Origin: Nitrospira sp.
GTDB taxonomy: Bacteria > Nitrospirota > Nitrospiria > Nitrospirales > Nitrospiraceae
Direction of reading: 5' to 3'
Length of the DNA stretch: 64,000 nt
Assembly (NCBI GenBank): GCA_036984305.1
Contig: BQWY01000001.1
Coordinates: 3,741,501 to 3,805,500, forward strand
Position 1 is the first letter of the stretch. Every line of letters starts with the position of its first letter. Below are positions 1-64,000 of this stretch, piece by piece. Both the position numbers and the translations under genes were made by a program. The notes under the pieces were generated by a model. That model was not told the DNA's origin and made no database searches. It saw nothing but the letters and a program-made list of their open reading frames with translations.

Positions 1-1076
1 AAGCGCAAATAGTACAAGGATTCGATATCCGACATGGGACGGACGCGCAAAGGACGTCGTTGCTCCTGCTGAAATGACGCCGGTGGGACCCGGCCGATGC
101 CGCCCCGGAGAAGATTGCGCGCGATGGACAAAATGTCACTGACGACGGCGCTGCCCGTTGGAAGAGACCCGGCACCGCGCCCGTACAGCATGACGTCGCT
201 CACGGCGTCTCCGACCACCTGAATTGCATTGTACACCCCGTTAACCTGGGCCATGGGCGAGGTCACGGGAATCATGGTCGGATGGACGCGGGCCTCGATT
301 TCGCCCTCGGTGAACTTCGCGATGCCCAGGAGCTTAATGGCATATCCAAACTCTTTCGCGTAAGCGAAGTCGAGCGGGGTCAGCTTGGTGATGCCCTCTG
401 TCGCAATCTCCTTCACATCGACAGGTGTGCCATAGGCCAGATTCACCATGATGGCCAGTTTGTGCGCCGAATCGATGCCTTCGACGTCGAACGTGGGATC
501 GGCTTCCGCGTAACCGGCACGGGTCGCTTCCTTGAGAACGTCGGCAAAACTCCGGCCCTCCTGCATCATTCGGGTGAGAATGTAATTCGACGTCCCGTTG
601 ATGATCCCATAGATGGACAGGATCGTGTTGGCTGCAAGCCCTTCCGTCAGGGCACGAACAATCGGGATGCCGCCCCCGACGCTGGCTTCGAATCCAAGGT
701 CGATGCCGCGCCGTGTCGCAGCCTCAAAAATCTCCTCGCCGTGCACCGCCAGCAGGGCCTTATTGGCCGTGACGACCTGTTTCCCTTTCGCGATGGCGTC
801 GAGCATCACCCGCTTGGCAGCTTCGTACCCACCGATCAATTCCACCACGATGTCGATCGACGGATCGTCCAGAATGGCGCGTCCGTCCGCGATCAGCATG
901 TCGGACGGCAGGGTGAGCCCCCGATCTCGCGATACGTCGAGGTCCGCCACGCGCACGAGCTCCACCGGTACGCCCACGCGCCTACGAATGATCTCGGCAT
1001 TCTGCAACAGAATTCTGGCGACACCGGTCCCAACGGTCCCAAATCCGATAATGCCGACACCAATGCGGGACTTCAC
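1..1076 (-). CDS. hom: Homoserine dehydrogenase, C-terminus cut by window edge
   Basis: NAD(P)-dependent reduction of aspartate semialdehyde to homoserine, leading to threonine and methionine. Translating the minus strand from the GTG at 1076 gives an N-terminal Rossmann segment, [16 protein letters not shown], then a stretch containing VTANKALL and the family signature [11 protein letters not shown]. The frame is open to base 1, so only about 358 residues are present and any C-terminal ACT domain lies outside the window. The GTG start overlaps the TGA stop of alaC (GTGA, 1073-1076), so the two genes are translationally coupled in one operon that joins alanine and aspartate-family amino acid metabolism. 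Confidence 0.93.
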
Positions 1077-2260
1077 GCCTTGGCCCCTCCCAACTTCAAC
1101 ACCCGCTTGATCCCGCGCACGGCCTGCCTAGTTCGATGCTCGTTTTCCACGAGTGCAAACCGGACGTACTCGTCACCACCCTCGCCGAAGCCGATACCGG
1201 GAGACACCGCGACCTTGGCCTCGCGGAGCAGGAGTTTTGAAAACTCCAACGAGCCCATGGCGTGGAATGCCTGAGGGATACGAGCCCAGACGAACATCGT
1301 GGCGCGAGGCATATCGACCGGCCATCCGATGCGATTCAGCCCGTTCACCAGTACGTTCCGGCGCTTTTGATATCGTTGCACCGTCTCTTTCACGCAATCC
1401 TGCGGTCCATTGAGTGCGATGATGCTGGCAATTTGGACCGGCTGGAAGATTCCATAATCCAGGTAGCTCTTGATCTTCCCCAGCGCCCCGATGATCTCTT
1501 TGTTTCCCACGCAGAAGCCGACGCGCCAGCCGGGCATGTTGTAGCTTTTCGACAGCGTGAAAAACTCAACCCCGATGTCCTTGGCCTCGGGAATCTGCAA
1601 CAAGCTCGGTGCCCTGTAGCCGTCGAAAACCAAGTCGGCATAGGCATAGTCGTGGATCACAATCAAATTGTGCTCTTTCGCAAAGGCCACGACCTTCTTG
1701 AAGAATTCCAGATCGACTACCGCGGTGGTGGGATTATGCGGAAAATTCAGGACCAAAATTTTTGGACGCGGCAGCGTCTGCTTATACGCTTGCAGCAAGT
1801 CGTCGAAGAAATCGCTATCGGGGCGCAAGGGCACTCCACGAACCTCGCCGCCTGCAATGATGACACTGTACATGTGAATCGGATACGTCGGAGTTGGAGT
1901 CAACACGACATCACCGGGACCAATCATCGCCAGCGCCAAATGGGCGATCCCCTCCTTGGAGCCGATCGTCACGATGGCTTCAGTCTCCGGGTCGAGATCC
2001 ACGCCACAGTTCCGCTTATACCACGATGTGATGGCATGTCGGAGCTTGGTTATTCCACGCGAGGCAGAATACCGGTGATTCACACCTTTTTTGGCGGCCT
2101 CGATCAACTTGTCGACGATGTGAGTAGGGGTGGGCTCGTCGGGATTACCCATCCCGAAATCGATAATATCCTCCCCGCGACGTCGAGCCTCTTGCTTGAG
2201 GGTCTGCACCACTGCGAAAACGTACGGCGGCAGTCTTTTCAGGCGATAAAAGTCCATCAT
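1073..2260 (-). CDS. alaC: Alanine/LL-DAP-type class I aminotransferase
   Basis: PLP-dependent transaminase, 395 aa, of the AlaC/DapL-like branch of fold type I aminotransferases; most likely glutamate-pyruvate transamination in the cytoplasm. The PLP lysine is K238 in [10 protein letters not shown] (237-246). The substrate-loop motif [10 protein letters not shown] is at about 172-181, and D204 and Y206 in the HDYAYADL segment are the usual cofactor contacts. Length is normal for the family. Two ATG codons are adjacent (2260 and 2257). The gene lies directly upstream of hom with a 4-nt overlap, so an older reading as an aspartate aminotransferase feeding homoserine synthesis is also possible. 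Confidence 0.9.
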
Positions 2261-2312
2261 GGGCTGGAGTCATCCACAGGGTCGAAATGGTTTGAATCGT
2301 TGGGGAGTAGAT

Positions 2313-2341
2313 ATTCTAGTAAAGCCTCTTAACTTAGTCAA
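2313..2341 (-). promoter_or_regulatory. Sigma70-type promoter for alaC-hom
   Basis: Read on the minus strand: -35 TTGACT (2336-2341), a 17-nt spacer, then -10 TAGAAT (2313-2318). The predicted start is near 2306, giving a leader of about 45 nt before the alaC ATG. The hexamers are identical to those upstream of the ferredoxin gene at 22682. The rest of the 281-nt divergent gap up to pdxJ shows no other clear element. Confidence 0.7.
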
Positions 2342-2541
2342 TTTTCAGGGAATCTAGGCGACGAGCCACTCCTGGGGTATGACCCAGCCCGAGCCGGCGA
2401 TCTTGGCGAACCCGCTTTGTGACAAGGCCAGTTGGCTATGCCATAATGCCGCGCGTCAGATCCCCATCAAGATAAGATAAATGGTGCGGTCCGCATTGCC
2501 TTCGCAACCGCTATTTGGAACCTGCAATTGAGGGAGGTCGT

Positions 2542-3255
2542 GTGGCACGATTGGGCGTCAATGTTGATCATGTAGCAACACTGCGGCAGGCACGCGGGGG
2601 CCAGGAACCGGACCCTGTCGAGGCCGCCTTTTTGGCAGAACTTGCCGGAGCTGATGGAATTGTCATGCATTTACGAGAGGATAGACGGCATGTTCAAGAT
2701 AGGGATCTGACGCTGCTCAAAGAAACCATCAAGACCAAGCTCGATCTCGAAATGGCACCGGAGGAAGAAATTGCCAGGATAGCCCTCTCGGTCAAACCCC
2801 ATCTTGTTACCCTGGTACCGGAACGGCGCCAGGAACTCACCACGGAAGGGGGTCTCGACGTCATCGGTCAACGCGACAAGATCGACAAGATCATTCAACT
2901 CCTCCACGGAGGAGGGATCCCAGTCAGTCTTTTTATCGAACCGGACCTGAACCATATCAAGATCGCGCACAAGCTCTCCGCCGATTATGTCGAGTTGCAT
3001 ACCGGACGGTATGCCAATGCCAAACTGTCCAAGGAAGAACAGACAGGGCTTGAATCGTTATCGCAATCCGCCAAATTGGCGTTCAAGCTGGGCATGGGAG
3101 TCAACGCCGGACATGGTCTCAATTACCGAAACGTGAAGCGGTTGACACAAATCACGGAAATCGTCGAGTACAACATAGGCCACAGCATTGTCGCCCGCGC
3201 GGTGTTAGTCGGATTCGAGCGAGCCGTCCGCGAGATGAAGAGCATGGTCACCTAG
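2542..3255 (+). CDS. pdxJ: Pyridoxine 5'-phosphate synthase
   Basis: Condenses 1-deoxyxylulose 5-phosphate with 3-amino-2-oxopropyl phosphate to form pyridoxine 5'-phosphate, the last step of DXP-dependent vitamin B6 synthesis. The protein is 237 aa and begins MARLGVNVDHVATLRQARGG, the classic PdxJ N-terminus. It also has the conserved segments VMHLREDRRHVQD and AGHGLNYRNV. The frame is open back to a TTG at 2515, but the GTG at 2542 is preferred: AGGGAGGT (2531-2538) lies just before it and it matches family length. It heads a plus-strand run with nnrD, tsaE, lapA and mutS. Confidence 0.96.
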   Translation: MARLGVNVDHVATLRQARGGQEPDPVEAAFLAELAGADGIVMHLREDRRHVQDRDLTLLKETIKTKLDLEMAPEEEIARIALSVKPHLVTLVPERRQELTTEGGLDVIGQRDKIDKIIQLLHGGGIPVSLFIEPDLNHIKIAHKLSADYVELHTGRYANAKLSKEEQTGLESLSQSAKLAFKLGMGVNAGHGLNYRNVKRLTQITEIVEYNIGHSIVARAVLVGFERAVREMKSMVT

Positions 3256-3340
3256 TGCATTGATCGAACGCATGATCCGACACGAGAACGAGAATTCCTT
3301 CCTCTAGACCGCAGGTGCTGGAATTGCGTCTAGGCCATTC

Positions 3341-4891
3341 ATGAACGTCGTCACGGCGGCGCAGATGCAGGCGATCGACCGCCGCGCAATCGAAAAGGGG
3401 AAAATCCCCAGTCTTACCCTTATGGAGCGCGCCGGCTCCGAGACTGTGGCCGCCATGGAAGCGCACTTCGGACCGCTACGCACGAAACGGATCGTGATCG
3501 TCTGCGGTAAAGGACACAACGGTGGAGACGGACTCGTGGTTGCGCGGCTTCTCAAGCACCGAAAAGCCAAGATACGGGTCGTTTTGCTCCATCCCATTTC
3601 CAACTTGGCTCGCGATACACGGACCATGCACCGGCGTCTGGTGCGCGGAGGGAACACGGCGCTGATCACCGCGACACCGGCCCCCGACGAGCTGGCTCAG
3701 GCATTGGACGGTGCGGACATACTTGTGGATGCCCTGTTAGGAACGGGCCTCTCCTCGCCCGTTTCCGGTATCTACCGGTCTGCTATCGAGGCGCTCAACG
3801 GGACGGGCCGCCCGATCGTCGCCATCGATCTTCCATCCGGACTAGATGCTGACACGGGCCACGTCCTCGGTGCGGCGGTGCGAGCCACGCTCACGGTGAC
3901 CATGGGTCTACCCAAGTATGGATTGTATCTGGGTGAGGGGATCGATTATTCGGGGACGGTTCGAATCGCCGACATCGGCATTCCAGCTGCCTATGCCCAG
4001 ACCATCGAAGGCTCCGTTTCTCTCCTGACAGGGGACACGATTGCCGGCCTGATCCCGACGCGACGTCCCTCTTCCCACAAGGGGACCTTCGGTCACGTCG
4101 GCATCATTGCCGGATCCCCTGGAAAAACCGGTGCTGCAGCACTGGCCGCAAGGGCGGCGCTGCGAGTGGGGTCCGGCTTAGTCACAGTCGCAACTCCCGC
4201 CGGTGTCAATTCCATCGTGGAAGGTAAGTTGCTCGAGGCCATGTCCGTTCCGATTTCCGATACACCAGAGCATGCGTTCGGACCGAACAGTTTGCAAGAC
4301 CTGTTGACGTTTGCGCGCACTAAGAGCGCCGTGGCCGTCGGACCCGGTATCGGGACCCATGCGGGGACGATTCACGTCATCCGAGACTTTCTTCCACGGT
4401 GTTCCGTCCCTTGCGTTGTGGACGCCGATGCCTTAAATGCCATCGCGGAGGGACCGGAAATGCTGAGTCGTTGTTCGGCGGCACTGATCCTCACCCCGCA
4501 CCCGGGCGAGATGGCTCGATTAGCGCGGTTGGACAGCGGCCGGGCCGTGAATCGCGACCGCTTAGGCATCGCCAGGGAGTTTGCCAAGACCCATGGTGTC
4601 ATCGTGGTCCTCAAAGGAGCTCGGACAGTCATCGCGCATCCCGATGGACAGACCGCGATCTCTCCATCCGGAAATCCAGGCCTTGCGACCGGTGGCACAG
4701 GCGACGTCCTCACCGGGATGATTGGAGGTTTTCTCGCTCAGGGGCTTCGCCCCTGGGAAGCGGCCTGTGCCGGGGCGTACCTGCACGGGCTTGCCGGCGA
4801 TGTCGCTGCAGAAGTGCGTGGCCAAGCCAGTATGATCGCCGGGGACGTCATCGAACACATTGCCCATGCCTTTGGCCAAGTCACCAACTAA
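3341..4891 (+). CDS. nnrD: Bifunctional NAD(P)H-hydrate epimerase / dehydratase
   Basis: Repairs damaged NADH and NADPH: the N-terminal YjeF domain epimerises the hydrates and the C-terminal ribokinase-like domain dehydrates them using ADP. Of 516 residues, about 1-215 form the epimerase (VCGKGHNGGDG, ALLGTGLSSPVSG, AIDLPSGLDADTG). The rest is the dehydratase, with SHKGTFGHV, AVGPGIGTHAG, ILTPHPGEMARL and the phosphate-binding NPGLATGGTGDVLTGM. Length is normal for the fused form. The 3' end overlaps tsaE by 32 nt, an arrangement found in many bacteria. Confidence 0.96.
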   Translation: MNVVTAAQMQAIDRRAIEKGKIPSLTLMERAGSETVAAMEAHFGPLRTKRIVIVCGKGHNGGDGLVVARLLKHRKAKIRVVLLHPISNLARDTRTMHRRLVRGGNTALITATPAPDELAQALDGADILVDALLGTGLSSPVSGIYRSAIEALNGTGRPIVAIDLPSGLDADTGHVLGAAVRATLTVTMGLPKYGLYLGEGIDYSGTVRIADIGIPAAYAQTIEGSVSLLTGDTIAGLIPTRRPSSHKGTFGHVGIIAGSPGKTGAAALAARAALRVGSGLVTVATPAGVNSIVEGKLLEAMSVPISDTPEHAFGPNSLQDLLTFARTKSAVAVGPGIGTHAGTIHVIRDFLPRCSVPCVVDADALNAIAEGPEMLSRCSAALILTPHPGEMARLARLDSGRAVNRDRLGIAREFAKTHGVIVVLKGARTVIAHPDGQTAISPSGNPGLATGGTGDVLTGMIGGFLAQGLRPWEAACAGAYLHGLAGDVAAEVRGQASMIAGDVIEHIAHAFGQVTN

Positions 4892-5468
4892 GCCGGCCGC
4901 GCGTCACCGGCAAGCCCGGACGCGCTCACGGAGTCCCAATCAAGCACGCCGGCTCCTTGGTTCTACACCCTGGATTCTCCGTTCCGCATCGGCCACCCGA
5001 AGGTTCGGCGCCCAGTTGGCTCGGCTTCTTCAGGGCGGGGAAGTCGTGGCACTCAAGGGCGATCTAGGGGCCGGGAAGACACAGTTCGTCAAAGGATTAG
5101 CTCAGGGGCTCGGCGCGGCCACTCGGGAGGTGGCAAGCCCCACCTTTGTGTTTATTCATGAATACCGTGGACGTCTCCCACTGGCTCATATTGATCTTTA
5201 TCGCATCGAGGCTTCCGAAGAGCTTGACCAACTCGGATGGGCCGACTATCTTGACGGCCGGTGGGTGGTGGCCGTGGAATGGCCCGAAAAAGCCGAGAAC
5301 AGACTCCCGGCCGACCGTGTCGAAATTCAACTGCAACATCGCACCCCCAGGACGCGAGAGGCGACATGTACGGCGTTTGGCCCGGCTGCACAGGCGGTTG
5401 TGCGCCGGCTGAGACGGGATGCACCGCTAGACATTCCACCTCGCTCGCGCGCGCGGCGCCGCTCCTAA
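4860..5468 (+). CDS. tsaE: tRNA threonylcarbamoyladenosine biosynthesis ATPase TsaE
   Basis: P-loop ATPase that acts with TsaB and TsaD to make t6A37 in ANN-decoding tRNAs. Walker A is GDLGAGKTQFVKGLA; it is followed by the family block VASPTFVFIHEY and by HIDLYRI with WPEKAENRLP. The annotated 202 aa exceeds the usual 150-160. The first roughly 38 residues are Arg/Pro-rich and unlike the family, so an internal start near the conserved part, or a lineage-specific extension, is possible. ATG codons at 4860 and 4866 lie inside nnrD. The C-terminus is Arg-rich. Confidence 0.92.
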   Translation: MPMPLAKSPTKPAARHRQARTRSRSPNQARRLLGSTPWILRSASATRRFGAQLARLLQGGEVVALKGDLGAGKTQFVKGLAQGLGAATREVASPTFVFIHEYRGRLPLAHIDLYRIEASEELDQLGWADYLDGRWVVAVEWPEKAENRLPADRVEIQLQHRTPRTREATCTAFGPAAQAVVRRLRRDAPLDIPPRSRARRRS

Positions 5469-5503
5469 TCGCTCCCGTGTGAGTGCCCCCGAAAGAGTTC
5501 AGT

Positions 5504-5848
5504 ATGATTCGACTCATCCTCGTCGGGTTGCTGCTCCTCCTGTCTCTCGCATTCTTTCTGCAAAATCAAGAACAGGAAGTGACTCTGCACTATCTGTTTG
5601 GCCTTCGTGCGGTTTCAACCCCGATTTACAAGCCGATCCTCGGCTCCTTTGTCGTCGGCATCCTGGTGGCCGCAGTTCTGCTCTTCCCCGCGTGGTTGCG
5701 AAGCCGGATCGAATTGCGCCGCCGAACCAAGGCACTTCAGGACACAGAGGCTGACTTGGAGCGGCTCCGAGCCTCGCTGGGCAGTGCCATGCGCGGACCC
5801 CACAGCGCCACCACCGCGCTGGATGAAGAAGAGGATTCCGATGTCTGA
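5504..5848 (+). CDS. lapA: LapA-type (DUF1049) two-TM membrane protein
   Basis: 114 aa. An N-terminal hydrophobic helix (about residues 2-18) is followed by QNQEQEVTLHYLFG, a second hydrophobic segment (about 40-62), then a charged coiled tail (RIELRRRTKALQDTEADLERLR). This is the layout of the LapA domain, which in E. coli works with LapB in controlling LPS synthesis; that role is only inferred here. The ATG at 5504 is chosen over an upstream in-frame GTG at 5483 because the membrane helix starts there. The last 8 nt overlap mutS. Confidence 0.75.
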   Translation: MIRLILVGLLLLLSLAFFLQNQEQEVTLHYLFGLRAVSTPIYKPILGSFVVGILVAAVLLFPAWLRSRIELRRRTKALQDTEADLERLRASLGSAMRGPHSATTALDEEEDSDV

Positions 5849-8483
5849 GACTGACCTCTCGCCGCTCATGCGGCAATATCGGGACATCAAGCGAGCGCAC
5901 GCCGGGGCGATCCTCTTTTTCCGCGTTGGTGATTTCTATGAGATGTTCTACCAGGACGCGGAGGACGCCTCCCGCCTCCTCAGCATCGCCCTTACGTCGC
6001 GCGACAAGTCTAGCGCAGACCCTGTCCCTCTTTGCGGCGTGCCTTATCATGCGGCTAGTGGATATATCGCCAAGCTCTTGAAGGCCGGGCGGACTGTGGC
6101 GCTGTGTGAGCAAGTGGAGGATCCCAAGGTCGTCAAGGGTCTGATACGACGTGAGGTCGTACGCCTGTATACGCCGGGCACCTTGGTCGACGCCGAACTC
6201 TTGCCGGCGACAGAAGCATGCTGGCTCGCCGCGGTAACCGCATCTCCAGTTTCGCCCGGTGCGCCACAAGAGCAGCAGCTCGGATTGGCTGCGCTGGATT
6301 TATCCACCGGGGAGTTTCGGATCTGCGAATTCGATGGAAGGCGAGCCGTTTCCCACCTACAAGACGAACTCAGTCGATTGGAACCGAAAGAATTGTTGCT
6401 TTCTGCAGATCTTCCGCCCGACCTCTCAGCCGTGGCAGCCGGACTCCCGGGCTGCCGTGTCTGCCTGGAGGAAGGCAGTCGCTTCGACGAAGGGGCGACA
6501 CATGCCGCCTTGCATAAGCAGTTCTCGACTCACATCATATCCCGCCTCGTTAGCGAGACGTCACCAACGGGACGATGCGCGGCCGGCGCCGTCTTGCGCT
6601 ACCTCTATGATACGCAACCCAATACCGACCTTCGACATATTCATGAGGCGGCCGTTCAGCGATTCTCCGACACCATGCGCCTCGACAGCATGACCATCCG
6701 AAATCTCGAACTTGTACGCCCTCTCAACGATCCACTCGATGCCGAAGCCTCGCCTCGCACGACCGTGTTGGGCGTATTGGATCGTACCGTAACTGTAATG
6801 GGCAGCCGGCTCATGCGCGACTGGATCATTCGTCCGCTCGTGGATCTTCCAACTATTCAGTCCCGTCTTGATGCCGTGGAAGAGTTAGCCCAAGGGCTTG
6901 AACCACGATTCCAGATCCGTGCGGCACTCAAGCCGGTTCAGGATATAGCACGGTTGACGAGCCGAATCGCGGTGGTGCGAGCTTCTCCACGCGATGTGTT
7001 GTCGTTGAAGCGCTCCCTCTTGGCGCTGACTGATCTACGAGTGCCCTTGGCCAGGCTACACTCCCCGCTGCTCAGGAATCTCGTTGGAGAGTGGGATTCC
7101 GGGGAGGATCTCACCGATCTCATCGTGCGGGCTGTCCACCCGGACGCCCCCGCTCTCGTCCGGGACGGCGGGATTATCCAAGACGGATATCATTGTGAGG
7201 TCGATGGCCTGCGGACCGCGATGCGGGACGGAAAGCAGTGGATCGCCCAGCTCGAGGCTAGGGAACGTGCGCGGACCGGAATTGAATCGTTGAAGGTTCG
7301 GTATAACCAGGTATTTGGGTATTACCTAGAAATCACCAAGGCTAATCTCGCCAAAGTACCCTCGGACTATATTAGAAAGCAAACTCTCGCCAACGCCGAG
7401 CGCTTTATGACCCCTGAACTGAAAGAGCTTGAGGAGCGCGTCACCGGCGCAGAGGCCAAACTTACGGCGCTCGAGGTCCAATTGTTCGAGCAGGTACTTC
7501 AAGCACTTGCGCGCCATACCGAACGCTTACAGACCATGGCACGCCGAGTCGCAACCCTGGATGTCGTCGCAACCCTAGCCGAGGTGGCAACCCTGTATCG
7601 ATACGTACGCCCGGAGGTTCACGACGGCACCGCGATTCACATCACCGGAGGGCGCCATGCGGTGATTGAACGTCTGGCCCAGGATTTGAGTTTTGTCCCC
7701 AACGACACACAATTGGACCAGGACACCCATCGTCTTCTCATACTGACTGGGCCGAATATGGCAGGGAAAAGTACATACCTGCGGCAAGTGGCGCTGATTG
7801 TTCTCATGGCGCAAATGGGATCCTTTGTGCCGGCTGCCCAGGCTGCTATCGGCCTCGTCGATCGCATCTTCACGCGCGTCGGGGCATCAGACAATCTTTC
7901 CGCCGGACGAAGTACCTTCATGGTGGAGATGAGCGAGACCGCTCACATCCTCCATCACGCGACTCCGAGAAGTCTTATCCTGCTCGACGAGATCGGACGC
8001 GGTACCAGCACGTACGATGGCCTCAGTCTGGCGTGGGCCATCGCGGAGTTTATCCAGGATACAGAGCGACTGGGAGCCCGTACGCTGTTTGCCACACATT
8101 ATCATGAGATGACGCAACTGGCTGACCGACACCCTTCAGTTCAAAACTACCGAGTCTCGGTCCAGGAGCGGGATGGTGATGTACTATTTCTGCGGAAGAT
8201 TGTTGCAGGCGGGGCCGATCGCAGTTATGGCATTCATGTGGGAAAACTGGCTGGCCTGCCGAAGGAGATTGTTAGCCGTGCACAAGATGTCCTACGGCAG
8301 CTCGAACAATCTTCGTCCTCCAGTCCTCAATTCACCGAACCAGTCGAGCAGGTGTCCTTCCTAGACCCCGCACTGCCGGCCCCGCACCCAATCCTCGAGG
8401 AAGTTCGCCAAATGGATCTTTTTTCAATGACGCCGTTGGACGCACTCAACCGGCTCGCTGATCTCAAACGCCGACTGGAATAA
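5841..8483 (+). CDS. mutS: DNA mismatch repair protein MutS
   Basis: Recognises mispairs and small loops and recruits MutL. 880 aa, normal for MutS1. The mismatch-contacting Phe-Glu motif is in RVGDFYEMF near residue 33. Walker A GPNMAGKSTYLRQ is near residue 637, with LLDEIGRGTSTYDG (Walker B and signature) and FATHYHEMTQL downstream. The ATG at 5841 is preferred to upstream codons because GAAGAAGAGGA precedes it and the protein then begins MSETDLSPLMRQY as MutS proteins do; upstream sequence in this frame is the shadow of lapA. Confidence 0.97.
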   Translation: MSETDLSPLMRQYRDIKRAHAGAILFFRVGDFYEMFYQDAEDASRLLSIALTSRDKSSADPVPLCGVPYHAASGYIAKLLKAGRTVALCEQVEDPKVVKGLIRREVVRLYTPGTLVDAELLPATEACWLAAVTASPVSPGAPQEQQLGLAALDLSTGEFRICEFDGRRAVSHLQDELSRLEPKELLLSADLPPDLSAVAAGLPGCRVCLEEGSRFDEGATHAALHKQFSTHIISRLVSETSPTGRCAAGAVLRYLYDTQPNTDLRHIHEAAVQRFSDTMRLDSMTIRNLELVRPLNDPLDAEASPRTTVLGVLDRTVTVMGSRLMRDWIIRPLVDLPTIQSRLDAVEELAQGLEPRFQIRAALKPVQDIARLTSRIAVVRASPRDVLSLKRSLLALTDLRVPLARLHSPLLRNLVGEWDSGEDLTDLIVRAVHPDAPALVRDGGIIQDGYHCEVDGLRTAMRDGKQWIAQLEARERARTGIESLKVRYNQVFGYYLEITKANLAKVPSDYIRKQTLANAERFMTPELKELEERVTGAEAKLTALEVQLFEQVLQALARHTERLQTMARRVATLDVVATLAEVATLYRYVRPEVHDGTAIHITGGRHAVIERLAQDLSFVPNDTQLDQDTHRLLILTGPNMAGKSTYLRQVALIVLMAQMGSFVPAAQAAIGLVDRIFTRVGASDNLSAGRSTFMVEMSETAHILHHATPRSLILLDEIGRGTSTYDGLSLAWAIAEFIQDTERLGARTLFATHYHEMTQLADRHPSVQNYRVSVQERDGDVLFLRKIVAGGADRSYGIHVGKLAGLPKEIVSRAQDVLRQLEQSSSSSPQFTEPVEQVSFLDPALPAPHPILEEVRQMDLFSMTPLDALNRLADLKRRLE

Positions 8484-8509
8484 CGCGGCCGCATCGGACC
8501 AACTGACAC

Positions 8510-8549
8510 AAAAAAGAAGGGCGGCACCCTCGAAGGAGCGCCGCCCTTC
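8510..8549 (-). terminator. Intrinsic terminator of the secreted-protein operon
   Basis: A perfect 10-bp stem, GAAGGGCGGC (8516-8525) with GCCGCCCTTC (8540-8549). On the minus strand it is followed by six T (8510-8515). It lies 33 nt after the stop of the 8583-9236 gene. It is not oriented to end mutS, because no T run follows on the plus strand. Confidence 0.85.
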
Positions 8550-8582
8550 CCATGCAGCGGCCATTGGCCGCAGCAGAACTAT

Positions 8583-9236
8583 TTACTTTCCGGTATTATA
8601 TTCGGCTGTCCATGGAATAATACCGCCAACAGGCTTTCCACCCGGAATCAGCACATCGTATTCCATCGGCGGCATCGCCTTCGGAGCCGTATTCATAGCT
8701 TGCTTCGCCTTGGCGCAGGAAGCTTCCCACTCGTCTTTCCCCATGCACTCCTTCAAGCGCAGTGCGGAAATGCTGCGGGTTTTGCCTGGAGCACCAGCGT
8801 TTTCGTCGATCTTCTTGATCGAGGAGATTACACGATGGTTCTGCTCGGTCTCTTGAGCAACAAACTCGACCAATACGGTTTTGGAGCCTTCCGGCACTTC
8901 CTTCGCAGCGGCTGGTCCTGCATGCGGACGAGCCATACCCTTGATCTGTTCCCACACTTCTTTGTTAGCTGCGTAGAATTTCAGGTTCTTCCCGGGATGA
9001 ATACGCTGCCACCAAAGTCCACTCTCGGCATTGCCGCCGAATACGGCGATGTTAAGCCATACGGCTTCATCGTAGGGATCGATAACGATCACCCGGCCGT
9101 GCAAAGTAGTCGGCTTGCTCATATCCCCCCACTCAAACCGCTCTTGGAACGACTCAATGGCGAACGCAGCAGAGGTCATTGCCACCACGAGGGCCACGGC
9201 GGCCACAAGGGCCAGCCCTTTGGTCTGAAGCTTCAT
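8583..9236 (-). CDS. Secreted protein of unknown function (I)
   Basis: 217 aa, not recognised. A typical Sec signal peptide (residues 1 to about 26, KLQTKGLALVAAVALVVAM then AFA) is followed by a soluble domain. This has a beta-rich front part (TLHGRVIVIDPYDEAVWLNIAV), many Trp, and one Cys pair in KECMGKDEWEASCAKAK, probably a disulfide. The ATG at 9236 follows AAGGAGGGG at good spacing, so it is chosen over an upstream in-frame codon at 9269. It is the second gene of a two-gene operon with 9295-9813 and ends at a strong terminator. Probable periplasmic protein; no function assigned. Confidence 0.8.
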   Translation of the reverse strand: MKLQTKGLALVAAVALVVAMTSAAFAIESFQERFEWGDMSKPTTLHGRVIVIDPYDEAVWLNIAVFGGNAESGLWWQRIHPGKNLKFYAANKEVWEQIKGMARPHAGPAAAKEVPEGSKTVLVEFVAQETEQNHRVISSIKKIDENAGAPGKTRSISALRLKECMGKDEWEASCAKAKQAMNTAPKAMPPMEYDVLIPGGKPVGGIIPWTAEYNTGK

Positions 9237-9294
9237 GATTCGCCCCTCCTTAGTCCTTATAAAGAACACAATAAAATATGCTCGCCCTCGCCGT

Positions 9295-9813
9295 TTACTT
9301 CAGAACCTTGAAATCAGTAATGGTCCGACCATCGAGCGTCACTTCCATCGCGACGAGCTCCTGGGCGGCCTTGATCAGCCGATCCATGAGGGCCTTGTCC
9401 TTCACATTCAAACGCACGGTAGTCGCGGCATGGTACCAACCGGAGTATGGGTTATTTTTCTCGGTACCTCCGACAAATCCCCACGCACAGCAAGAGAACA
9501 AGGGGTCTGGCGGCTTCACGTCCAGATCCGTGGATGAGCGACCAGTCGGATTACCAGAGGCGGGCTCACCGGTGTTCCAATACTGAATCCCGAAAAGGAC
9601 TTCCCCATCTGGATTGTCGGCCCACTGTGACCAGACCCGCCCCTTCAATGTTTTGACCACGTCCCCTTTTAGAACTTGACCGCCGGGAGTAGCGGTCGCG
9701 GGGCCGCTTGCGGCTGGAGCGGCCGGAGCATCAGCGGCAACCGCCATGCCGGACGTCATCAAGCCAAATGCGGCCATGGCCGCCACTGCTGCTATGACGA
9801 CAACCTTCCTCAT
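9295..9813 (-). CDS. Secreted protein of unknown function (II)
   Basis: 172 aa, not recognised. The signal peptide is MRKVVVIAAVAAMAAFGLM..., ending near AVAADA; an Ala/Pro-rich linker follows, then a domain with TLKGRVWSQWADNPDGE, a CC pair (PLFSCCAWGF) and YHAATTVRLNVKDKALMDRLI. An exact AAGGAGGTG precedes the ATG at 9813, replacing the further upstream start at 9864. The phrase K-GRV near the start of the mature region resembles HGRV in the downstream gene, so the two may share a domain, but I cannot show this. Both strong ribosome sites and the promoter point to high expression. Confidence 0.8.
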   Translation of the reverse strand: MRKVVVIAAVAAMAAFGLMTSGMAVAADAPAAPAASGPATATPGGQVLKGDVVKTLKGRVWSQWADNPDGEVLFGIQYWNTGEPASGNPTGRSSTDLDVKPPDPLFSCCAWGFVGGTEKNNPYSGWYHAATTVRLNVKDKALMDRLIKAAQELVAMEVTLDGRTITDFKVLK

Positions 9814-10009
9814 CAAAGCACCTCCTTCATAAAATCGAACCAACAATTTCAGACCTTCTCTCAAACTGTTTCAGACCGAGAGTTGCGTACGAAATAAGTG
9901 CCAATTTTCAATGGAGCTGATTTGCTTAAAGGCCCGGGGGCACCGACCTCCTTTCCTCCGCTCCGACTGGTTCAGCAGCAAAAATTGTCCCTTCAATAAA
10001 AGTGGCGAG

Positions 10010-10038
10010 ATCCTATAAAAATTGTCACTCTGAGTCAA
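10010..10038 (-). promoter_or_regulatory. Strong promoter and 190-nt leader of the secreted-protein operon
   Basis: Minus strand: -35 TTGACT (10033-10038), 17-nt spacer, -10 TAGGAT (10010-10015). Transcription would start near 10003, about 190 nt before the ATG at 9813. The 345-nt gap 9814-10158 holds nothing else except an AT-rich stretch upstream of the promoter (10040-10110) and, in the leader, an AAGGAGG followed by a six-codon GTG...TAA frame (9943-9926). Confidence 0.7.
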
Positions 10039-10158
10039 GGAAATATCACACCAAATTATCCATTCTTAATATTTCGAATAAACGCTTTAAAATCATAATC
10101 TTAAACAAAATCATGCGACGAAAGTGGCCGATCTCAAGACGGAGAAGATTAGCCCAAA

Positions 10159-11424
10159 CTAATGAATAGCGGTAGAGATCGTCCGTTCCGAGACCGGACC
10201 CAAGGCCGTGACCGATCGAAAACGATCATCGAACAATCGTCTACTGAGCTGATACACCTGTTCGGGCGACACCGCATCGATGTGCGCGACGATCTCACTC
10301 AGCGACATGGGTTGGCCGAGATAGAGTTCATCCTTGGCAAGCTTACTCATGCGGCCGTGTGAACTCTCCAGCCCGAGCATGAGGCTTCCCTTGAGGTGAT
10401 TCTTTGCCAGCGTCAACTCCTGCCGCGTGATCCCCTCGCGTTGCATCCGGCGAAGTTGCCGACAGACCACCTCCACCACACGCCCAGCTTCCCGATCACG
10501 GGTTCCCGCATAAATCGTCAGTGTGCCGGCGTCTGAATACGTGGAGAGGTAGGAATAAATGGAGTACGCAAGGCCGCGCTTTTCCCGAACTTCCTGAAAC
10601 AATCGGGAACTCACGCTTCCACCTAGTACGGTATTGAGTACATGTGCCGCATACCGGTTTACATCAGAAGCTCCCACCCCCTGAAGCCCCATGCACAGAT
10701 GCACCTGCTCCAATTGTTTCTGGCGAACAAACACGCCGCCGGACACTCGTGGAGGAAGACGGCTTCCCCTTTGCGCCGTGGTGGTACGAAATGGATGAAA
10801 CACTCGCTCAAGCAGTCTGGTCAACGGCCGTTCCTTGAAATTCCCGGCCACCGCCACGATCGTGTGCCTTGGATCGTAGTGCGTTCCGACGTAGCGTACG
10901 AGATCGCTCCGACGCAACGCCGCCACGGTCTCCGGCTTACCAAGGATCGGGCGCCCCAATGGATGGTGCTTTAATACCTGCTCGGTGTGCAAATCCTGCA
11001 GTAAGTCCTCAGGGTCATCCTGAACGGTGCGTATCTCTTCAAGAACCACTTGTTTTTCTTTATTCAATTCGTGCGTGGGAAACCGCGAGCCGTGAAAAAG
11101 ATCGGCCAGGAGAGCGAGCGCCGATTCTAGATGTTGATCGAGAACCTTGACATAGAACGTCGTCGTTTCACGGCCCGTAAAGGCATTCATTTCCCCGCCG
11201 AGCGCATCCATTTCGTGGGAAATCTGCCTGGCCGTCCTTGAGCGAGTGCCCTTGAAAAACATGTGCTCGAGAAAGTGCGAGAGCCCTTCCTCGCCCGGAC
11301 GTTCATCTCTGGATCCGACGTTCACCCAAATACCGACCGTCACCGACCTGAGCGTTGGAATCGACTCGGTCACGACCCGCAGACCGTTATTCAAGATGAA
11401 CTTCCGGTACATCGCGTGCGTCAC
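10159..11424 (-). CDS. M16 family zinc protease
   Basis: Processing-peptidase/pitrilysin-type metalloprotease, 421 aa, the single-domain size that usually works as a dimer. The inverted zinc motif HFLEH gives H50, E53 and H54, and E130 in VLEEIRTVQDDPEDL is the third ligand at the expected 76-residue distance, so the site looks active. The C-terminal part has the R/Y substrate-binding region (REKRGLAYSIYSY). It follows pnp by 3 nt, a common arrangement. Start is either GTG 11424 or ATG 11412 (MYRKFILNNGLR); neither has a clear ribosome site, so translation may be coupled to pnp. Confidence 0.9.
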   Translation of the reverse strand: MTHAMYRKFILNNGLRVVTESIPTLRSVTVGIWVNVGSRDERPGEEGLSHFLEHMFFKGTRSRTARQISHEMDALGGEMNAFTGRETTTFYVKVLDQHLESALALLADLFHGSRFPTHELNKEKQVVLEEIRTVQDDPEDLLQDLHTEQVLKHHPLGRPILGKPETVAALRRSDLVRYVGTHYDPRHTIVAVAGNFKERPLTRLLERVFHPFRTTTAQRGSRLPPRVSGGVFVRQKQLEQVHLCMGLQGVGASDVNRYAAHVLNTVLGGSVSSRLFQEVREKRGLAYSIYSYLSTYSDAGTLTIYAGTRDREAGRVVEVVCRQLRRMQREGITRQELTLAKNHLKGSLMLGLESSHGRMSKLAKDELYLGQPMSLSEIVAHIDAVSPEQVYQLSRRLFDDRFRSVTALGPVSERTISTAIH

Positions 11425-11427
11425 GAG

Positions 11428-13545
11428 CTAGGTTGCCGCAGGCTCCTTGACTGGAGCCGCAGACGGTGGCGCCATCGCCTCCTTGCGACTCAGACGAATC
11501 TTCCCTTGCTTGTCGATCTCCAAGACTTTGACCAGCACCTGTTCGCCTTCCTTGACCTCGTCCGCGACAGCCTTCACGCGATGATGAGCCAATTGCGAGA
11601 TGTGCACCAATCCGTCGGTGCCCGGTAACACCTCGACGAATGCGCCAAAATCCATAATCTTCCTGACAGTGCCCAAATAGACCTTCCCGACTTCCACCTC
11701 GGCGGTGAGTTGCCCGATCATGTCCATAGCCTTCTTGGCCGATGCTTCGTCCGCAGAAGCGATCGAGATGTCGCCGGTATCCTCGACGTTGATCTTGACT
11801 CCGCACTCCGCGATGATCGAACGGATCATCTTGCCCCCCGGTCCAATGACATCACGAATTTTGTCCTGCTTGATCTTCATCGTGAAAATGCGTGGAGCAA
11901 ACGCCGATAGATTGGTGCGCGGTGCGCTGATGGCCTGAAGCATTTTGTCCAGGATGTGCAGACGGCCGATCCGGGCCTGTTCCAGCGCCTGTTTCATCAA
12001 TGCCGGCGTAATGCCACCGATCTTGATGTCCATTTGCAGCGCGGTGATCCCGTTCTTCGTCCCTGTCACCTTGAAATCCATGTCGCCGAGGTGATCCTCC
12101 AGGCCAAGAATATCGGAGAGGATGGCTACCCGATCGCCTTCCTTGATCAGGCCCATGGCAATTCCGGCTACCGGTTCTTTGATGGGGACCCCGGCATCCA
12201 TCATCGCCAATGTTCCGCCGCAGACCGACGCCATGGACGACGATCCGTTCGATTCCAGAATGTCAGACACGATCCGAAGCGTGTAGGGGAACGCATCTTT
12301 CATTGGAATGACGGCCCGTAATGCTCGCTCCGCCAGCGCTCCGTGCCCCACCTCTCGCCGTCCCGGCGAGCGCAGGGGTTTGGCTTCGCCCACGCTGAAC
12401 GGCGGGAAATTGTAATGAAGCATAAATGCACGAGTGAATTCCCCTTCCAAGGCATCGATACGTTGTTCGTCCTCCATCGTCCCAAGCGTGGCCACCACCA
12501 AGCTTTGCGTCTCTCCTCGCGTGAACAGCGCCGATCCGTGCGTCCTGGGCAAGATACCGACTTCACAGGTAATCGGACGAATATCCGACACTCCGCGTCC
12601 GTCCGCGCGTACCCGCTTGTCGAGGATCGAATCTCGCACCTCATCATATTCGATTTGATGAAAGGCGAGATGGACGAACTGCGCGCGCTTCGGGTCCTCA
12701 TCGGACTTCAGCGTCTGGGCTGCGTCGTCACGAATGGCGTCCAGGCGCTCCTGGCGCGCCTGTTTGTCCGGGATCAAGATCGCCTTCCGCATTGGTTCAA
12801 CCACGAGCCGCCGGACCTGTTCGACCAATGTCGGCTCGACCACCTCGACCGTCACCTGCCGCTTGGGCCTTCCGGCCTTCTGGCGCAGTTCAACGATTAA
12901 TTGAAGAATCCTTTTGATCTCTGCGTGCGCGAGTTCGATCGCTTCGATCATGACTGACTCGGGCAGCTGGCTGGCGCCCGCCTCGACCATCATCACGGCA
13001 TCGGCTGTACCCGCTACCACAAGATTCAATTCTCCGGTTTCGAGCAGCTCGAGGTCCGGATTGACGACGAACTGTCCATTGACGCGTCCGATTTTGATGC
13101 CCGCCACCGGATGCTCGAACGGAATGCTCGATATGGCTAAGGCCGCGGAGGCGGCCGTAATCGCCATCACGTCCGTGGTTCCCGTCTTGTCGGCCGACAA
13201 CACCGACGCGATGACCTGCGTGTCGTAGTAATACCCCTCCGGGAACAGAGGCCGGATAGGCCGGTCGATAAGACGACTGGTCAGGACCTCCTTCTCCGAG
13301 GGGCGCCCCTCTCGCTTGAAGTAGCCACCCGGGATTTTCCCGGCGGCGTAGGCTCGCTCCTGATAGTCGACCGTGAGGGGGAGGAAATTGGTTCCCGGTT
13401 TGACTGTTTGTGACGACACCGCGGTGGCCAGCACCACGCTTTCTCCGTACGTCGCCAAGACCGCACCGTCGGCTTGCTTCGCCATTCGCCCGGTTTCGAG
13501 GCGCAAGCGTCGCCCCGCCACCTCGAGTTCAACAACATGAGCCAT
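11428..13545 (-). CDS. pnp: Polyribonucleotide nucleotidyltransferase (PNPase)
   Basis: Phosphorolytic 3'-5' exoribonuclease and RNA tailing enzyme, core of the RNA degradosome. 705 aa with the full order: first RNase PH domain (1 to about 150), helical linker, second RNase PH domain (about 310-550, with FTRGETQSL and SNGSSSMASVCGG), KH domain with IRDVIGPGGKMIRSI, then S1 domain (VEVGKVYLGTVRKIMDFGAFVEV). The short C-terminal tail is Ala/Pro-rich. It lies downstream of rpsO as in many bacteria, with RNA hairpins in the gap that may mediate autoregulation. Confidence 0.98.
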   Translation of the reverse strand: MAHVVELEVAGRRLRLETGRMAKQADGAVLATYGESVVLATAVSSQTVKPGTNFLPLTVDYQERAYAAGKIPGGYFKREGRPSEKEVLTSRLIDRPIRPLFPEGYYYDTQVIASVLSADKTGTTDVMAITAASAALAISSIPFEHPVAGIKIGRVNGQFVVNPDLELLETGELNLVVAGTADAVMMVEAGASQLPESVMIEAIELAHAEIKRILQLIVELRQKAGRPKRQVTVEVVEPTLVEQVRRLVVEPMRKAILIPDKQARQERLDAIRDDAAQTLKSDEDPKRAQFVHLAFHQIEYDEVRDSILDKRVRADGRGVSDIRPITCEVGILPRTHGSALFTRGETQSLVVATLGTMEDEQRIDALEGEFTRAFMLHYNFPPFSVGEAKPLRSPGRREVGHGALAERALRAVIPMKDAFPYTLRIVSDILESNGSSSMASVCGGTLAMMDAGVPIKEPVAGIAMGLIKEGDRVAILSDILGLEDHLGDMDFKVTGTKNGITALQMDIKIGGITPALMKQALEQARIGRLHILDKMLQAISAPRTNLSAFAPRIFTMKIKQDKIRDVIGPGGKMIRSIIAECGVKINVEDTGDISIASADEASAKKAMDMIGQLTAEVEVGKVYLGTVRKIMDFGAFVEVLPGTDGLVHISQLAHHRVKAVADEVKEGEQVLVKVLEIDKQGKIRLSRKEAMAPPSAAPVKEPAAT

Positions 13546-13658
13546 ATGCGATGCTCCTTCCTGTCAACCGCACAGATGCCCACAGAGATGGACTCACGCA
13601 CCCTCGGCACATTCGCCGCCGTAAGTCCATGTCCGTGTTCACCTGTGGGTTGCATCTT

Positions 13659-13684
13659 GGCGCCCGACGCAGAAGTCGGGCGCC
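13659..13684 (-). promoter_or_regulatory. Perfect RNA hairpin between rpsO and pnp
   Basis: A 10-bp perfect stem, GGCGCCCGAC (13659-13668) with GTCGGGCGCC (13675-13684), closes a 6-nt loop in the 215-nt rpsO-pnp gap. No T run follows on either strand, so it is not a simple terminator. In E. coli the same gap carries RNase III-cleaved hairpins through which PNPase represses itself; a similar role is inferred from position and stem alone. Confidence 0.55.
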
Positions 13685-13690
13685 ACGTTA

Positions 13691-13750
13691 GCCCGCATCA
13701 TGCATGACGAGTCGGTATATGCACACCGCGTCACCATCATACATGCGGGC
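13691..13750 (-). promoter_or_regulatory. Second, larger hairpin just after rpsO
   Basis: GCCCGCAT (13691-13698) pairs with ATGCGGGC (13743-13750). The enclosed 44 nt can form inner pairing (GACG with CGTC, CGGT with ACCG). It starts 10 nt after the rpsO stop and is followed directly by the 13659-13684 stem, giving two tandem structures that could protect rpsO mRNA or be a processing site. Confidence 0.5.
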
Positions 13751-13760
13751 GAGAGTTGAA

Positions 13761-14030
13761 TTACTTGCGGATCCCCAATCGTTCACACACCGACCGGTAC
13801 CGCTCTGCATCGACCCGGCGCAGATAGTCCAGCAGCCGACGCCGACGCCCTACCATTTGCAACAGACCGCGCCGCGAATGATGATCTTTCTTGTGGAGCT
13901 TGAAATGCTCGGTGAGATATCCAATCCGATTGGTGAGAATCGCAATTTGGACCTCCGGAGAACCGGTGTCCTTTTCATTGCGACGATATTGTCCGACTAA
14001 CACATCTTTGTCCGCCTGAGCTAACGCCAT
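13761..14030 (-). CDS. rpsO: 30S ribosomal protein S15
   Basis: 89 aa, exact family length. S15 binds the three-way junction of 16S rRNA in the platform of the small subunit. The signature [24 protein letters not shown] is present, with its first part at about residues 46-58. It begins [19 protein letters not shown]. It lies between truB and pnp, the usual order, and the 5' region may also carry an S15 autoregulatory fold, which I could not identify. Confidence 0.98.
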
Positions 14031-14058
14031 GCCCGCCTCCTTCTGAATTCTCGAGTCC

Positions 14059-15024
14059 CTACGCTTGCCCTGCCAATACTTTCCGAATGCGAATTGCCGC
14101 CGCCTTCCGGTCTTTCATATCGACGCCACCAGTCTCCGCCACGGATCCGATTGCCAACAGGCGCCCACGGGGATCTTTAATCCTGACCAAGCCCGCCTGC
14201 CGGCAGGCTCGAGCGGCACTCTCCCCGATGGCGGACAGAGGAACCGCCACTCCATGCATAACACGACCCGCAACGGACTCATCGACCAATACCGCCGGGG
14301 CACCCGACAACACTTGGTCGACCGAGAAAATCGAATCGACCAAAGCGCCAACCGGCCACAGGCGCTCCACCTCGTCCAGGTTCAGAGCATGATCGAGAGT
14401 CAAGGGGCCCACGCGGGTCCGCCGTAGGGACAGCAGATGACCGCCACAGCCCAATGCCTCTCCGAGATCCGCACAGAGGGTGCGGATATATGTTCCCTTC
14501 GAACAATGCACGTGCAATTCGATGTCGGTCCCATGCATCGCCACAACCGTCAGCGCATGCATGGTCACGACTCGTGGCTCCCTTGCCACGACCCTTCCTT
14601 CACGCGCCGAGCGATACAGAGGAACGCCCGCCACTTTCACCGCCGAATACATTGGCGGAATCTGGCTGATGGTGCCAACGAAGCGGCGCGCGACCTCCTC
14701 GATTCGCTCTCGTGACAAGACCGGCACAGGCGTTTCAACCAGGACCACTCCGGTGGCGTCTTGCGTATCGGTCGTGGATCCCAGCCGGAGTACCGCCCGA
14801 TATTCCTTGTCCCATTCCACCAAGTACTCCGCGATCCGCGTGCCTTGACCAATCAACATGGGCAGGACACCCGTCGCGGCCGGATCTAATGTGCCAGCGT
14901 GTCCCACCTTGCCCCCACGGAAGATTCCCCGCACCTTGGCCACGACATCATGCGAGGTCCATCCCTCCGGCTTGTCGAGGGCCAAAACTCCATCAACGAC
15001 ACGGCTGGCAAACGCCACCGACAT
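14059..15024 (-). CDS. truB: tRNA pseudouridine(55) synthase
   Basis: Converts U55 in the T-arm of tRNAs to pseudouridine. 321 aa from the ATG at 15024, which sits 1 nt after the rbfA stop with GGAGAG in the rbfA end as ribosome site. Extension of the frame to 15267 only reads antisense-frame rbfA sequence. The catalytic aspartate is D47 in [13 protein letters not shown], with [19 protein letters not shown] at the N-terminus and [19 protein letters not shown] later. The C-terminal part looks like a PUA-like domain. A 14-bp perfect palindrome (14195-14208) lies inside the gene and is probably chance. Confidence 0.96.
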
Positions 15025-15025
15025 G

Positions 15026-15460
15026 CTACTCTCCGTGTGTGTCACCGGACCTGTCGGGCTTCGCCGCCCCCCCGCCATCCTGGTCATCCGGTTCAGGCCG
15101 GACTTGCTCCAGGAGTTCGAGAATTCGGTCTCCGCGGGGACCGCTGACATCGCGATGGAAGACCAACTCTGGCGTATAGCGAATGCCCAGACGATGCCCG
15201 AGCTCGGAACGAATGAACCCGTTGGCCTTGGCCAATCCTTCGGCCAACTCGCGGTCGCTGTGTCCATTGATCAAACTTGTGTAGTAGACGCGAGCGAGCC
15301 GTAAGTCGTTGGTGACGGAGGCGTCCGTAATGGTGACGTCACGCACGCGCGGATCCCGAACCTTCCGCATGAGGATATCCGCCACCTCCATCCGGATTTG
15401 ATCAGCCACTCGTGTCGCTCGCTTACTCGCCGGTTTCATATCGACCGCACGCCCTGGCAT
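15026..15460 (-). CDS. rbfA: Ribosome-binding factor A
   Basis: KH-fold factor that binds immature 30S subunits and aids 16S 5'-end maturation, also in the cold. 144 aa. Recognised by RVADQIRMEVADILMRKVRDPRV, the DVTITDASVTNDLRLARVYY block and IRSELGHRLGIRYTPEL. The acidic, Gly-rich tail after about residue 125 is beyond the conserved fold. The ATG overlaps the stop of the upstream DUF503 gene (ATGA), and truB starts 1 nt after its stop, so all three are tightly coupled. Confidence 0.96.
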   Translation of the reverse strand: MPGRAVDMKPASKRATRVADQIRMEVADILMRKVRDPRVRDVTITDASVTNDLRLARVYYTSLINGHSDRELAEGLAKANGFIRSELGHRLGIRYTPELVFHRDVSGPRGDRILELLEQVRPEPDDQDGGGAAKPDRSGDTHGE

Positions 15461-15738
15461 CAGAGAAGCTCGATCCTGGACTGCAACACTTCGAGCGTTG
15501 GCACACCGTGAATCATGGCGAGCGCTTGATCCAGGACCCGTTGGACTCGAGCCCCTTCATTGGCCACACAGGCGACGCCCAAGGTGGACCGTTGCCACAA
15601 ATCAAGTTCGCCCACTTCGGCCACCGATACGTTCAACTTTTTCAACCGATCCTTGAGACTATGCAGAACCTGACGTTTATCCTTCAGGGAATGGCCGTCA
15701 GGCAAGAAGATTTCAACCCTGCACAGCCCCACCACCAT
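15460..15738 (-). CDS. YlxP-like DUF503 protein
   Basis: 92 aa, full length for DUF503 (YlxP). The pattern VGLCRVEIFLPDGHSLKDKRQVLHSLKDRLKK is diagnostic, followed by VSVAEVGELDLWQRSTLGVACVANE. Members sit between infB and rbfA across many bacteria; YlxP has been linked to ribosome assembly, but its biochemical action is not settled. Its stop overlaps the rbfA start by 4 nt and it starts 24 nt after infB. Confidence 0.92.
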   Translation of the reverse strand: MVVGLCRVEIFLPDGHSLKDKRQVLHSLKDRLKKLNVSVAEVGELDLWQRSTLGVACVANEGARVQRVLDQALAMIHGVPTLEVLQSRIELL

Positions 15739-15762
15739 CGTCTAACCACCCACGGCGTTCGC

Positions 15763-18348
15763 TCACAGCTTCACAGCGACCCGATCAAGGACGAAATTTT
15801 CGATCACGTCTCCGACCTTGATGTCGCTGAAATTCTCGACCCCGATGCCGCATTCGTAGCCCTGCTGCACCTCGCGGACGTCATCTTTAAAGCGCCGCAA
15901 TGACCCCAGCTTCCCTTCGTATACCGTAACGTGATCCCGCACAACGCGCACCCCGGAACTCGCACGGGTCATGGTGCCGTCCACGACATAACATCCGGCG
16001 ATGACGCCGGCTTTCGAGACGTTGAACACCTGGCGCACTTCCGCCCGACCGAGGTTTCGTTCTTTGAAGGTCGGTTCGAGCATCCCCTCCATGGCCGCAC
16101 GAATGTCGGCGATCGCATCGTAGATCACGCTGTAGAGTCGAAGGTCAACCCCCTCTTGCTCGGCCAACGACGCCGCCTTCGGCTCGGGCCGCACGTTAAA
16201 CCCGATCACGATGGCTCGCGAAGCGGCAGCCAAGAGCACGTCGGTTTCTGTGATGCCACCCACGCCATTGTGGATGACGCGTAGCCGGACGACGTCGGAC
16301 GGTAATTTTTCGACCGCCGCGGCCAGCGCCTCGGAGGATCCCTGCACGTCCGCCTTGATCACGACGGCCAACTCTTTCACGTCGCCTTGCTTAATTCGGG
16401 CATAGAGATCGTCCAAACTGACCTTGGCCGGACCGGCTAGGTCCACAGCCCGCTGTTTCTGAGCCCGATCTTCTGCAATTTCCCTCGCAATCCGTTCATC
16501 CTTGACCGCCATGAACGTGTCGCCAGCCGAGGGCACACCAGAGAGTCCGACGACCTCAACTGCCGTCGAGGGCCCGGCCTCTGTCATCTTCCGTCCGCCC
16601 GCCGGCAAGAGCGCTCGCACTCGACCACTGTACGTACCCACGACATAGGCATCACCAACATGAAGCGTGCCGTCTTGTACGAGGACTGTCGCGACGGGCC
16701 CACGCCCTCGATCCAGCTTCGCTTCCACAACCGTCCCCTTGGCAGGCCTGCGTGGGTCGGCCTTCAATTCTAGAACGTCCGCTTGGAGCAAGATCATCTC
16801 CAGCAACAGATCCAGATTGTGCTTTTTCTTCGCGGAGACTTCCACCATGATGGTTTGGCCACCCCAGGCCTCTGAAATCAAATTGTGTTCGGCGAGCGCG
16901 TGCTTCACTCGGTCCGGATTGGCCTCCGGCTTGTCAATTTTGTTGATCGCGACAATAATCGGCACGCCAGCTGCCGTCGCGTGGTGAATCGCTTCCACCG
17001 TCTGCGGCATAACACCGTCGTCTGCTGCCACAACCAATATGACCAGATCTGTGACCTTTGCGCCGCGCGCGCGCATGGCCGTAAACGCCTCATGGCCCGG
17101 GGTATCCAAAAACGTGATGCGTTTTCCGTGTAATTCGACTGAATAGGCGCCGATATGCTGTGTAATGCCACCGGCCTCGCCCTCGGCCACTCGGGTTTCA
17201 CGGAGCGCATCCAGCAAGGATGTCTTCCCGTGATCGACATGTCCCATGATGGTCACGACGGGCGGCCGAGGCTCCAACTGCTCCTCACCCTTCCATTCGG
17301 CCGCCTCTTCCAAGAGATCGTCGCCCCCCTTCTGAAGCGCCACTTCCACCTTGACCCCAAAGGAGTCGCCGATCAGCGTCGCCAGTTCCAGATTCATCGG
17401 CATATTGAGCGTGAGCATCTGTCCGGCTTCCATGAGTTTCCGCATGATGTCCGCGGGGCGCTGGCCCACGAGTTCTGCGAACTCCTTCACCGTCACACCC
17501 GCCGTGAGTTTGACGCTCTTTTTGCGGGGCTTGGTGATTTCCGTGACGGGCGTCGCACCGGTGTGGCGCGCCCGATCGTCTCGGCGATGCACCGAAATCG
17601 TCCTCAGGTCTCCCCAGCGCGTTGCGTCTTCATGGAAACGGACGTCTTCGCCTTCACGTTCGCGAGTGCCGGGCTTCCGCACTTTCTTCAGCGGCGCACG
17701 AGGCCCTTTGCCTTCGCCCACGTCCGGACCCATCGTCCCTTTTTTCTTGAGCGCGGCGGCGAGGTCGGCAGCGGATATCGTCGGCGCAGCCGGGCTACCG
17801 GCCGGCCGGCCGGCCACGGTTTCGGCGGCGGGCGATGACAGCGGCCCTGCCGAGGAAGGTGCGACCTCAACGGGAATCACCGGTGGAGCGTGTTCGACCT
17901 TGGCTTCACTCTGGGGACTCGGCGCCTCAACGACACTCGATGGTGCGGCTGCCGCTTCCTGGGAAATCGGAGCCGGGGGCGTTTCGATCGCTGACGCGAC
18001 GGAAGTGTCGGATTGAGCACTCACGTCATCGTCCGTCTTCTTTTTCTTAATTAGAATACGGCGCTTGTCGGGCTTAGCCGGCTCCTCGACGACCGCCGCC
18101 CCTCGCCCACCAGTCGATTTTCCCACGCTCGCGCCTCCCTCCCCCTCGTGCCGTTCGCCGCCCGCGTCTTTCAGACCACGGCCCCCTCCGCCCTTCAAAC
18201 GAACCAGCACACGCTCGGCGACATCCGATTCCAGCGCGCTGCTGTGCGACGCCACGGTCACGCCGATGCGCTTCAATTCCGCCAGGACTTCCTTGCTTTC
18301 CACCCCGGCTTTTTTGGCAATTTCATAGACGCGCATGGCGCGTGACAC
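15763..18348 (-). CDS. infB: Translation initiation factor IF-2
   Basis: GTPase that places fMet-tRNA on the 30S subunit and promotes subunit joining. 861 aa. The N-terminal IF2_N motif ([22 protein letters not shown]) is followed by a long low-complexity Ala/Pro/Lys-rich linker, a second IF2_N-like element ([15 protein letters not shown]), and then the G domain with [15 protein letters not shown] near residue 370, [12 protein letters not shown] and NKIDK. Domains II-IV follow to the C-terminus. Start is GTG 18348 or ATG 18336; the latter gives the more usual MRVYEIAKK. It follows nusA by 13 nt. Confidence 0.97.
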
Positions 18349-18361
18349 TCCCGCTCAACAA

Positions 18362-19531
18362 TCAGCTGTCCACTGCACCGGATTCAGCCGCAGCCGCTTC
18401 AGCTTCGCGCTGTGCGCGGGCCTCCTCCTGTTCTCGCTGCGCGGCGGCCTCTTCCGCAAGGGCCGCGCGAATCTCCTTGTCGCGTTCTACTTTTTCCTTC
18501 TCGTATTCCGTGGCACTGATGATGTCAATTTTCCATCCCGTCAGCTTCGCGGCGAGGCGCACATTCTGCCCGTTCTTGCCAATAGCCAGCGACAACTGAG
18601 AGTCCGCCACCACCACCAGCGCGGACTTCTTTTCCTCGTCGATGCCAACTTTCTCGATCGTCGCCGGATTCAAAGCCTCCGCAATGAACACACGGGGATC
18701 CGTCGTCCACGCCACGATGTCGATTTTTTCACCCCGCAACTCGCGAACTACGGCCTGCACGCGTGATCCCTTAATCCCGACGCACGCGCCGACCGGATCG
18801 ACCGCCTTATCGCGCGACGCCACAGCAATCTTCGTGCGGTCACCCGGTTCCCGAACGATACCCTTGATCTCCACGATTTTCTCCGTGACCTCGGGCACTT
18901 CCAACTCGAACAGCTTCGCGACGAACTGTGGATGGGTCCGTGTCAGGATGACCTGCACGTCCTTCGGCGTCCGACGAACTTCGAGGAGCATCGACTTCAC
19001 CCGATCGCCGCGGCGATACGTTTCACGGGGGATCTGCTCCTGTATCGGAAGCACGGCTTCGGTCTTGCCCAGATCGACAATGTAATTACGCCGTTCCATG
19101 CCGATGATGACGCCATTCACCAAATCCCCTTGCCGTGTCGAATACTCACGTTGCACGACTTCCCATTCCGCTTCACGGACCTTTTGGAAAATCACCTGCT
19201 TCGCGGTTTGAGCCGCAATGCGCCCGAGTTCGTCCATTTCGATGACGGATCCAATCTCATCGCCGACTTCCGCCCCGTCGTCAACCTTGCGAGCCTCGAC
19301 GATCGAAATCTCCGCCTTCGGATTGGTGACGGTTTCCACGATGGTCTTCACCGAGACCACCGAAATTTCTCCCGTCTTAGGGTCGATTTCGACTTGAATG
19401 TTTTCCCCCTGCCCGAACCGTTTCTTTGCGGCGGTCTGCAACGCAGACTCAACGGCGTTCAAGACACGCTGCTTATCGATGCCTTTCTGGCGTCCAATCT
19501 CATCGATCACCGCGATCAGTTCCTTGTTCAT
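18362..19531 (-). CDS. nusA: Transcription termination/antitermination factor NusA
   Basis: Binds RNA polymerase and nascent RNA; controls pausing, termination and antitermination. 389 aa from the ATG at 19531, which follows GGAAGGT; the frame upstream to 19609 is non-homologous. Order: NusA N-terminal domain (MNKELIAVIDEIGRQKGI), S1 domain (QGDLVNGVIIGMERRNYIVDLG), then KH domains with GACVGIKGSRVQAVVREL and LAIGKNGQNVRLAAKLTGW. The tail is acidic, Ala/Glu-rich coiled sequence; the C-terminal acidic repeats of E. coli NusA are absent. Confidence 0.97.
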   Translation of the reverse strand: MNKELIAVIDEIGRQKGIDKQRVLNAVESALQTAAKKRFGQGENIQVEIDPKTGEISVVSVKTIVETVTNPKAEISIVEARKVDDGAEVGDEIGSVIEMDELGRIAAQTAKQVIFQKVREAEWEVVQREYSTRQGDLVNGVIIGMERRNYIVDLGKTEAVLPIQEQIPRETYRRGDRVKSMLLEVRRTPKDVQVILTRTHPQFVAKLFELEVPEVTEKIVEIKGIVREPGDRTKIAVASRDKAVDPVGACVGIKGSRVQAVVRELRGEKIDIVAWTTDPRVFIAEALNPATIEKVGIDEEKKSALVVVADSQLSLAIGKNGQNVRLAAKLTGWKIDIISATEYEKEKVERDKEIRAALAEEAAAQREQEEARAQREAEAAAAESGAVDS

Positions 19532-19577
19532 AGCCGACCTTCCTTCATGCGCGCCCTCGGACCAAGTGCCGCCTCGC

Positions 19578-20051
19578 TCAAAACTCAACTTCCAGGCGCC
19601 CGGATGCAATCCAATCCCAGGCGAGTCGTGTGGTTTGTTCGACCTTTCCTCGGACCAACATCAACGTGATCCCTGCCTCGTCCACGCCCACCAACCGTCC
19701 GATCAAGCGCCACTGGCCCTCCCAGGGACGACTGACCTTCAGATTCACCAGCTTTCCGAGCAATCGATGATAGTCCTCGACCGTTTTCAACGGCCGATCC
19801 AGGCCGGGTGAGGACACTTCGAGGGTATAGGAGTGGGGTATTGGATCCGCCACGTCCAGCGCTGGACCTAATGATAGATGCACCTGCTCGCAATCGTGAA
19901 GCGTGACACCACCCGGCTTTTCGATGAACACGCGCACGATTGTCCTTGGTCCCTGTCCTACACACACGACTTCGACAAGTTCAATCCCCATCGCCCAGAG
20001 GATCGGCGCGGCAATCTCCTGCACGCGCTGGGCAACATGGGTGCTGGTCAT
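19578..20051 (-). CDS. rimP: Ribosome maturation factor RimP
   Basis: Needed for maturation of the 30S subunit, acting with S12. 157 aa, normal length. Conserved features are AAPILWAMGIELVEVV at the N-terminus, VRVFIEKPGGVTLHDCEQVH, and LEVSSPGLDRPLKTVEDYHRLLG. It is the first gene of the rimP-nusA-infB-ylxP-rbfA-truB-rpsO-pnp cluster, which begins just after an upstream terminator, so a promoter should lie within 20052-20092; I could not define it. Confidence 0.95.
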   Translation of the reverse strand: MTSTHVAQRVQEIAAPILWAMGIELVEVVCVGQGPRTIVRVFIEKPGGVTLHDCEQVHLSLGPALDVADPIPHSYTLEVSSPGLDRPLKTVEDYHRLLGKLVNLKVSRPWEGQWRLIGRLVGVDEAGITLMLVRGKVEQTTRLAWDWIASGRLEVEF

Positions 20052-20092
20052 GAGCAGGAGAGGTACCGACTACAGAACCGCGCGGACCACAA

Positions 20093-20118
20093 ACAAAAAA
20101 GTGGGCCACCGCCCACTT
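20093..20118 (-). terminator. Intrinsic terminator after the class IV aminotransferase
   Basis: Minus strand: an 8-bp stem, AAGTGGGC with GCCCACTT (20099-20118, loop of 4), followed by TTTTTTG (20094-20100). It separates the 20179-21021 gene from rimP. Because the stem also has A-rich sequence on its other side, weak function on the plus strand is possible. Confidence 0.8.
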
Positions 20119-20178
20119 CAAAAACGTCGAAACTCTATCACTTTATCCCCACGTAATGCAAGGGGAACCACCACTTGA

Positions 20179-21021
20179 TTAGCCGCGAGTAGCCGCGTGA
20201 AACAGACCCGCCAACTTCGTGGTTATCGGCCCGGGGGTGCCGCTACCGATGAGGATCTCGTTGATGCGAACGACTGGCAAGATCTCGATGGTAGTCCCGG
20301 TCAAGAATACTTCCTCCGACGAGCAAAAGTCTGGGACCGTCAGGGCTTCCTCCCTGACGGTTATTCCCGCATCACGGGCCATGCTCAGCACAGACTGCCG
20401 AGTGACCCCCGCCAGGATGGCCGGGCCGGTCGGGGCCGTGAAAAGGGCGCCGCGCCGTATCGCCATCACGTTGCTCACGGAGCCTTCTGTGACCACGCCG
20501 TTCCTGACGAAAAGAGATTCGAACGCCCCGGCTTCCAAGGCCTGCTGTCGAGCCAACACATTGCCGAGAAGATTGAGGCTTTTGATGTCGCAGCGCGACC
20601 AACGAGGATCCTCCGTCGTGACGACCCGCACGCCTTTGGCACGTAGCTCCTGCGCAAGAGGGTGTATCTCCCGAAACGTCATCACCAGCGTCGGCTTCCG
20701 GCCAATCGGAAAGGCATGATCCCTCGGCGCAACCCCTCTCGTCAGCTGAATATAAATTTTGGCTTCTTGGAACCCCGACAACCGTATACCCTCCTCGACC
20801 ACCCTGGTAAGGTCCAGCAAATCAACAGGAAGTGAGAGGTGAATTGAGTGCGCGCTGAACTCAAGGCGTTGCATGTGGGCCGGTAGCTCGAATGGGCGAC
20901 CGCGATACGTCCGCACAACCTCATAGACGCCGTCGCCAAATTGAAAGCCCCGGTCGTCTATTGAGACGGTGGCTTCGGAAAGAGGAAGAAACCGACTATT
21001 GAGGTAGGCTAGTTCAGGCAT
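20179..21021 (-). CDS. Class IV aminotransferase, D-amino-acid transaminase type
   Basis: PLP enzyme of fold type IV, 280 aa. The PLP lysine is K147 in RCDIKSLNLLGNVLARQQA. The N-terminal block DRGFQFGDGVYEVVRTYRG and LTRGVAPRDHAFP are typical of D-alanine transaminases (Dat), which interconvert D-Ala and D-Glu for the cell wall. TEGSVSNVMA and FLTGTTIEILPV form the cofactor phosphate site. Branched-chain aminotransferase or aminodeoxychorismate lyase are the alternatives within the same fold; the Dat-like motif makes those less likely. Begins 17 nt after the upstream gene. Confidence 0.88.
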   Translation of the reverse strand: MPELAYLNSRFLPLSEATVSIDDRGFQFGDGVYEVVRTYRGRPFELPAHMQRLEFSAHSIHLSLPVDLLDLTRVVEEGIRLSGFQEAKIYIQLTRGVAPRDHAFPIGRKPTLVMTFREIHPLAQELRAKGVRVVTTEDPRWSRCDIKSLNLLGNVLARQQALEAGAFESLFVRNGVVTEGSVSNVMAIRRGALFTAPTGPAILAGVTRQSVLSMARDAGITVREEALTVPDFCSSEEVFLTGTTIEILPVVRINEILIGSGTPGPITTKLAGLFHAATRG

Positions 21022-21037
21022 GGGATACGGCGACAGG

Positions 21038-21376
21038 TTAGGCGGTCGTTTCGACCTGAATCACCCGCCGATCTTCCGCCGTGAATTTCCACCCCATACG
21101 TTTTTCAAACACCAATCGATGCGTCCCCACACGTAAGGGCTGAAACTCAAAGCTACGGCGTCCGTTATCGACCGCATTGTTACTTGCGATGCGCAGATAG
21201 TCATCGCTGGTCAGCGCAAGGACAGCCGGATCATAAACGGGCACCCACTGTTCACCCCGCGTCCGGTCTTCCCATAAGTGGACCGCAAAGGGGGTGCCAA
21301 CGTGCGCGGCAATCAGGCGCGCAACATCTCCGGGTTGAGCCTTTGCCACCAATGGATTACCACCCCCCGCGATCAT
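21038..21376 (-). CDS. Small protein resembling chagasin-type (I42) protease inhibitors
   Basis: 112 aa. The start is taken as the ATG at 21376 because GGAGGAAGA precedes it; an earlier ATG at 21400 has no ribosome site. The beta-rich pattern, with PFAVHLWEDRTRGEQW, then RSFEFQPLRVGTHRLVFEKRMGWKF, follows the spacing of the chagasin family (G..F.v.L...TTGY.W, ...F.F....G...L...Y.RPW). The inhibitory loops are changed: DRTRGEQW in place of NPTTGY, and KRMGWK in place of RPW. No signal peptide is seen, so a cytoplasmic beta-sandwich protein of another kind remains possible. Confidence 0.6.
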   Translation of the reverse strand: MIAGGGNPLVAKAQPGDVARLIAAHVGTPFAVHLWEDRTRGEQWVPVYDPAVLALTSDDYLRIASNNAVDNGRRSFEFQPLRVGTHRLVFEKRMGWKFTAEDRRVIQVETTA

Positions 21377-21433
21377 TCTTCCTCCTTCAGCCTTAGCCAC
21401 ATCCGGCTAGTATCAAGCCTAAACGGCAGGCCG

Positions 21434-21751
21434 TCACGCCTTGCGCCGCCCTCCGATGAATAAATCGTCTCCCTCTACCTTCACCGCATAACTACCGACA
21501 CAATAGCCTCCGCCGTCGGTCCCTTGTCCATTGCGGACGTCAAACGCCAAATCATGCCAAGGACAGGCGATGACACACCCCTTCAATCTGCCCTCATGCA
21601 GCGGACCGCCCTCGTGCGGGCAGAGATCGTGGATAGCAAAGAACTGCCCGCTGATGTTGAACACAGCGATGGGTCGCTCCTTGACTGTCACGACCTTGCA
21701 ACTCCCCGGGGGGATGTCATCGGCACGCCCAATTCGTTCGAATTCGTCCAT
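21434..21751 (-). CDS. Rieske-type [2Fe-2S] ferredoxin
   Basis: 105 aa soluble electron carrier. Ligands C44 and H46 (CPHEGGPL) and C63 and H66 (CPWHDLAFD) form the two-loop Rieske site. There is no membrane helix or catalytic domain, so it matches NirD-like or dioxygenase-type ferredoxins. The ATG at 21751 after AGAGGT is favoured over 21790. It shares the minus-strand run with DUF192, the chagasin-like protein and the aminotransferase. The redox partner is not visible in this window. Confidence 0.9.
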   Translation of the reverse strand: MDEFERIGRADDIPPGSCKVVTVKERPIAVFNISGQFFAIHDLCPHEGGPLHEGRLKGCVIACPWHDLAFDVRNGQGTDGGGYCVGSYAVKVEGDDLFIGGRRKA

Positions 21752-21816
21752 TCCGACCTCTCTTCGATCCGCACTGTGAGTCCAGTACATTCACATACCA
21801 CGAACGTCATAGCACG

Positions 21817-22308
21817 TCACATGACCAAGGTAAACTTGAGCTCCATACCAACCGCCACACCAGCATCCTTCACAAATCCAGCCCTAGTCTGGAGAATGTA
21901 GCGTGCGTTCGCCGATGGAGGACCGTAGCGGGGACAGGGATCCTTTTCACAGGGCGTGAGGCCCTCCATCACGTGAACAATGTGCTTACTTTCATCCACC
22001 CAGATCATGTCCACGGGTATGCGATATTCTTTGGTCCATACTCGGTGAAGACCTGACTCGTCGAAAATCATCAGCAGTGCGGACCCGGTGGGGAGTGTTT
22101 CCCGGAAGGCAAGTCCAAACAGGAGTTTCTCCGGCGTATTCGCCACCTCCCCTTCCAACTGTTGGCCATTGGGAAATGTCACCAGGATGTGTTCCGTCTC
22201 CTTCTCTCCGCTCAAGATGACGCTGAGCGACATCAAGAGAATTGCCATCGCGATCAGGAGTCCGATTCGGTGACGTGTTTTACTAGCCCCTCCAGCTTGC
22301 TCACTCAT
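21817..22308 (-). CDS. DUF192 family membrane-anchored protein
   Basis: 163 aa. One N-terminal hydrophobic segment (RIGLLIAMAILLMSLSVIL, about 14-32), probably an uncleaved anchor or signal peptide, precedes a DUF192 domain. The domain carries the family blocks LFGLAFRETLPTGSALLMIF, YRIPVDMIWVD and VHVMEGLTPCE. Two Cys (CEKDPC) near residue 120 could form a disulfide outside the membrane. The function of DUF192 is unknown. Confidence 0.85.
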   Translation of the reverse strand: MSEQAGGASKTRHRIGLLIAMAILLMSLSVILSGEKETEHILVTFPNGQQLEGEVANTPEKLLFGLAFRETLPTGSALLMIFDESGLHRVWTKEYRIPVDMIWVDESKHIVHVMEGLTPCEKDPCPRYGPPSANARYILQTRAGFVKDAGVAVGMELKFTLVM

Positions 22309-22551
22309 GACTGGTAAAAACCGTGAAAATCGGACGAGGCGCCCATGGCCCTTCCATCAGCTGATGCTGAAGTCCGACTGCCCCAATACATTCGCCCCCG
22401 CATGTGCCTTCGGGTGAACAGCTCGGTACAAACGCGACTCGACTCCGGACACTCCGTACACGTCTTCGATCACGTAGTCATTGGTGATCGGCCTAGGTCG
22501 TAGGACCCAAAAAGATCAATGGGATAGGCCTTCTGCGCAGATCGCTTCCCG

Positions 22552-22581
22552 TTGACTTGCCGTTTTTTCGCAGTCTAGAAT
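22552..22581 (+). promoter_or_regulatory. Sigma70-type promoter for the ferredoxin gene
   Basis: -35 TTGACT (22552-22557), 18-nt spacer, -10 TAGAAT (22576-22581). Transcription from about 22588 leaves a 95-nt leader ending in GAAGGAGG before the ATG at 22682. It is the only clear element in the 373-nt gap 22309-22681. Confidence 0.7.
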
Positions 22582-22681
22582 GCGAGGCTCGCAGGTTGCA
22601 ACTAAGGCTGCATTTACAGGATTGATTATCCGGTTTCGTTGAAATCCGACATCGTTCTGCATCGAGAAGGAGGCACTGTTT

Positions 22682-23029
22682 ATGGCGCTGTTGATTACCG
22701 ATGAATGCATTTCCTGCGGGGCCTGTCTCCCCGAATGTCCGAATGAGGCCATTTTTGAAACTCGAAGCGACGCCGAAGGCAAGGGATACCATGTGGGTGA
22801 TGGTCAGGGCGTCGGTGACAGCATCTATGTTATCACACACGATCGATGCACCGAGTGCGTCGGACACTTCGATGAACCGCAGTGCGCCGCCGTATGTCCA
22901 GTCGATAACTGCTGTATCTCGGACCCAGTCTATCCCGAAACCACGGACGTGCTGCTGGATAAAGCCAAGACCTTGAATCCGGACAAGGAGATTGATCCGG
23001 CCAAGGTGTGGAGTGGAGTAAGAAACTAG
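22682..23029 (+). CDS. Alvin-type 2[4Fe-4S] ferredoxin
   Basis: 115 aa cytoplasmic electron carrier. Cluster ligands are C9, C12, C15 (with C72) and C56, C59, C68 (with C19). The 8-residue insertion between C59 and C68 (VGHFDEPQ) and a C-terminal extension define the Allochromatium vinosum type, known for very low and unequal potentials. Two further Cys (C77, C78) follow. The gene is monocistronic: its own promoter upstream and a strong terminator directly after. It starts MALLITDECISCGAC with GGAGG 8-9 nt upstream. Confidence 0.95.
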   Translation: MALLITDECISCGACLPECPNEAIFETRSDAEGKGYHVGDGQGVGDSIYVITHDRCTECVGHFDEPQCAAVCPVDNCCISDPVYPETTDVLLDKAKTLNPDKEIDPAKVWSGVRN

Positions 23030-23047
23030 TCCAATTCATTGAGAATG

Positions 23048-23083
23048 AAAGCCCTACTCCCCATGGGGAGTAGGGCTTTTTTT
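23048..23083 (+). terminator. Strong intrinsic terminator of the ferredoxin gene
   Basis: A 26-nt perfect palindrome (23051-23076, GCCCTACTCCCCA and its complement) is followed by seven T (23077-23083) and preceded by AAA. It lies 21 nt after the ferredoxin stop. The three A upstream give little termination on the other strand. Confidence 0.92.
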
Positions 23084-23211
23084 CTTAGCCTTTTTTCTTG
23101 GCCATGGGGGCCTCGTCCCATCCCCGACTCCCTCTTTTTGAATCTCTCTAAGTTGGAAAGTCCGGTGCGAACAGCAAGCACGGGGCCTAACTAGTGCTGT
23201 CCACCAAAATA

Positions 23212-23249
23212 GAATGCCCCGAACAGAAGCAATCCTGTTCGGGGCATTC
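23212..23249 (-). terminator. Hairpin terminator of the cupredoxin gene
   Basis: A 15-bp perfect stem, GAATGCCCCGAACAG (23212-23226) with its complement (23235-23249), loop of 8. On the minus strand it is followed by TATTTTGG, a modest T run. It lies 22 nt after the cupredoxin stop. Confidence 0.75.
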
Positions 23250-23271
23250 ACATGCCGGCCAATCAAACTTT

Positions 23272-23751
23272 TTACTTAATCATCAGCAGCTTGCCACCTA
23301 CATGTCCGGGGTGAAGATGGCAACGATACGTTAGGGTGTTGCCACGGGTGGCATAGAACAAGTCGCTTGTCGGAATCCCAATGTATTTGGTCTCACCTGG
23401 CTTCAGCACCACTTCTGCCTTCAAGTGCGTCGGAGCAAATACGTTTACAGCATCATCGATTTGGAATCCATGTTCCGCGGATGAATTATTGGTCACCTTG
23501 AGGACCAATGGAGTTCCAGGGCGCACTTTGAAGTCAATAACAGTGTTGGGTGGATACCAAACCTTGGTATTTCCGATCTCTATCGCGTACAGGGAGGCAT
23601 CAACGGGTAGTTCCTTGAACGGCTGACCTACGACCGAACCGTTGTCGAGGTCACCGATTTCGACCCCGCCGGACTGCAGCGCAAACGCCCCATTGACGCC
23701 GACGAACACCAGCATGAAGCCGACTAAAAGTGCGAGAACCTGTTTACCCAT
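23272..23751 (-). CDS. Periplasmic cupredoxin-like protein
   Basis: 159 aa. Sec signal peptide (1 to about 25, ending AFALQ). The mature part is a beta-barrel with likely type 1 copper ligands H94 (EHGFQ) and C144 plus H147 in YRCHLHPGHVGGKL. H145 and H150 flank the site, and H150 stands roughly where plastocyanins have the axial Met. This suggests a blue- or red-copper protein with unusual axial ligation; a non-electron-transfer copper role is also possible. GGAGGTAGG precedes the ATG. It is monocistronic with its own terminator. The upstream gap (23752-24036) holds no certain promoter. Confidence 0.82.
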   Translation of the reverse strand: MGKQVLALLVGFMLVFVGVNGAFALQSGGVEIGDLDNGSVVGQPFKELPVDASLYAIEIGNTKVWYPPNTVIDFKVRPGTPLVLKVTNNSSAEHGFQIDDAVNVFAPTHLKAEVVLKPGETKYIGIPTSDLFYATRGNTLTYRCHLHPGHVGGKLLMIK

Positions 23752-24036
23752 GACCTACCTCCTTCACCAAGAAAGTAAATTTGGTTGTGTGGAATGACGC
23801 TTGCTCAACCTATCGCTTGATGAAACGCTTCAGGAATCCCTTCCCACAGCCCGATCTTATAAGTGCTCCTACACGATGAAGTGAAACAGCGCGAGCTTAT
23901 AACATAGGGGTAGAAGGGAAGCAAGGACGATTTGCCCGTTTGCGTGCCGAAACGAAGGCTGTGTCTCTGTCGCTCTACACCGTCAGAACGCTCCGAAGTC
24001 AATGGAAAAAGATTCAATCAATCAATCTGTTATATA

Positions 24037-25590
24037 TTAACCGTCACCACCATGAGGATCGTGCGCCATCAAGAGATCGTACGGCGCAAAATCATCCGTG
24101 AGAATGACACCATTCGGCCATGGTTTTAGGCGACGAGCGCTCCACATCTGTGCAGCCCCCGCGGGCAGCCTTCCTTCGCGAACCATTGTCGTAGCCCTCT
24201 CCTGGATATCCGACACCGCCATGGTCTCAACGGGGCGCCCTCCGACAAAAATGAGATTGAGCGCATGTCGTTGGCGCGACTCCCACGGCCCCTTGACCGC
24301 AAAGGTTTGCAGCTTTGGAAATTCCGTTTGGAGGGTGGCCACCACGGCTCGCTCGCGTGCAAGGTCACCTCCCTCTCCGGAAGATGCCAGATTGACCGCA
24401 ACCACCCCCCGTGGGGTGAGGTGACGGCACACCTCAGCGAAAAATTCCCTCGTCGTCAAATGAAAGGGAATCATATGCCGCGCGAAGGCGTCGATCCAGA
24501 TGATGTCATATTGCGTCTGGCGCGTCTGCAGAAAGGCTCGTGCATCTTTCACGAAAACATGATGATGCGCTGACGGAGAGTACCCAAAATAGGCCTCCGC
24601 AACGTGGGCCACTGACGGATCGACCTCTACCGTATCCAGTTCGAGTTCCGGCCAGTATCGGCCCAGCCATTTCGCCAGGGAGCCACCGCCATGTCCGAGT
24701 ATCAAGCCACGCCGGGCATCGGGCACCCAGGCTAACGCCATGACCATCGCCTGGCTATACGGCAGGAACAGCTGAACGGGATCGGCCTTCCACATGACGG
24801 CATGAAAGGTCCGGTCGAGGATCAAATAGCGAAACAGATCGTCATCCCGCACACGAAGCTGTTGGTAGGAACTTTCCTCCTGATAGACCGGCGTAGGGAG
24901 GACCGATACGGGATGCATAGCCAACCAGCCGGCACCAACCACGAGCGTGACCACTCCCACCGTCGGCACGAGACCATCCCTCAACGCCCCTCTGGCCCAA
25001 ACCGCCCCGAGACCGAGTTGCAGTCCTCCCAGCCAGAGCAACAAGGATTGAGTGCCCATCCACGAAAGGAGAAAAAACGCCGTCCCCCAGGTACCGATCA
25101 AGCTTCCAATGGTAGAGACGGCGATCATGCGGCCTGAACTTCGACCGAGGTGCCCCATGTCCAAGACCGCCAGACGCAGCAGGGCCGGCAAGACACCGCT
25201 CAAACCAAATGCGGGCGGCGCCAACAAGATCGCGGCGGCGAGACAAGGCCCCCAGCGTGGATCGTCCACCCACGATGCCACCTTGAACAGGACGACTTGG
25301 CTGAGACCGGCCAGCAGGAGCGTCCAGAGTCCCGATAGGAGGAAGAGTCCCGTAAGCACACGGCCACCGGGATGGCGATCGCTCGCCCATCCTCCAAACG
25401 CATACCCTGTGCTCATTGCCGCCAAAATGACGCCAATTAGCGCACCCCACACGAAGAGCGAGTTCCCAAATACCGGCGCAAGCAGTCGACTGCCCAAGAT
25501 TTCCATGGCCATGACTATGGCGCCGGACAGGAACGCCGTGCAGAACAGAACGACGGACGGCCATTTGGGGGACACCGGCAAGGTGGACAT
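24037..25590 (-). CDS. Membrane-bound spermidine synthase-like protein
   Basis: 517 aa. The first roughly 220 residues contain about seven hydrophobic segments resembling an MFS-type half (GAIVMAMEILGSRLLAPVFG is characteristic). The C-terminal half is a Rossmann aminopropyltransferase/methyltransferase domain: LILGHGGGSLAKWL (nucleotide site), VEVDPSVAHVA, KDARAFL and YDIIWIDAF. The GGGDG of true spermidine synthases is changed to GGGSL, and the catalytic Asp region reads IDAFARHM, so polyamine synthesis is uncertain. Such fusions are widespread and mostly uncharacterised. Confidence 0.82.
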   Translation of the reverse strand: MSTLPVSPKWPSVVLFCTAFLSGAIVMAMEILGSRLLAPVFGNSLFVWGALIGVILAAMSTGYAFGGWASDRHPGGRVLTGLFLLSGLWTLLLAGLSQVVLFKVASWVDDPRWGPCLAAAILLAPPAFGLSGVLPALLRLAVLDMGHLGRSSGRMIAVSTIGSLIGTWGTAFFLLSWMGTQSLLLWLGGLQLGLGAVWARGALRDGLVPTVGVVTLVVGAGWLAMHPVSVLPTPVYQEESSYQQLRVRDDDLFRYLILDRTFHAVMWKADPVQLFLPYSQAMVMALAWVPDARRGLILGHGGGSLAKWLGRYWPELELDTVEVDPSVAHVAEAYFGYSPSAHHHVFVKDARAFLQTRQTQYDIIWIDAFARHMIPFHLTTREFFAEVCRHLTPRGVVAVNLASSGEGGDLARERAVVATLQTEFPKLQTFAVKGPWESRQRHALNLIFVGGRPVETMAVSDIQERATTMVREGRLPAGAAQMWSARRLKPWPNGVILTDDFAPYDLLMAHDPHGGDG

Positions 25591-25643
25591 AGGATCTGAG
25601 CTAGGGATTGAGGCGGGGATCGCACCACCACCAAGCAGTCACC

Positions 25644-26051
25644 TTACGCGCCCCAATTCTTGAAGTAGCGAAGCAGATCGCGAACGGAGAGCAACCCTTC
25701 GATCCGGTCATCTCGAGTGACCACCAGATGCCGAATGCCCTTTTCCGCCATGAGGTCGCTGGCATCGTGGGCGGTTCGGTCGATCTCGATCGTGATGATC
25801 GGGCAACTCATGATCCGGCGAACGGACTCCGACGCCGTATCCAGTTGCTCCGCCATCGCTTTGCGCACCAAATCGGTTTCGCTGACGATACCGACAAACT
25901 GCCCGTTCTCCGTGATAAGAACGGCGCCCGTGCGCTCATCCCGCATCATCTTGGCCGCCTGAGCGAGCGTGGCCTCGACAGGCAGCGTGCGAAGCCGCCG
26001 GTTCATGATCACGGCAAGGGGTCTGGCGATGAGTCCGCTTTGGGCGCCCAT
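25644..26051 (-). CDS. CBS-pair domain protein
   Basis: 135 aa consisting almost entirely of two CBS motifs: about 10-70 (IMNRRLRTLPVEATLAQAAKMM... TGAVLITENGQFVGIVSETDLV) and 75-135 (IMSCPIITIEIDRTAHDASDLM... HLVVTRDDRIEGLLSVRDLL). CBS pairs bind adenosyl ligands (AMP, ATP, SAM) and act as energy sensors; stand-alone ones modulate partner proteins. No partner is identifiable from the neighbours. Confidence 0.9.
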   Translation of the reverse strand: MGAQSGLIARPLAVIMNRRLRTLPVEATLAQAAKMMRDERTGAVLITENGQFVGIVSETDLVRKAMAEQLDTASESVRRIMSCPIITIEIDRTAHDASDLMAEKGIRHLVVTRDDRIEGLLSVRDLLRYFKNWGA

Positions 26052-26158
26052 GTCGTCCCATCCACGCGCAACGTGGTCGATTCTATGCGTCCGTCAAAGA
26101 CGGTGTCAACGAAACCCTTCCGCCTCCCCGCTGGCGATAACAACCGAGGTGTTTTTTC

Positions 26159-26187
26159 TTGTCGCATGGCAGTTGGTCCAGTATAGT
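26159..26187 (+). promoter_or_regulatory. Promoter of UDP-glucose dehydrogenase
   Basis: -35 TTGTCG (26159-26164), 17-nt spacer, -10 TATAGT (26182-26187). A start near 26194 gives a leader of about 55 nt ending in AAAGGAG before the ATG at 26250. Confidence 0.55.
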
Positions 26188-26249
26188 CATGACACGCCGT
26201 GATCAGTCCGGTGTACGTGGGATGCCGTACGGCACAAAGGAGACTTTCG

Positions 26250-27569
26250 ATGCATATCAGCGTGATCGGGACCGGGTACGTCGGATTGGTGACCGGAGCA
26301 TGCTTCGCGGAATTCGGCGTGAACGTGACCTGCATGGATACAGATGGAAACCGGATCGGCCAGCTCGAGAAGGGCGAGGTCCCATTCTACGAACCGGGGA
26401 TCACCGAATTGGTACAGAAAGGCATCAAAGAAAATCGCCTCAGCTTTAGCACCGACATCGCGAAGGCCGTCGACAAGGCGCTCGTGATCTTTATTGCCGT
26501 GGGAACCCCTCCCAAATCCGATGGCTCGGCCGACCTTTCCTATGTCGAGCAAGTTGGCCGTGGCATCGCGAAGCATATGAACGGATACAAGGTCATCGTC
26601 ACGAAATCGACCGTTCCTGTCGGCACGGGTGAGAAGCTGCGCGAGGTCATCAAAGCGAATCGGTCTGGGAAGTTTGGCTTTGACATCGTATCCAACCCGG
26701 AGTTTTTGCGCGAGGGATCGGCGATCGAAGACTTCTTGCGCCCGAATCGCGTCGTGATCGGCGCGGACAGCGATCAGGCGGTCGCGATCATGAAGGACCT
26801 CTACCGCCCGCTCTACTTGATCGAAACTCCGTTCGTCGTGACCGATATCCCCACGGCTGAAATGATCAAGTATGCTTCAAATGCCTTCTTGGCGACGAAG
26901 ATTTCGTTCATCAACGAAATGGCCAACCTCTGCGAACGCGTCGGCGCGGACGTACAAATGGTGGCGAAGGGGATGGGTCTGGATCACCGGATTGGAAACA
27001 AGTTCCTTCATGCCGGTCCCGGCTTTGGCGGATCGTGCTTTCCCAAAGACCTGGCGGCTCTGGTCCAGACCGGGGATCGGGCGGGATTTACCATGCAGAT
27101 TGCCAAGGCAGCCGCCAAGGTCAATTATGAACAACAGATGCGCATGGTCGACAAAATCAAGGATGCCACTGGCGGGCTCAAAGGGAAAACGTTCGGGGTC
27201 TTGGGTCTCTCATTTAAGCCGAACACCAATGACCTGCGCGAAGCCCCCGCGCTCATGATTCTCGGCCACATGATGAAGGAGGGCGCGCACGTGAAGGCGT
27301 TCGACCCAGTTGCGCTAGAGGAAGCAACAAAATTGTTGCCGGGTCTGCAAGGCTGCGGGGACACCTATGACGTGGCAGAAGGTGCCGATGCCCTCATCAT
27401 CATGACGGAATGGAACCAATTCCGGACGCTCGATTTCGATCGGCTCAAGAAAATGATGCGCCAGCCGTTGCTGATCGATCTTCGCAACGTGTACGATGCG
27501 GACCGCGTCACTCCGTTCGGATTCCGCCACGTGTCGGTCGGTCGCACAACGAGGGAGCCGTCCGCCTAG
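26250..27569 (+). CDS. ugd: UDP-glucose 6-dehydrogenase
   Basis: Oxidises UDP-glucose twice to UDP-glucuronate with NAD+, supplying acidic sugars for surface polysaccharide. 439 aa from the ATG at 26250 after AAAGGAG. The N-terminal Rossmann fold is MHISVIGTGYVGLVTGACF. The catalytic Cys is C263 in GFGGSCFPKDL, with K267 nearby. The C-terminal UDP-binding part has LGLSFKPNTNDLREAP. A plausible next enzyme, a UDP-glucuronate 4-epimerase, is encoded 30 kb away at 57210-58226. Confidence 0.96.
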   Translation: MHISVIGTGYVGLVTGACFAEFGVNVTCMDTDGNRIGQLEKGEVPFYEPGITELVQKGIKENRLSFSTDIAKAVDKALVIFIAVGTPPKSDGSADLSYVEQVGRGIAKHMNGYKVIVTKSTVPVGTGEKLREVIKANRSGKFGFDIVSNPEFLREGSAIEDFLRPNRVVIGADSDQAVAIMKDLYRPLYLIETPFVVTDIPTAEMIKYASNAFLATKISFINEMANLCERVGADVQMVAKGMGLDHRIGNKFLHAGPGFGGSCFPKDLAALVQTGDRAGFTMQIAKAAAKVNYEQQMRMVDKIKDATGGLKGKTFGVLGLSFKPNTNDLREAPALMILGHMMKEGAHVKAFDPVALEEATKLLPGLQGCGDTYDVAEGADALIIMTEWNQFRTLDFDRLKKMMRQPLLIDLRNVYDADRVTPFGFRHVSVGRTTREPSA

Positions 27570-27643
27570 CCTCACTCGACCCCTTGAGCCGACTAGACCG
27601 CTCGTCAGGTCTCGGCCCACCGTTGGACCGGCCAATACAGCTC

Positions 27644-28357
27644 CTAGCCACTGGTCAGTCGGGCCGGAGCAGGCTTGGCCTCAGCCGGCGCAGTCTTCGG
27701 CTTATAGCCCATCCGATCGAGCACCTTCATTATTTTCGACTTCAAGCGATCATCTGCGTCGGCGAGCGCGGTGGCCAACGGCTCCACCGCCGGCTTCCCG
27801 ATCTTTCTGATGATCTCGGTGGCCGACTGACGTAGCTCGTCCTCTTCCGACACCAACAACGGCACCAGGGGAGCCACGGAGCTCGCTCCAATTTTGATCA
27901 AGGAATCATAGGCACGGTGTCGGACGTCGCCGACCTCGTCGCTCAGCGCCTCAATCAAGGGGGCGACGGCTCGCGTTTCCCGCAATTCCCCCAACGTTTC
28001 CACGGCATACTTGCGATTGAGCCAATGCGAGTCCTTGAGATCGGCCAACATGGCGTCGGCCTTGGCCGCTTCCAGGTCTTTGGCTCGAATGCGAAACTGT
28101 TTGGCAATCCGCTTCCCGTCTTCCTCGACGACACGGATGGTCGCGCCGTCGCCGACCTTGATCTTCTTGAGCTCCTCGAGTGCCTCCTCGGCCACGTCCA
28201 GCACGACGGTTTTGCCGTCATAGGCCAGCAACTCGACTTCGATCTGATGGGCGTCCAGATTGACTCCCACCACCTTTTCCGTAACCAAATTAAATCCGTC
28301 TTTCCTCGCCCCCTCTTTCTGCCCAATCTGAATCAGCCGCATCGGTTCGTCAGCCAT
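27644..28357 (-). CDS. HEAT-repeat protein with N-terminal OB-like domain (HEAT E)
   Basis: 237 aa, last gene of a five-gene HEAT operon. Residues 1 to about 95 form a beta-rich domain (KVVGVNLDAHQIEVELLAYDGKT, KVGDGATIRVV) like small OB or S1-like barrels. Residues 100-215 hold about three HEAT/PBS-lyase-type repeats (SHWLNRKYAVETLGELRETRAVAPLIEAL, DEVGDVRHRAYDSLIKIGASSVAPLV). The tail is Ala/Pro/Lys-rich. No catalytic motif is visible. Such solenoids bind proteins; the partner is unknown. It lies 24 nt after HEAT D and converges on ugd. Confidence 0.85.
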   Translation of the reverse strand: MADEPMRLIQIGQKEGARKDGFNLVTEKVVGVNLDAHQIEVELLAYDGKTVVLDVAEEALEELKKIKVGDGATIRVVEEDGKRIAKQFRIRAKDLEAAKADAMLADLKDSHWLNRKYAVETLGELRETRAVAPLIEALSDEVGDVRHRAYDSLIKIGASSVAPLVPLLVSEEDELRQSATEIIRKIGKPAVEPLATALADADDRLKSKIMKVLDRMGYKPKTAPAEAKPAPARLTSG

Positions 28358-28381
28358 GGAACTACTCCTCCTACGACAAAA

Positions 28382-29164
28382 TTATCGAGCGTCACCCGAA
28401 CTGTTGTAGCCCAAGCTCGCCAGCACCGCTTCCACCGTTTCCTGTACCATTGTGTTCTCGTCTTCGAGCAGGGGCAACAACGAGTCGACCGCGCGCCGGT
28501 CGCCTAGGCGCGCCAGCGCCTCAGCCGCGTTGCGGCGCACCAACCAATCTTCGTCTTGCAAAGACTGCACTAATGGGTCATACCCGCGCGCATTGCCGAT
28601 TCGCCCCAAGGCCTCGGCGGCATGCCGACGGACCATCCAATTGGGACCGAGCAAGCCGTCGATCAACGCATCAACGGCGCGATCGTCGCCGATCTTTTTG
28701 AGCACCCGGGCCGCATCCTCGCGCAACTGTGTGTCCTGCAGCGCATCGATCAAGCCGGGTACCGCACGAGGGTCTCCGATCCGTTCCAAGGCCCACACGG
28801 CCGCCGAACGAACCGCCCCATCCCGATCCCGGATCGCGGCCACCAGCGGCTCGACGCCCTTGGGATCCTTGAGTTTGCCGAGCGCATGGGCGGCCTGCTC
28901 GCGGATCGCCCACTCGTCGCTGTCTATCAACGTCTCCACGATGGGCTCGACCACGGCAGGTCCCATCCGGACGACCGCGCTCGTGGCCGCTTCCCGGATC
29001 AGCGCGTCTTCATCGGCCATCAAGTCGATCAACCGGGGCAGCGCCTCCATTCCCACCTGTCCCAAACTGGCCACCGCGTGATCCCGGAGCGCTTCGTTGT
29101 CGTCTCGTAAAGCGGAAATGAGCTGAGCAATCCTGTCGTCCGCCTCGTATTCCACATTATCCAC
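28382..29164 (-). CDS. HEAT-repeat protein (HEAT D)
   Basis: 260 aa made up almost wholly of about eight HEAT repeats of roughly 31 residues with the consensus D.D..VR..AA.AL..IGD.RAV..L...L. Clear copies include DRDGAVRSAAVWALERIGDPRAVPG and GPNWMVRRHAAEALGRIGNARGYDP. The start is taken as the GTG at 29164: AGGAGG lies 9 nt upstream, and this overlaps the previous gene by only 8 nt. An ATG at 29185 would place the ribosome site inside the coding sequence. The repeat type is that of E/Z phycocyanobilin-lyase-like proteins, but no bilin pathway is present, so a scaffold role is more likely. Confidence 0.87.
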   Translation of the reverse strand: MDNVEYEADDRIAQLISALRDDNEALRDHAVASLGQVGMEALPRLIDLMADEDALIREAATSAVVRMGPAVVEPIVETLIDSDEWAIREQAAHALGKLKDPKGVEPLVAAIRDRDGAVRSAAVWALERIGDPRAVPGLIDALQDTQLREDAARVLKKIGDDRAVDALIDGLLGPNWMVRRHAAEALGRIGNARGYDPLVQSLQDEDWLVRRNAAEALARLGDRRAVDSLLPLLEDENTMVQETVEAVLASLGYNSSGDAR

Positions 29165-30257
29165 TAGACTGTGCCTCCTGTGCATGCGCGGCCTGCGCCT
29201 CGGCCAGCGCTGTCAGCTTATCGACGATGAGACCGGCATTGTAGGATACCAATCCGTCCCGATCGGTTTTCAAGCGCTCGAATAACTCGAACTGCGAGCG
29301 CAAGACTTCCACATCCTTGATCTTAGCCAACGCCTCCATGGCAAACACACGAAGTGGTCGAATTGGAATTGATTCGAGGTACAAGGCCACGGGTCTGGCA
29401 TCGCCGATCAGACCGAGCGACTTGATCGCATGCTCCTTCACGCCTGTGTCTTTGTCCTTGGCCAGCCGGGTCATCAGGGGCTCAACGGCCCGAACGTCTC
29501 CGATCTTCCCCAACAGATCGGCCGCAGCCTCCCGCACGACCCAATCATCATCCTCCAAATACTCGATGAGAATGTCCACCGCAGGACGCCCAATCCCCAA
29601 TAGGTCCATCACCACGGCCATACGCGCATCCTCCCGCTCGATCGACCCCTCCACGTCGCGCAATGCATTCATGGCGTCGTCGATGCGCTGCCGAATCGCG
29701 CTCAATCTCTTCAATGTGCGCACGGCGACGTCGGAAACGGCCGGTTGACCCATCGCGTCCACGAGCGCGTCGGCCGAGCGAGGTTCGAGTAGATGCTCCA
29801 ACATTTCAGCCGCGGTCGCTTGTGCCTCTGGGCGCTCATCTTGGAGCATCGCGCAGAGGGGCTCAATGGCCGTGGGGATTTCTCCGATCAACCGCGTCAC
29901 AAAACTCCGGATATCCTGGTCGGCGATCTGATTGAGACTTTGCACCAGCACCGTCGCAGCGTCCCTCGTGATGACGCCGGCCATCTGGACGAGGGCCTGC
30001 CCGCTGGCATGGCGAACTTTGGGGTCTGGGTCCTGGAGCAATCCTACCAACGCGACCCCGGCCGCGGGATCTTTGATCCGCGCGAGCATCGCGGCGGATT
30101 CGGATCTGAGCGCGGCATTTCCGCTTCCAAGTGCGTGTATGAGCGCGGTGACGGCTTTGGGACCACCGGACAGGCAGGCCGCTGTCGCACGCATGCGTCG
30201 CCAGTCTTCTTCATGGATCAGCTCAGCTACAAGTGTTTCAATATTTTCGCGCGACAT
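29157..30257 (-). CDS. HEAT-repeat protein (HEAT C)
   Basis: 366 aa, starting at the ATG at 30257 (MSRENIETLVAEL) after AGAGGAA; an alternative start is at 30278. It contains about nine more divergent HEAT repeats, such as SGNAALRSESAAMLARIKDPAAG, DPDPKVRHASGQALVQMAG and DDDWVVREAAADLLGKIGDVRAV. The helix around 195-220 (IRQRIDDAMNALRDVEGSIERED) breaks the repeat pattern and may be a hinge or binding site. The tail is Ala/Gln-rich. Third gene of the operon, overlapping HEAT D by 8 nt. Confidence 0.86.
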   Translation of the reverse strand: MSRENIETLVAELIHEEDWRRMRATAACLSGGPKAVTALIHALGSGNAALRSESAAMLARIKDPAAGVALVGLLQDPDPKVRHASGQALVQMAGVITRDAATVLVQSLNQIADQDIRSFVTRLIGEIPTAIEPLCAMLQDERPEAQATAAEMLEHLLEPRSADALVDAMGQPAVSDVAVRTLKRLSAIRQRIDDAMNALRDVEGSIEREDARMAVVMDLLGIGRPAVDILIEYLEDDDWVVREAAADLLGKIGDVRAVEPLMTRLAKDKDTGVKEHAIKSLGLIGDARPVALYLESIPIRPLRVFAMEALAKIKDVEVLRSQFELFERLKTDRDGLVSYNAGLIVDKLTALAEAQAAHAQEAQSSG

Positions 30258-30308
30258 ATCTGCGATTCCTCTTGTCACGCCGTGGGAATGTTCCGGCGCG
30301 GGGCTGCC

Positions 30309-31403
30309 CTACATGCGACCCGGCCGCCAACCCATTTGGCTCAATGCCTCTTTGACGTGATACCGCACATTCTCATCGGGTGACCGGCGGAGAAGCGGGA
30401 GGAGATGCGGCGCCGCTTTCGCTCCGAATCGAACGAGTGCCGCAGCGGCCTCGGCCCGCGTCACGGTGTATGCGAGCGCCTCAGCGAGCACGGGAATCGC
30501 ACGGTCGTCGCCGATGCGCCCCAGGGCTCGAACGGCCGCCGGCATGGCCGACATCTCCTCGGTCCATGCATCTCCACAGCCGGTGACAGCTCGGCTCATC
30601 TCAGGACGTGACGTCCCGGCCACAATCGAAAGCAGCACCGGCACAGCCTGACGATCGCCAATCAGGCCTAGGGCTTCAATCGCCAGGGTCCGGATCCCCG
30701 GTTCGTCGAGTACCTTGATCAAGAACCCCGTGGCACGAGCATCGGCGATTTCTCCCAGCGCCCGCACCGTATCTTCACGGACGGCCGAATCGGTGTCGTT
30801 GAAAAGAACGTAGAGCAGCGGCTCAACAGCCTCCGGTGCCTTCATCCGGCCAAGAGATTCAACTGCATGGAGACGCACCAGCCACTCATGATGGGAAAGG
30901 GCCTCCAGTAGGACGGGAAGCGCCGTCGGACCCAAGGATGCAAGCGCCTGAGCCGCTTCAGCCCGTACGGCCTTGACTTTGTCCTGCAGCAGCGGTAGCA
31001 GCGCCCTGGCCGCCTCCGGTTCGCCGATACGCCCCAGCGCTTTTGCGGCATGCGATCGTACGATCCAATTAATATTGCCTAAGCTGCGCAACAGCACGGG
31101 CCCAGCCCGCTGATCTCCGATTGCCGCAAGGATACCGGCGGCTGCTTCCTGGACATCTGATTCTTGATGCGTCACACACGCGACCAATGCAGGTACGGCA
31201 GGTGCACCGATCTGCGTGAGCGCTCCAATGGCGGCCTGGCGAACAGCCCGATCTCGATCCTGAAGCAACGCCACTAGCGGATCGACTGCCCGCCCGTCCC
31301 GGAGCGCTCCGAGACAGACCGCGGCCTCTTCCCGAATGGCCCAATCCCCGTCTCGCAACGCTGCAATATTTTCGGCTACGGCATCCGCCATCAGTGTCGC
31401 CAC
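30309..31403 (-). CDS. HEAT-repeat protein (HEAT B)
   Basis: 364 aa, about eleven regular HEAT repeats from the N-terminus on (DGDWAIREEAAVCLGALRDGRAV, DRDRAVRQAAIGALTQIGAPAVP, DTDSAVREDTVRALGEIADARAT). A non-repeat insertion near residues 265-290 (TSRPEMSRAVTGCGDAWTEE) contains a Cys and interrupts the solenoid. It starts GTG (31403) or ATG (31391, MADAVAENIAALRDG). It lies 51 nt upstream of HEAT C. The 273-nt gap to HEAT A holds no clear promoter or terminator, only a T9 run near 31490. Confidence 0.87.
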   Translation of the reverse strand: MATLMADAVAENIAALRDGDWAIREEAAVCLGALRDGRAVDPLVALLQDRDRAVRQAAIGALTQIGAPAVPALVACVTHQESDVQEAAAGILAAIGDQRAGPVLLRSLGNINWIVRSHAAKALGRIGEPEAARALLPLLQDKVKAVRAEAAQALASLGPTALPVLLEALSHHEWLVRLHAVESLGRMKAPEAVEPLLYVLFNDTDSAVREDTVRALGEIADARATGFLIKVLDEPGIRTLAIEALGLIGDRQAVPVLLSIVAGTSRPEMSRAVTGCGDAWTEEMSAMPAAVRALGRIGDDRAIPVLAEALAYTVTRAEAAAALVRFGAKAAPHLLPLLRRSPDENVRYHVKEALSQMGWRPGRM

Positions 31404-31676
31404 GCGATGCTCACCATGAACCCGTCTGGAATTTCAAAACTTCCGGTCAAACCAAACAAATTGACCAGAGCCAGGTACCTTAGCACGGCTTTTTTTTTAG
31501 GGTCAACCAAGCCCCAAGACGTACATGATCGTGGTGTTCACTGGGGGCACAAGGGGTGATTTTGCCCCATCATGATCGATGAAACGGGAGCGGATAGCGG
31601 AGGCGTATGACTTGGGGGGACGTTAAGACCTTGCGCCACGCGAGCATGCGGCGAGCAGCCTCACTTTAACAATCTG

Positions 31677-33044
31677 TCACATGGCGCCCTTGGCCAGATC
31701 GCCAGACGGCCCAAACCGTCCGGTGTTGCCCAAGGGAAGATCGACACGCTCGTTATCGGTTTTGCTCGAGTCCACAGGTGCTTCCTCGCTGGACGGCTCC
31801 CACCCTAACTGTTCCAGCGTATCGAGGACTAATTTCCGAAGCGCGTCGGTGGCGCTGAGGCGCGCGGTGGCGAACGACCACACTCGCTCACCTTCGCTTT
31901 GCATCTCGGAGGCTTTGGGGTCATGGAGGAACGACACGAGCGGTTCGATGGCTGAGTCACCAATGAGGACCAACGCGGCCGCAGCCTTTTCCCGAAGCAC
32001 GCCGTCCTTCAAGAGCATGACGAGATCGGGAATGACCTGCGGGTCCCGGAAGTGGCCAAGTGCCGTCGCGGCAGCCTCCTTGATAAAGGCATCCTCACTC
32101 ACAATACAACCCGGAGTCGGTGTACCTTCCTGTTTGATCCCCTTGCCCTTAAGGGCGGCCAACACCGGAGGAAGGGCTCGAGGATCGCCGATCATGCCCA
32201 GGGACGCGATGGCATGACGCTTCACGGCTCCATCCTTCATAGCCTCGATCAGAGGCTCGATCGCGCGGGCATCACCGATCATGCCTAGGGCGATGGTTGC
32301 ATCTTCGCGCACGGCGCGGTCGGGGTCTTTCAAGGCAGCGCAGAGCGCGTCCACAACCTTGGCATCACGCACCCAACCTCGGCCAATCTGGTAGTCAGTG
32401 GTCATTCCACCCAAGGCGCGGGCCGCATGACAGCGGACGACGAAGTCTTTATCCAGCAACGCTTGGATCAATGGATCGACCGAAGCTCGCCCGATCGTCA
32501 CGAGCGCGGTGCCCGCCGTCTCGCGCACGATCTTGGAGGAGTCCTGAAACAGCTTGATCAGAGCCGGGATGGCTTTCTCGTGTCCGATCTTTCCCAGAGC
32601 CTCAGCGGCGGCACTCTTCACGGCTCCATCGCGATCTCTGCAGGCCATGATGAGCCCGTCGACCGCACGAGGATCGCGAATGTCGCCAGCCGCCTTGGCA
32701 GCATGTTCCCGCACCCGCCACCGCTCGTCCTTCAACGCCGCAAGCAGTCGGTCGACGACCGGCTCGCCTAACGACGCCATGGCGACCACGGCCTCATTAC
32801 GAGTCTCCATGATCGAGTCGTTAAAAAGAGTGATCAGGGCCTCGACCGCCTTCGCCCCACCGATTCGACCGAGCGCCTTGGCGACGGCGGCGCGAACAGA
32901 CCAATAGTCGTCCTCGCAGGCCTGAACCAGCGCGTCCAGCGTACTTTTGTCAGCACGCTCGGCCAATTCCTTCGCGGCCTCCTCGCGAGTCGCATCGTCC
33001 ACATCTTCCAGCGCTTCGAGCAGGTCCTCGACGGGCATGTTCAT
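31677..33044 (-). CDS. HEAT-repeat protein (HEAT A)
   Basis: 455 aa, first and longest of the five. About twelve HEAT repeats (DDYWSVRAAVAKALGRIGGAKAV, DRDGAVKSAAAEALGKIGHEKAI, DPDRAVREDATIALGMIGDARAI) are broken by two insertions: near 205-225 (TTDYQIGRGWVRDA) and near 300-325 (KGIKQEGTPTPGCIVSED). The C-terminal 45 residues are polar and disordered-looking. These insertions resemble the one in HEAT B and may be the functional contact sites. No enzyme motif is seen; a protein-interaction scaffold is the best guess. Confidence 0.87.
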   Translation of the reverse strand: MNMPVEDLLEALEDVDDATREEAAKELAERADKSTLDALVQACEDDYWSVRAAVAKALGRIGGAKAVEALITLFNDSIMETRNEAVVAMASLGEPVVDRLLAALKDERWRVREHAAKAAGDIRDPRAVDGLIMACRDRDGAVKSAAAEALGKIGHEKAIPALIKLFQDSSKIVRETAGTALVTIGRASVDPLIQALLDKDFVVRCHAARALGGMTTDYQIGRGWVRDAKVVDALCAALKDPDRAVREDATIALGMIGDARAIEPLIEAMKDGAVKRHAIASLGMIGDPRALPPVLAALKGKGIKQEGTPTPGCIVSEDAFIKEAAATALGHFRDPQVIPDLVMLLKDGVLREKAAAALVLIGDSAIEPLVSFLHDPKASEMQSEGERVWSFATARLSATDALRKLVLDTLEQLGWEPSSEEAPVDSSKTDNERVDLPLGNTGRFGPSGDLAKGAM

Positions 33045-33260
33045 AACAACCTCGCTAGCAGAGAATGGAACATACTACAGGTTGGGGCCAGCATCGCCGA
33101 GAGACCAAACGCCCTGCAGCACGGTAGGCGTGTCGCCATCTTGCCGGTTGGCCCCTGCCAGATATTTTCTCAATGGTCCTGCGATCGTGACTGCCGTTCC
33201 TCGCGGCTCCTGAGGTCCGCGAGAGTTCACATGGACTTTCCAGTCAGGCTGAACTGCCGA

Positions 33261-33716
33261 TCAATAATAATCCGGTTTTCCGCCGTATGGATACATCCGC
33301 CGACAATTTACTTTCAAAGTCTGAGTGCCGCGTCCTTGGATGCATTGATCCAAGCTCTTCGAAAAATCCAACCGACCGTCTTGAGTGACCCTGAACTGAA
33401 AGCTGAAGGTCCAGGTCCCGTACCAGTAGTTCCCAGGTTTCAGCAGTAACTCCTTTTTTTCCTCCGTCCGGAGCGCGTCCGTGCTATCCGGATCGAGCGT
33501 CGCCATTTCCGGCGTAACCCCTGGAACTTGCCAGAAAGTCGGAGGTTCGAGGGCCGTCGCATCGAAAACGATCGCATATTCCTTGGGCGGGGTTGGCGAC
33601 CCGTTTGTAGGGAGTGCCGGCACGAGGCTTGCCCAGGCGACCACACCCACTACGATCATTCGAACCGCTTTCAACTTCTTGCTGCCCCAGTGTACCGTTC
33701 GTATCAAGGTCCTCAT
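33261..33716 (-). CDS. Small secreted protein of unknown function
   Basis: 151 aa, not recognised. N-terminal basic region and hydrophobic stretch (MIVVGVVAWASLVPAL, about 20-35) form a signal peptide or anchor. The mature part is a compact beta-type domain (YAIVFDATALEPPTFWQV, GNYWYGTWTFSFQFRVTQDG) with two Cys (C-IQGRGTQTLKVN-C) in a likely disulfide. The ATG at 33716 overlaps the stop of the phosphodiesterase-like gene (ATGA), so the two proteins are made together and may work together outside the cytoplasm. Confidence 0.75.
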   Translation of the reverse strand: MRTLIRTVHWGSKKLKAVRMIVVGVVAWASLVPALPTNGSPTPPKEYAIVFDATALEPPTFWQVPGVTPEMATLDPDSTDALRTEEKKELLLKPGNYWYGTWTFSFQFRVTQDGRLDFSKSLDQCIQGRGTQTLKVNCRRMYPYGGKPDYY

Positions 33717-34789
33717 GGTCGACTCTTTTCCGCTGTGCGCACGACGAACAAATCTTCGACCGGACGGCTTTCCCATTCCGTGTGCGTATGCAATCCGAGA
33801 GCCCGTAACACCGTCGCTCCGGTGTCGATGATCGAAATCGGACCTGCCAACCGATGTCCTTTTTTCACACCCGGCCCTGACGCCATCCACAGTACTTGCG
33901 GGGGAGAGCTCTTGGCGTCGGTTGAAGACTTGGCATCAGCCGGCGCGCCGAAATTCGTCGCTCCCGCCTGGCTGATTGAGGTCACGAATACGATGGTGGA
34001 GTCGAGGAGTCCCAACTCACGATAGAGGTCCAACACCGACCCCATTGCTCCGTCCACGCGGCTCAGGGCCTCTTGGTAGGCCTTGGAAGTCCAGCCCTCT
34101 GCAGCCCCGACCCTTCCGGCGTCCGGTAAGTGGATGATGAGCAAATGGGGCAACGCAGGAATGGCATGCCCATATCCGTGTCCGCTGGTAGCTTTTCTGA
34201 AATACTGGCGCACGTAGGATACGATCGTAGCCGGACTGCACTCCGGTCGCAGGGCTCCGCAAATCTGATGATCCGTGTATGGCTCAGGCTTCGCCAGTTG
34301 GTACAGTGACTCATCCATATAGAAAATGGTGCTGTCGCGTCCCCCGCTCAAATCCAAATAATCGAACATGGTGGGCGGTCGGGGATAGCCGCGGGCGAAT
34401 TCGAACGAATTCCAGGTCATGCCGTGCTTGGAGACCGAGACACCCGTGATTAAGGAGGCCATTGTCGGCAAGCGCAACGCCGGCTGCACGGCGGTCGCGG
34501 ACCAGGTGACCGACCCATCCTTCATTAGTCGGCTCAATACCGGCATAGCATTGTTTTTCAATGAATCCTGCCCAATGCCCTCGAGGACAAAGAGGATTGC
34601 TTGGCTTGCCACCGCATCGTCCGAGGGTGCAGCAAGCTGCCCCTGCAGTGGGTCAGGGCGGCTGGCCTCGACAGCCATACCCTGAGCAAAGAGAGCCGCA
34701 GCAATTAATACGACAAGTGCCAGTACCCCTCCAACCACCGAGACCCTAGAGCGCCGTCCGGTGGGATCCGCATGTCGGTTATATGTCAT
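33713..34789 (-). CDS. Degenerate alkaline-phosphatase-superfamily / phosphodiesterase-like protein
   Basis: 358 aa, membrane-anchored: one TM segment at about 17-36, the rest exported. The fold is that of type I phosphodiesterases (ILFVLEGIGQDSL, SLITGVSVSKHGMTWN, HLLIIHLPDAGRVG, ESRPVEDLF). Metal-site residues appear lost: the first Asp of the usual DG pair is E70, the GHxxG His is replaced in DAGRVGA, and the SDHG motif reads TSISQAG. The usual nucleophile position (before LPTMASLITG) appears to be Arg. It therefore may be a binding protein rather than an enzyme. Alignment by eye; moderate certainty. Confidence 0.68.
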   Translation of the reverse strand: MTYNRHADPTGRRSRVSVVGGVLALVVLIAAALFAQGMAVEASRPDPLQGQLAAPSDDAVASQAILFVLEGIGQDSLKNNAMPVLSRLMKDGSVTWSATAVQPALRLPTMASLITGVSVSKHGMTWNSFEFARGYPRPPTMFDYLDLSGGRDSTIFYMDESLYQLAKPEPYTDHQICGALRPECSPATIVSYVRQYFRKATSGHGYGHAIPALPHLLIIHLPDAGRVGAAEGWTSKAYQEALSRVDGAMGSVLDLYRELGLLDSTIVFVTSISQAGATNFGAPADAKSSTDAKSSPPQVLWMASGPGVKKGHRLAGPISIIDTGATVLRALGLHTHTEWESRPVEDLFVVRTAEKSRP

Positions 34790-35040
34790 TGAACCACCTT
34801 GTCTGCTTGGTCACAACCTGCATCATACCCTCTCATAATGAGCTGAGCGAAGTACCATAGCATGCGGTTTTCGGCAGTGACAAGGGAGTCTGGGGCAATC
34901 CGACCCCTACAGCCGTCAGAAGCGTCTGTCCGACCGAATTCTCAGCGGCCTGTGAACCTGCGACCGAACGAGCTGGCACTGCGGGGCGGGCCCCCATTTC
35001 GCCTTCGAGTAGATTTCGTGTATCATGGGCAATTCAAGCT

Positions 35041-35805
35041 ATGTTTTCGAATCTACTTGAACAAGAATTGGCGGTTCCCTATCCGCCCATCGTACGCCTC
35101 GCCGCGATCAAGATCCGCAACCGCGGCGAAGTTAAGAAGATGGATGCGGGTGCATTGTCGCTCCGGATTGGAGACCCCGTCATTCTGGAATTCGAGGGCG
35201 ATCTTACCTTCGGCGTCGTGTACACGGCTCCGTATTCAGTCCCCTTTAGCCCTCCGATGCGGGCGATGAAATCGATTCTGCGCGTTCCCACGACCGAGGA
35301 GCGTGGCATCATTGGCCGGCACGAACAATTGACGCGTGAGGGCATGCACTACTGCCGTGAGCAGGCTATCGCTCTCGGCCTCCGGATGAAGATGGTTGAA
35401 GTGTTCGCAGCTCTTGATCGTCGCCAGATCACATTTGTGTATACGGCGGAAGATCGAGTGGACTTTCGTGAGTTGGTCCGTATTCTCGCTCGCCGTTTCC
35501 ACTGCCGTATCGAGATGCGTCAGATCGGGGTCCGAGAAGAGGCGCGTCGACTTGGGGGAGTCGATACCTGCGGTCTTACCCTCTGCTGCGCGAGCTTTCT
35601 CACGGATTTCTTGCCGGTCAGCGTCAAACATGCCCGGAAGATGGGGGTCGCGGTCGACGATCCAAAACTCCTTGGATTGTGCGGTCGTCTCAAGTGCTGC
35701 CTCATGTTCGAAGCTATGGAAGGGGCAACAATGACACAGCCACCTCCTTCACTGATTACCCCCGGTTCGAGGGGGGGGTGCGACCCCGCCAGCCAACCTC
35801 GCTGA
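35041..35805 (+). CDS. PSP1-domain protein, RicT/YaaT family
   Basis: 254 aa. The RicT family (B. subtilis YaaT) joins RicA and RicF in a [4Fe-4S]-bearing complex that affects RNase Y processing; here only the RicT part is seen. The PSP1 core contains DRRQITFVYTAEDRVDFRELVR, and cysteines C177, C182, C183 (DTCGLTLCCASF), C214, C219 and C220 (LCGRLKCCLMFE) are the conserved set. The C-terminal 25 residues are Pro/Gly-rich. Divergent from the phosphodiesterase-like gene; 250 nt upstream is free of genes. Confidence 0.88.
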   Translation: MFSNLLEQELAVPYPPIVRLAAIKIRNRGEVKKMDAGALSLRIGDPVILEFEGDLTFGVVYTAPYSVPFSPPMRAMKSILRVPTTEERGIIGRHEQLTREGMHYCREQAIALGLRMKMVEVFAALDRRQITFVYTAEDRVDFRELVRILARRFHCRIEMRQIGVREEARRLGGVDTCGLTLCCASFLTDFLPVSVKHARKMGVAVDDPKLLGLCGRLKCCLMFEAMEGATMTQPPPSLITPGSRGGCDPASQPR

Positions 35806-35982
35806 CTAGTGCTCGACACATAACACCGAAGTGGTCAAAACAACATAACTCTGCAAGTCGGGCCCACCGGGTTACCGCACCCCTCCCCCCACTCTGGTCT
35901 GGGCTAGCAGCCACGCTTAAATCAGTGCTATTCTGCGCTACGATCTCCTACTTGGTCACTCACTCGCAGGGAGCCGTACGCG

Positions 35983-37197
35983 ATGGATTTTTGTCGTCAG
36001 CTCCATCGACGATCACAGCACCATAGCTCCGCCCGTACTCGGGTCGGTATTCTCCGACTTGGTATGATCGCAACCCTTTCGGTATTTTCGTTTCCTCCAC
36101 TCGTTCAAGCCGATCTCAAGATCGTCAACGGCACTGGTACACACCTGTTGGGCCAACACGATACCAAAGAGGACGCGACACGGCTTGCCACGGAAGCAGC
36201 CAAGCGCGATGCCCTTGAGCAAGTGGCGACGTACCTCGAGAGCGTCACAATCTCGTCCGAGTTCGAGATCACGCGGGAAGAAATTCGGAGTTATACGGCT
36301 GGGGTGGTCACTGTCATTGACCAGCAACTAACGATCCATGCCGACGGCGATCAAGTGACCTTCCAGGTTGAGCTCACGGCTCAAGTGGACACAGACGACG
36401 TGGCCGAAGCGATCAGGACGTTGCGAGAGCACGAGGAGGCGAGCCAGGAGCTCGCAGCGCTTCGATCGGAAGTGGACCAACTACAGGAGGAACTGGAGCG
36501 CACCAATCGGGCGCTCGCGAATGCCGGCTCTCCCGACGAAGCGAGAGTGCTGGCCGACCGACGAGTGGAGTTGTTGAATTCCATGCAGTCGAACGCCTTG
36601 GTCCAACAAGCATGGAGCGACTGGATGTTGATGGGGAGCACATACGGTTGGCCCTATGGCTATGGTTCGCCCTATGCTGCGACCATCCCAGGACTGCTGG
36701 CTTTGGCAGGTAGATTGAACCCTCATAATCCACATGTCCCGTTTGGGGCTGCCATAGTCAGCACTCAGCGCGGTGCCCCCATCCCACCAAGTCCGCCGCT
36801 CCCTCCCGCACCGCCGGGAAACTCGCCAAACATCCCCATCCATCAACAGGTCGGGAGCCCCATGCAGGTACCACCCAATGCGCTATCCGGTCACTGGCCT
36901 GGAAATCGGGGACCACGGCGTCTCCAGTCTTTCCTGCCGCAGCACGGCTCATCGAACACCGGTCCGGCTCGACCTGGCCATTCCCAGGGAGCGGCAAGCC
37001 CGCACGGTGGCCAATCATCGGTGTTGCCCCAAGGCCAGCGACGGTTGCAGTCCATGTTCCCCCAGGCATCATCGTTTGGGTTGTCCCGACACGGGCCAAG
37101 TCATTCTCGTATCCACGCGCAGCAGCACCATCCGAGATTGTCAGACACCCAGGTACGCTCTGGAACCAGGCCGCGCGCATACGGGGGCCGCCACTGA
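35983..37197 (+). CDS. Secreted LPP20-like protein with Pro/His-rich tail
   Basis: 404 aa. The N-terminal positive region and hydrophobic segment (MIATLSVFSFPPLVQA, ending about residue 43) form a signal peptide; an internal ATG at codon 28 is an alternative start. Residues 45-150 resemble the LPP20/FlgT-type N-terminal domain (TEAAKRDALEQVATYLESVT, EITREEIRSYTAGVV). A short coiled coil follows (EEASQELAALRSEVDQLQEEL), then a long low-complexity region rich in Pro, Gly, His and Ser. The next gene, 37227-37811, carries a related LPP20 segment. Function unknown, probably envelope-associated. Confidence 0.72.
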   Translation: MDFCRQLHRRSQHHSSARTRVGILRLGMIATLSVFSFPPLVQADLKIVNGTGTHLLGQHDTKEDATRLATEAAKRDALEQVATYLESVTISSEFEITREEIRSYTAGVVTVIDQQLTIHADGDQVTFQVELTAQVDTDDVAEAIRTLREHEEASQELAALRSEVDQLQEELERTNRALANAGSPDEARVLADRRVELLNSMQSNALVQQAWSDWMLMGSTYGWPYGYGSPYAATIPGLLALAGRLNPHNPHVPFGAAIVSTQRGAPIPPSPPLPPAPPGNSPNIPIHQQVGSPMQVPPNALSGHWPGNRGPRRLQSFLPQHGSSNTGPARPGHSQGAASPHGGQSSVLPQGQRRLQSMFPQASSFGLSRHGPSHSRIHAQQHHPRLSDTQVRSGTRPRAYGGRH

Positions 37198-37226
37198 CAC
37201 CGCCGGCAATCGCGCTGAGAGTCGTC

Positions 37227-37811
37227 GTGATTCATACTACAACGACACGTAGCATCGGGACAGCCTCTCTCTGGGGATTGGTCCTGGTCTTTGCCGCTGC
37301 GGTACCTATCGCATCGGCGGCCTCGCCGGCGGAATCGACCACCGTCCGACAGCATGCAGATCGTGCGTTCGAACGGCTTGACCAGGCGCTCTCCGCCTCT
37401 CCGTCCCTACAAGCAGCCACCAGCACTCCTGCGGGCGCACGCCTGACGACGTTTCCCCCGGAGCAATTTCTGATCGGCAAGGGGCAAGGTGACCTCTCCA
37501 AGGGCCGTGTCACCTGCCAGCGCGTCGCCGAGCTCGCAGCTCGCTCCGATTTGGCAAAGCAAATCCGAGTCCTGATCAAGGAGCACGCCATTGATCGAAC
37601 CCGTGAGCGAACGGGCCAGGACACGGTGCAGGAACTGGAGGTAACCCGGGAAGAGATCGTGCAGGAATACCTTCAAGGCGTGAAAATTATTGAGCGCCAC
37701 GTTGATGAAACAGTTGGGTCCTGCTCGGCTACCGCTGTCATGCCTCGTGCGTCGCCAGCCGTCGCTCCTCTCGGCGGCACGCAAGAGTCCAAACCCGTCT
37801 CTCCGCAATAG
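37227..37811 (+). CDS. Secreted LPP20-like protein
   Basis: 194 aa from a GTG start. Signal peptide (to about residue 31, VLVFAAAVPIASAA). The mature domain has the LPP20-type pattern GKGQGDLSKGRVTCQRVAEL, then DLAKQIRVLIKEHAIDRTRERTGQ and VTREEIVQEYLQGVKIIERH. The last element echoes EITREEIRSYTAGVV in the neighbouring gene, so the pair is probably paralogous. Two Cys (C around 108 and 181) are present. A 29-nt gap separates it from the upstream gene. Confidence 0.72.
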   Translation: MIHTTTTRSIGTASLWGLVLVFAAAVPIASAASPAESTTVRQHADRAFERLDQALSASPSLQAATSTPAGARLTTFPPEQFLIGKGQGDLSKGRVTCQRVAELAARSDLAKQIRVLIKEHAIDRTRERTGQDTVQELEVTREEIVQEYLQGVKIIERHVDETVGSCSATAVMPRASPAVAPLGGTQESKPVSPQ

Positions 37812-37894
37812 GCTGTAGGACAGCGTAGCGCCTTCCTCGCTACGCGAAACCCGCATTGCACTTCCTACTCCATTTCAGGTAAGTAGCACCGGTC

Positions 37895-39157
37895 ATGCCC
37901 TGCGCAAACAACTTTCAGCACTCCGAATACACACGAGCCGAACCCAAGGATCGCGTGAGCTATCGTGAATTTGAGCCCGGTCCGCCGTCCGACTCGGCAC
38001 CGTGGAGCGAGGCCATGGCGAGTCACGGAAAGTCCCTTCAACAAGCTGGGGTGAAGCTCGTAGTTTTCCTGCACGGCGTCCCGCTCGGGACAGACTTGTT
38101 TGGCGCCCAGCGATTGGATGAGGTGGGTGGGCTCAAGCGTGGCTACTCTCGTGGCATCTCGGGCTTGGATGCCCTGTTGGCTCTGTTGCGCGATGAAACC
38201 AATGGCCTGGCTGGACCACCGGGCTGGCCGTCTCCGCCGTGGGACAATGACGCACCCTCCAAGCGAGCGGTCGATGAGACGGCCCACGATGCGGCCAATT
38301 TTAGCGATGCCTACATCAACGCTTTTCGGAAGGGCATCAACCGCACGCTGAACCCGCCAATTCCGTGCGAGCGGTATCTCTGGTCTTGTGAGCATCACCA
38401 TCTGGGGCGCGCTGTCGCTGCCTGTCTATTTCTGGAACAACTACGTATATGGGTATCATCTTACGCACTGAGTCCCGGAACTAGAATCCTCGTGTTGACG
38501 CATGGGCATGCCGGCCTACTCATGGCCCTTGGCTCCAACCTTCTGGCTCCGGCCCCCCTCTCAGGACGGCCTCGTGTCTTCGAGATTCTTAAAGCCTATG
38601 CGACAGCGTGTCCTGGCCTACAGGTGACAATGGAACAATTAGAACAGGCGCTTCAGCGTCCAGACTTCTTGGGTGAGGTCAGCCTCGATGTGGCTACCCT
38701 CGGCACCCCGGTACGCTATGGATGGGATTCTGACGGTGTCGGCAAGTTAGTGCACCTCGTCAATCAGCGCGCGCTCCGGCTCGACGGTAAGCGATGGCTC
38801 GGCAAGATGGAATTGCCGCAAATCACCATGGAGCTACCCATCGCCTGGGGCGGAGACTATGTGCAGCAGTTGGCGGTGGCCGGCTCCGACGCACGGCCGG
38901 TAACGCCTGAAGCCCAAGCCGCGAACAAGGCGCTCTGGGAACTGTTGGAGCCGTGGGATGGGTTCGAACGGTGGCTGGAGTGTGCACGCCGGGCCGTGCG
39001 ATGCCAGAACGACGGACGCGTCATTCTGATCGACTACAAGGATTCAACCGGATCCATGACCGCACGCGACCACTACTACGGACATGCCGCGTATACGCGG
39101 ATGAGCACGATGCTTTTTACGCTGGGAGAAGTGGTCGGGACGATCTATGCAACGTAA
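37895..39157 (+). CDS. Alpha/beta-hydrolase-fold protein with altered active site
   Basis: 420 aa cytoplasmic protein. VKLVVFLHGVPLGTDLFG resembles the strand plus oxyanion HG of alpha/beta hydrolases. ILVLTHGHAGLLMAL stands at the nucleophile elbow, where GxSxG is expected but GHAGL is found, so the serine is replaced by Ala. DVATLGTPVRYGWD is also lipase-like. With the Ser missing, activity as an esterase is unlikely. No signal peptide. The 3' end is 27 nt from the convergent lipoprotein gene. Product of unknown role; low certainty for the family. Confidence 0.55.
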   Translation: MPCANNFQHSEYTRAEPKDRVSYREFEPGPPSDSAPWSEAMASHGKSLQQAGVKLVVFLHGVPLGTDLFGAQRLDEVGGLKRGYSRGISGLDALLALLRDETNGLAGPPGWPSPPWDNDAPSKRAVDETAHDAANFSDAYINAFRKGINRTLNPPIPCERYLWSCEHHHLGRAVAACLFLEQLRIWVSSYALSPGTRILVLTHGHAGLLMALGSNLLAPAPLSGRPRVFEILKAYATACPGLQVTMEQLEQALQRPDFLGEVSLDVATLGTPVRYGWDSDGVGKLVHLVNQRALRLDGKRWLGKMELPQITMELPIAWGGDYVQQLAVAGSDARPVTPEAQAANKALWELLEPWDGFERWLECARRAVRCQNDGRVILIDYKDSTGSMTARDHYYGHAAYTRMSTMLFTLGEVVGTIYAT

Positions 39158-39184
39158 GGCCTGCTTGCCTATCTCGTCCGTCCC

Positions 39185-40126
39185 CTACCGCGTCCGTCTT
39201 TTCTCGCTGGCGGTCCGTAGGGTTTCAAGGAACGTCAGGATTTCCTCGTCGGTGAGCACGCGCTCCGTGACGACCAACTCGCCACGCGTGGATTCGACGA
39301 TCGCCTTCAGGATCTGGGCACGTTGTTCCGGCGTCACAACGTCCTTGTCCACTTTGATATCTAGTCGCCACCCGGACATGATCCAATACTTTGGGCGGAC
39401 GTTGGTTTCCTGAAGATAGAAATTTCCCACCGCATCATACATGGCGCGATAGCTTTTGTTGCGCAACGTCGCCTCGTGCGCGCCCACATCAAGATAGCGC
39501 GAGCTGGCCACAGCCTCTGCACCGTACAAGACTCCCTGCACCATCAGTACATCGTTGGCTACCAGCGCGTCCAGACACGGCTCGTTGCGCAAGATGGCGA
39601 TCAGATCGTTCGACTGCAGGCTGAGCTGCCTGGTGTCCGCCAGGCTGAAGATCACGGAGCGCTTTAGGGTTGCCGCGTGCGCCACCGCAACCACTTCCTG
39701 TACGCCGACCTTCACCATAGTTGGTAAGTCACCGGCCAATGTAAATTGAGGTTGGACACCCCGCACCCATAGTTCGGGCACCCGCTTGGCCGCTGGCATC
39801 CTCGCCTCCGGCACGATACAGGCGTGGGAAATCGGCCTGGCCGATCCCGGCTTGAACGCAGCGCCAGGTTTGAACGGTTCGATCATGGGAGGAATGGGAA
39901 CAAGCTGTGCCGTTGGATACCCGGCGGCGCGTATGTCGCGCTCCAGAGCCGTCACATAACTGGCCTTGGCTTCAGCATACGTCGACACAGGGCCGGACCC
40001 CGGTGCGGATGCACAGCCGACCATTGAGCCCGCCAGGGCCAAAGTTTTCAGGGATACGGACACGCCTCGTAGCGCGCGCCGATAGATCGACACCTGCAGG
40101 CCTATGAATACACTGGGGAGGGGCAT
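39185..40126 (-). CDS. Putative lipoprotein
   Basis: 313 aa. The signal region ends in LALAGSMVGCAS, where the Cys of the AGSMVGC lipobox would be lipidated (about residue 37-38). The start is the ATG at 40126 with GAGGCGG upstream, rather than the open frame to 40261. The mature domain (KRVPELWVRGVQPQFTLAGDLPTMVKVG, DALVANDVLMVQGVLYGAE, YWIMSGWRLDIKVDKDVV) is not recognised; some parts recall CsgG-like assembly lipoproteins but this is weak. Ends in a basic helix. Confidence 0.7.
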   Translation of the reverse strand: MPLPSVFIGLQVSIYRRALRGVSVSLKTLALAGSMVGCASAPGSGPVSTYAEAKASYVTALERDIRAAGYPTAQLVPIPPMIEPFKPGAAFKPGSARPISHACIVPEARMPAAKRVPELWVRGVQPQFTLAGDLPTMVKVGVQEVVAVAHAATLKRSVIFSLADTRQLSLQSNDLIAILRNEPCLDALVANDVLMVQGVLYGAEAVASSRYLDVGAHEATLRNKSYRAMYDAVGNFYLQETNVRPKYWIMSGWRLDIKVDKDVVTPEQRAQILKAIVESTRGELVVTERVLTDEEILTFLETLRTASEKRRTR

Positions 40127-40544
40127 TGCTTCCGCCTCAACTCGACGAGCAGCTTCCTCCATTGAACCCGTAGAATGTAGAAAACACAAGGATTCGGCGG
40201 CAACGTTTCGTCCGCAGTCTCGATCCATCGGTAAGGGCTGAACAACACAGAGAGGCCGCACGAACGACCGGATCGTCGAGGCAAGTCTTCCTGTCCGGCA
40301 ATTCTTCTAATTCTCGTTCCTCCTCACGTGTTGGGTGGACCCTTCCCTGATGAAGGCACGCCACCTTGATCCGCGACATTCTACCCGTTGAAAGCAGGTT
40401 GGGATCGGATCAGAAATAGGGATTGCCCATGCGAAGTGCAGTAGAGGTCTCTGCCGCAGGCGCAGCAAATCTGGGGACGAGACTTTTTCTGCTCATGGGT
40501 GAAGCCGCGACGTGCCATTCCGACAACCACAGTTCAACATCGTG
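40127..40544. other. 418-nt stretch with no recognised gene
   Basis: The region lies upstream of the lipoprotein start (40126) and downstream of the DUF4177-like gene (stop at 40545). Open frames on both strands look like chance, with no ribosome site or known motif. I see no terminator or tRNA in it; a promoter for the lipoprotein gene is expected here but was not identified. Confidence 0.5.
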
Positions 40545-40805
40545 CTATTTTCTGAATATTAAACGGGGGTGGGAGGTCACATCTCCCAGTCCAACGGCGA
40601 CCAGTTCCCATCCGGCTGCCCCATACTCGTCGAGCATTCGCTGCATGGCATGGAGCTCCAGGCTCACGTCGACGATCCGATATTTGATCGGTCTGAGTTC
40701 CTGAGCTTGAGCAGGTACAAGCATCGGGTAGACCCACTGTCCTACCTGCAGCACCAAACTCAAGCAACCTACGGCCGCACACCCCATCAGTATGTTGGTT
40801 TTCAT
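40545..40805 (-). CDS. Small secreted DUF4177-like protein
   Basis: 86 aa. A signal peptide (MKTNILMGCAAVGCLSLVLQ, with Cys at 9 and 14) may be a lipoprotein type, though no perfect lipobox is seen. The mature part YRIVDVSLELHAMQRMLDEYGAAGWELVAVG follows the DUF4177 pattern (W-E-L-V after a helix). Function unknown. It begins 9 nt after the DUF2007 gene, so it is likely co-transcribed with it. Confidence 0.7.
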   Translation of the reverse strand: MKTNILMGCAAVGCLSLVLQVGQWVYPMLVPAQAQELRPIKYRIVDVSLELHAMQRMLDEYGAAGWELVAVGLGDVTSHPRLIFRK

Positions 40806-40814
40806 GATCGCACC

Positions 40815-41138
40815 TCACTTGGAAATTTGGTTGTCCCTCTGCCGACCGCACTTCCAGCAAGCCGTGAACGAGGCATCGTGGCGTTCGCCGCATCCCAGAC
40901 AGGTCCACGACCGACCTTCAATGGGCGGGCTCTCCTTCTGACTCGCGAGAATGTGCGCTGCAGCTGTCTCATCCTCGTCGTTGACCCACAGTTCGGGAAA
41001 CACCTCCGCGAATGGCACCTCCCCCGCAAGCGAGGAGCCTTGCCGGTTCTTGACCATACAGCGAATCCCTGCGCCCTCCAGGACTTCCTTCAGGGCCTCA
41101 ACCTCGACCAGCAATTGCGAAACGAATACCTTTTTCAT
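40815..41138 (-). CDS. DUF2007 protein with C-terminal zinc ribbon
   Basis: 107 aa. Residues 1-70 match DUF2007, a small signal-transducing-like fold (VFVSQLLVEVEALKEVLEGAGI, FAEVFPELWVNDEDETAA). Residues 75-97 are a zinc ribbon, WTCLGCGERHDASFTACWKCG, with four Cys in CxxC...CxxC. The combination suggests a metal- or nucleic-acid-binding regulator. Downstream is the DUF4177-like gene. Confidence 0.82.
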   Translation of the reverse strand: MKKVFVSQLLVEVEALKEVLEGAGIRCMVKNRQGSSLAGEVPFAEVFPELWVNDEDETAAAHILASQKESPPIEGRSWTCLGCGERHDASFTACWKCGRQRDNQISK

Positions 41139-41240
41139 CGAGCCCGCCGTTGGATAGTGATCGTTTGGGTTTCGAGATAAACGATCTCAGTGTAGTTCGT
41201 ACCACGTCACTCTCACTGCACACCACTCTCCTTTCATCTG

Positions 41241-41630
41241 CTAGTACGGCATGTCCTCGTCATCAAGCCCAAAATGATGCCCAATCTCATGCACGACCGT
41301 ATCGCGCACCTCTTGGACCACTTGCTCCTTCGTCCGACACAGCCGGAGTATGGGCCCACGATAAATGGAAATGCGCGCGGGCATTTGCCCACCGGCTGAA
41401 AAGAACGAGTCCTTGTCCAGCGATTGGCCTTGATAGAGTCCGAGCAGGTCGTCTCCCTCATCCATTTCCAGATCTTCGAGCACGTCCGCCGGCGGCTCTT
41501 CTTCGACTATCACCGTCACATTGGCGATTAGCTTTGCATATTGGTCGGGTAGCCCGTCCAACGCCTGGCGGACGAGCTGTTCAAATTCCGATTCGCTGAA
41601 CGATAACCGAGCCGACCGGCGGTGTGACAT
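41241..41630 (-). CDS. Small zincin-like metallopeptidase family protein
   Basis: 129 aa of the DUF1025/minimal zincin type. The zinc motif is VVHEIGHHFGLDDED: H114, E115, H118 with D123 or D124 as third ligand. The fold start is FSESEFEQLVRQALDGLP, and ISIYRGPILRLC precedes the motif. Members are found beside many unrelated genes; no substrate is established. Probably cytoplasmic, since no signal peptide is seen. Confidence 0.85.
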   Translation of the reverse strand: MSHRRSARLSFSESEFEQLVRQALDGLPDQYAKLIANVTVIVEEEPPADVLEDLEMDEGDDLLGLYQGQSLDKDSFFSAGGQMPARISIYRGPILRLCRTKEQVVQEVRDTVVHEIGHHFGLDDEDMPY

Positions 41631-41721
41631 AGCGGATCAAGTGGATTTGTCTTGACGGGGTTCCGATTGTTCAGTTCAGCTCGTGTCGGGATGAAAGATG
41701 AAATATGAGCGTGCCTGCCGA

Positions 41722-44394
41722 CTAGGGATGTGCAGCTCTCCAATTTGGCCCCACGCCGAGATCCACTTTCAGGGGCACCGACAGCCCTAATCGTGTGCCC
41801 GTTTGCTCCATTTCGTAGCGGACGAGTTCCTTGGCAGACTCCACGTCCTGCAAGGGCACCTCAAACACGAGCTCGTCATGTACCTGCAGGATCATCTTGG
41901 TGCGGGGCAGTTCTTCCTGCAGCGTCCCATGAACCGCGATCATGGCCACTTTGATCAGGTCGGCGGCAGATCCCTGAATGGGGCTGTTCACGGCCATCCG
42001 CTCGCCGAAACCCCGCTGGGTCGGATCCGAGCTGGTCAGTTCGGGAATCGGACGGCGCCGCCCGAGAATCGTCGTGGTATACCCCCGCTCACGCGCCTGT
42101 GCGATCGTCCGGTCAACGAAGAGCTTCACCCCGGCATACCGTTCGAAATAGGCGTCAATATAGGACTTGGCCTCGGCCTGGGTAATCCCGAGGTTTTGCG
42201 ACAACCCGAAGGGACTGATTCCATAGAGAATGCCGAACACCACCGTCTTGGCCGCACGACGCATTTCTTTGGTAATCCGATCGGGCGGTTGGCTGAAAAT
42301 TTCGACGGCGGTCGCCATGTGGATGTCCTCACCTCGCTCAAACACCGAACGCAGCTTGTCGTCGTGGGCAAGGTGGGCAAGAATACGAGGTTCGATCTGG
42401 CTATAGTCGGCCGAAAGCAGCAGATGTCCTCGCGGAGCAATGAACGCCTCTCGAATGCGAAGCCCATGGTCGCCCTTTACCGGAATGTTTTGCAAGTTTG
42501 GATCCGCCGAAGATAGCCGGCCGGTCGCCGCGACAGTCTGATTCAACGACGTATGTAACCGGCCGGTCTCCGGATTGACGAGAGCCGGCAGAGCATCCAC
42601 ATAGGTCGACTTGAGCTTGCTCAGACCGCGATAGTTGAGAATGTGTGAGGGCAGTTCGTGCTGGGTTGCCAACTGTACCAATGTCTCTTCATCCGTTGAA
42701 AAGCCCGTTTTTGTTTTGCGAATCGGCTTCAGGCCCAGTTTGTCGAAGAGCACCGAGGCTAATTGTTTGGGCGAGTTGATGTTGAAAACCCCGTCGGCGA
42801 GCGTTGCAATCGTGTCCATGATCCTGGCCAATTCCCCTTCGAGTTCCCGGCTTAAGCCCTGCAGGGCTTCGACATTCAGCAGAAACCCATTGCGCTCGAC
42901 CGTCGCCAGGACCGATACCAAAGGCATCTCCACCTCCTCGAAGAGTTTGAGCATGCCTTGCTCTTGTAAGCGTGCTTTCAACACCGGCACGAGTTTGTAT
43001 ACGACGTGAGCGGCTTCTCCCGCTTGATAGGCCTCCGGAGGCGGTCGCACATCGAACAGGTCTGTCCGCTGTGTATCGGCTTCAGCCCGAAGTCCGCGAA
43101 CATGCTCACCCAAAATATCCAGAGCGACCGTCGAGAGTTCGTGCCCACGCCGATTGGGGGACAACAGGTAGGCGGCGATCATGGTGTCGAAGTAGGGAGG
43201 TGCACACGCCACGCCCTCTCGTCCCAAAGCAAGCAGCAACGGCTTGAGATCGTGAGCAGCCTTGACGACCCGCACGTGCGCGAAGAGTTGCTTGAGCGGT
43301 TCAGCCAGTCGAGACGGTGCGCCTTCCAAATAGACCGAGGCGCCGGCCCCATCGTTCATCCCGAGTCCCTGCATATCGGCTTGCACAGCGAGGGCTTCAC
43401 TCAGCGTACCGGCCATGGCGACCATACCTCGGTCGATGATCTCCTGGGCAAATCGTTGATCGTCACCGCGCTCGCGCAAGACGGCCACCGTCTTCTCGGG
43501 CGACCCGTGCGTGGGGGCCGCCACGGCCATGGACTTGAGCAGACTGTGAAATTCAAGATCCCGCAGTAAGGGGGTGATCTTCTCGATCGACAGCGGGGAC
43601 GTATGAAACCTCTCCGGATGAAATTCGATCGGCGCGTCCACGTGGATCGTGGCCAGCTTGCGGCTTAAGCGGGCCTGCTCGGTCTGGTCCGTCAGCAAGG
43701 CCCTGGTCTTGGGCGGGGTCACCTCGTCGAGGCGTTCGAGTAGCCGGGGAATCGTACCAAACTCGGCGATCAGTTTCGCGGCGGTCTTTTCGCCGATCCC
43801 TTTGACTCCCGGAATGTTATCGCTGCTGTCCCCCATAAGACCCATGATGTCGATCACACGGGCCGGTTCGACGCCGAACTTGGCCCGGCACTCGACTTCC
43901 GAGATCCACTTGTCCTTCACCGGATCGAAAATCAGGACAGAGGGCGTGAGTAATTGGTACATGTCCTTGTCACTGGTCACGATGGCGACATCGAAACCTT
44001 CGCCCTCGGCCTTCCGCGCCAGCGTGCCTATCAAATCGTCCGCCTCGTACCCGGGCAACCGGACCACCGGGATGCCAAAGGCCTCAACCACCCGATGGAT
44101 ATACGGTATTTGGGCGCTCATGTTGTCCGGCATCGGAGGCCGCTGGGCCTTGTACTCCTTGTATTCCTCGTGCCGATGCGTCGGACCCTTTTCGTCGAAC
44201 ACGATGGCCAGGCCTTCGGGATGATGATCCCGGATGATCTTGACCAACATGGTGGTAAAGCCATAGATGGCATTGGTGGGCAGCCCTTTGGAATTCGTCA
44301 ACGCGGGCAAGGCGAAGAATGCCCGGTAGACATAGGCACTCCCATCCACAAGGTAGAGGGCAGGTTTGCCGGAGGAACGAGCTGGGATGGGCAT
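41722..44394 (-). CDS. polA: DNA polymerase I
   Basis: 890 aa from ATG 44394 (MPIPARSSGKPALYLVDGSAYVYRA); a GTG at 44415 is an alternative. The 5' nuclease domain (LYLVDGSAYVYRAFFAL, DSSDNIPGVKGIGEKTAAKL) and polymerase domain (SADYSQIEPRILAHLAHD, FGILYGISPFGLSQN, MILQVHDELVFEVP) are complete. The middle 3'-5' exonuclease domain looks inactive: the FDTE segment is absent, NLKYD reads HDLKP, and YxxxD reads YQAGE. Loss of proofreading is common in Thermus-type PolA. Functions in Okazaki processing and repair. Confidence 0.96.
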   Translation of the reverse strand: MPIPARSSGKPALYLVDGSAYVYRAFFALPALTNSKGLPTNAIYGFTTMLVKIIRDHHPEGLAIVFDEKGPTHRHEEYKEYKAQRPPMPDNMSAQIPYIHRVVEAFGIPVVRLPGYEADDLIGTLARKAEGEGFDVAIVTSDKDMYQLLTPSVLIFDPVKDKWISEVECRAKFGVEPARVIDIMGLMGDSSDNIPGVKGIGEKTAAKLIAEFGTIPRLLERLDEVTPPKTRALLTDQTEQARLSRKLATIHVDAPIEFHPERFHTSPLSIEKITPLLRDLEFHSLLKSMAVAAPTHGSPEKTVAVLRERGDDQRFAQEIIDRGMVAMAGTLSEALAVQADMQGLGMNDGAGASVYLEGAPSRLAEPLKQLFAHVRVVKAAHDLKPLLLALGREGVACAPPYFDTMIAAYLLSPNRRGHELSTVALDILGEHVRGLRAEADTQRTDLFDVRPPPEAYQAGEAAHVVYKLVPVLKARLQEQGMLKLFEEVEMPLVSVLATVERNGFLLNVEALQGLSRELEGELARIMDTIATLADGVFNINSPKQLASVLFDKLGLKPIRKTKTGFSTDEETLVQLATQHELPSHILNYRGLSKLKSTYVDALPALVNPETGRLHTSLNQTVAATGRLSSADPNLQNIPVKGDHGLRIREAFIAPRGHLLLSADYSQIEPRILAHLAHDDKLRSVFERGEDIHMATAVEIFSQPPDRITKEMRRAAKTVVFGILYGISPFGLSQNLGITQAEAKSYIDAYFERYAGVKLFVDRTIAQARERGYTTTILGRRRPIPELTSSDPTQRGFGERMAVNSPIQGSAADLIKVAMIAVHGTLQEELPRTKMILQVHDELVFEVPLQDVESAKELVRYEMEQTGTRLGLSVPLKVDLGVGPNWRAAHP

Positions 44395-44419
44395 AACGGT
44401 CGCTATCCAATACACAGAA

Positions 44420-44848
44420 TCATAGGTTCTTGATGACCAGCGGCGGCGACCCGAATTTCTCCCGCATCTTGTTAATGGTCGAAAGTACTGCAGGCTGGCC
44501 GACCATTTTGCGCTCCAACTTCCGTTTACCGGGGAAATCCATCAGCGAGATACCGATGAGCATCGTCAACACCCCCTGTCCAGGAAGAAAGAGCATCGCG
44601 AACCCGGCTAACAGGAACACGAGTCCGACGGCATTTTTGATCAGATGGGCGACCAGCCTCAAGACCGGGTGCTGGTTGCGAAACCAATCGTGAGGAGAGT
44701 CATCCTCGAAGTAGTCGGGCGGCAGCCGCACCAGAATGAACGGAATGGCGATCAGGGTCCCCACGAACATCACCACGGAGGCGAATGCGAGCCAGATCAG
44801 CGTCGGACCGGACGCGTACGATTGCACGGTCGAAAGCAAGCCGTCCAT
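44420..44848 (-). CDS. PGPGW-type (TIGR02611-like) membrane protein
   Basis: 142 aa. Two hydrophobic regions: about 18-42 and 69-95, with HLIKNAVGLVFLLAGFAMLFLPGQG matching the family block, followed by LTMLIGISLMDFPGKRKLERK. The family function is unknown. Its stop is 4 nt from the alternative polA start, so it is probably in the polA operon. Starts MDGLLSTVQSYASG. Confidence 0.8.
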   Translation of the reverse strand: MDGLLSTVQSYASGPTLIWLAFASVVMFVGTLIAIPFILVRLPPDYFEDDSPHDWFRNQHPVLRLVAHLIKNAVGLVFLLAGFAMLFLPGQGVLTMLIGISLMDFPGKRKLERKMVGQPAVLSTINKMREKFGSPPLVIKNL

Positions 44849-44913
44849 AGCAGGGGCGGAATCCTAGCATGCGGCCAGGTCAACAACAACGACCGTGCCG
44901 GCATGGGTCTGGG

Positions 44914-44943
44914 TTTACCCTACCGGGAGACGAGGGCTATAAT
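44914..44943 (+). promoter_or_regulatory. Promoter of the secreted protein-DsrE operon
   Basis: -35 TTTACC (44914-44919), 18-nt spacer, consensus -10 TATAAT (44938-44943). A start near 44950 gives a leader of about 38 nt, ending in AAGGGA before the ATG at 44988. Confidence 0.65.
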
Positions 44944-44987
44944 GCTGGCGCGGACTTTTCGACACGGTCTTTGTTGAGAAGGGATAT

Positions 44988-45377
44988 ATGTTGGCATCTT
45001 CGACCATCCGGCCCAAGCGCCTGAGAGTTCCCGCGGGACTATGGACTGCTTTACTGCTAGTCGGCCTGTTTGGGTACCCGCCGAACATACTTCCTGCGGC
45101 CGATCCGGGGCCAAGTTTCGATTCAGGAGCAGAGGTCGAGATTCATAAAAAAGGTCTGGGTAAAGAAGTTATTGTGAAGAAGGGAACCCACGAATGGTAC
45201 ATGCTGATGGAGGTGACACCGGACAATACTGTCATCGTACGTCAGCACAAAGACGGCGACACGTACGTGCTCGACGAGAGCGAGACTCATGACCGCACAT
45301 TTACTCCCGAAGAAGTCGACAGTGCGATCAATGCCTTCGCCAGTAGCGCGCAAGCGCAAGCCGCAGCCCAGCACTGA
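44988..45377 (+). CDS. Secreted protein of unknown function, coupled to DsrE
   Basis: 129 aa. The signal region (RLRVPAGLWTALLLVGLFGYPP, cleavage near LPAADP) precedes a small beta domain (EVEIHKKGLGKEVIVKKGTHEW, VTPDNTVIVRQHKDGDTYVL) and an Ala/Gln tail. No recognised family. Its TGA overlaps the ATG of the DsrE gene (TGATG), which suggests coupled translation although one product is exported and the other cytoplasmic. Confidence 0.72.
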   Translation: MLASSTIRPKRLRVPAGLWTALLLVGLFGYPPNILPAADPGPSFDSGAEVEIHKKGLGKEVIVKKGTHEWYMLMEVTPDNTVIVRQHKDGDTYVLDESETHDRTFTPEEVDSAINAFASSAQAQAAAQH

Positions 45378-45811
45378 TGTCTGCCGACACGCACAAGACA
45401 AAGCCCCGGTTCGTCATTTTTGCGCACAACGCCACGTACGATAAGCTCCATCAGGTCGCCACGTTGGGGCTCACGGCTGCGGCGATGGGAAAGGATGTCG
45501 TCGTGGTGCTGCTGTTTTGGACCATCAAGAAATTATCGGACGGTCGACTCGACGAGATCGACTTCCCGCCAGAGTATGGTGCTGCCGGGGGCGACGTGCG
45601 CCGCCTGCTGCAGGAGAAGAAAGTACCGAAGATTTCTGAGATGCTTCAGGAAGCCAAACTGGTGGGTTCACTCAAGGTCATCGCCTGCAGCGCCGGGCTG
45701 GAATACATGGGCGTCGATGCGGCCAAGGTGGCGCGTGGCGTCGACGAGGTCATGGGGCTGCCCGCCATTCTCTCCCTCACCGCCGGAGCCGAGACGACCC
45801 TGTTCATTTAA
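45377..45811 (+). CDS. DsrE/DsrF-like small protein
   Basis: 144 aa of the DsrE superfamily, small sulfur-carrier folds. FVIFAHNATYDKLHQVATLGLTAAAMGK is the N-terminal beta-alpha unit; VIACSAGLEYMGV carries the conserved Cys (about 110), which in active members holds a persulfide. A second member, with TusA, is encoded at 50916-51773. The overlap with the secreted protein gene is discussed under that entry. Function: sulfur transfer inferred from family only. Confidence 0.8.
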   Translation: MSADTHKTKPRFVIFAHNATYDKLHQVATLGLTAAAMGKDVVVVLLFWTIKKLSDGRLDEIDFPPEYGAAGGDVRRLLQEKKVPKISEMLQEAKLVGSLKVIACSAGLEYMGVDAAKVARGVDEVMGLPAILSLTAGAETTLFI

Positions 45812-46025
45812 TCCTTAACCCTCGCGCTCGACGGAACAATTTCATCCCCCATGCCCACCTCATACAAGTCTGTAGTCCGCCCACCCCGTGCGGGATAGAC
45901 ACACGGCAAGTTCGTGCCGAGCTGCGCGCGCATGGCAGCACCTCGCACTGCTAGGATCTCGGATTACAAGGGTGAGGCGGTCTCGGCGCGGGCTGCGCAC
46001 CTCACACTAGGTCAGTTGAGAGCGG

Positions 46026-47477
46026 TCAGAAGGAACACTCGTGGTGATGCGTCTTCCAAATTTGAGCACCGACCGCTTTGGAGAGGAGCGTGACGAGTAG
46101 ATTGTCCTTGAGCAATTCTCTGGTAATGTGGCACCGTTCCGTATAGGTCGAGGCTGCCGGGTCACCGGAGGTGGCGGCACTCTTGGCATAGCAGTCTCCC
46201 GCGCAATTATACTTCGCCATGCAACCCTGGCACTTGGGCATCTCCTGAACGTTGAGCTTCCCCAGGCGATCGACCGCTTCGCGATCGATATCGAACGTAC
46301 CGAGTGCCTCGTTCCACGCGCCGTACTGGAACAATGTGGCGCGAGGATCGGTGGGCTGAAGCACTTCATTGCACGATGTCACAATGCCACGGGATGTGAC
46401 AAGAAAATTGCTCGCCGCGTGCGCGCCGCAAAACGATTCCCGCATCTTCAATGCCGCACCCGAGTAATGGAGGTCGATACCAAACTCCGCCGCCACCCGT
46501 TTCGCGTCACGGAAACGCTCGACAAACCGCTGCGCATCGAGCCGCTGGATGTGGCCCTTGATGTTGGTGACTCCCGTCACGTCAAACACCGGCTCGAGAT
46601 GAATGCTTTTGCACAGTAGCGTGGTCCCGACAAACTCCACGAATTCCGTGATCGTCTCGCTCCCGGCAGCGGTGACGGTCGATCGAATGTCGTAGGATTT
46701 ACCCAAATCGTCCAATTGCTTCATGATGGCGATCACACGATCGAACGACCCTTCGCCATTCGGAAGGACTCGATGCTGATTGTGTACGTCCCGGATCCCA
46801 TCCAGTGAAAACGTCATATGGGTGCAGTGTTGGGCCAGGTAGTCCACCCGAGACGCAGGGAAGACCCCGTTCGTATTGAGCACTACGGTCGGCGCCAACC
46901 CATTCGACCGGCACTGGTCCTCGAAATACTCCACGATCCTTTGGAAAACTCCCCAACTAGCCGTCGCTTCTCCTTCTCCCAAGAACCTGATAGACGGATT
47001 GGCCTGCCGGTCCATGGCATTCTTCATGATGAGATCGATTGCGGTTTTCGCCACAGACCAGGGAATCTCGAGATCGTCCAGCCGCCCGCCTTCGGCATAG
47101 CAGTACGTACACCGCAGCGTACACTTTTGAGTGTTGGAGAAAGTCACACTCAGCGGAGTCCAGGTAGTGGCTTCGTAAGAGATCGTGCCCCGCCGAGCAA
47201 CGGAAATCGGCAAAATCTTTTGCCGAACCAAACCGTCGATCATGGCCTGTTCGGAATGGTCGAGACTTTCTTTTCGGAAATATTTCCGAAGCGTCGCCGC
47301 ACCAAAATCGTCAAGAATCATCGTGACGTTCGTCAACGGACTGTAGAATAGAAAACCGTTCAGAAAGGGCACCAGAAAGACGTCCCCCGCGCCTTCGATC
47401 CGCTCCTCAATCAGTGTCCCTGGAGCGAAATCCTGCCGCGGGCGGCGCTTCTCCGGCATGAGCAGCGTTTGCGTCAT
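46026..47477 (-). CDS. Radical SAM/SPASM peptide-modifying enzyme
   Basis: 483 aa. The radical SAM cluster motif is C119, C123, C126 in KCTLRCTYCYAEGG, with GEGEAT near 168. The C-terminal SPASM part has C350, C369, then C416-x2-C419-x5-C425-x3-C429 and C449, enough for two auxiliary [4Fe-4S] clusters. The N-terminal residues about 30-90 (FLVPFLNGFLFYSPLTNVTM) resemble a PqqD-like peptide-recognition domain. It lies 31 nt after a Cys-rich protein gene with CSCE repeats, its likely substrate. SPASM enzymes commonly make thioether cross-links or other Cys-based changes; the actual reaction is inferred. The C-terminus is HHHECSF. Confidence 0.88.
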   Translation of the reverse strand: MTQTLLMPEKRRPRQDFAPGTLIEERIEGAGDVFLVPFLNGFLFYSPLTNVTMILDDFGAATLRKYFRKESLDHSEQAMIDGLVRQKILPISVARRGTISYEATTWTPLSVTFSNTQKCTLRCTYCYAEGGRLDDLEIPWSVAKTAIDLIMKNAMDRQANPSIRFLGEGEATASWGVFQRIVEYFEDQCRSNGLAPTVVLNTNGVFPASRVDYLAQHCTHMTFSLDGIRDVHNQHRVLPNGEGSFDRVIAIMKQLDDLGKSYDIRSTVTAAGSETITEFVEFVGTTLLCKSIHLEPVFDVTGVTNIKGHIQRLDAQRFVERFRDAKRVAAEFGIDLHYSGAALKMRESFCGAHAASNFLVTSRGIVTSCNEVLQPTDPRATLFQYGAWNEALGTFDIDREAVDRLGKLNVQEMPKCQGCMAKYNCAGDCYAKSAATSGDPAASTYTERCHITRELLKDNLLVTLLSKAVGAQIWKTHHHECSF

Positions 47478-47508
47478 ACCAACTTGTCCCCTCTACACGC
47501 GCACTCAC

Positions 47509-47859
47509 TTACCGAGGTTTCTTTTTGGATCTTGCCGAGCGCGTGGGAGCGGTCGCAGCCTCCACCTTGGCTCGAATCTCTCCCGCCACCGCCAAAAAAT
47601 CTTCAATACTGCGCAATTTGCGCACATCCAATTGCTTCACGGCCTCACGAAAGACAGGGTTCACAACCACATCCATCAGATCATGCACGGGTATGAGTTC
47701 GCATGAACACTGGTTCGGACAGACCGGCTTATTTTCACACGAACACGGATTGACCGGTTTGTTCTCGCAGGAGCACTCGGTATCCATTTGATGAGCGAGA
47801 ACTTGCGCCAGGGCAATTATGCCAAGAGGATCAATCGAACGGACTGTTTTGTCTGGCAT
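47509..47859 (-). CDS. Cys-rich CSCE-repeat protein, candidate RiPP precursor
   Basis: 116 aa, not recognised. Residues 1-28 form a leader-like amphipathic helix region (MPDKTVRSIDPLGIIALAQ). The middle segment has seven Cys (C29, C31, C39, C41, C47, C51, C53) in three copies of CSCE, two of them CSCENKPV. Residues about 60-100 are again helical (VFREAVKQLDVRKLRSIEDFL) and the tail is Lys/Arg-rich. The ATG at 47859 follows AAGGAG at 6-nt spacing; an adjacent GTG at 47862 is less likely. It is the first gene of an operon with the radical SAM/SPASM enzyme. A metal-binding protein is the alternative to a modified peptide. Confidence 0.8.
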   Translation of the reverse strand: MPDKTVRSIDPLGIIALAQVLAHQMDTECSCENKPVNPCSCENKPVCPNQCSCELIPVHDLMDVVVNPVFREAVKQLDVRKLRSIEDFLAVAGEIRAKVEAATAPTRSARSKKKPR

Positions 47860-47995
47860 CACGAACTCCTTAAACGGGACTGGTGCTGAGTCTCGATCTG
47901 CTCGCGGTCGCAGTCACATACCCTCGCATCGACCGGATCGCTTCCGCGATTACGAACGTGTACCGGACTCACGGTTGTATTTTCGTCCGGCGACC

Positions 47996-48023
47996 ACTGT
48001 ACTCTTCTGAGGAAATTTGTCAA
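47996..48023 (-). promoter_or_regulatory. Promoter of the Cys-rich peptide-radical SAM operon
   Basis: Minus strand: perfect -35 TTGACA (48018-48023), 16-nt spacer, -10 TACAGT (47996-48001). It would start near 47989, giving a 130-nt leader before the ATG at 47859. It lies clear of the nth stop (48143), so the operon is expressed independently. Confidence 0.6.
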
Positions 48024-48142
48024 CCTCGCTGGAGTGTGGACAAGGCGGGTTCGACATGGGGTTGAAGACAGGCTCATGCTGTACGCCCCCGGAGCAGCAG
48101 AGACATTCCACGCACAATTAGCCCACGCATCTACTCGACAGG

Positions 48143-48802
48143 CTACCGCGAGGTGGTCACGCCGATGCGGGCGCAGTAACGGGTCAGCTTGCACTGGCTG
48201 CAGCGCGGCGAGACCGGGAGGCAGAGGTTTTGCCCATAGGGTACGAGCAGATCGTTGTAGGTGATCCAGTGGCGGGGCGGTAGTTTAGCACGCAGCGCCG
48301 TTTCGGATTCGTCGGGCGTGCGGGTCTTGATGTAGCCCCACCGGTTGGTGATCCGGTGCACGTGGATATCGACGCAAATCCCAGGCTTGCCGTAGCCCAC
48401 CGTCATCACGAGATTGGCCGTCTTTCTTCCCACACCCGGCAGAGCGACCAGCGCATCGATGTTGGTTGGCACGCGGCTGCCATATTGCGCCAGCAGGATT
48501 CGGCAAATCTCCCGAATGTGTTTAGCCTTGGTGCGGTAGAACCCGACAGGATAAATGAGGCGGGCAATGCGCGCCGTGGGCAACCGAGCCATCGTTTCCG
48601 GCCTGTCGGCGACTTTGAACAGGCGCGCGCTGGCCTCGGCGGTGGTCTGGTCTTTGGTGCGCAGGCTCAGGACGGTGGCGATGAGAATGCGGAACGGATC
48701 GCGCGCAGACTCGCGCGCCACCACACCGACCACGGGCTCCTGCCATCGACGCACGTCACGACGCACGATCCGCAGGACGGCGTGAATGTCCGTATCACGC
48801 AT
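48143..48802 (-). CDS. nth: Endonuclease III
   Basis: Base-excision repair DNA glycosylase/AP lyase for oxidised pyrimidines. 219 aa. The helix-hairpin-helix is LPGVGRKTANLVMTVGYG with catalytic K127, and D145 lies in VDIHVHR. The [4Fe-4S] cluster has C194, C201, C204, C210 (C-x6-C-x2-C-x5-C). Length is normal. Confidence 0.94.
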   Translation of the reverse strand: MRDTDIHAVLRIVRRDVRRWQEPVVGVVARESARDPFRILIATVLSLRTKDQTTAEASARLFKVADRPETMARLPTARIARLIYPVGFYRTKAKHIREICRILLAQYGSRVPTNIDALVALPGVGRKTANLVMTVGYGKPGICVDIHVHRITNRWGYIKTRTPDESETALRAKLPPRHWITYNDLLVPYGQNLCLPVSPRCSQCKLTRYCARIGVTTSR

Positions 48803-48817
48803 CCTTCCCTCTCCCTA

Positions 48818-48946
48818 GCAGGAGGTTGAAAAAGCCGCCAGCTCTGTTCTCGCATCGCTTAGAGGCCCCAACGTCCTCAAAAGCGTACGCCTCGCCTTCT
48901 TACTCGCTGCGGCCCTCGCGGGATGGCCCGTTTTTAATCCTCCTGC
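48818..48946. repeat. MITE-like or REP-like repeat element
   Basis: About 129 nt bounded by near-perfect 16-nt inverted ends: GCAGGAGGTTGAAAAA (48818) and the complement of TTTTTAATCCTCCTGC (48931-48946). The inside is GC-rich and partly self-complementary, with no coding potential. The sequence type (GCAGGAGG...GAAAAAGCCGCCAGCT, with TCGCATCGCTTAGAGGC) is, from memory, like short repeats scattered in Nitrospira chromosomes; copy number cannot be tested here. Confidence 0.55.
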
Positions 48947-49062
48947 GACTCCAGGTCCACGTTTTCACGATACCGTACACGCCAAGGATCGGGCGAGCAC
49001 ATTGCCGACTGGATAGGGCAAGGAGTGATCGAAAATCCGACGGGGGAAAAGAAGGAATGAAC

Positions 49063-49257
49063 TTAGTCGCTGCGATGCTTTGACAACCACTTCTGGCGGC
49101 GCCGCTGTGCTTCGCGCTGCTTAGCCTTCTTGCGCACGCTGGGCTTTTCATAAAAGCGGCGGCGCTTCAACTCCCGAAAGAGACCTTCGCCGGCCAGCTT
49201 CTTCTTGGCCACCTTCAGCGCTTTCTCAACGTTGTTATTAAAGACTTTGATTTCCAT
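49063..49257 (-). CDS. rpsU: 30S ribosomal protein S21
   Basis: 64 aa, typical. Very basic: VFNNNVEKALKVAKKKLAGEG, then LFRELKRRRFYEKPSVRKKAKQ. AGGTGAG precedes the ATG. It lies 44 nt after ftcD on the same strand. S21 binds the platform near the anti-Shine-Dalgarno region. Confidence 0.97.
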   Translation of the reverse strand: MEIKVFNNNVEKALKVAKKKLAGEGLFRELKRRRFYEKPSVRKKAKQREAQRRRQKWLSKHRSD

Positions 49258-49301
49258 GATCTCGGTATCTCACCTGGTTCAGTGTGAAAACGGCCCGTAG
49301 T

Positions 49302-50807
49302 CTAACACAGGCCCTTGAGGCCCTCAAGACAACTTTCAATCTTGTCTCTTCGTGACCGCATGTCACTTTTAAGTGACTGATTATCAAGGTACTTATAATT
49401 GTTATCCACAACCCTTAGCATAGACTCCAGGGACGAGCGAGCCATCGCCCGACAGATCTCCAGGTCCACCAGAACGGTTATTTTAGAGGTGTGGTTCATA
49501 TGCGCCAATTGGTGCATCAATTTGAGGAGGAGTTCCGCCATTTCGAGAGGGATTTCAGTGGCGTGCGCAACCGCTCGATCGTACGCCCGCGACCGATCGG
49601 AATCGCTGCGCATGGCCCGCTGCTGGATTAGGACTGCCTGATAGGCCTGTGCGTCAGCTTCGGCCAATCGGCACAACTCCCGGGTCAACTGCATGAGTTC
49701 GGCAGTCCCATTCCCCGGCCCGGTATGTTTCGCCGGGTCATCTCCTCCAATGCGAGCCAGCTTGGCGGAAAGTTGCGCCGTCAGCATGCCGACCAGCGCG
49801 GCGAGCGAGGCGCCGGCGGGCGTAGGCGTGGTTCCACCGAACAAGCCGAGGACCTCACTGAGCGGCCTCTGCCACCAGCCTTGCCGTTCCATTCGAATCC
49901 GCATGAGGCGGTGTTCGAGAATCCGATCGGCCGTCAACGCCTCGAGCCGCAAATGCGCCTGCGCGGAGGCGAGCACGGCCCGCTGTGGAATGAGGCCGAT
50001 GAGTTCCGATTGCGCGACCGCAACTCCGGCTTCTTCCGCCTTCCGCCGTACGGCTTCGAATGCAACGTGAACCGGGGTCACCTCGATATTCACGAGATTC
50101 ATCGACACCTGAACCTGCGCGCGTGATGTCAGCTCGACCCCCATGGCCTTCACCGCCGGAAGTCCGCCACTGGACATGCGAAGGGACCGGGCGATCGACC
50201 TGGCTACGGCCAGATCCCGTGTCGCGAGATTCACGTTGAATGCGACCAGGATCGGCCGCGCCCCTACGACCGTCATCCCAGCGGACACATGCGGCCGATC
50301 GGGGCCGAAATCAGGTTGCCACAATGGATCTTGCGCCATCCGCGCTGCAAGCCCGGCTACACCTCCCCGGCGTATCGCCTCAAGCGGCCTACGCGCCGGC
50401 TGACTCGCCGCTTCCTCATAGAGAAACACGGGAATCCGCAACTCCCTGCCGATACGCGCTCCGAGTGCATGGGCGAGCGCGACACACTCCTGCATCCCCA
50501 CGCCTTCGAGGGGGACAAACGGCACGACGTCGGCTGCACCGACCCGCGGATGGACGCCCTGGTGCACGCGCAAGTCGATCCGCTCGCTCGCCAATTTGAC
50601 GGCGCGGAACGCGGCCTCTTCCATCGCTTCCGGCGGCCCGGCGAAGGTCACGACCGCACGGTGATGATCGGGGTCCTGCGTGTGGTCCAACACGAAGACG
50701 TCGGCAACCGACTCGACCATCTCGATTGTCGCCCGCACGAAGTTCGAGTCGCGCCCCTCACTGAAATTGGGCACACATTTGACGAGTCGGGTCATACCCA
50801 ACGCCAT
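49302..50807 (-). CDS. ftcD: Glutamate formimidoyltransferase / formimidotetrahydrofolate cyclodeaminase fusion
   Basis: 501 aa bifunctional enzyme: transfers the formimino group to tetrahydrofolate, then cyclises it to 5,10-methenyl-THF. The transferase (about 1-300) opens KCVPNFSEGRD, with the catalytic His in QGVHPRVGAADVVPF (H86). The cyclodeaminase half (about 310-500) has FGGTTPTPAGASLAALVGML and a helical C-terminus. An ATG four codons later (50795) is an alternative start. No histidine-degradation genes are nearby, so it may serve folate one-carbon interconversion instead. Confidence 0.93.
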   Translation of the reverse strand: MALGMTRLVKCVPNFSEGRDSNFVRATIEMVESVADVFVLDHTQDPDHHRAVVTFAGPPEAMEEAAFRAVKLASERIDLRVHQGVHPRVGAADVVPFVPLEGVGMQECVALAHALGARIGRELRIPVFLYEEAASQPARRPLEAIRRGGVAGLAARMAQDPLWQPDFGPDRPHVSAGMTVVGARPILVAFNVNLATRDLAVARSIARSLRMSSGGLPAVKAMGVELTSRAQVQVSMNLVNIEVTPVHVAFEAVRRKAEEAGVAVAQSELIGLIPQRAVLASAQAHLRLEALTADRILEHRLMRIRMERQGWWQRPLSEVLGLFGGTTPTPAGASLAALVGMLTAQLSAKLARIGGDDPAKHTGPGNGTAELMQLTRELCRLAEADAQAYQAVLIQQRAMRSDSDRSRAYDRAVAHATEIPLEMAELLLKLMHQLAHMNHTSKITVLVDLEICRAMARSSLESMLRVVDNNYKYLDNQSLKSDMRSRRDKIESCLEGLKGLC

Positions 50808-50915
50808 CCTTCGGATTGTCCTATGTTCTTGATGAGGCCGAGTGCGGACAGCACCCTAAAGGTCAGGAGCGGACCGTCATAGAAGGGAGGCCCTACCGGG
50901 TTGGTACGCAGGCTC

Positions 50916-51161
50916 TTACTTCGCTTTTTTGACGAAGGCTTTGAACACGCGCTTATCGGCTTGCCCCTCCTCCTCGAGACCCACCATGTGATGACCGGTC
51001 GTTTGGCACCAGGCAGGCATGTCTTTCTTGATGCCTTCATCGTCAGAAATGACCTCCAGCACCTGTCCCACCGCCAACTCCTTGATCTTCTTGGAGGTCA
51101 TAATGATCGGCATGGGGCAGAAGTAGCCGAGCGTATCAAGCTTCACATCCGATTGGTTCAT
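50916..51161 (-). CDS. tusA: TusA-family sulfur carrier
   Basis: 81 aa. The conserved CPMPIIMTSKKIKEL block carries the Cys that holds a persulfide. VLEVISDDEGIKKDMPAWCQ and the GHHMVGLEEE part complete the fold. The ATG at 51161 follows GGAG at 6-nt spacing. It lies 81 nt after dsrE2 in the same orientation. TusA passes sulfur for tRNA thiolation, molybdopterin, or sulfur oxidation via DsrE2. Confidence 0.92.
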   Translation of the reverse strand: MNQSDVKLDTLGYFCPMPIIMTSKKIKELAVGQVLEVISDDEGIKKDMPAWCQTTGHHMVGLEEEGQADKRVFKAFVKKAK

Positions 51162-51242
51162 CACTTACTCCAGCAGATCCCGGCACCCCGGGCCATGCGC
51201 CCACGGACACGGCCGGAGCCCGGACCTGATCCCGCACTCTCT

Positions 51243-51773
51243 TTAGATGAAAAGGTTCACCGCACCCTGGCGGGCTTCGTTCAGGTAGGTGCTGACGCCC
51301 GCAAGCTGATCGACGCCGTCCGCCAGCGTATCCTTCGAAATGCCCATGAGCCCCATCGTGGTCGTACAACCAATGAATTTCACGCCAAGATCCTTCGCGG
51401 TTTCCATCAACTCAGGGACTCCCGGCATGCGGTTGTCCTTCATGACCTTCTGCATCATCTTGGCCCCAAGCCCGCCGAAATTGAACCGAGAAAGCGGCAA
51501 TGTTTCTGCGCCACCCTTGTTCAACCAGCCGAACATCTTCCGCAGCCAATCCTTCGCGCTCGTCTTGGCACCGGGCTTCCGAATCGCGTTCAAGCCCCAG
51601 AACGTAAAGAACATCGTCACGGGCATCCCCATCGCCGCCGCGCCCGTGGCGATGATAAACGCCGCCATGACACGATCCATATCCCCGCTCAGCACGACAA
51701 TCGTGACACGCTCAGGTTTGGTCTGTTCCAACTCCGCCAGGGTAGCGGTGGGTTCGACTTGAGTGAGTGCCAT
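51243..51773 (-). CDS. DsrE2-type sulfurtransferase protein
   Basis: 176 aa from the ATG at 51773 with GGGAGGGCGG upstream; the open frame to 51806 is dismissed. It matches the DsrE2 subgroup: VTIVVLSGDMDRVMAAFIIATGAAAMGM, FFTFWGLNAIRKPG and GVKFIGCTTTMGLMGIS, whose Cys is the reactive one, with VNLFI at the end. In sulfur-oxidising bacteria dsrE2 is often linked to tusA, as here, in cytoplasmic sulfur trafficking. Confidence 0.88.
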   Translation of the reverse strand: MALTQVEPTATLAELEQTKPERVTIVVLSGDMDRVMAAFIIATGAAAMGMPVTMFFTFWGLNAIRKPGAKTSAKDWLRKMFGWLNKGGAETLPLSRFNFGGLGAKMMQKVMKDNRMPGVPELMETAKDLGVKFIGCTTTMGLMGISKDTLADGVDQLAGVSTYLNEARQGAVNLFI

Positions 51774-51804
51774 AGGTCCGCCCTCCCGTTCAGGCAATAC
51801 AGTC

Positions 51805-51834
51805 ACTATATGTCCCGTTTTTTTGTGATGTCAA
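51805..51834 (-). promoter_or_regulatory. Strong promoter of the dsrE2-tusA operon
   Basis: Minus strand: perfect -35 TTGACA (51829-51834), 18-nt spacer, -10 TATAGT (51805-51810). A start near 51798 leaves a 25-nt leader. The rest of the 293-nt gap up to the antiporter gene shows nothing clear. Confidence 0.72.
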
Positions 51835-52066
51835 GCAACCGGATCGTCGACCGCTCGTCTGCGCGAATACACCAAATCCGGCGTTTGCTTCATCGCATCG
51901 CCGCTCTCAAAGCCCGTGTGATGCGGTCATTCGAGCATGGCACGGCTCACCACGTGCCAGCCGACCGGTTTCACGACAGCCACTGCTATCTCGAGCAGTT
52001 TTGAGACGGTACAGTGACGGCACGGTGACTGAAATCGGCATCCTCATAGGCGCGGCGGCCGCTCCA

Positions 52067-54076
52067 CTAGACGTCCGGCCGTGTGGCCACCAGCACGGAG
52101 AGCGCCCGTCGAATCTGTTGGCGCGAGCCCAGTACCGTGAGAATATCTCCCACTGCCAACGCCTGCCGCGCCGATGGATTCGACTCCGTTTCTCCGCGTC
52201 GCGTCAAGGCGATCACTGACGCGCCGGTCGTCTGCCGAAGCGCCAGATCCGCAAGGCTCTTCCCCAGCGCGGGTGAGTCGTCGTCGATCCGGAAGGTTTC
52301 GACTTCCACGTCCGTCAACGTCCCCGCCCGTAAATGGTGCGCCAACTCCGGCATCTCGCTCCGCCTGAGCAACGCGTACCCCTCCCGGCGCACTTGCTCG
52401 GCCTTCTTCATGACAAAGTCCTGCGGCAAGTTGAAGGTCCGGAGCACCAGGGTGAAGATTTCGATCGATGTTTCAAACTCCTCCGGCACCACGTCGTCGG
52501 CCCCCAAGTCGTGCAACTCCGAAAGCTCTCGGAGATAGCGCGTCCGAACGACAATGTGAATTTTCGGGTTCAAACTGCGCGCGATCTGCACGGCCCGCCG
52601 AGCCGAAAATGGATCCGAGATCGCCACCACGAACACACGCGCATCGTGAATGCGGACGTGGCGCAAGACGTTGGGGTTTGTCCCATCGCCATAATAAATT
52701 TGGATGCCGCTTCGGGCCTCCCGCCGGACCGTGTCGCCATCCAAATCGAGTGCCACGTAAGGAATTTCGGTCTCGCCCAACACCCGCGCCAGATTACGCC
52801 CATTGAGCCCGTAGCCCATGATCACCACGTGGTCGCGGATGCGAATCTGCGATTCGGTGCCGACCAGCACGTGCGCAGTGGTCCGATCCGGCAAATAGTG
52901 ATGCAGCCGCTGCCAGGCCTCGACACGGCGGGCCAAATGCGGCGCCCATTGAATCAAAAATGGAGTGAGGAGCATGGTCCAGACTGAGACGGCCAGAAAG
53001 ACCTGATATTCATGGTCGGGCAGCAACCCCGCCCGCTGGCCCTCTCCGGCAAGAATGAAGCTAAACTCCCCCACCTGCGCCAAGCCGATGCCGGTCATCA
53101 CGGCTGCACGGGGAGGCTGGCGCAACCCCAGGACCGCTCCGATACCCGTGAACCCCTTGACGAGCAGGACCGCCACGATCAACCCGAGGACCAGCGCCGG
53201 ATGCTCCACAATGGTCCGCACGTCCATCAACATGCCGATGGACACGAAAAAGAGACTGTTGAAGCTGTCCCGGAATGGCAACACCTCCGCCATCGCCTGA
53301 TGGCTGTATTCCGACTCGGAAATGACGAGACCGGCGATGAAGGCTCCTAAGGCCAGCGAGAGGCCGCTCAGCGACGTCAGCCACGCGATACCAAGACACA
53401 AGACGATGATGGTCAGGACGAACAGCTCGCGGGTCCGACTCTGCACGATCCGCTCTAAAAACTTTGGGACCAGATAGCGTGCGGCAATGAGGATCAACCC
53501 CACCGCAAGGACGGCCTTCGCCATGGTCACCGCCAAGCCCTTCACCGCGCTTTCTGCCGGGCCGGCCAACAACGGTACGAGGAGCATCATCGGCACCACG
53601 GCCAGATCCTGAAACACGAGGATGCTGGTGGTCGCGCGCCCGTGCAGAGAATCCATCTCGCCACGGTCCGTCAGCGCTTTGAGCACGATCGCCGTGCTGC
53701 TCAATGAAAGCAGGCAGCCCCAGAAGATCGACTGGCCCCATGACAGACCAAATAACGACCCGATCAAGGTCACGATCAAAACCACCCCGCCGACCTGCAA
53801 TAGACCGCCCACAAGCAACAGGCGGCGCATGGCCGTCATATGGGCCAGCGAAAATTCGATCCCGATGGTAAACAGGAGCAGCACGACGCCGATCTCCGCC
53901 AACACTTTGACCTGCTCCTGGTCCGAGACAAGATTCAACCCGTGAGGACCGATCATGGCGCCCGCGCACAGAAATCCGGCAATAGACGGCAGTCTGAGCT
54001 GATGAAATACGAATACAATCGTGATCGAGATCACGAAGATGGTCAGCAGATCGTTGAGAATGCCGTGTTCGGGCAT
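52067..54076 (-). CDS. Kef-type CPA2 monovalent cation:proton antiporter
   Basis: 669 aa from the ATG at 54076 (MPEHGILNDLLTIFVISITI). About 12 TM segments (residues 10-400) form a sodium/proton-exchanger domain, with GAMIGPHGLNLV and SLSSTAIVLKALTDRGEMDS. An RCK/TrkA-N domain follows (HVVIMGYGLNGRNLARVL, about 430-550), then TrkA-C (about 580-660). The layout is that of KefB/KefC-type K+ efflux or K+/H+ exchange, with gating by nucleotides bound at the RCK site. The frame upstream to 54301 is not part of it. Confidence 0.93.
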   Translation of the reverse strand: MPEHGILNDLLTIFVISITIVFVFHQLRLPSIAGFLCAGAMIGPHGLNLVSDQEQVKVLAEIGVVLLLFTIGIEFSLAHMTAMRRLLLVGGLLQVGGVVLIVTLIGSLFGLSWGQSIFWGCLLSLSSTAIVLKALTDRGEMDSLHGRATTSILVFQDLAVVPMMLLVPLLAGPAESAVKGLAVTMAKAVLAVGLILIAARYLVPKFLERIVQSRTRELFVLTIIVLCLGIAWLTSLSGLSLALGAFIAGLVISESEYSHQAMAEVLPFRDSFNSLFFVSIGMLMDVRTIVEHPALVLGLIVAVLLVKGFTGIGAVLGLRQPPRAAVMTGIGLAQVGEFSFILAGEGQRAGLLPDHEYQVFLAVSVWTMLLTPFLIQWAPHLARRVEAWQRLHHYLPDRTTAHVLVGTESQIRIRDHVVIMGYGLNGRNLARVLGETEIPYVALDLDGDTVRREARSGIQIYYGDGTNPNVLRHVRIHDARVFVVAISDPFSARRAVQIARSLNPKIHIVVRTRYLRELSELHDLGADDVVPEEFETSIEIFTLVLRTFNLPQDFVMKKAEQVRREGYALLRRSEMPELAHHLRAGTLTDVEVETFRIDDDSPALGKSLADLALRQTTGASVIALTRRGETESNPSARQALAVGDILTVLGSRQQIRRALSVLVATRPDV

Positions 54077-54241
54077 AGAATGTGGAAGCACGCGTTGGGT
54101 TGTAGGATCGGTACGGTGGCCCTCCGAGCGAGGATACCGGAGGGGCGAAGGATGAACAAGTGATTCTCCCTTGCCAAATGCATCAAGGCCTGAGTATGGT
54201 CGCGCCCCCGACTCGGTCGACTCTCTGATCAGGCGGAGGCT

Positions 54242-54940
54242 ATGGTTCGGGCGCTGATCTTCGATTTCAATGGAGTTCTCGCGGACGACGAGACCCCGCA
54301 CGTGCGGTGTTTCCAGCAGTCGCTATGGGAACACGGGCTCGCTCTGACCGCGGAAGATTACTATGGCCGGTACCTGGGGATGGACGAACGCACCTGTGCG
54401 GCCGCCCTGCTGGCAGCCCGTGACGGGTTCGTCAATGTCTCTGTGCACGAGGCGATCATTGAGCGGAAGGCCGAACTCTTCAGAAGTGTCGTCGCCGTGC
54501 ACAAGCCGGCATTGTTCTCCGGAGTGGATCGCCTCGTTGAACGGGCGGCCCTAACGTACCGGTTGGCCATCGCCTCCGGCGGTCGACGTGAACAAATCGA
54601 GCACGCTCTCCACGGGACCATGATCGAGTCCTGCTTCCACGTCATCGTATCGGCGGAGGACGTGACGGCAGGAAAACCGGATCCGGAAATCTATCTGCAT
54701 GCGCTGAAGCGGCTGAACGCGGTGTGTCCACGACCACCGCTCATCCGCGCACATGAATGTCTAGTCATCGAGGATTCCCGCGCGGGCATTCTCGCCGCCA
54801 AGGCGGCACATATGTGGGTTGTGGCAGTCGCCACCACCTACCCGGCCGACCAGCTGACAGAGGCGGATCTCGTCCTGCCGACACTCGACGGAATCCAGGT
54901 CGACGAGATGATACGAGGTCTCCCCCCATCTAGACGCTAG
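54242..54940 (+). CDS. HAD-superfamily phosphatase (beta-phosphoglucomutase-like)
   Basis: 232 aa. Motif I is FDFNGVLADDE: nucleophile D8 with N10 in place of the usual second Asp. Motif II is in IASGGRREQ, motif III K in AGKPDPEIYLHAL, motif IV ECLVIEDSRAGILAAKAA. The cap domain is helical. It is probably a sugar phosphatase or mutase; D10 to N10 makes the mutase reaction less certain. GGCGGAGG precedes the ATG. It starts about 165 nt from the divergent antiporter gene. Confidence 0.86.
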   Translation: MVRALIFDFNGVLADDETPHVRCFQQSLWEHGLALTAEDYYGRYLGMDERTCAAALLAARDGFVNVSVHEAIIERKAELFRSVVAVHKPALFSGVDRLVERAALTYRLAIASGGRREQIEHALHGTMIESCFHVIVSAEDVTAGKPDPEIYLHALKRLNAVCPRPPLIRAHECLVIEDSRAGILAAKAAHMWVVAVATTYPADQLTEADLVLPTLDGIQVDEMIRGLPPSRR

Positions 54941-55084
54941 ACGAAGGTCCCCGGGGAGGCGCCACGATTGCGCGTAAACCGAGGACGCTCCTCCCGTGCT
55001 TCAATTTCGATTCTGTTGGCCTTCGCATGGCCTCTTGGGGACAATAGAACACCGGGGCAGGTCGGTGTCGTTGCCTGTTCGAAT

Positions 55085-56833
55085 ATGTTTCCCCATACCC
55101 ACAAAGCGATCCTCGCCACTGCCTTCGAACGGCTGATTCCGCTGGGTATCATCAGCCGGGAGATCTTCGATCATGCGCTGAAGGAATCTTTGCGGAGCGA
55201 CCAGGACTTGGAAAACCTGCTCCTCGACAAGTATCGGGTTCCCAAAGCCCATTTGGGACAAGCCCTGAGCAATTTTTTCGATTGTCCCTATGTGCCGTTT
55301 GACGACCGGACTGTCCTGGACCGCGAATTGCTGCGAAATCTCAGTTTTGACTACCTCCGAAACCATCATTGGGTGCCGCTTCGGCGACAGGGGAACATCG
55401 TCGACGTGCTCATCGACGACCCTCACAACCTGGAGAAGGGGCTGGATATTCGCCGGACCTTTCCCGGTGTGACCATCCGCTTTTCCGTGGGTCTACGGCG
55501 CGAAATCGAGCAGTTCCTGATGACCTCGGAGCAACCGGATACGGGTTCGATCAGTGATATCCTCGGCCAATTGGTGGACGAATCTCATGATGACCGCGGT
55601 CTCGAATCAGGGACCGACGGAATCGACGAAAACGACTCAGCGATCGTGCGATTGGCACATCAAATCATTGCCGAGGCGTATCGAACCGGAGCATCGGACG
55701 TCCACATCGAACCATACTCCGACCGAAAGGAAACCGCCGTTCGGTTCCGCGTGGATGGGAGCTGCTTCATTTATATGCGCATTCCTCCGGCCTATCGCCG
55801 GGCCATCGTCTCGCGCATCAAGATCATGGCCAGCTTGGATATTGCCGAACGTCGAAAGCCCCAGGATGGCAAGATCCGATTTCGTCTTGGGAAGGACAAG
55901 GAAATCGAACTGCGTGTCGCGACCATTCCCACGGCAGGGGCTAACGAAGACGTGGCCATGCGCGTCTTGACGGCCAAGGAGACGCGTCCCCTGAATTCGC
56001 TCGATCTGGCCTCGAGATCCGAAGCCATCTTGCGGGAGATCGCCGAGCAGCCGCATGGGATGATTCTCTGCGTGGGCCCGACGGGATCCGGGAAAACCAC
56101 CACGCTTCACGCTCTGTTGGGTCATATCAACACGGAGGAACGGAAAATCTGGACGGCCGAGGACCCCGTCGAGATTACGCAAGAGGGACTGCGCCAAGTT
56201 CAGGTTCACAGCAAGATCGGCTTCACGTTCGCGGCGGCGCTTCGTTCGTTTCTCAGGGCCGACCCCGACGTCATTATGATCGGCGAGATCCGCGATCGTG
56301 AAACGGCCGACGTATCCATCGAGGCAGCCTTGACCGGCCACCTTGTGTTCAGTACCTTGCACACCAACAGCGCGGCGGAGACCGTCACACGATTGCTGGA
56401 CATGGGGTGCGACTCGTTTAATTTTGCCGATGCGATCCTGGGCATCCTCGCGCAACGACTGGCCAAGCGCATATGCCCACAGTGTCGCGAAGCCTATCAT
56501 CCATCCAAGGACGAGTACGACGAAATGGCCCGTGCCTACGGACGCGAGGCTTGGGATGCCCTGAATGTTCCCTACCACGACGATGTTCGTCTGTACCGCG
56601 GGGTTGGGTGTACCGCATGCAACGGGACAGGATTCCGCGGACGCATCGCCATCCACGAACTGCTGATAAATTCGGAGGAAATGCGCGATCTAATACAGGC
56701 GAGAGCACGAACGCGGGAACTGGTAACCCTTGCACAACGCGAAGGGATGACAACGTTGCTTCAAGACGGCATTGAAAAGGCGTTGCAAGGCCTGACGACC
56801 TTGAAGAGCGTGCGTAGCGTGGCCGTCAAATGA
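55085..56833 (+). CDS. Type II secretion / type IV pilus assembly ATPase
   Basis: 582 aa, GspE/PilB class AAA-like ATPase, from the ATG at 55085 (MFPHTHKAILATAF); the upstream open frame does not resemble the family. The N-terminal MshEN-like domain is followed by the ATPase: Walker A GPTGSGKTTTLHALLG near residue 331, Walker B DPDVIMIGEIRDRET, and a tetra-Cys zinc site (ICPQC near 463, CTAC near 508). No pilin, gspF or gspG gene is adjacent. A PilZ protein gene converges from the other side. Confidence 0.92.
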   Translation: MFPHTHKAILATAFERLIPLGIISREIFDHALKESLRSDQDLENLLLDKYRVPKAHLGQALSNFFDCPYVPFDDRTVLDRELLRNLSFDYLRNHHWVPLRRQGNIVDVLIDDPHNLEKGLDIRRTFPGVTIRFSVGLRREIEQFLMTSEQPDTGSISDILGQLVDESHDDRGLESGTDGIDENDSAIVRLAHQIIAEAYRTGASDVHIEPYSDRKETAVRFRVDGSCFIYMRIPPAYRRAIVSRIKIMASLDIAERRKPQDGKIRFRLGKDKEIELRVATIPTAGANEDVAMRVLTAKETRPLNSLDLASRSEAILREIAEQPHGMILCVGPTGSGKTTTLHALLGHINTEERKIWTAEDPVEITQEGLRQVQVHSKIGFTFAAALRSFLRADPDVIMIGEIRDRETADVSIEAALTGHLVFSTLHTNSAAETVTRLLDMGCDSFNFADAILGILAQRLAKRICPQCREAYHPSKDEYDEMARAYGREAWDALNVPYHDDVRLYRGVGCTACNGTGFRGRIAIHELLINSEEMRDLIQARARTRELVTLAQREGMTTLLQDGIEKALQGLTTLKSVRSVAVK

Positions 56834-56851
56834 GAGAATGAACGATCCGCG

Positions 56852-57172
56852 CTACGTGAGCGCCGTGGGCTCCAACAATTGCACAAACGCCGCAAGATCC
56901 TGCTTGCGCACCTCTTGCACCTTGATGAATTCCATTCCGCACCGGTGATCCCGCGCCCACCGTACCACCGCCAATTCCACCTCCACGTTCCGACCAGGTT
57001 GGCCTGTTTCCATCGACAACGCCCAATAACTCCCTGACGTGAGCGTTGTATCGGTGAGGACCGCGCACCCGTCGATCGACAGATTGACCACCGTACCCGC
57101 GCACGTCTTGCTTTGATCCTGGAGCACGGCGGCCAGTTGCACCCCGTATCGCGTACTTTTGCGTGAGATCAC
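56852..57172 (-). CDS. PilZ-domain cyclic-di-GMP receptor
   Basis: 106 aa, single PilZ domain. RKSTRYGV near the start gives the RxxxR loop, and NLSIDGCAV is the (D/N)xSxxG motif that together clamp c-di-GMP. Its 3' end lies 18 nt from that of the PilB/GspE gene, so the two are convergent. The proximity suggests control of secretion or pili, but they are not co-transcribed. Confidence 0.87.
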   Translation of the reverse strand: MISRKSTRYGVQLAAVLQDQSKTCAGTVVNLSIDGCAVLTDTTLTSGSYWALSMETGQPGRNVEVELAVVRWARDHRCGMEFIKVQEVRKQDLAAFVQLLEPTALT

Positions 57173-57209
57173 AGACTATTCTCCGCGGTGCAGCCGCTCG
57201 CTTCGTCTC

Positions 57210-58226
57210 TTACACCGAGTAGTAATCGCGGTACCATTCGACGAATCGGGCAATCCCGACTTCAATAGACGTGCTCGGTTTGAAGCCGACGTCGCGCATC
57301 AGATCGTCGACGTCGGCATAGGTAGCCGGAACGTCGCCCGCTTGCAATGGGAGGAGTCGCTTTTCGGCCTTTTTCCCCAGCGTCTGCTCCAACACTTCGA
57401 TAAACCGGAGCAGTTCCACCGGCTTGTTGTTCCCGATGTTGTAAACGCGATAGGGCGCGTTACTAGTGCCGGGATCGGGCTTCGCCCCGGACCAGGCGGC
57501 ATTCGGTTGAGCCACGCGGTCCAACGCGCGGACGATCCCTTCCACGATGTCGTCAACATAGGTGAAGTCGCGCTGCATCTTGCCGTGATTGAAGACGTCG
57601 ATCGGCTTACCCTCCAGGATCGCTTTCGTAAACAAGAAAAGCGCCATGTCGGGACGTCCCCATGGTCCGTACACAGTGAAAAAGCGCAGGCCGGTACAGG
57701 GGAGTTTGTACAAGTGGGCGTAACAATGAGCCATCAGTTCATTCGCCTTCTTCGTGGCCGCATAGAGCGAGACTGGATGATCGACATTGTCATGCACCGA
57801 GAAGGGCATGTGCGTGTTGCCCCCATAGACGGAACTGGTCGACGCAAATACCAGATGATCGACCTTCTGGTGACGGCAACCTTCGAGCACGTTGAGAAAC
57901 CCTTCGACGTTGGCGCTGGTGTAGGCATGGGGGTTGACCAGCGAATGGCGCACACCGGCCTGGGCTGCCAAGTGCACCACCCGGCGAAAGCCGGATTCGG
58001 CAAAAAGGGCCTGTATCCCCTCGCGATCCGCCAGATCCATTTTGACGAATCGAAAATTCCTCTGTGTGCTCAGCTGCGCAAGTCGCGCTTCTTTCAATCT
58101 GACGTCGTAATAGTCGCTCAGGTTGTCCAAACCAACGACGGGATCCGCCCGCTTCAGCAATCGTTTGGCCGTATGAAAGCCGATAAAGCCCGCCGCGCCC
58201 GTCAGCAAGATGGGTCCAGAAGCCAT
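57210..58226 (-). CDS. UDP-glucuronate 4-epimerase-like SDR protein
   Basis: 338 aa extended SDR. NAD site [16 protein letters not shown], catalytic Ser-Tyr-Lys in ASTSSVYGG and [12 protein letters not shown]. The signature [19 protein letters not shown] is typical of UDP-glucuronate epimerases, making UDP-galacturonate from the product of ugd. Other UDP-sugar epimerases remain possible. The MBL protein gene ends 22 nt upstream of it on the same strand. Confidence 0.9.
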
Positions 58227-58248
58227 GATCGTCCTTGGTTGATGTCGT

Positions 58249-59868
58249 TTACCGCTTCGGCTGTGTCATGAAGGGCGGCATCCCATGGTCGCGGCGATAG
58301 AGCTCCAGCGGCGCGAGTTCTGGTCCGCCGGACACCACGTCGGCAGCCCCTCCCTGCCGCACTCGAAACACGTCCAGCGCACGGGCATAGTGATAACGGC
58401 AACCCAGAGGCCGTAGGGCTCCCTCAAGTGCCGCGGGTGGCTCCCAATTCGCAGTCAGCAGGGCCGTTCGAGCAGGATTGCGCGCGCTAAAGGTAAAGGA
58501 CAGATGATCAGGGTACCAGTCGGCACCGCCGGTCGCGTAGGAGACGAACAGCTTCGCGCGTGCGGCCGCACAGAGTTCGGCCAAATAGGCATTGGTCAGG
58601 TATCCGTTTTCACCCACGTCCAACCACGTTCCAGGCGGGGCGAGCGCCGCATGGGCCGCGTAGGTGCGCACCTCTTTCAGCTGTTGCTGCGAGGCTAGCA
58701 CCACGGCAATGGGACCGAATTGGCGCACGAGACCGTCAATCACCCCTTCCTTGATCGCCGATCGACCGGCATTGGTCGGGCCACTGTCCGCATGCACCAG
58801 GACGTTGTGTCCGCGATCGGTGATCAAATAGCAGTTTCGTGGCATCTCCAGATCGCACGGATCTTCTCCAAAGAATGGCACGGATACGACCGCCCCGCCT
58901 TCAAAATTCCACTTTTCACCGTGCGCCAGCTCCACCACCTGGGTAAATCCCAAGTCGCGCAGGAGCGCGTGATAGTCGTAGTAGTACGACTTGCGATTCC
59001 GCCGACTCGGCACGATCACTGGAATGTCCTTCGGTAAGCTCAAAAGCGACCGTGGCTCCACGTGATCATCGTGGTCATGCGTCAGAAAGATGGCGGCTGG
59101 TCGGGGAAGCAGCTGCCCCCAGAGCGATGGCACGGGCATCTCGGCAAACCACGGCAACAGCCACGGATCGAATAGCAGGCACTGGTCCTGCTGCCGATAT
59201 AACAACGCGGCATGACCGAGGTGCACCATGTCACGGTCCTGCACGGTCTCAAACCAGCGAGCGCGAACGGTATAGACCGACGCAGTGGTCAGACACTGGT
59301 GTTGATGCAACAAGTCCATAAATTTGGTCAGGATCCGCTCGTGTTCACGCGACGCCGTCACCACCGTACGCAGCGCCCCCACCTGTTGGCTCCCGTCGAG
59401 CATCCCGATGAGCTTCCCCACGGCCGGACCGGCCGAGCGTTCCAATGGCAGCGGGATCGCCTGACGTTTCACGGAATGGAAGATACGTAAACCGGCACTG
59501 GTCACGGTGGAAGAACGATTGGGATCGCGGGCGAACTCCCATTGAAACGAACCATCGGGGAGGCGGCCGCAGTGAATCTGCTGGGTGAGTTGAGGGCGCG
59601 ACTGCACCAGTTCAGCGTAGGCGTCTTCCAACATCGCGCGGCGACGGGTATCGACGACTGGAGCCCGCTGTGCGAACACGTCGCTGACGATGGTTTCGAC
59701 CACGCTCAGCAGGTGCTGGTGCGCCTCGTGCAATGCCACCGTCACTTCGGGGGCGATTCCCCCCAGGAACGGATACGGTCCCGGCGACTCGACACTCTCG
59801 AACTGCACCCAGACCCAGGGTGCGAGCGCCAGATGATCGGTCGAGCGATAGTGATCCCAGACACGCAT
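58249..59868 (-). CDS. Winged-helix plus metallo-beta-lactamase-fold fusion protein
   Basis: 539 aa. The C-terminal half is an MBL fold: HxHxDH is [12 protein letters not shown] with H264, H266, D268, H269, and [22 protein letters not shown] follows. Before it, residues about 145-200 ([30 protein letters not shown]) look like a PqqD-like or winged-helix module. The first 140 residues are not recognised. MBL plus a peptide-recognition-like domain recalls PqqB and PqqD, but the substrate is unknown. It is the first gene of a pair with the epimerase. Confidence 0.76.
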
Positions 59869-59962
59869 ATAATGATGGTGAGCGGTAAATAGCTAGAGGT
59901 AAGCCGTGCGGCGTTCCCGTTGCTTCTCTCGCAAACTCTCCTTATTTCTTGCTCTTGACTAC

Positions 59963-60403
59963 TTACCGTTCATCCCCAAGTTTCAAAGGGCTGATGTTCG
60001 GTTCGTACAGCACTTGAATCACATTTCCGTCCGGATCGGCCACGTAACAGGAATAGCTTCCGTCACGATGTTGCGTCGGCGGTTTGACGATTGTGGCGCT
60101 GATCGAGTCCCCATTGGCTTGGACGACCGCAAAGAGCCGATCGACATCCTCCGGACTCTTCATGATGACTCCAAGATGATCCAGGAACTGTCCGCGAGCC
60201 GGCCGAAACTCGGCTAGTTCGGATTGGGCTATCTGATGGAGCGCCAAGTTGTCCACACCGGAGCTGAAATAGACGTTCTCGACATCCGGCTCCCAGACGA
60301 CCCGCATGCCGAAGAGCGTTTCATAAAAACGTCTCGACTTGGCCAGATCGGTCACGCGCAACGCCACGTGCCGAAATCCTCTGTGAAGCGGCGCCTGTGT
60401 CAT
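59963..60403 (-). CDS. VOC-superfamily (glyoxalase-like) protein
   Basis: 146 aa from the ATG at 60403 (MTQAPLHRGFRHVAL), with a longer open frame to 60427. Metal-ligand positions are visible: H in FRHVALRVTDLAKSRRFYET, H in QFLDHLGVIMKS and E in QVLYEPN. Two beta-alpha-beta-beta-beta modules form one VOC domain. Dioxygenase, lyase or resistance functions cannot be told apart. Confidence 0.88.
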   Translation of the reverse strand: MTQAPLHRGFRHVALRVTDLAKSRRFYETLFGMRVVWEPDVENVYFSSGVDNLALHQIAQSELAEFRPARGQFLDHLGVIMKSPEDVDRLFAVVQANGDSISATIVKPPTQHRDGSYSCYVADPDGNVIQVLYEPNISPLKLGDER

Positions 60404-60631
60404 ACGTCTCGTGAGAAAGAATCCCACCCGCGGGTATCTTCACGCAAACCTGAGCCGTATAGTAGGGATCGCCATGTCGGGCGTCAATCATCGGTCGCCC
60501 CACCATCCGTTTCCCGTACTCCGCCCGTGAGCCATACAGGAGGCCGCAACCCAACCGAACACCGTCGCGAGGCGCCTCGCAAACATGCTACGATTCATTC
60601 CAGTCCATTGTCTGTCACAAAGGAGTGCTCC

Positions 60632-61468
60632 ATGGTCCGCTCGAGTGTTATCGGCATGCTACTTCTGGGCCTTGTCCTTACGACGTACACGGAACCTCTC
60701 AGCGCGGATGCCGCGCCGGACAAAGAAATCAAAGGCAGGGATGGTGCCCCGATGATCTTGATTCCGGCCGGCTCATTTCCGATGGGAGTACCGCCGGGTG
60801 ACCGGGACGGTGGACGGGATGAATATCCCCGCCACGAGGTCGTGCTGGATGCGTACTATCTAGACAAGTTCGAGGTCACGAACGGCCAGTACATCGAGTT
60901 TGTCCGCGCCACCAATCATCGCGTGCCGCAACATCCCAAGGATTCCTCGCGTAATCTCTGGCAAAAGGGAATGATGCCTGAGTCTGTGGCGGATCGACCC
61001 GTCATCAACGTTGATTGGTATGATGCCGAGGCCTATTGTAAATGGGCAGGGAAGCGCTTGCCGACGGAGGCTGAATGGGAAAAGGCCGCCCGCGGCGGGG
61101 ATGACCGACGTTTCCCATGGGGCAACGTCGAGCCGACCGCGAAGCATCTAAACTATCTGCAAAAGTGGACCGGCGAAAAGACACTCATGCCGGTAGGCAG
61201 CTACGAAGCCGGCAAAAGCCCATTCGGGCTGTACGACATGGCCGGCAACGTGTGGGAATGGGTCAACGACTGGTACGACGATCACTACTATGAGAAGAGC
61301 CCGGCGAAGAATCCGCCAGGGCCGACCTCCGGTACCCAGAAAGTTCTGAGGAGTTCAGGGTGGGCCGTGGAGGCGCCGCTGGTCAGGATCTTCACGCGCG
61401 TGGCCAGCGATCCGAAGGATCGGAACGAATCGACAGGCTTCCGCTGCGCGATGGATGCGACGCCGTGA
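60632..61468 (+). CDS. Secreted SUMF1-fold protein I
   Basis: 278 aa from the ATG at 60632 after AGGAG; the open frame from 60224 is a shadow. Signal peptide (MVRSSVIGMLLLGLVL..., cleaved near SADAAP). SUMF1 blocks: MILIPAGSFPMG, FEVTNGQYIEFV, YCKWAGKRLPTEAEWEKAARGG, DMAGNVWEWVNDWY, STGFRCAM. The active-site Cys pair of formylglycine-generating enzymes is missing around LRSSGWAVEAPLVRIFTR, so it is probably a binding or non-FGE protein. A similar protein is encoded at 62879-63796. Confidence 0.86.
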   Translation: MVRSSVIGMLLLGLVLTTYTEPLSADAAPDKEIKGRDGAPMILIPAGSFPMGVPPGDRDGGRDEYPRHEVVLDAYYLDKFEVTNGQYIEFVRATNHRVPQHPKDSSRNLWQKGMMPESVADRPVINVDWYDAEAYCKWAGKRLPTEAEWEKAARGGDDRRFPWGNVEPTAKHLNYLQKWTGEKTLMPVGSYEAGKSPFGLYDMAGNVWEWVNDWYDDHYYEKSPAKNPPGPTSGTQKVLRSSGWAVEAPLVRIFTRVASDPKDRNESTGFRCAMDATP

Positions 61469-61902
61469 CTCGGGTGCACGCCAGCCTGGCGAGCTTTGCC
61501 TTGTGTGTCGGAACGATCGGATTCGCCTCGGCCCCGGACGCCGCATGGGCCGAGTCGTCGGACATCATCGCGATCGCCAAAGTCCTATCCGATCCTGCTC
61601 CTTTCAACCTTGACATCGTCACCCTCGTGGGGACCATTCGAGAGATACGGACGATCCCGGTCGAAACGGAGTGTGGAGGCGGCGCCGGCCAAGTCTATTT
61701 TCTCCGCGATGAGACCGGCGAATTGGCAATCCGTGACCTCGGCGCCTGCGTTCAAGGCAGCTACATTCCCGTGCTGGCTTCCGACATTGCGCGTGGTGAT
61801 CGCGTTCGTGTTCGCGTAGCGATCGCAGTCCACCCAGAGGCTTCCGAAGAGAGGCCGCCACTGGACGCCGTTTTGGTTCGAATCGGGCGCACGAGCGACT
61901 AA
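61465..61902 (+). CDS. Secreted OB-fold-like protein
   Basis: 145 aa from a GTG that overlaps the SUMF1 gene stop (GTGA). Signal peptide to about residue 29 (ASLASFALCVGTIGFA, then DAAWAES). The mature region (VTLVGTIREIRTIPVETECGGG, YFLRDETGELAIRDLGACV, GDRVRVRVAIAV) has the five-strand pattern of OB folds found in some periplasmic proteins. Two Cys (in TEC and GAC) probably form a disulfide. Substrate unknown. Confidence 0.72.
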   Translation: MTRVHASLASFALCVGTIGFASAPDAAWAESSDIIAIAKVLSDPAPFNLDIVTLVGTIREIRTIPVETECGGGAGQVYFLRDETGELAIRDLGACVQGSYIPVLASDIARGDRVRVRVAIAVHPEASEERPPLDAVLVRIGRTSD

Positions 61903-61918
61903 TGTCGGAGGATCCGTT

Positions 61919-62800
61919 GTGACTCCGCCCACACACCACTCCGGCACCCATGTGAAAGCGAACGACAATGGGTTTGCGGGCTTCACGGTCGCCAGTTTCG
62001 AAAGCCGCATGGCGCCCGAAATGACTCGCCTGATCGAGCGATATGGCGGACGGCCCCTCGTGGCCCCGGCGCTTCGCGAGATTCCGCTTAGAGACAACTC
62101 CGCCGCACTACGGTTCGGCGTCCGCCTGGCCTCTCAAGGGGTCGACCTCCTCATCCTTCTCACGGGGGTCGGTACGACCGCCTTGTTCGACCTGCTGAAA
62201 ACCCGGCACTCTTGGCCCGTCCTGGCCGAGGCGCTGAGCCACGTCACGTTGGTGGCCAGAGGACCAAAGCCTGTCGCGGCCTTGAGAGCGCTGGGCCTAC
62301 GACCGGCGCTCGTCGTTCCGGAACCGAACACATGGGTCGATGTCGTCTCGACGCTCGACGAATACCGGCCCGTTAAAGGCTTGCGGGTCGCCATTCAGGA
62401 GTACGGCGTCTCGAATCGCGAACTTCTGGAGGCCTTGCGGACACGTGGCGCGGACGTGTTCGCCGTTCCGATCTACCGATGGGCGATTCCTGAGAATCTC
62501 GCGCCGTTGCGGCACGTACTCGACGAAGTCATCGCTGGGCACGTGAGTCTGATTCTGATCACCAATGCCGCCCAGGTCGATCACGTGATGCAGGTGCTGG
62601 AAACCGACGGGAAGATCGATGCATTCCGAAACGCACTCACCCACGTAGGGGTCGCCTCCATCGGACCAACGGCAAGCGAACACTTGCGCAGCCTGGACTG
62701 GCCCGTTGATCTGGAGCCATCACACCCGAAGATGGGCATATTAGTGAAGGAAGCAAGCGAACGAGCTCGGGCGCTCCTGATGAGGAAATCAGGGAGATAA
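61919..62800 (+). CDS. HemD-like uroporphyrinogen-III synthase family protein
   Basis: 293 aa from a GTG with CGGAGGAT upstream. It belongs to the subfamily with SFESRMAPEMTRLIERYGGRP, ILLTGVGTTALFDLL, VARGPKPVAALRALG, VPEPNTWVDVV, IQEYGVSNRELLEAL and the C-terminal EPSHPKMGILV. In some bacteria this type is fused to response regulators tied to nitrite/nitrate metabolism (NnaR), and it need not be the cell's main heme enzyme. 17 nt after the OB-fold gene, in the same operon. Confidence 0.88.
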   Translation: MTPPTHHSGTHVKANDNGFAGFTVASFESRMAPEMTRLIERYGGRPLVAPALREIPLRDNSAALRFGVRLASQGVDLLILLTGVGTTALFDLLKTRHSWPVLAEALSHVTLVARGPKPVAALRALGLRPALVVPEPNTWVDVVSTLDEYRPVKGLRVAIQEYGVSNRELLEALRTRGADVFAVPIYRWAIPENLAPLRHVLDEVIAGHVSLILITNAAQVDHVMQVLETDGKIDAFRNALTHVGVASIGPTASEHLRSLDWPVDLEPSHPKMGILVKEASERARALLMRKSGR

Positions 62801-62878
62801 GGACCGCCTCCGCGGAACGCCCTCTCAGAAAATGGATGGACGTCTGTCACTCGCGGGGTTTCGAGGACGGAGGAAGAA

Positions 62879-63796
62879 TCAGCCCTGGGCGTCAGAGCCC
62901 TTCTTGGCGTCCCGTGCGCAGCGGAAGCCAAGCCAGTTCATCGACGTGTCGGGGTCAGTCCCATTCCGTTGAGCGACGCGCACCGTGGGCGTACTGTCGA
63001 TCCAGCCGCCGCCTCGGAACGCCTTGTGTTTTCCATTTTCCGGACCTTCTGGATTCCGCGTCGGGCCGGTCTTGTAGTAATCCTTGTCATACCAATCTGA
63101 TACCCACTCGGCCACGTTGCCCGACATCTGAAAGGTCCCGTACGGACTGACCCCGTTCTCATACTTGTCCACGGAAATAATCGGTGGGTACAATAGCAAT
63201 CGCTCAGGCCGATCCCGAACCGGACCAGACAGGCCGCTTCGGCCAAAGTTGGACCTTGTCAGACCGGCGGACTGATTGCCCCACGGATAGATCCGCCCAT
63301 CTGTGCCGCGGGCGGCCTTTTCCCATTCAGCCTCCGTCGGCAAGCGCTTCCCCGCCCACCGGCAATAGGCATCGGCCTGCTCCCACGTCACATGCATGAT
63401 GGGGTGGCTGGCCATGGCTTCCTGGAAATTCCCTCCGTCAAATTTCCAATCCACCTGCGGTGGCAAATTGTGGGCCAAGACGTATTTCAAATACTGCACC
63501 GTGGTCACTTCGTACTTGTCGATCTCGAACGCGTCCAGATACACGCTGCGTTGAGGGAACTCTTGTTGGTACGCCAGCCGATCAGATTTGCGGTTGCTTC
63601 CCATGAGAAACTCTCCCGCGGGAATCAGAACCATTTCGTCATAGGCCGGCAGCTTCACACGCTCGGAAGCCAACTGTTTGCCTTCCTGCGTCCAGACCTG
63701 CTTCACGTCGCTGACGTCCATCGCCCAGACCACGCCCACCCCCCAAAGAATACATACTATCCCACTCCACCATCGCCGTCGTGCATCCTGCGTCAT
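62879..63796 (-). CDS. Secreted or anchored SUMF1-fold protein II
   Basis: 305 aa from the ATG at 63796 with AGAGGACAAGGA upstream; the open frame to 63898 is shadow. A hydrophobic stretch (WWSGIVCILWGVGVVWAM, about 9-26) is a signal or anchor. SUMF1 blocks MVLIPAGEFLMG, YEVTTVQYLKYV, YCRWAGKRLPTEAEWEKAARGT, QMSGNVAEWVSDWYD and LGFRCARD. As in the other copy, no FGE-type Cys pair is present near FRGGGWIDSTPTVRV. It follows a partial gene by 40 nt. Confidence 0.86.
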   Translation of the reverse strand: MTQDARRRWWSGIVCILWGVGVVWAMDVSDVKQVWTQEGKQLASERVKLPAYDEMVLIPAGEFLMGSNRKSDRLAYQQEFPQRSVYLDAFEIDKYEVTTVQYLKYVLAHNLPPQVDWKFDGGNFQEAMASHPIMHVTWEQADAYCRWAGKRLPTEAEWEKAARGTDGRIYPWGNQSAGLTRSNFGRSGLSGPVRDRPERLLLYPPIISVDKYENGVSPYGTFQMSGNVAEWVSDWYDKDYYKTGPTRNPEGPENGKHKAFRGGGWIDSTPTVRVAQRNGTDPDTSMNWLGFRCARDAKKGSDAQG

Positions 63797-63836
63797 CGCT
63801 TGTCCTTGTCCTCTCCCAGCCGATCCCATGATTGGC

Positions 63837-64000
63837 TTACATGGGCCCGTCGCGACGTGGATCATCTCGCGGCGGTTGTCCGGTCTTGTTTTCGTCAAAC
63901 GTTTCCAACGGCTGAAAATTCACGGGCAACTGAAACAAGTAATCTGAGACTTTTCGCATTTTCAAATGGCGATATTCGACGATCCAACTCGCATCTTTCT
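63837..64000 (-). CDS. 3' end of an unidentified gene (right window edge)
   Basis: Minus-strand frame open from the right edge to a TAA at 63837-63839, giving about 53 residues. They include SWIVEYRHLKMRKVSDYLFQ and end QPPRDDPRRDGPM. Codon use looks like the neighbouring genes. It runs into the SUMF1 II gene after 40 nt, so the two may be co-transcribed. The rest of the gene is outside the window, and no family could be assigned. Confidence 0.6.
   Translation of the reverse strand, partial: KDASWIVEYRHLKMRKVSDYLFQLPVNFQPLETFDENKTGQPPRDDPRRDGPM

Follow-up and report, generated by a model that had tools for sequence, protein, structure and literature searches.

The window analysed here, a 64,000-nucleotide stretch of a Nitrospira contig, carries a two-gene cassette in which a small Cys-rich protein is paired with a radical SAM/SPASM enzyme. 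We consider it probable that this is a self-contained, horizontally mobile substrate/maturase pair, in which a ranthipeptide-like thioether maturase acts on a small protein that stays cross-linked and is retained.

A strictly paired cassette

An earlier note on this DNA had described a 116-aa Cys-rich CSCE protein 31 nt upstream of a radical SAM enzyme, and both open reading frames were confirmed (Table 1). The ribosome-binding sites of the two genes are both good by eye. The precursor and the enzyme form a strictly paired two-gene cassette: separate searches with the enzyme and with the precursor led to the same six of 396 Nitrospirota genomes, all of which hold both genes. The dedicated pairing that had been claimed is thereby upheld, the search for Cys-rich homologs without the enzyme having come out negative. 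This arrangement, a radical SAM/SPASM maturase adjoining a Cys-rich precursor, is the one that characterizes the ranthipeptide class.

A scan of about 85,000 species genomes with two short exact patterns, which may miss divergent members, added as named hosts Nitrospirales Dino_bin26, Nitrospira nzgw278, NPIRA06, UBA8639, N. defluvii NOB1, Nitrospira HKST-UBA08, and Ca. Scalindua. Ca. Scalindua is an anammox planctomycete (Planctomycetota), and the other hosts belong to the Nitrospirales. At all named enzyme loci, that of Ca. Scalindua included, a precursor lies just upstream on the same strand, with a gap of 14-55 nt in most. One of these precursors, in the Dino_bin26 MAG (L008:5630-5979), is broken near codon 15 by a frameshift that is either real or a sequencing error. 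Two genomes have two tandem precursors; in NPIRA06 the second copy has decayed to a fragment (L010:594-734), the first copy and the enzyme being intact. Cassette enzymes score above 900 bits with the family model, compared with 228 and 138 bits for the Nitrospirota relatives that rank after them, and the enzyme family is thus discrete. No report of such a system in Nitrospira came out of a literature search with partial coverage.

Table 1. Features of the cassette and its insertion site (positions in the window)
Feature	Position	Strand	Basis
2.3-kb insert between convergent DsrE-like (45377-45811) and nth (48143-48802) genes	45812..48142		Site empty in 17/19 relatives
Radical SAM/SPASM maturase, 483 aa	46026..47477	-	Pfam Radical_SAM; best NCBIfam profile PapB; closest PDB entry CteB in both sequence and fold
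Seven-Cys SPASM region, enzyme residues 350-449	46131..46430	-	Sequence; aligned Cys by Cys with CteB 5wgg
Radical SAM [4Fe-4S] site CTLRCTYC, enzyme residues 119-126	47100..47123	-	Sequence; invariant cysteines
Putative RRE-like domain, enzyme residues 34-85	47223..47378	-	Secondary structure of two models, moderate pLDDT; no PqqD Pfam hit
Cys-rich substrate/precursor protein, 116 aa	47509..47859	-	ORF; homologs only beside enzyme; no family match
Conserved C-terminal segment (DLMDVVVNPVFREAVKQLDVRKLRSIEDFLAVAGEIRAKV) and basic tail, precursor codons 60-116	47512..47682	-	Homolog conservation; predicted helical, low-confidence model
Cys-rich core of variable length with three CxCE units, precursor codons 22-59	47683..47796	-	Homolog alignment; CxC rule; no amino-acid change among five close genomes
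Conserved leader-like segment MPDKTVRSIDPLGIIALAQVL, precursor codons 1-21	47797..47859	-	Conserved in all homologs; RRE binding inferred
Sigma-70-like promoter TTGACA-16-TACAGT	47996..48023	-	Found in window; equivalent box 5' of aligned homologs

The promoter-like site described in the earlier note is present upstream of the cassette, and the TTGACA box with its 16-nt spacer also precedes the precursor in other aligned loci at a conserved position. Between the promoter and the ribosome-binding site, a 5' element (ACATGGAtAATGAGCgA) is conserved at L015, L017, L011, L013, L008, and L009 and is missing from the window copy; it could be an operator, a leader RNA, or a tiny ORF. An Rfam search returned nothing.

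The precursor protein

Read from its ATG, the precursor has 116 aa (117 aa from an alternative GTG at 47862) and the sequence MPDKTVRSIDPLGIIALAQVL-AHQMDTECSCENKPVNPCSCENKPVCPNQCSCELIPVH-DLMDVVVNPVFREAVKQLDVRKLRSIEDFLAVAGEIRAKVEAATAPTRSARSKKKPR, which contains three CSCE units. Three CxCE motifs were reached in 0 of 200,000 shuffles of the protein. All homologs share one plan, consisting of an N-terminal segment of about 21 residues, a variable Cys-rich core, a C-terminal segment of about 40 residues, and a basic tail. The motif is wider than CSCE, being CxC followed by E, Q, D, or N: all 31 motifs across nine distinct cores follow this rule (E 19, Q 5, D 4, N 3) against a background of 29% for these residues among the non-Cys core residues, and since the core sequences are related, the 31 motifs do not represent 31 independent events. 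Conserved Trp, Tyr, or Phe acceptors are absent from the core, which is built on Cys and acid or amide residues.

The core is also the part of the cassette under the strongest constraint. Differences among five close genomes, summed over 10 pairs, amount to 73 synonymous and 0 nonsynonymous changes in the core, and pN/pS is 0.11 for the leader, 0.20 for the C-terminal segment, and 0.17 for the enzyme; the sums over pairs share branches, and the counts are not independent. This purifying selection is the opposite of what a diversifying bacteriocin displays, and because it is very strong, the product probably has a definite job.

The earlier assessment that the CSCE protein falls outside known precursor families agrees with the profile searches. 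When six precursors were compared with NCBIfam 20.0, the only match was sub-threshold, of one homolog to the metallothionein MymT (E 0.37), and the SCIFF precursor families gave none. Pfam gave no match, metallothionein families included, PHROGs no family, and viral contigs no relative of the precursor. The sole PDB matches to the precursor, peroxiredoxins with E values of 0.7-1, were taken as chance. Judged from these comparisons, the precursor is a new family with a dedicated SPASM enzyme.

The radical SAM/SPASM enzyme

Both hallmarks of a SPASM-domain radical SAM protein are present in the enzyme, namely the CxxxCxxC site (C119-x3-C123-x2-C126) and the complete seven-Cys pattern C350-x13-G364-x4-C369 ... 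C416-x2-C419-x5-C425-x3-C429 ... C449. Each is invariant in all aligned family members, in line with the SPASM cluster ligands noticed before. The three best NCBIfam profiles all describe formers of non-alpha thioethers: PapB (NF047865; 115.4 bits, cut-off 340), the SCIFF maturase (TIGR03974; 109.7 bits, cut-off 425), and QhpD (TIGR03906; 96.7 bits, cut-off 453), and because these scores lie far below every curated cut-off, the chemistry of the enzyme is not readable from family membership. Cyclophane and other maturases are among the lower-scoring NCBIfam profile matches, and in PHROGs the enzyme matches only a general radical SAM family.

Among solved structures, CteB (5wgg/5why) lies nearest in sequence, and also in fold when a model of moderate quality is compared (Foldseek E 4.6e-11; VIA Z 16.3 over 293 residues at 4.6 A); the sactisynthase SkfB is among the fold matches. 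The enzyme modelled alone has a mean pLDDT of 51.2. In both predicted models, residues 34-85 form three strands followed by two helices, as in an RRE domain, at moderate confidence. The PqqD-like N-terminus is the one soft point in the description given by the earlier note: Pfam gave no PqqD hit, and since the models are weak overall, an RRE domain is only suggested. The two proteins in complex, a prediction that had also been proposed, were modelled as a read-through of L013 (same frame, one TAA) with a mean pLDDT of 52.7; the precursor is mostly below 50, and given this low confidence, we make no claim on leader docking from the model.

Insertion site and horizontal transfer

In the window, only the cassette genes lie within the 2.3 kb between the DsrE-like gene and nth. 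In 17 of 19 relatives, which lack the cassette there, the same two genes are convergent neighbours 8-189 nt apart; of the other two relatives, one is rearranged and one yielded no DsrE gene. Direct or inverted repeats at the insertion ends are only short and at chance level. Several consecutive genes elsewhere in the window (28382-33044, minus strand) resemble HEAT-repeat proteins by sequence.

Cassette neighbourhoods differ between hosts and are unrelated to that of the window. None of them contains a transporter, protease, or immunity gene, and no qhp subunit genes occur near the cassette, its neighbours being unrelated. The G+C content of the cassette is 47-55% in hosts of 38-62%: 46.8% against 37.7% in the flanks in Ca. 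Scalindua, and 53.6% against 61.5% in N. defluvii. In Ca. Scalindua, the flanking genes encode a family-B DNA polymerase, an ABC-F protein, a SurA-like rotamase, and an M20 peptidase, and their low G+C makes a simple binning error of this record less likely, though possible. The empty site in the relatives, the differing neighbourhoods, and the contrast in G+C between cassette and flanks are best explained by horizontal transfer of the two-gene unit between nitrite-oxidising bacteria and an anammox bacterium.

Cousin enzymes

More distant SPASM enzymes were found in G091 and G241, which represent two different families of Nitrospirota (228 and 138 bits, respectively, with the family models), and, through the enzyme of G241, on a plasmid of Ca. 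Chlorohelix (Chloroflexota). The genes for these cousins adjoin Tat-signal proteins, mostly WD40 (L064/L065, L066, L067/L068), with tails that share a conserved PCGxPIPxGAVCxCNC...YWYPN, e.g., TLPCGSPIPPGAVCTCNCVPG...CTCDLICTCNTVCTCQS...YWYPN, and in which the residue after C[TV]C is D, N, or Q. G241 and the Chlorohelix plasmid each encode two such tailed Tat proteins. Among 392 Nitrospirota genomes, the tail is confined to the two with a cousin enzyme. No paper on cousin enzymes with Cys tails of Tat proteins was found in a literature search with partial coverage.

Enterobacterial cousins, by contrast, belong to RiPP clusters of the usual kind, which include ABC and S8 genes. A tree of the enzyme and its cousins groups the cassette family in a single clade (100/99) but does not fix the branching order among the cousins, and long branches are flagged; for these reasons we make no claim on the nearest cousin. 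On a Methylocystis iwaonis plasmid, a 128-aa protein missing from the plasmid's gene table is encoded directly downstream of a cousin SPASM gene (L041:5152-5538) and has nine CxC motifs, seven of which are followed by E or D. A Caballeronia plasmid cousin adjoins a short Tat protein with CxC.

The cassette may belong, as one branch, to a class of systems modifying protein segments with CxC[E/D/Q/N]. More specifically, and tentatively, this motif may be what a SPASM maturase class not named before targets in proteins, as opposed to producing peptide natural products; the targets would be free small proteins in Nitrospirota and Scalindua, and the C-terminal tails of Tat-exported, mostly WD40, proteins in Nitrospirota and Chloroflexota. 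The thioether rings so formed would serve as a covalent structural element or a cofactor-like site.

Proposed mechanism and alternatives

Leader docking, SAM cleavage, and C-S bonds between core Cys and acid or amide residues are proposed by analogy with PapB and QhpD. PapB accepts Cys-Xn-Asp with n = 0-6, as well as Cys-Glu (PMC9413430). QhpD installs three links from Cys to Asp or Glu within a small protein, which remains part of an enzyme as a folded subunit (PMC7876137). In the cassette, the conserved N-terminal segment of the precursor would dock on the putative N-terminal RRE-like domain of the enzyme, and the CxxxCxxC cluster would cleave SAM to give a 5'-deoxyadenosyl radical. This radical would take a side-chain hydrogen from the Glu, Gln, Asp, or Asn after each CxC, a side-chain acceptor being suggested by the fact that the residue at this position is always one of these four. 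The SPASM auxiliary clusters would hold the Cys thiolate, and the C-S bonds would form as non-alpha, ranthipeptide-type thioethers with a change of -2 Da each; in the window protein, at least three links would be expected, one per CxCE unit. Several core units carry Gln or Asn where PapB and QhpD use Asp or Glu, which counts against the thioether reading.

The product is probably a cytoplasmic, cross-linked small protein and not a processed or secreted peptide. A finished protein is favoured because conserved sequence frames the core on both sides and because no protease or exporter is linked. The earlier reading of the enzyme as a sactipeptide- or ranthipeptide-like peptide maturase is partly supported: the enzyme is closest to thioether-forming ranthipeptide maturases, but as its product a cross-linked small protein is a better fit than a secreted peptide. 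A conventional secreted RiPP (a bacteriocin or signal) with unlinked protease and exporter would differ in the fate of the product and not in the chemistry; ranthipeptides are usually treated as RiPPs, and genes for processing may sit at other genomic sites. We nevertheless regard it as unlikely, as there is no transporter, protease, or immunity gene nearby, whereas enterobacterial cousins have theirs, two cleavages would be needed, and the core is not diversifying.

Other readings change the chemistry or dispense with it. Sactipeptide-type linkage of Cys sulfur to alpha carbons in the core would be compatible with the relatedness of the two kinds of SPASM maturases and with the SkfB fold match, yet it seems quite unlikely given that the closest sequences and profiles belong to enzymes forming non-alpha thioethers and that the residues after every CxC suggest a side-chain acceptor. 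CxC motifs also bind metals, and a CxC-rich core together with the sub-threshold MymT match would suit a metallothionein-like protein whose radical SAM neighbour aids the metal centre or acts elsewhere. Strict coupling to an enzyme resembling SPASM peptide maturases, the conserved leader- and follower-like frame, and the acid or amide fixed after every CxC make this very unlikely. SPASM enzymes catalyse many reactions, and C-C linkage, epimerisation, or another side-chain oxidation of the core, with Cys in another role, would accord with the lower-scoring profiles; this we rank last in probability, as the core is built on Cys and acid or amide residues and offers no conserved aromatic acceptor.

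With only two genes and a clear motif rule, the cassette offers a compact test case of whether SPASM enzymes act as cross-linkers of structural proteins and not of peptides alone. It has been exchanged between nitrite oxidisers and an anammox organism, both of them central to nitrogen removal. If the tails beside the cousins are also modified, the result would be a protein-maturation class across three phyla, of use as a genetically encoded stapling tool too.

Comparison with known systems

The cassette shares with SCIFF/ScfB (CteA/CteB) the structural resemblance of its enzyme to CteB, but the enzyme falls well short of the SCIFF maturase cut-off and the precursor has no SCIFF match. The clostridial SCIFF peptide is short and highly conserved, and its core lies C-terminally. 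PapA/PapB (freyrasin) resembles the cassette in its SPASM maturase, the best-scoring profile, and in the Cys and acidic residues of its repeated motifs; the cassette substrate differs in having CxC[E/Q/D/N] units instead of CX3D, so that the CX3D/E pattern of such substrates is absent, and in its conserved C-terminal segment. QhpC/QhpD, the gamma subunit of quinohemoprotein amine dehydrogenase and its maturase, likewise combines a SPASM enzyme with a small protein, and QhpC is a finished subunit with Cys-to-Asp/Glu links (PMC7876137), whereas the cassette lacks qhp subunits, protease, and transporter and its substrate is unlike QhpC in sequence. The systems of G091, G241, and Ca. Chlorohelix have a related SPASM enzyme and a substrate-like Cys tail in which D, N, or Q comes after C[TV]C, but there the Cys-rich part forms the end of a large exported protein and not a free small protein.
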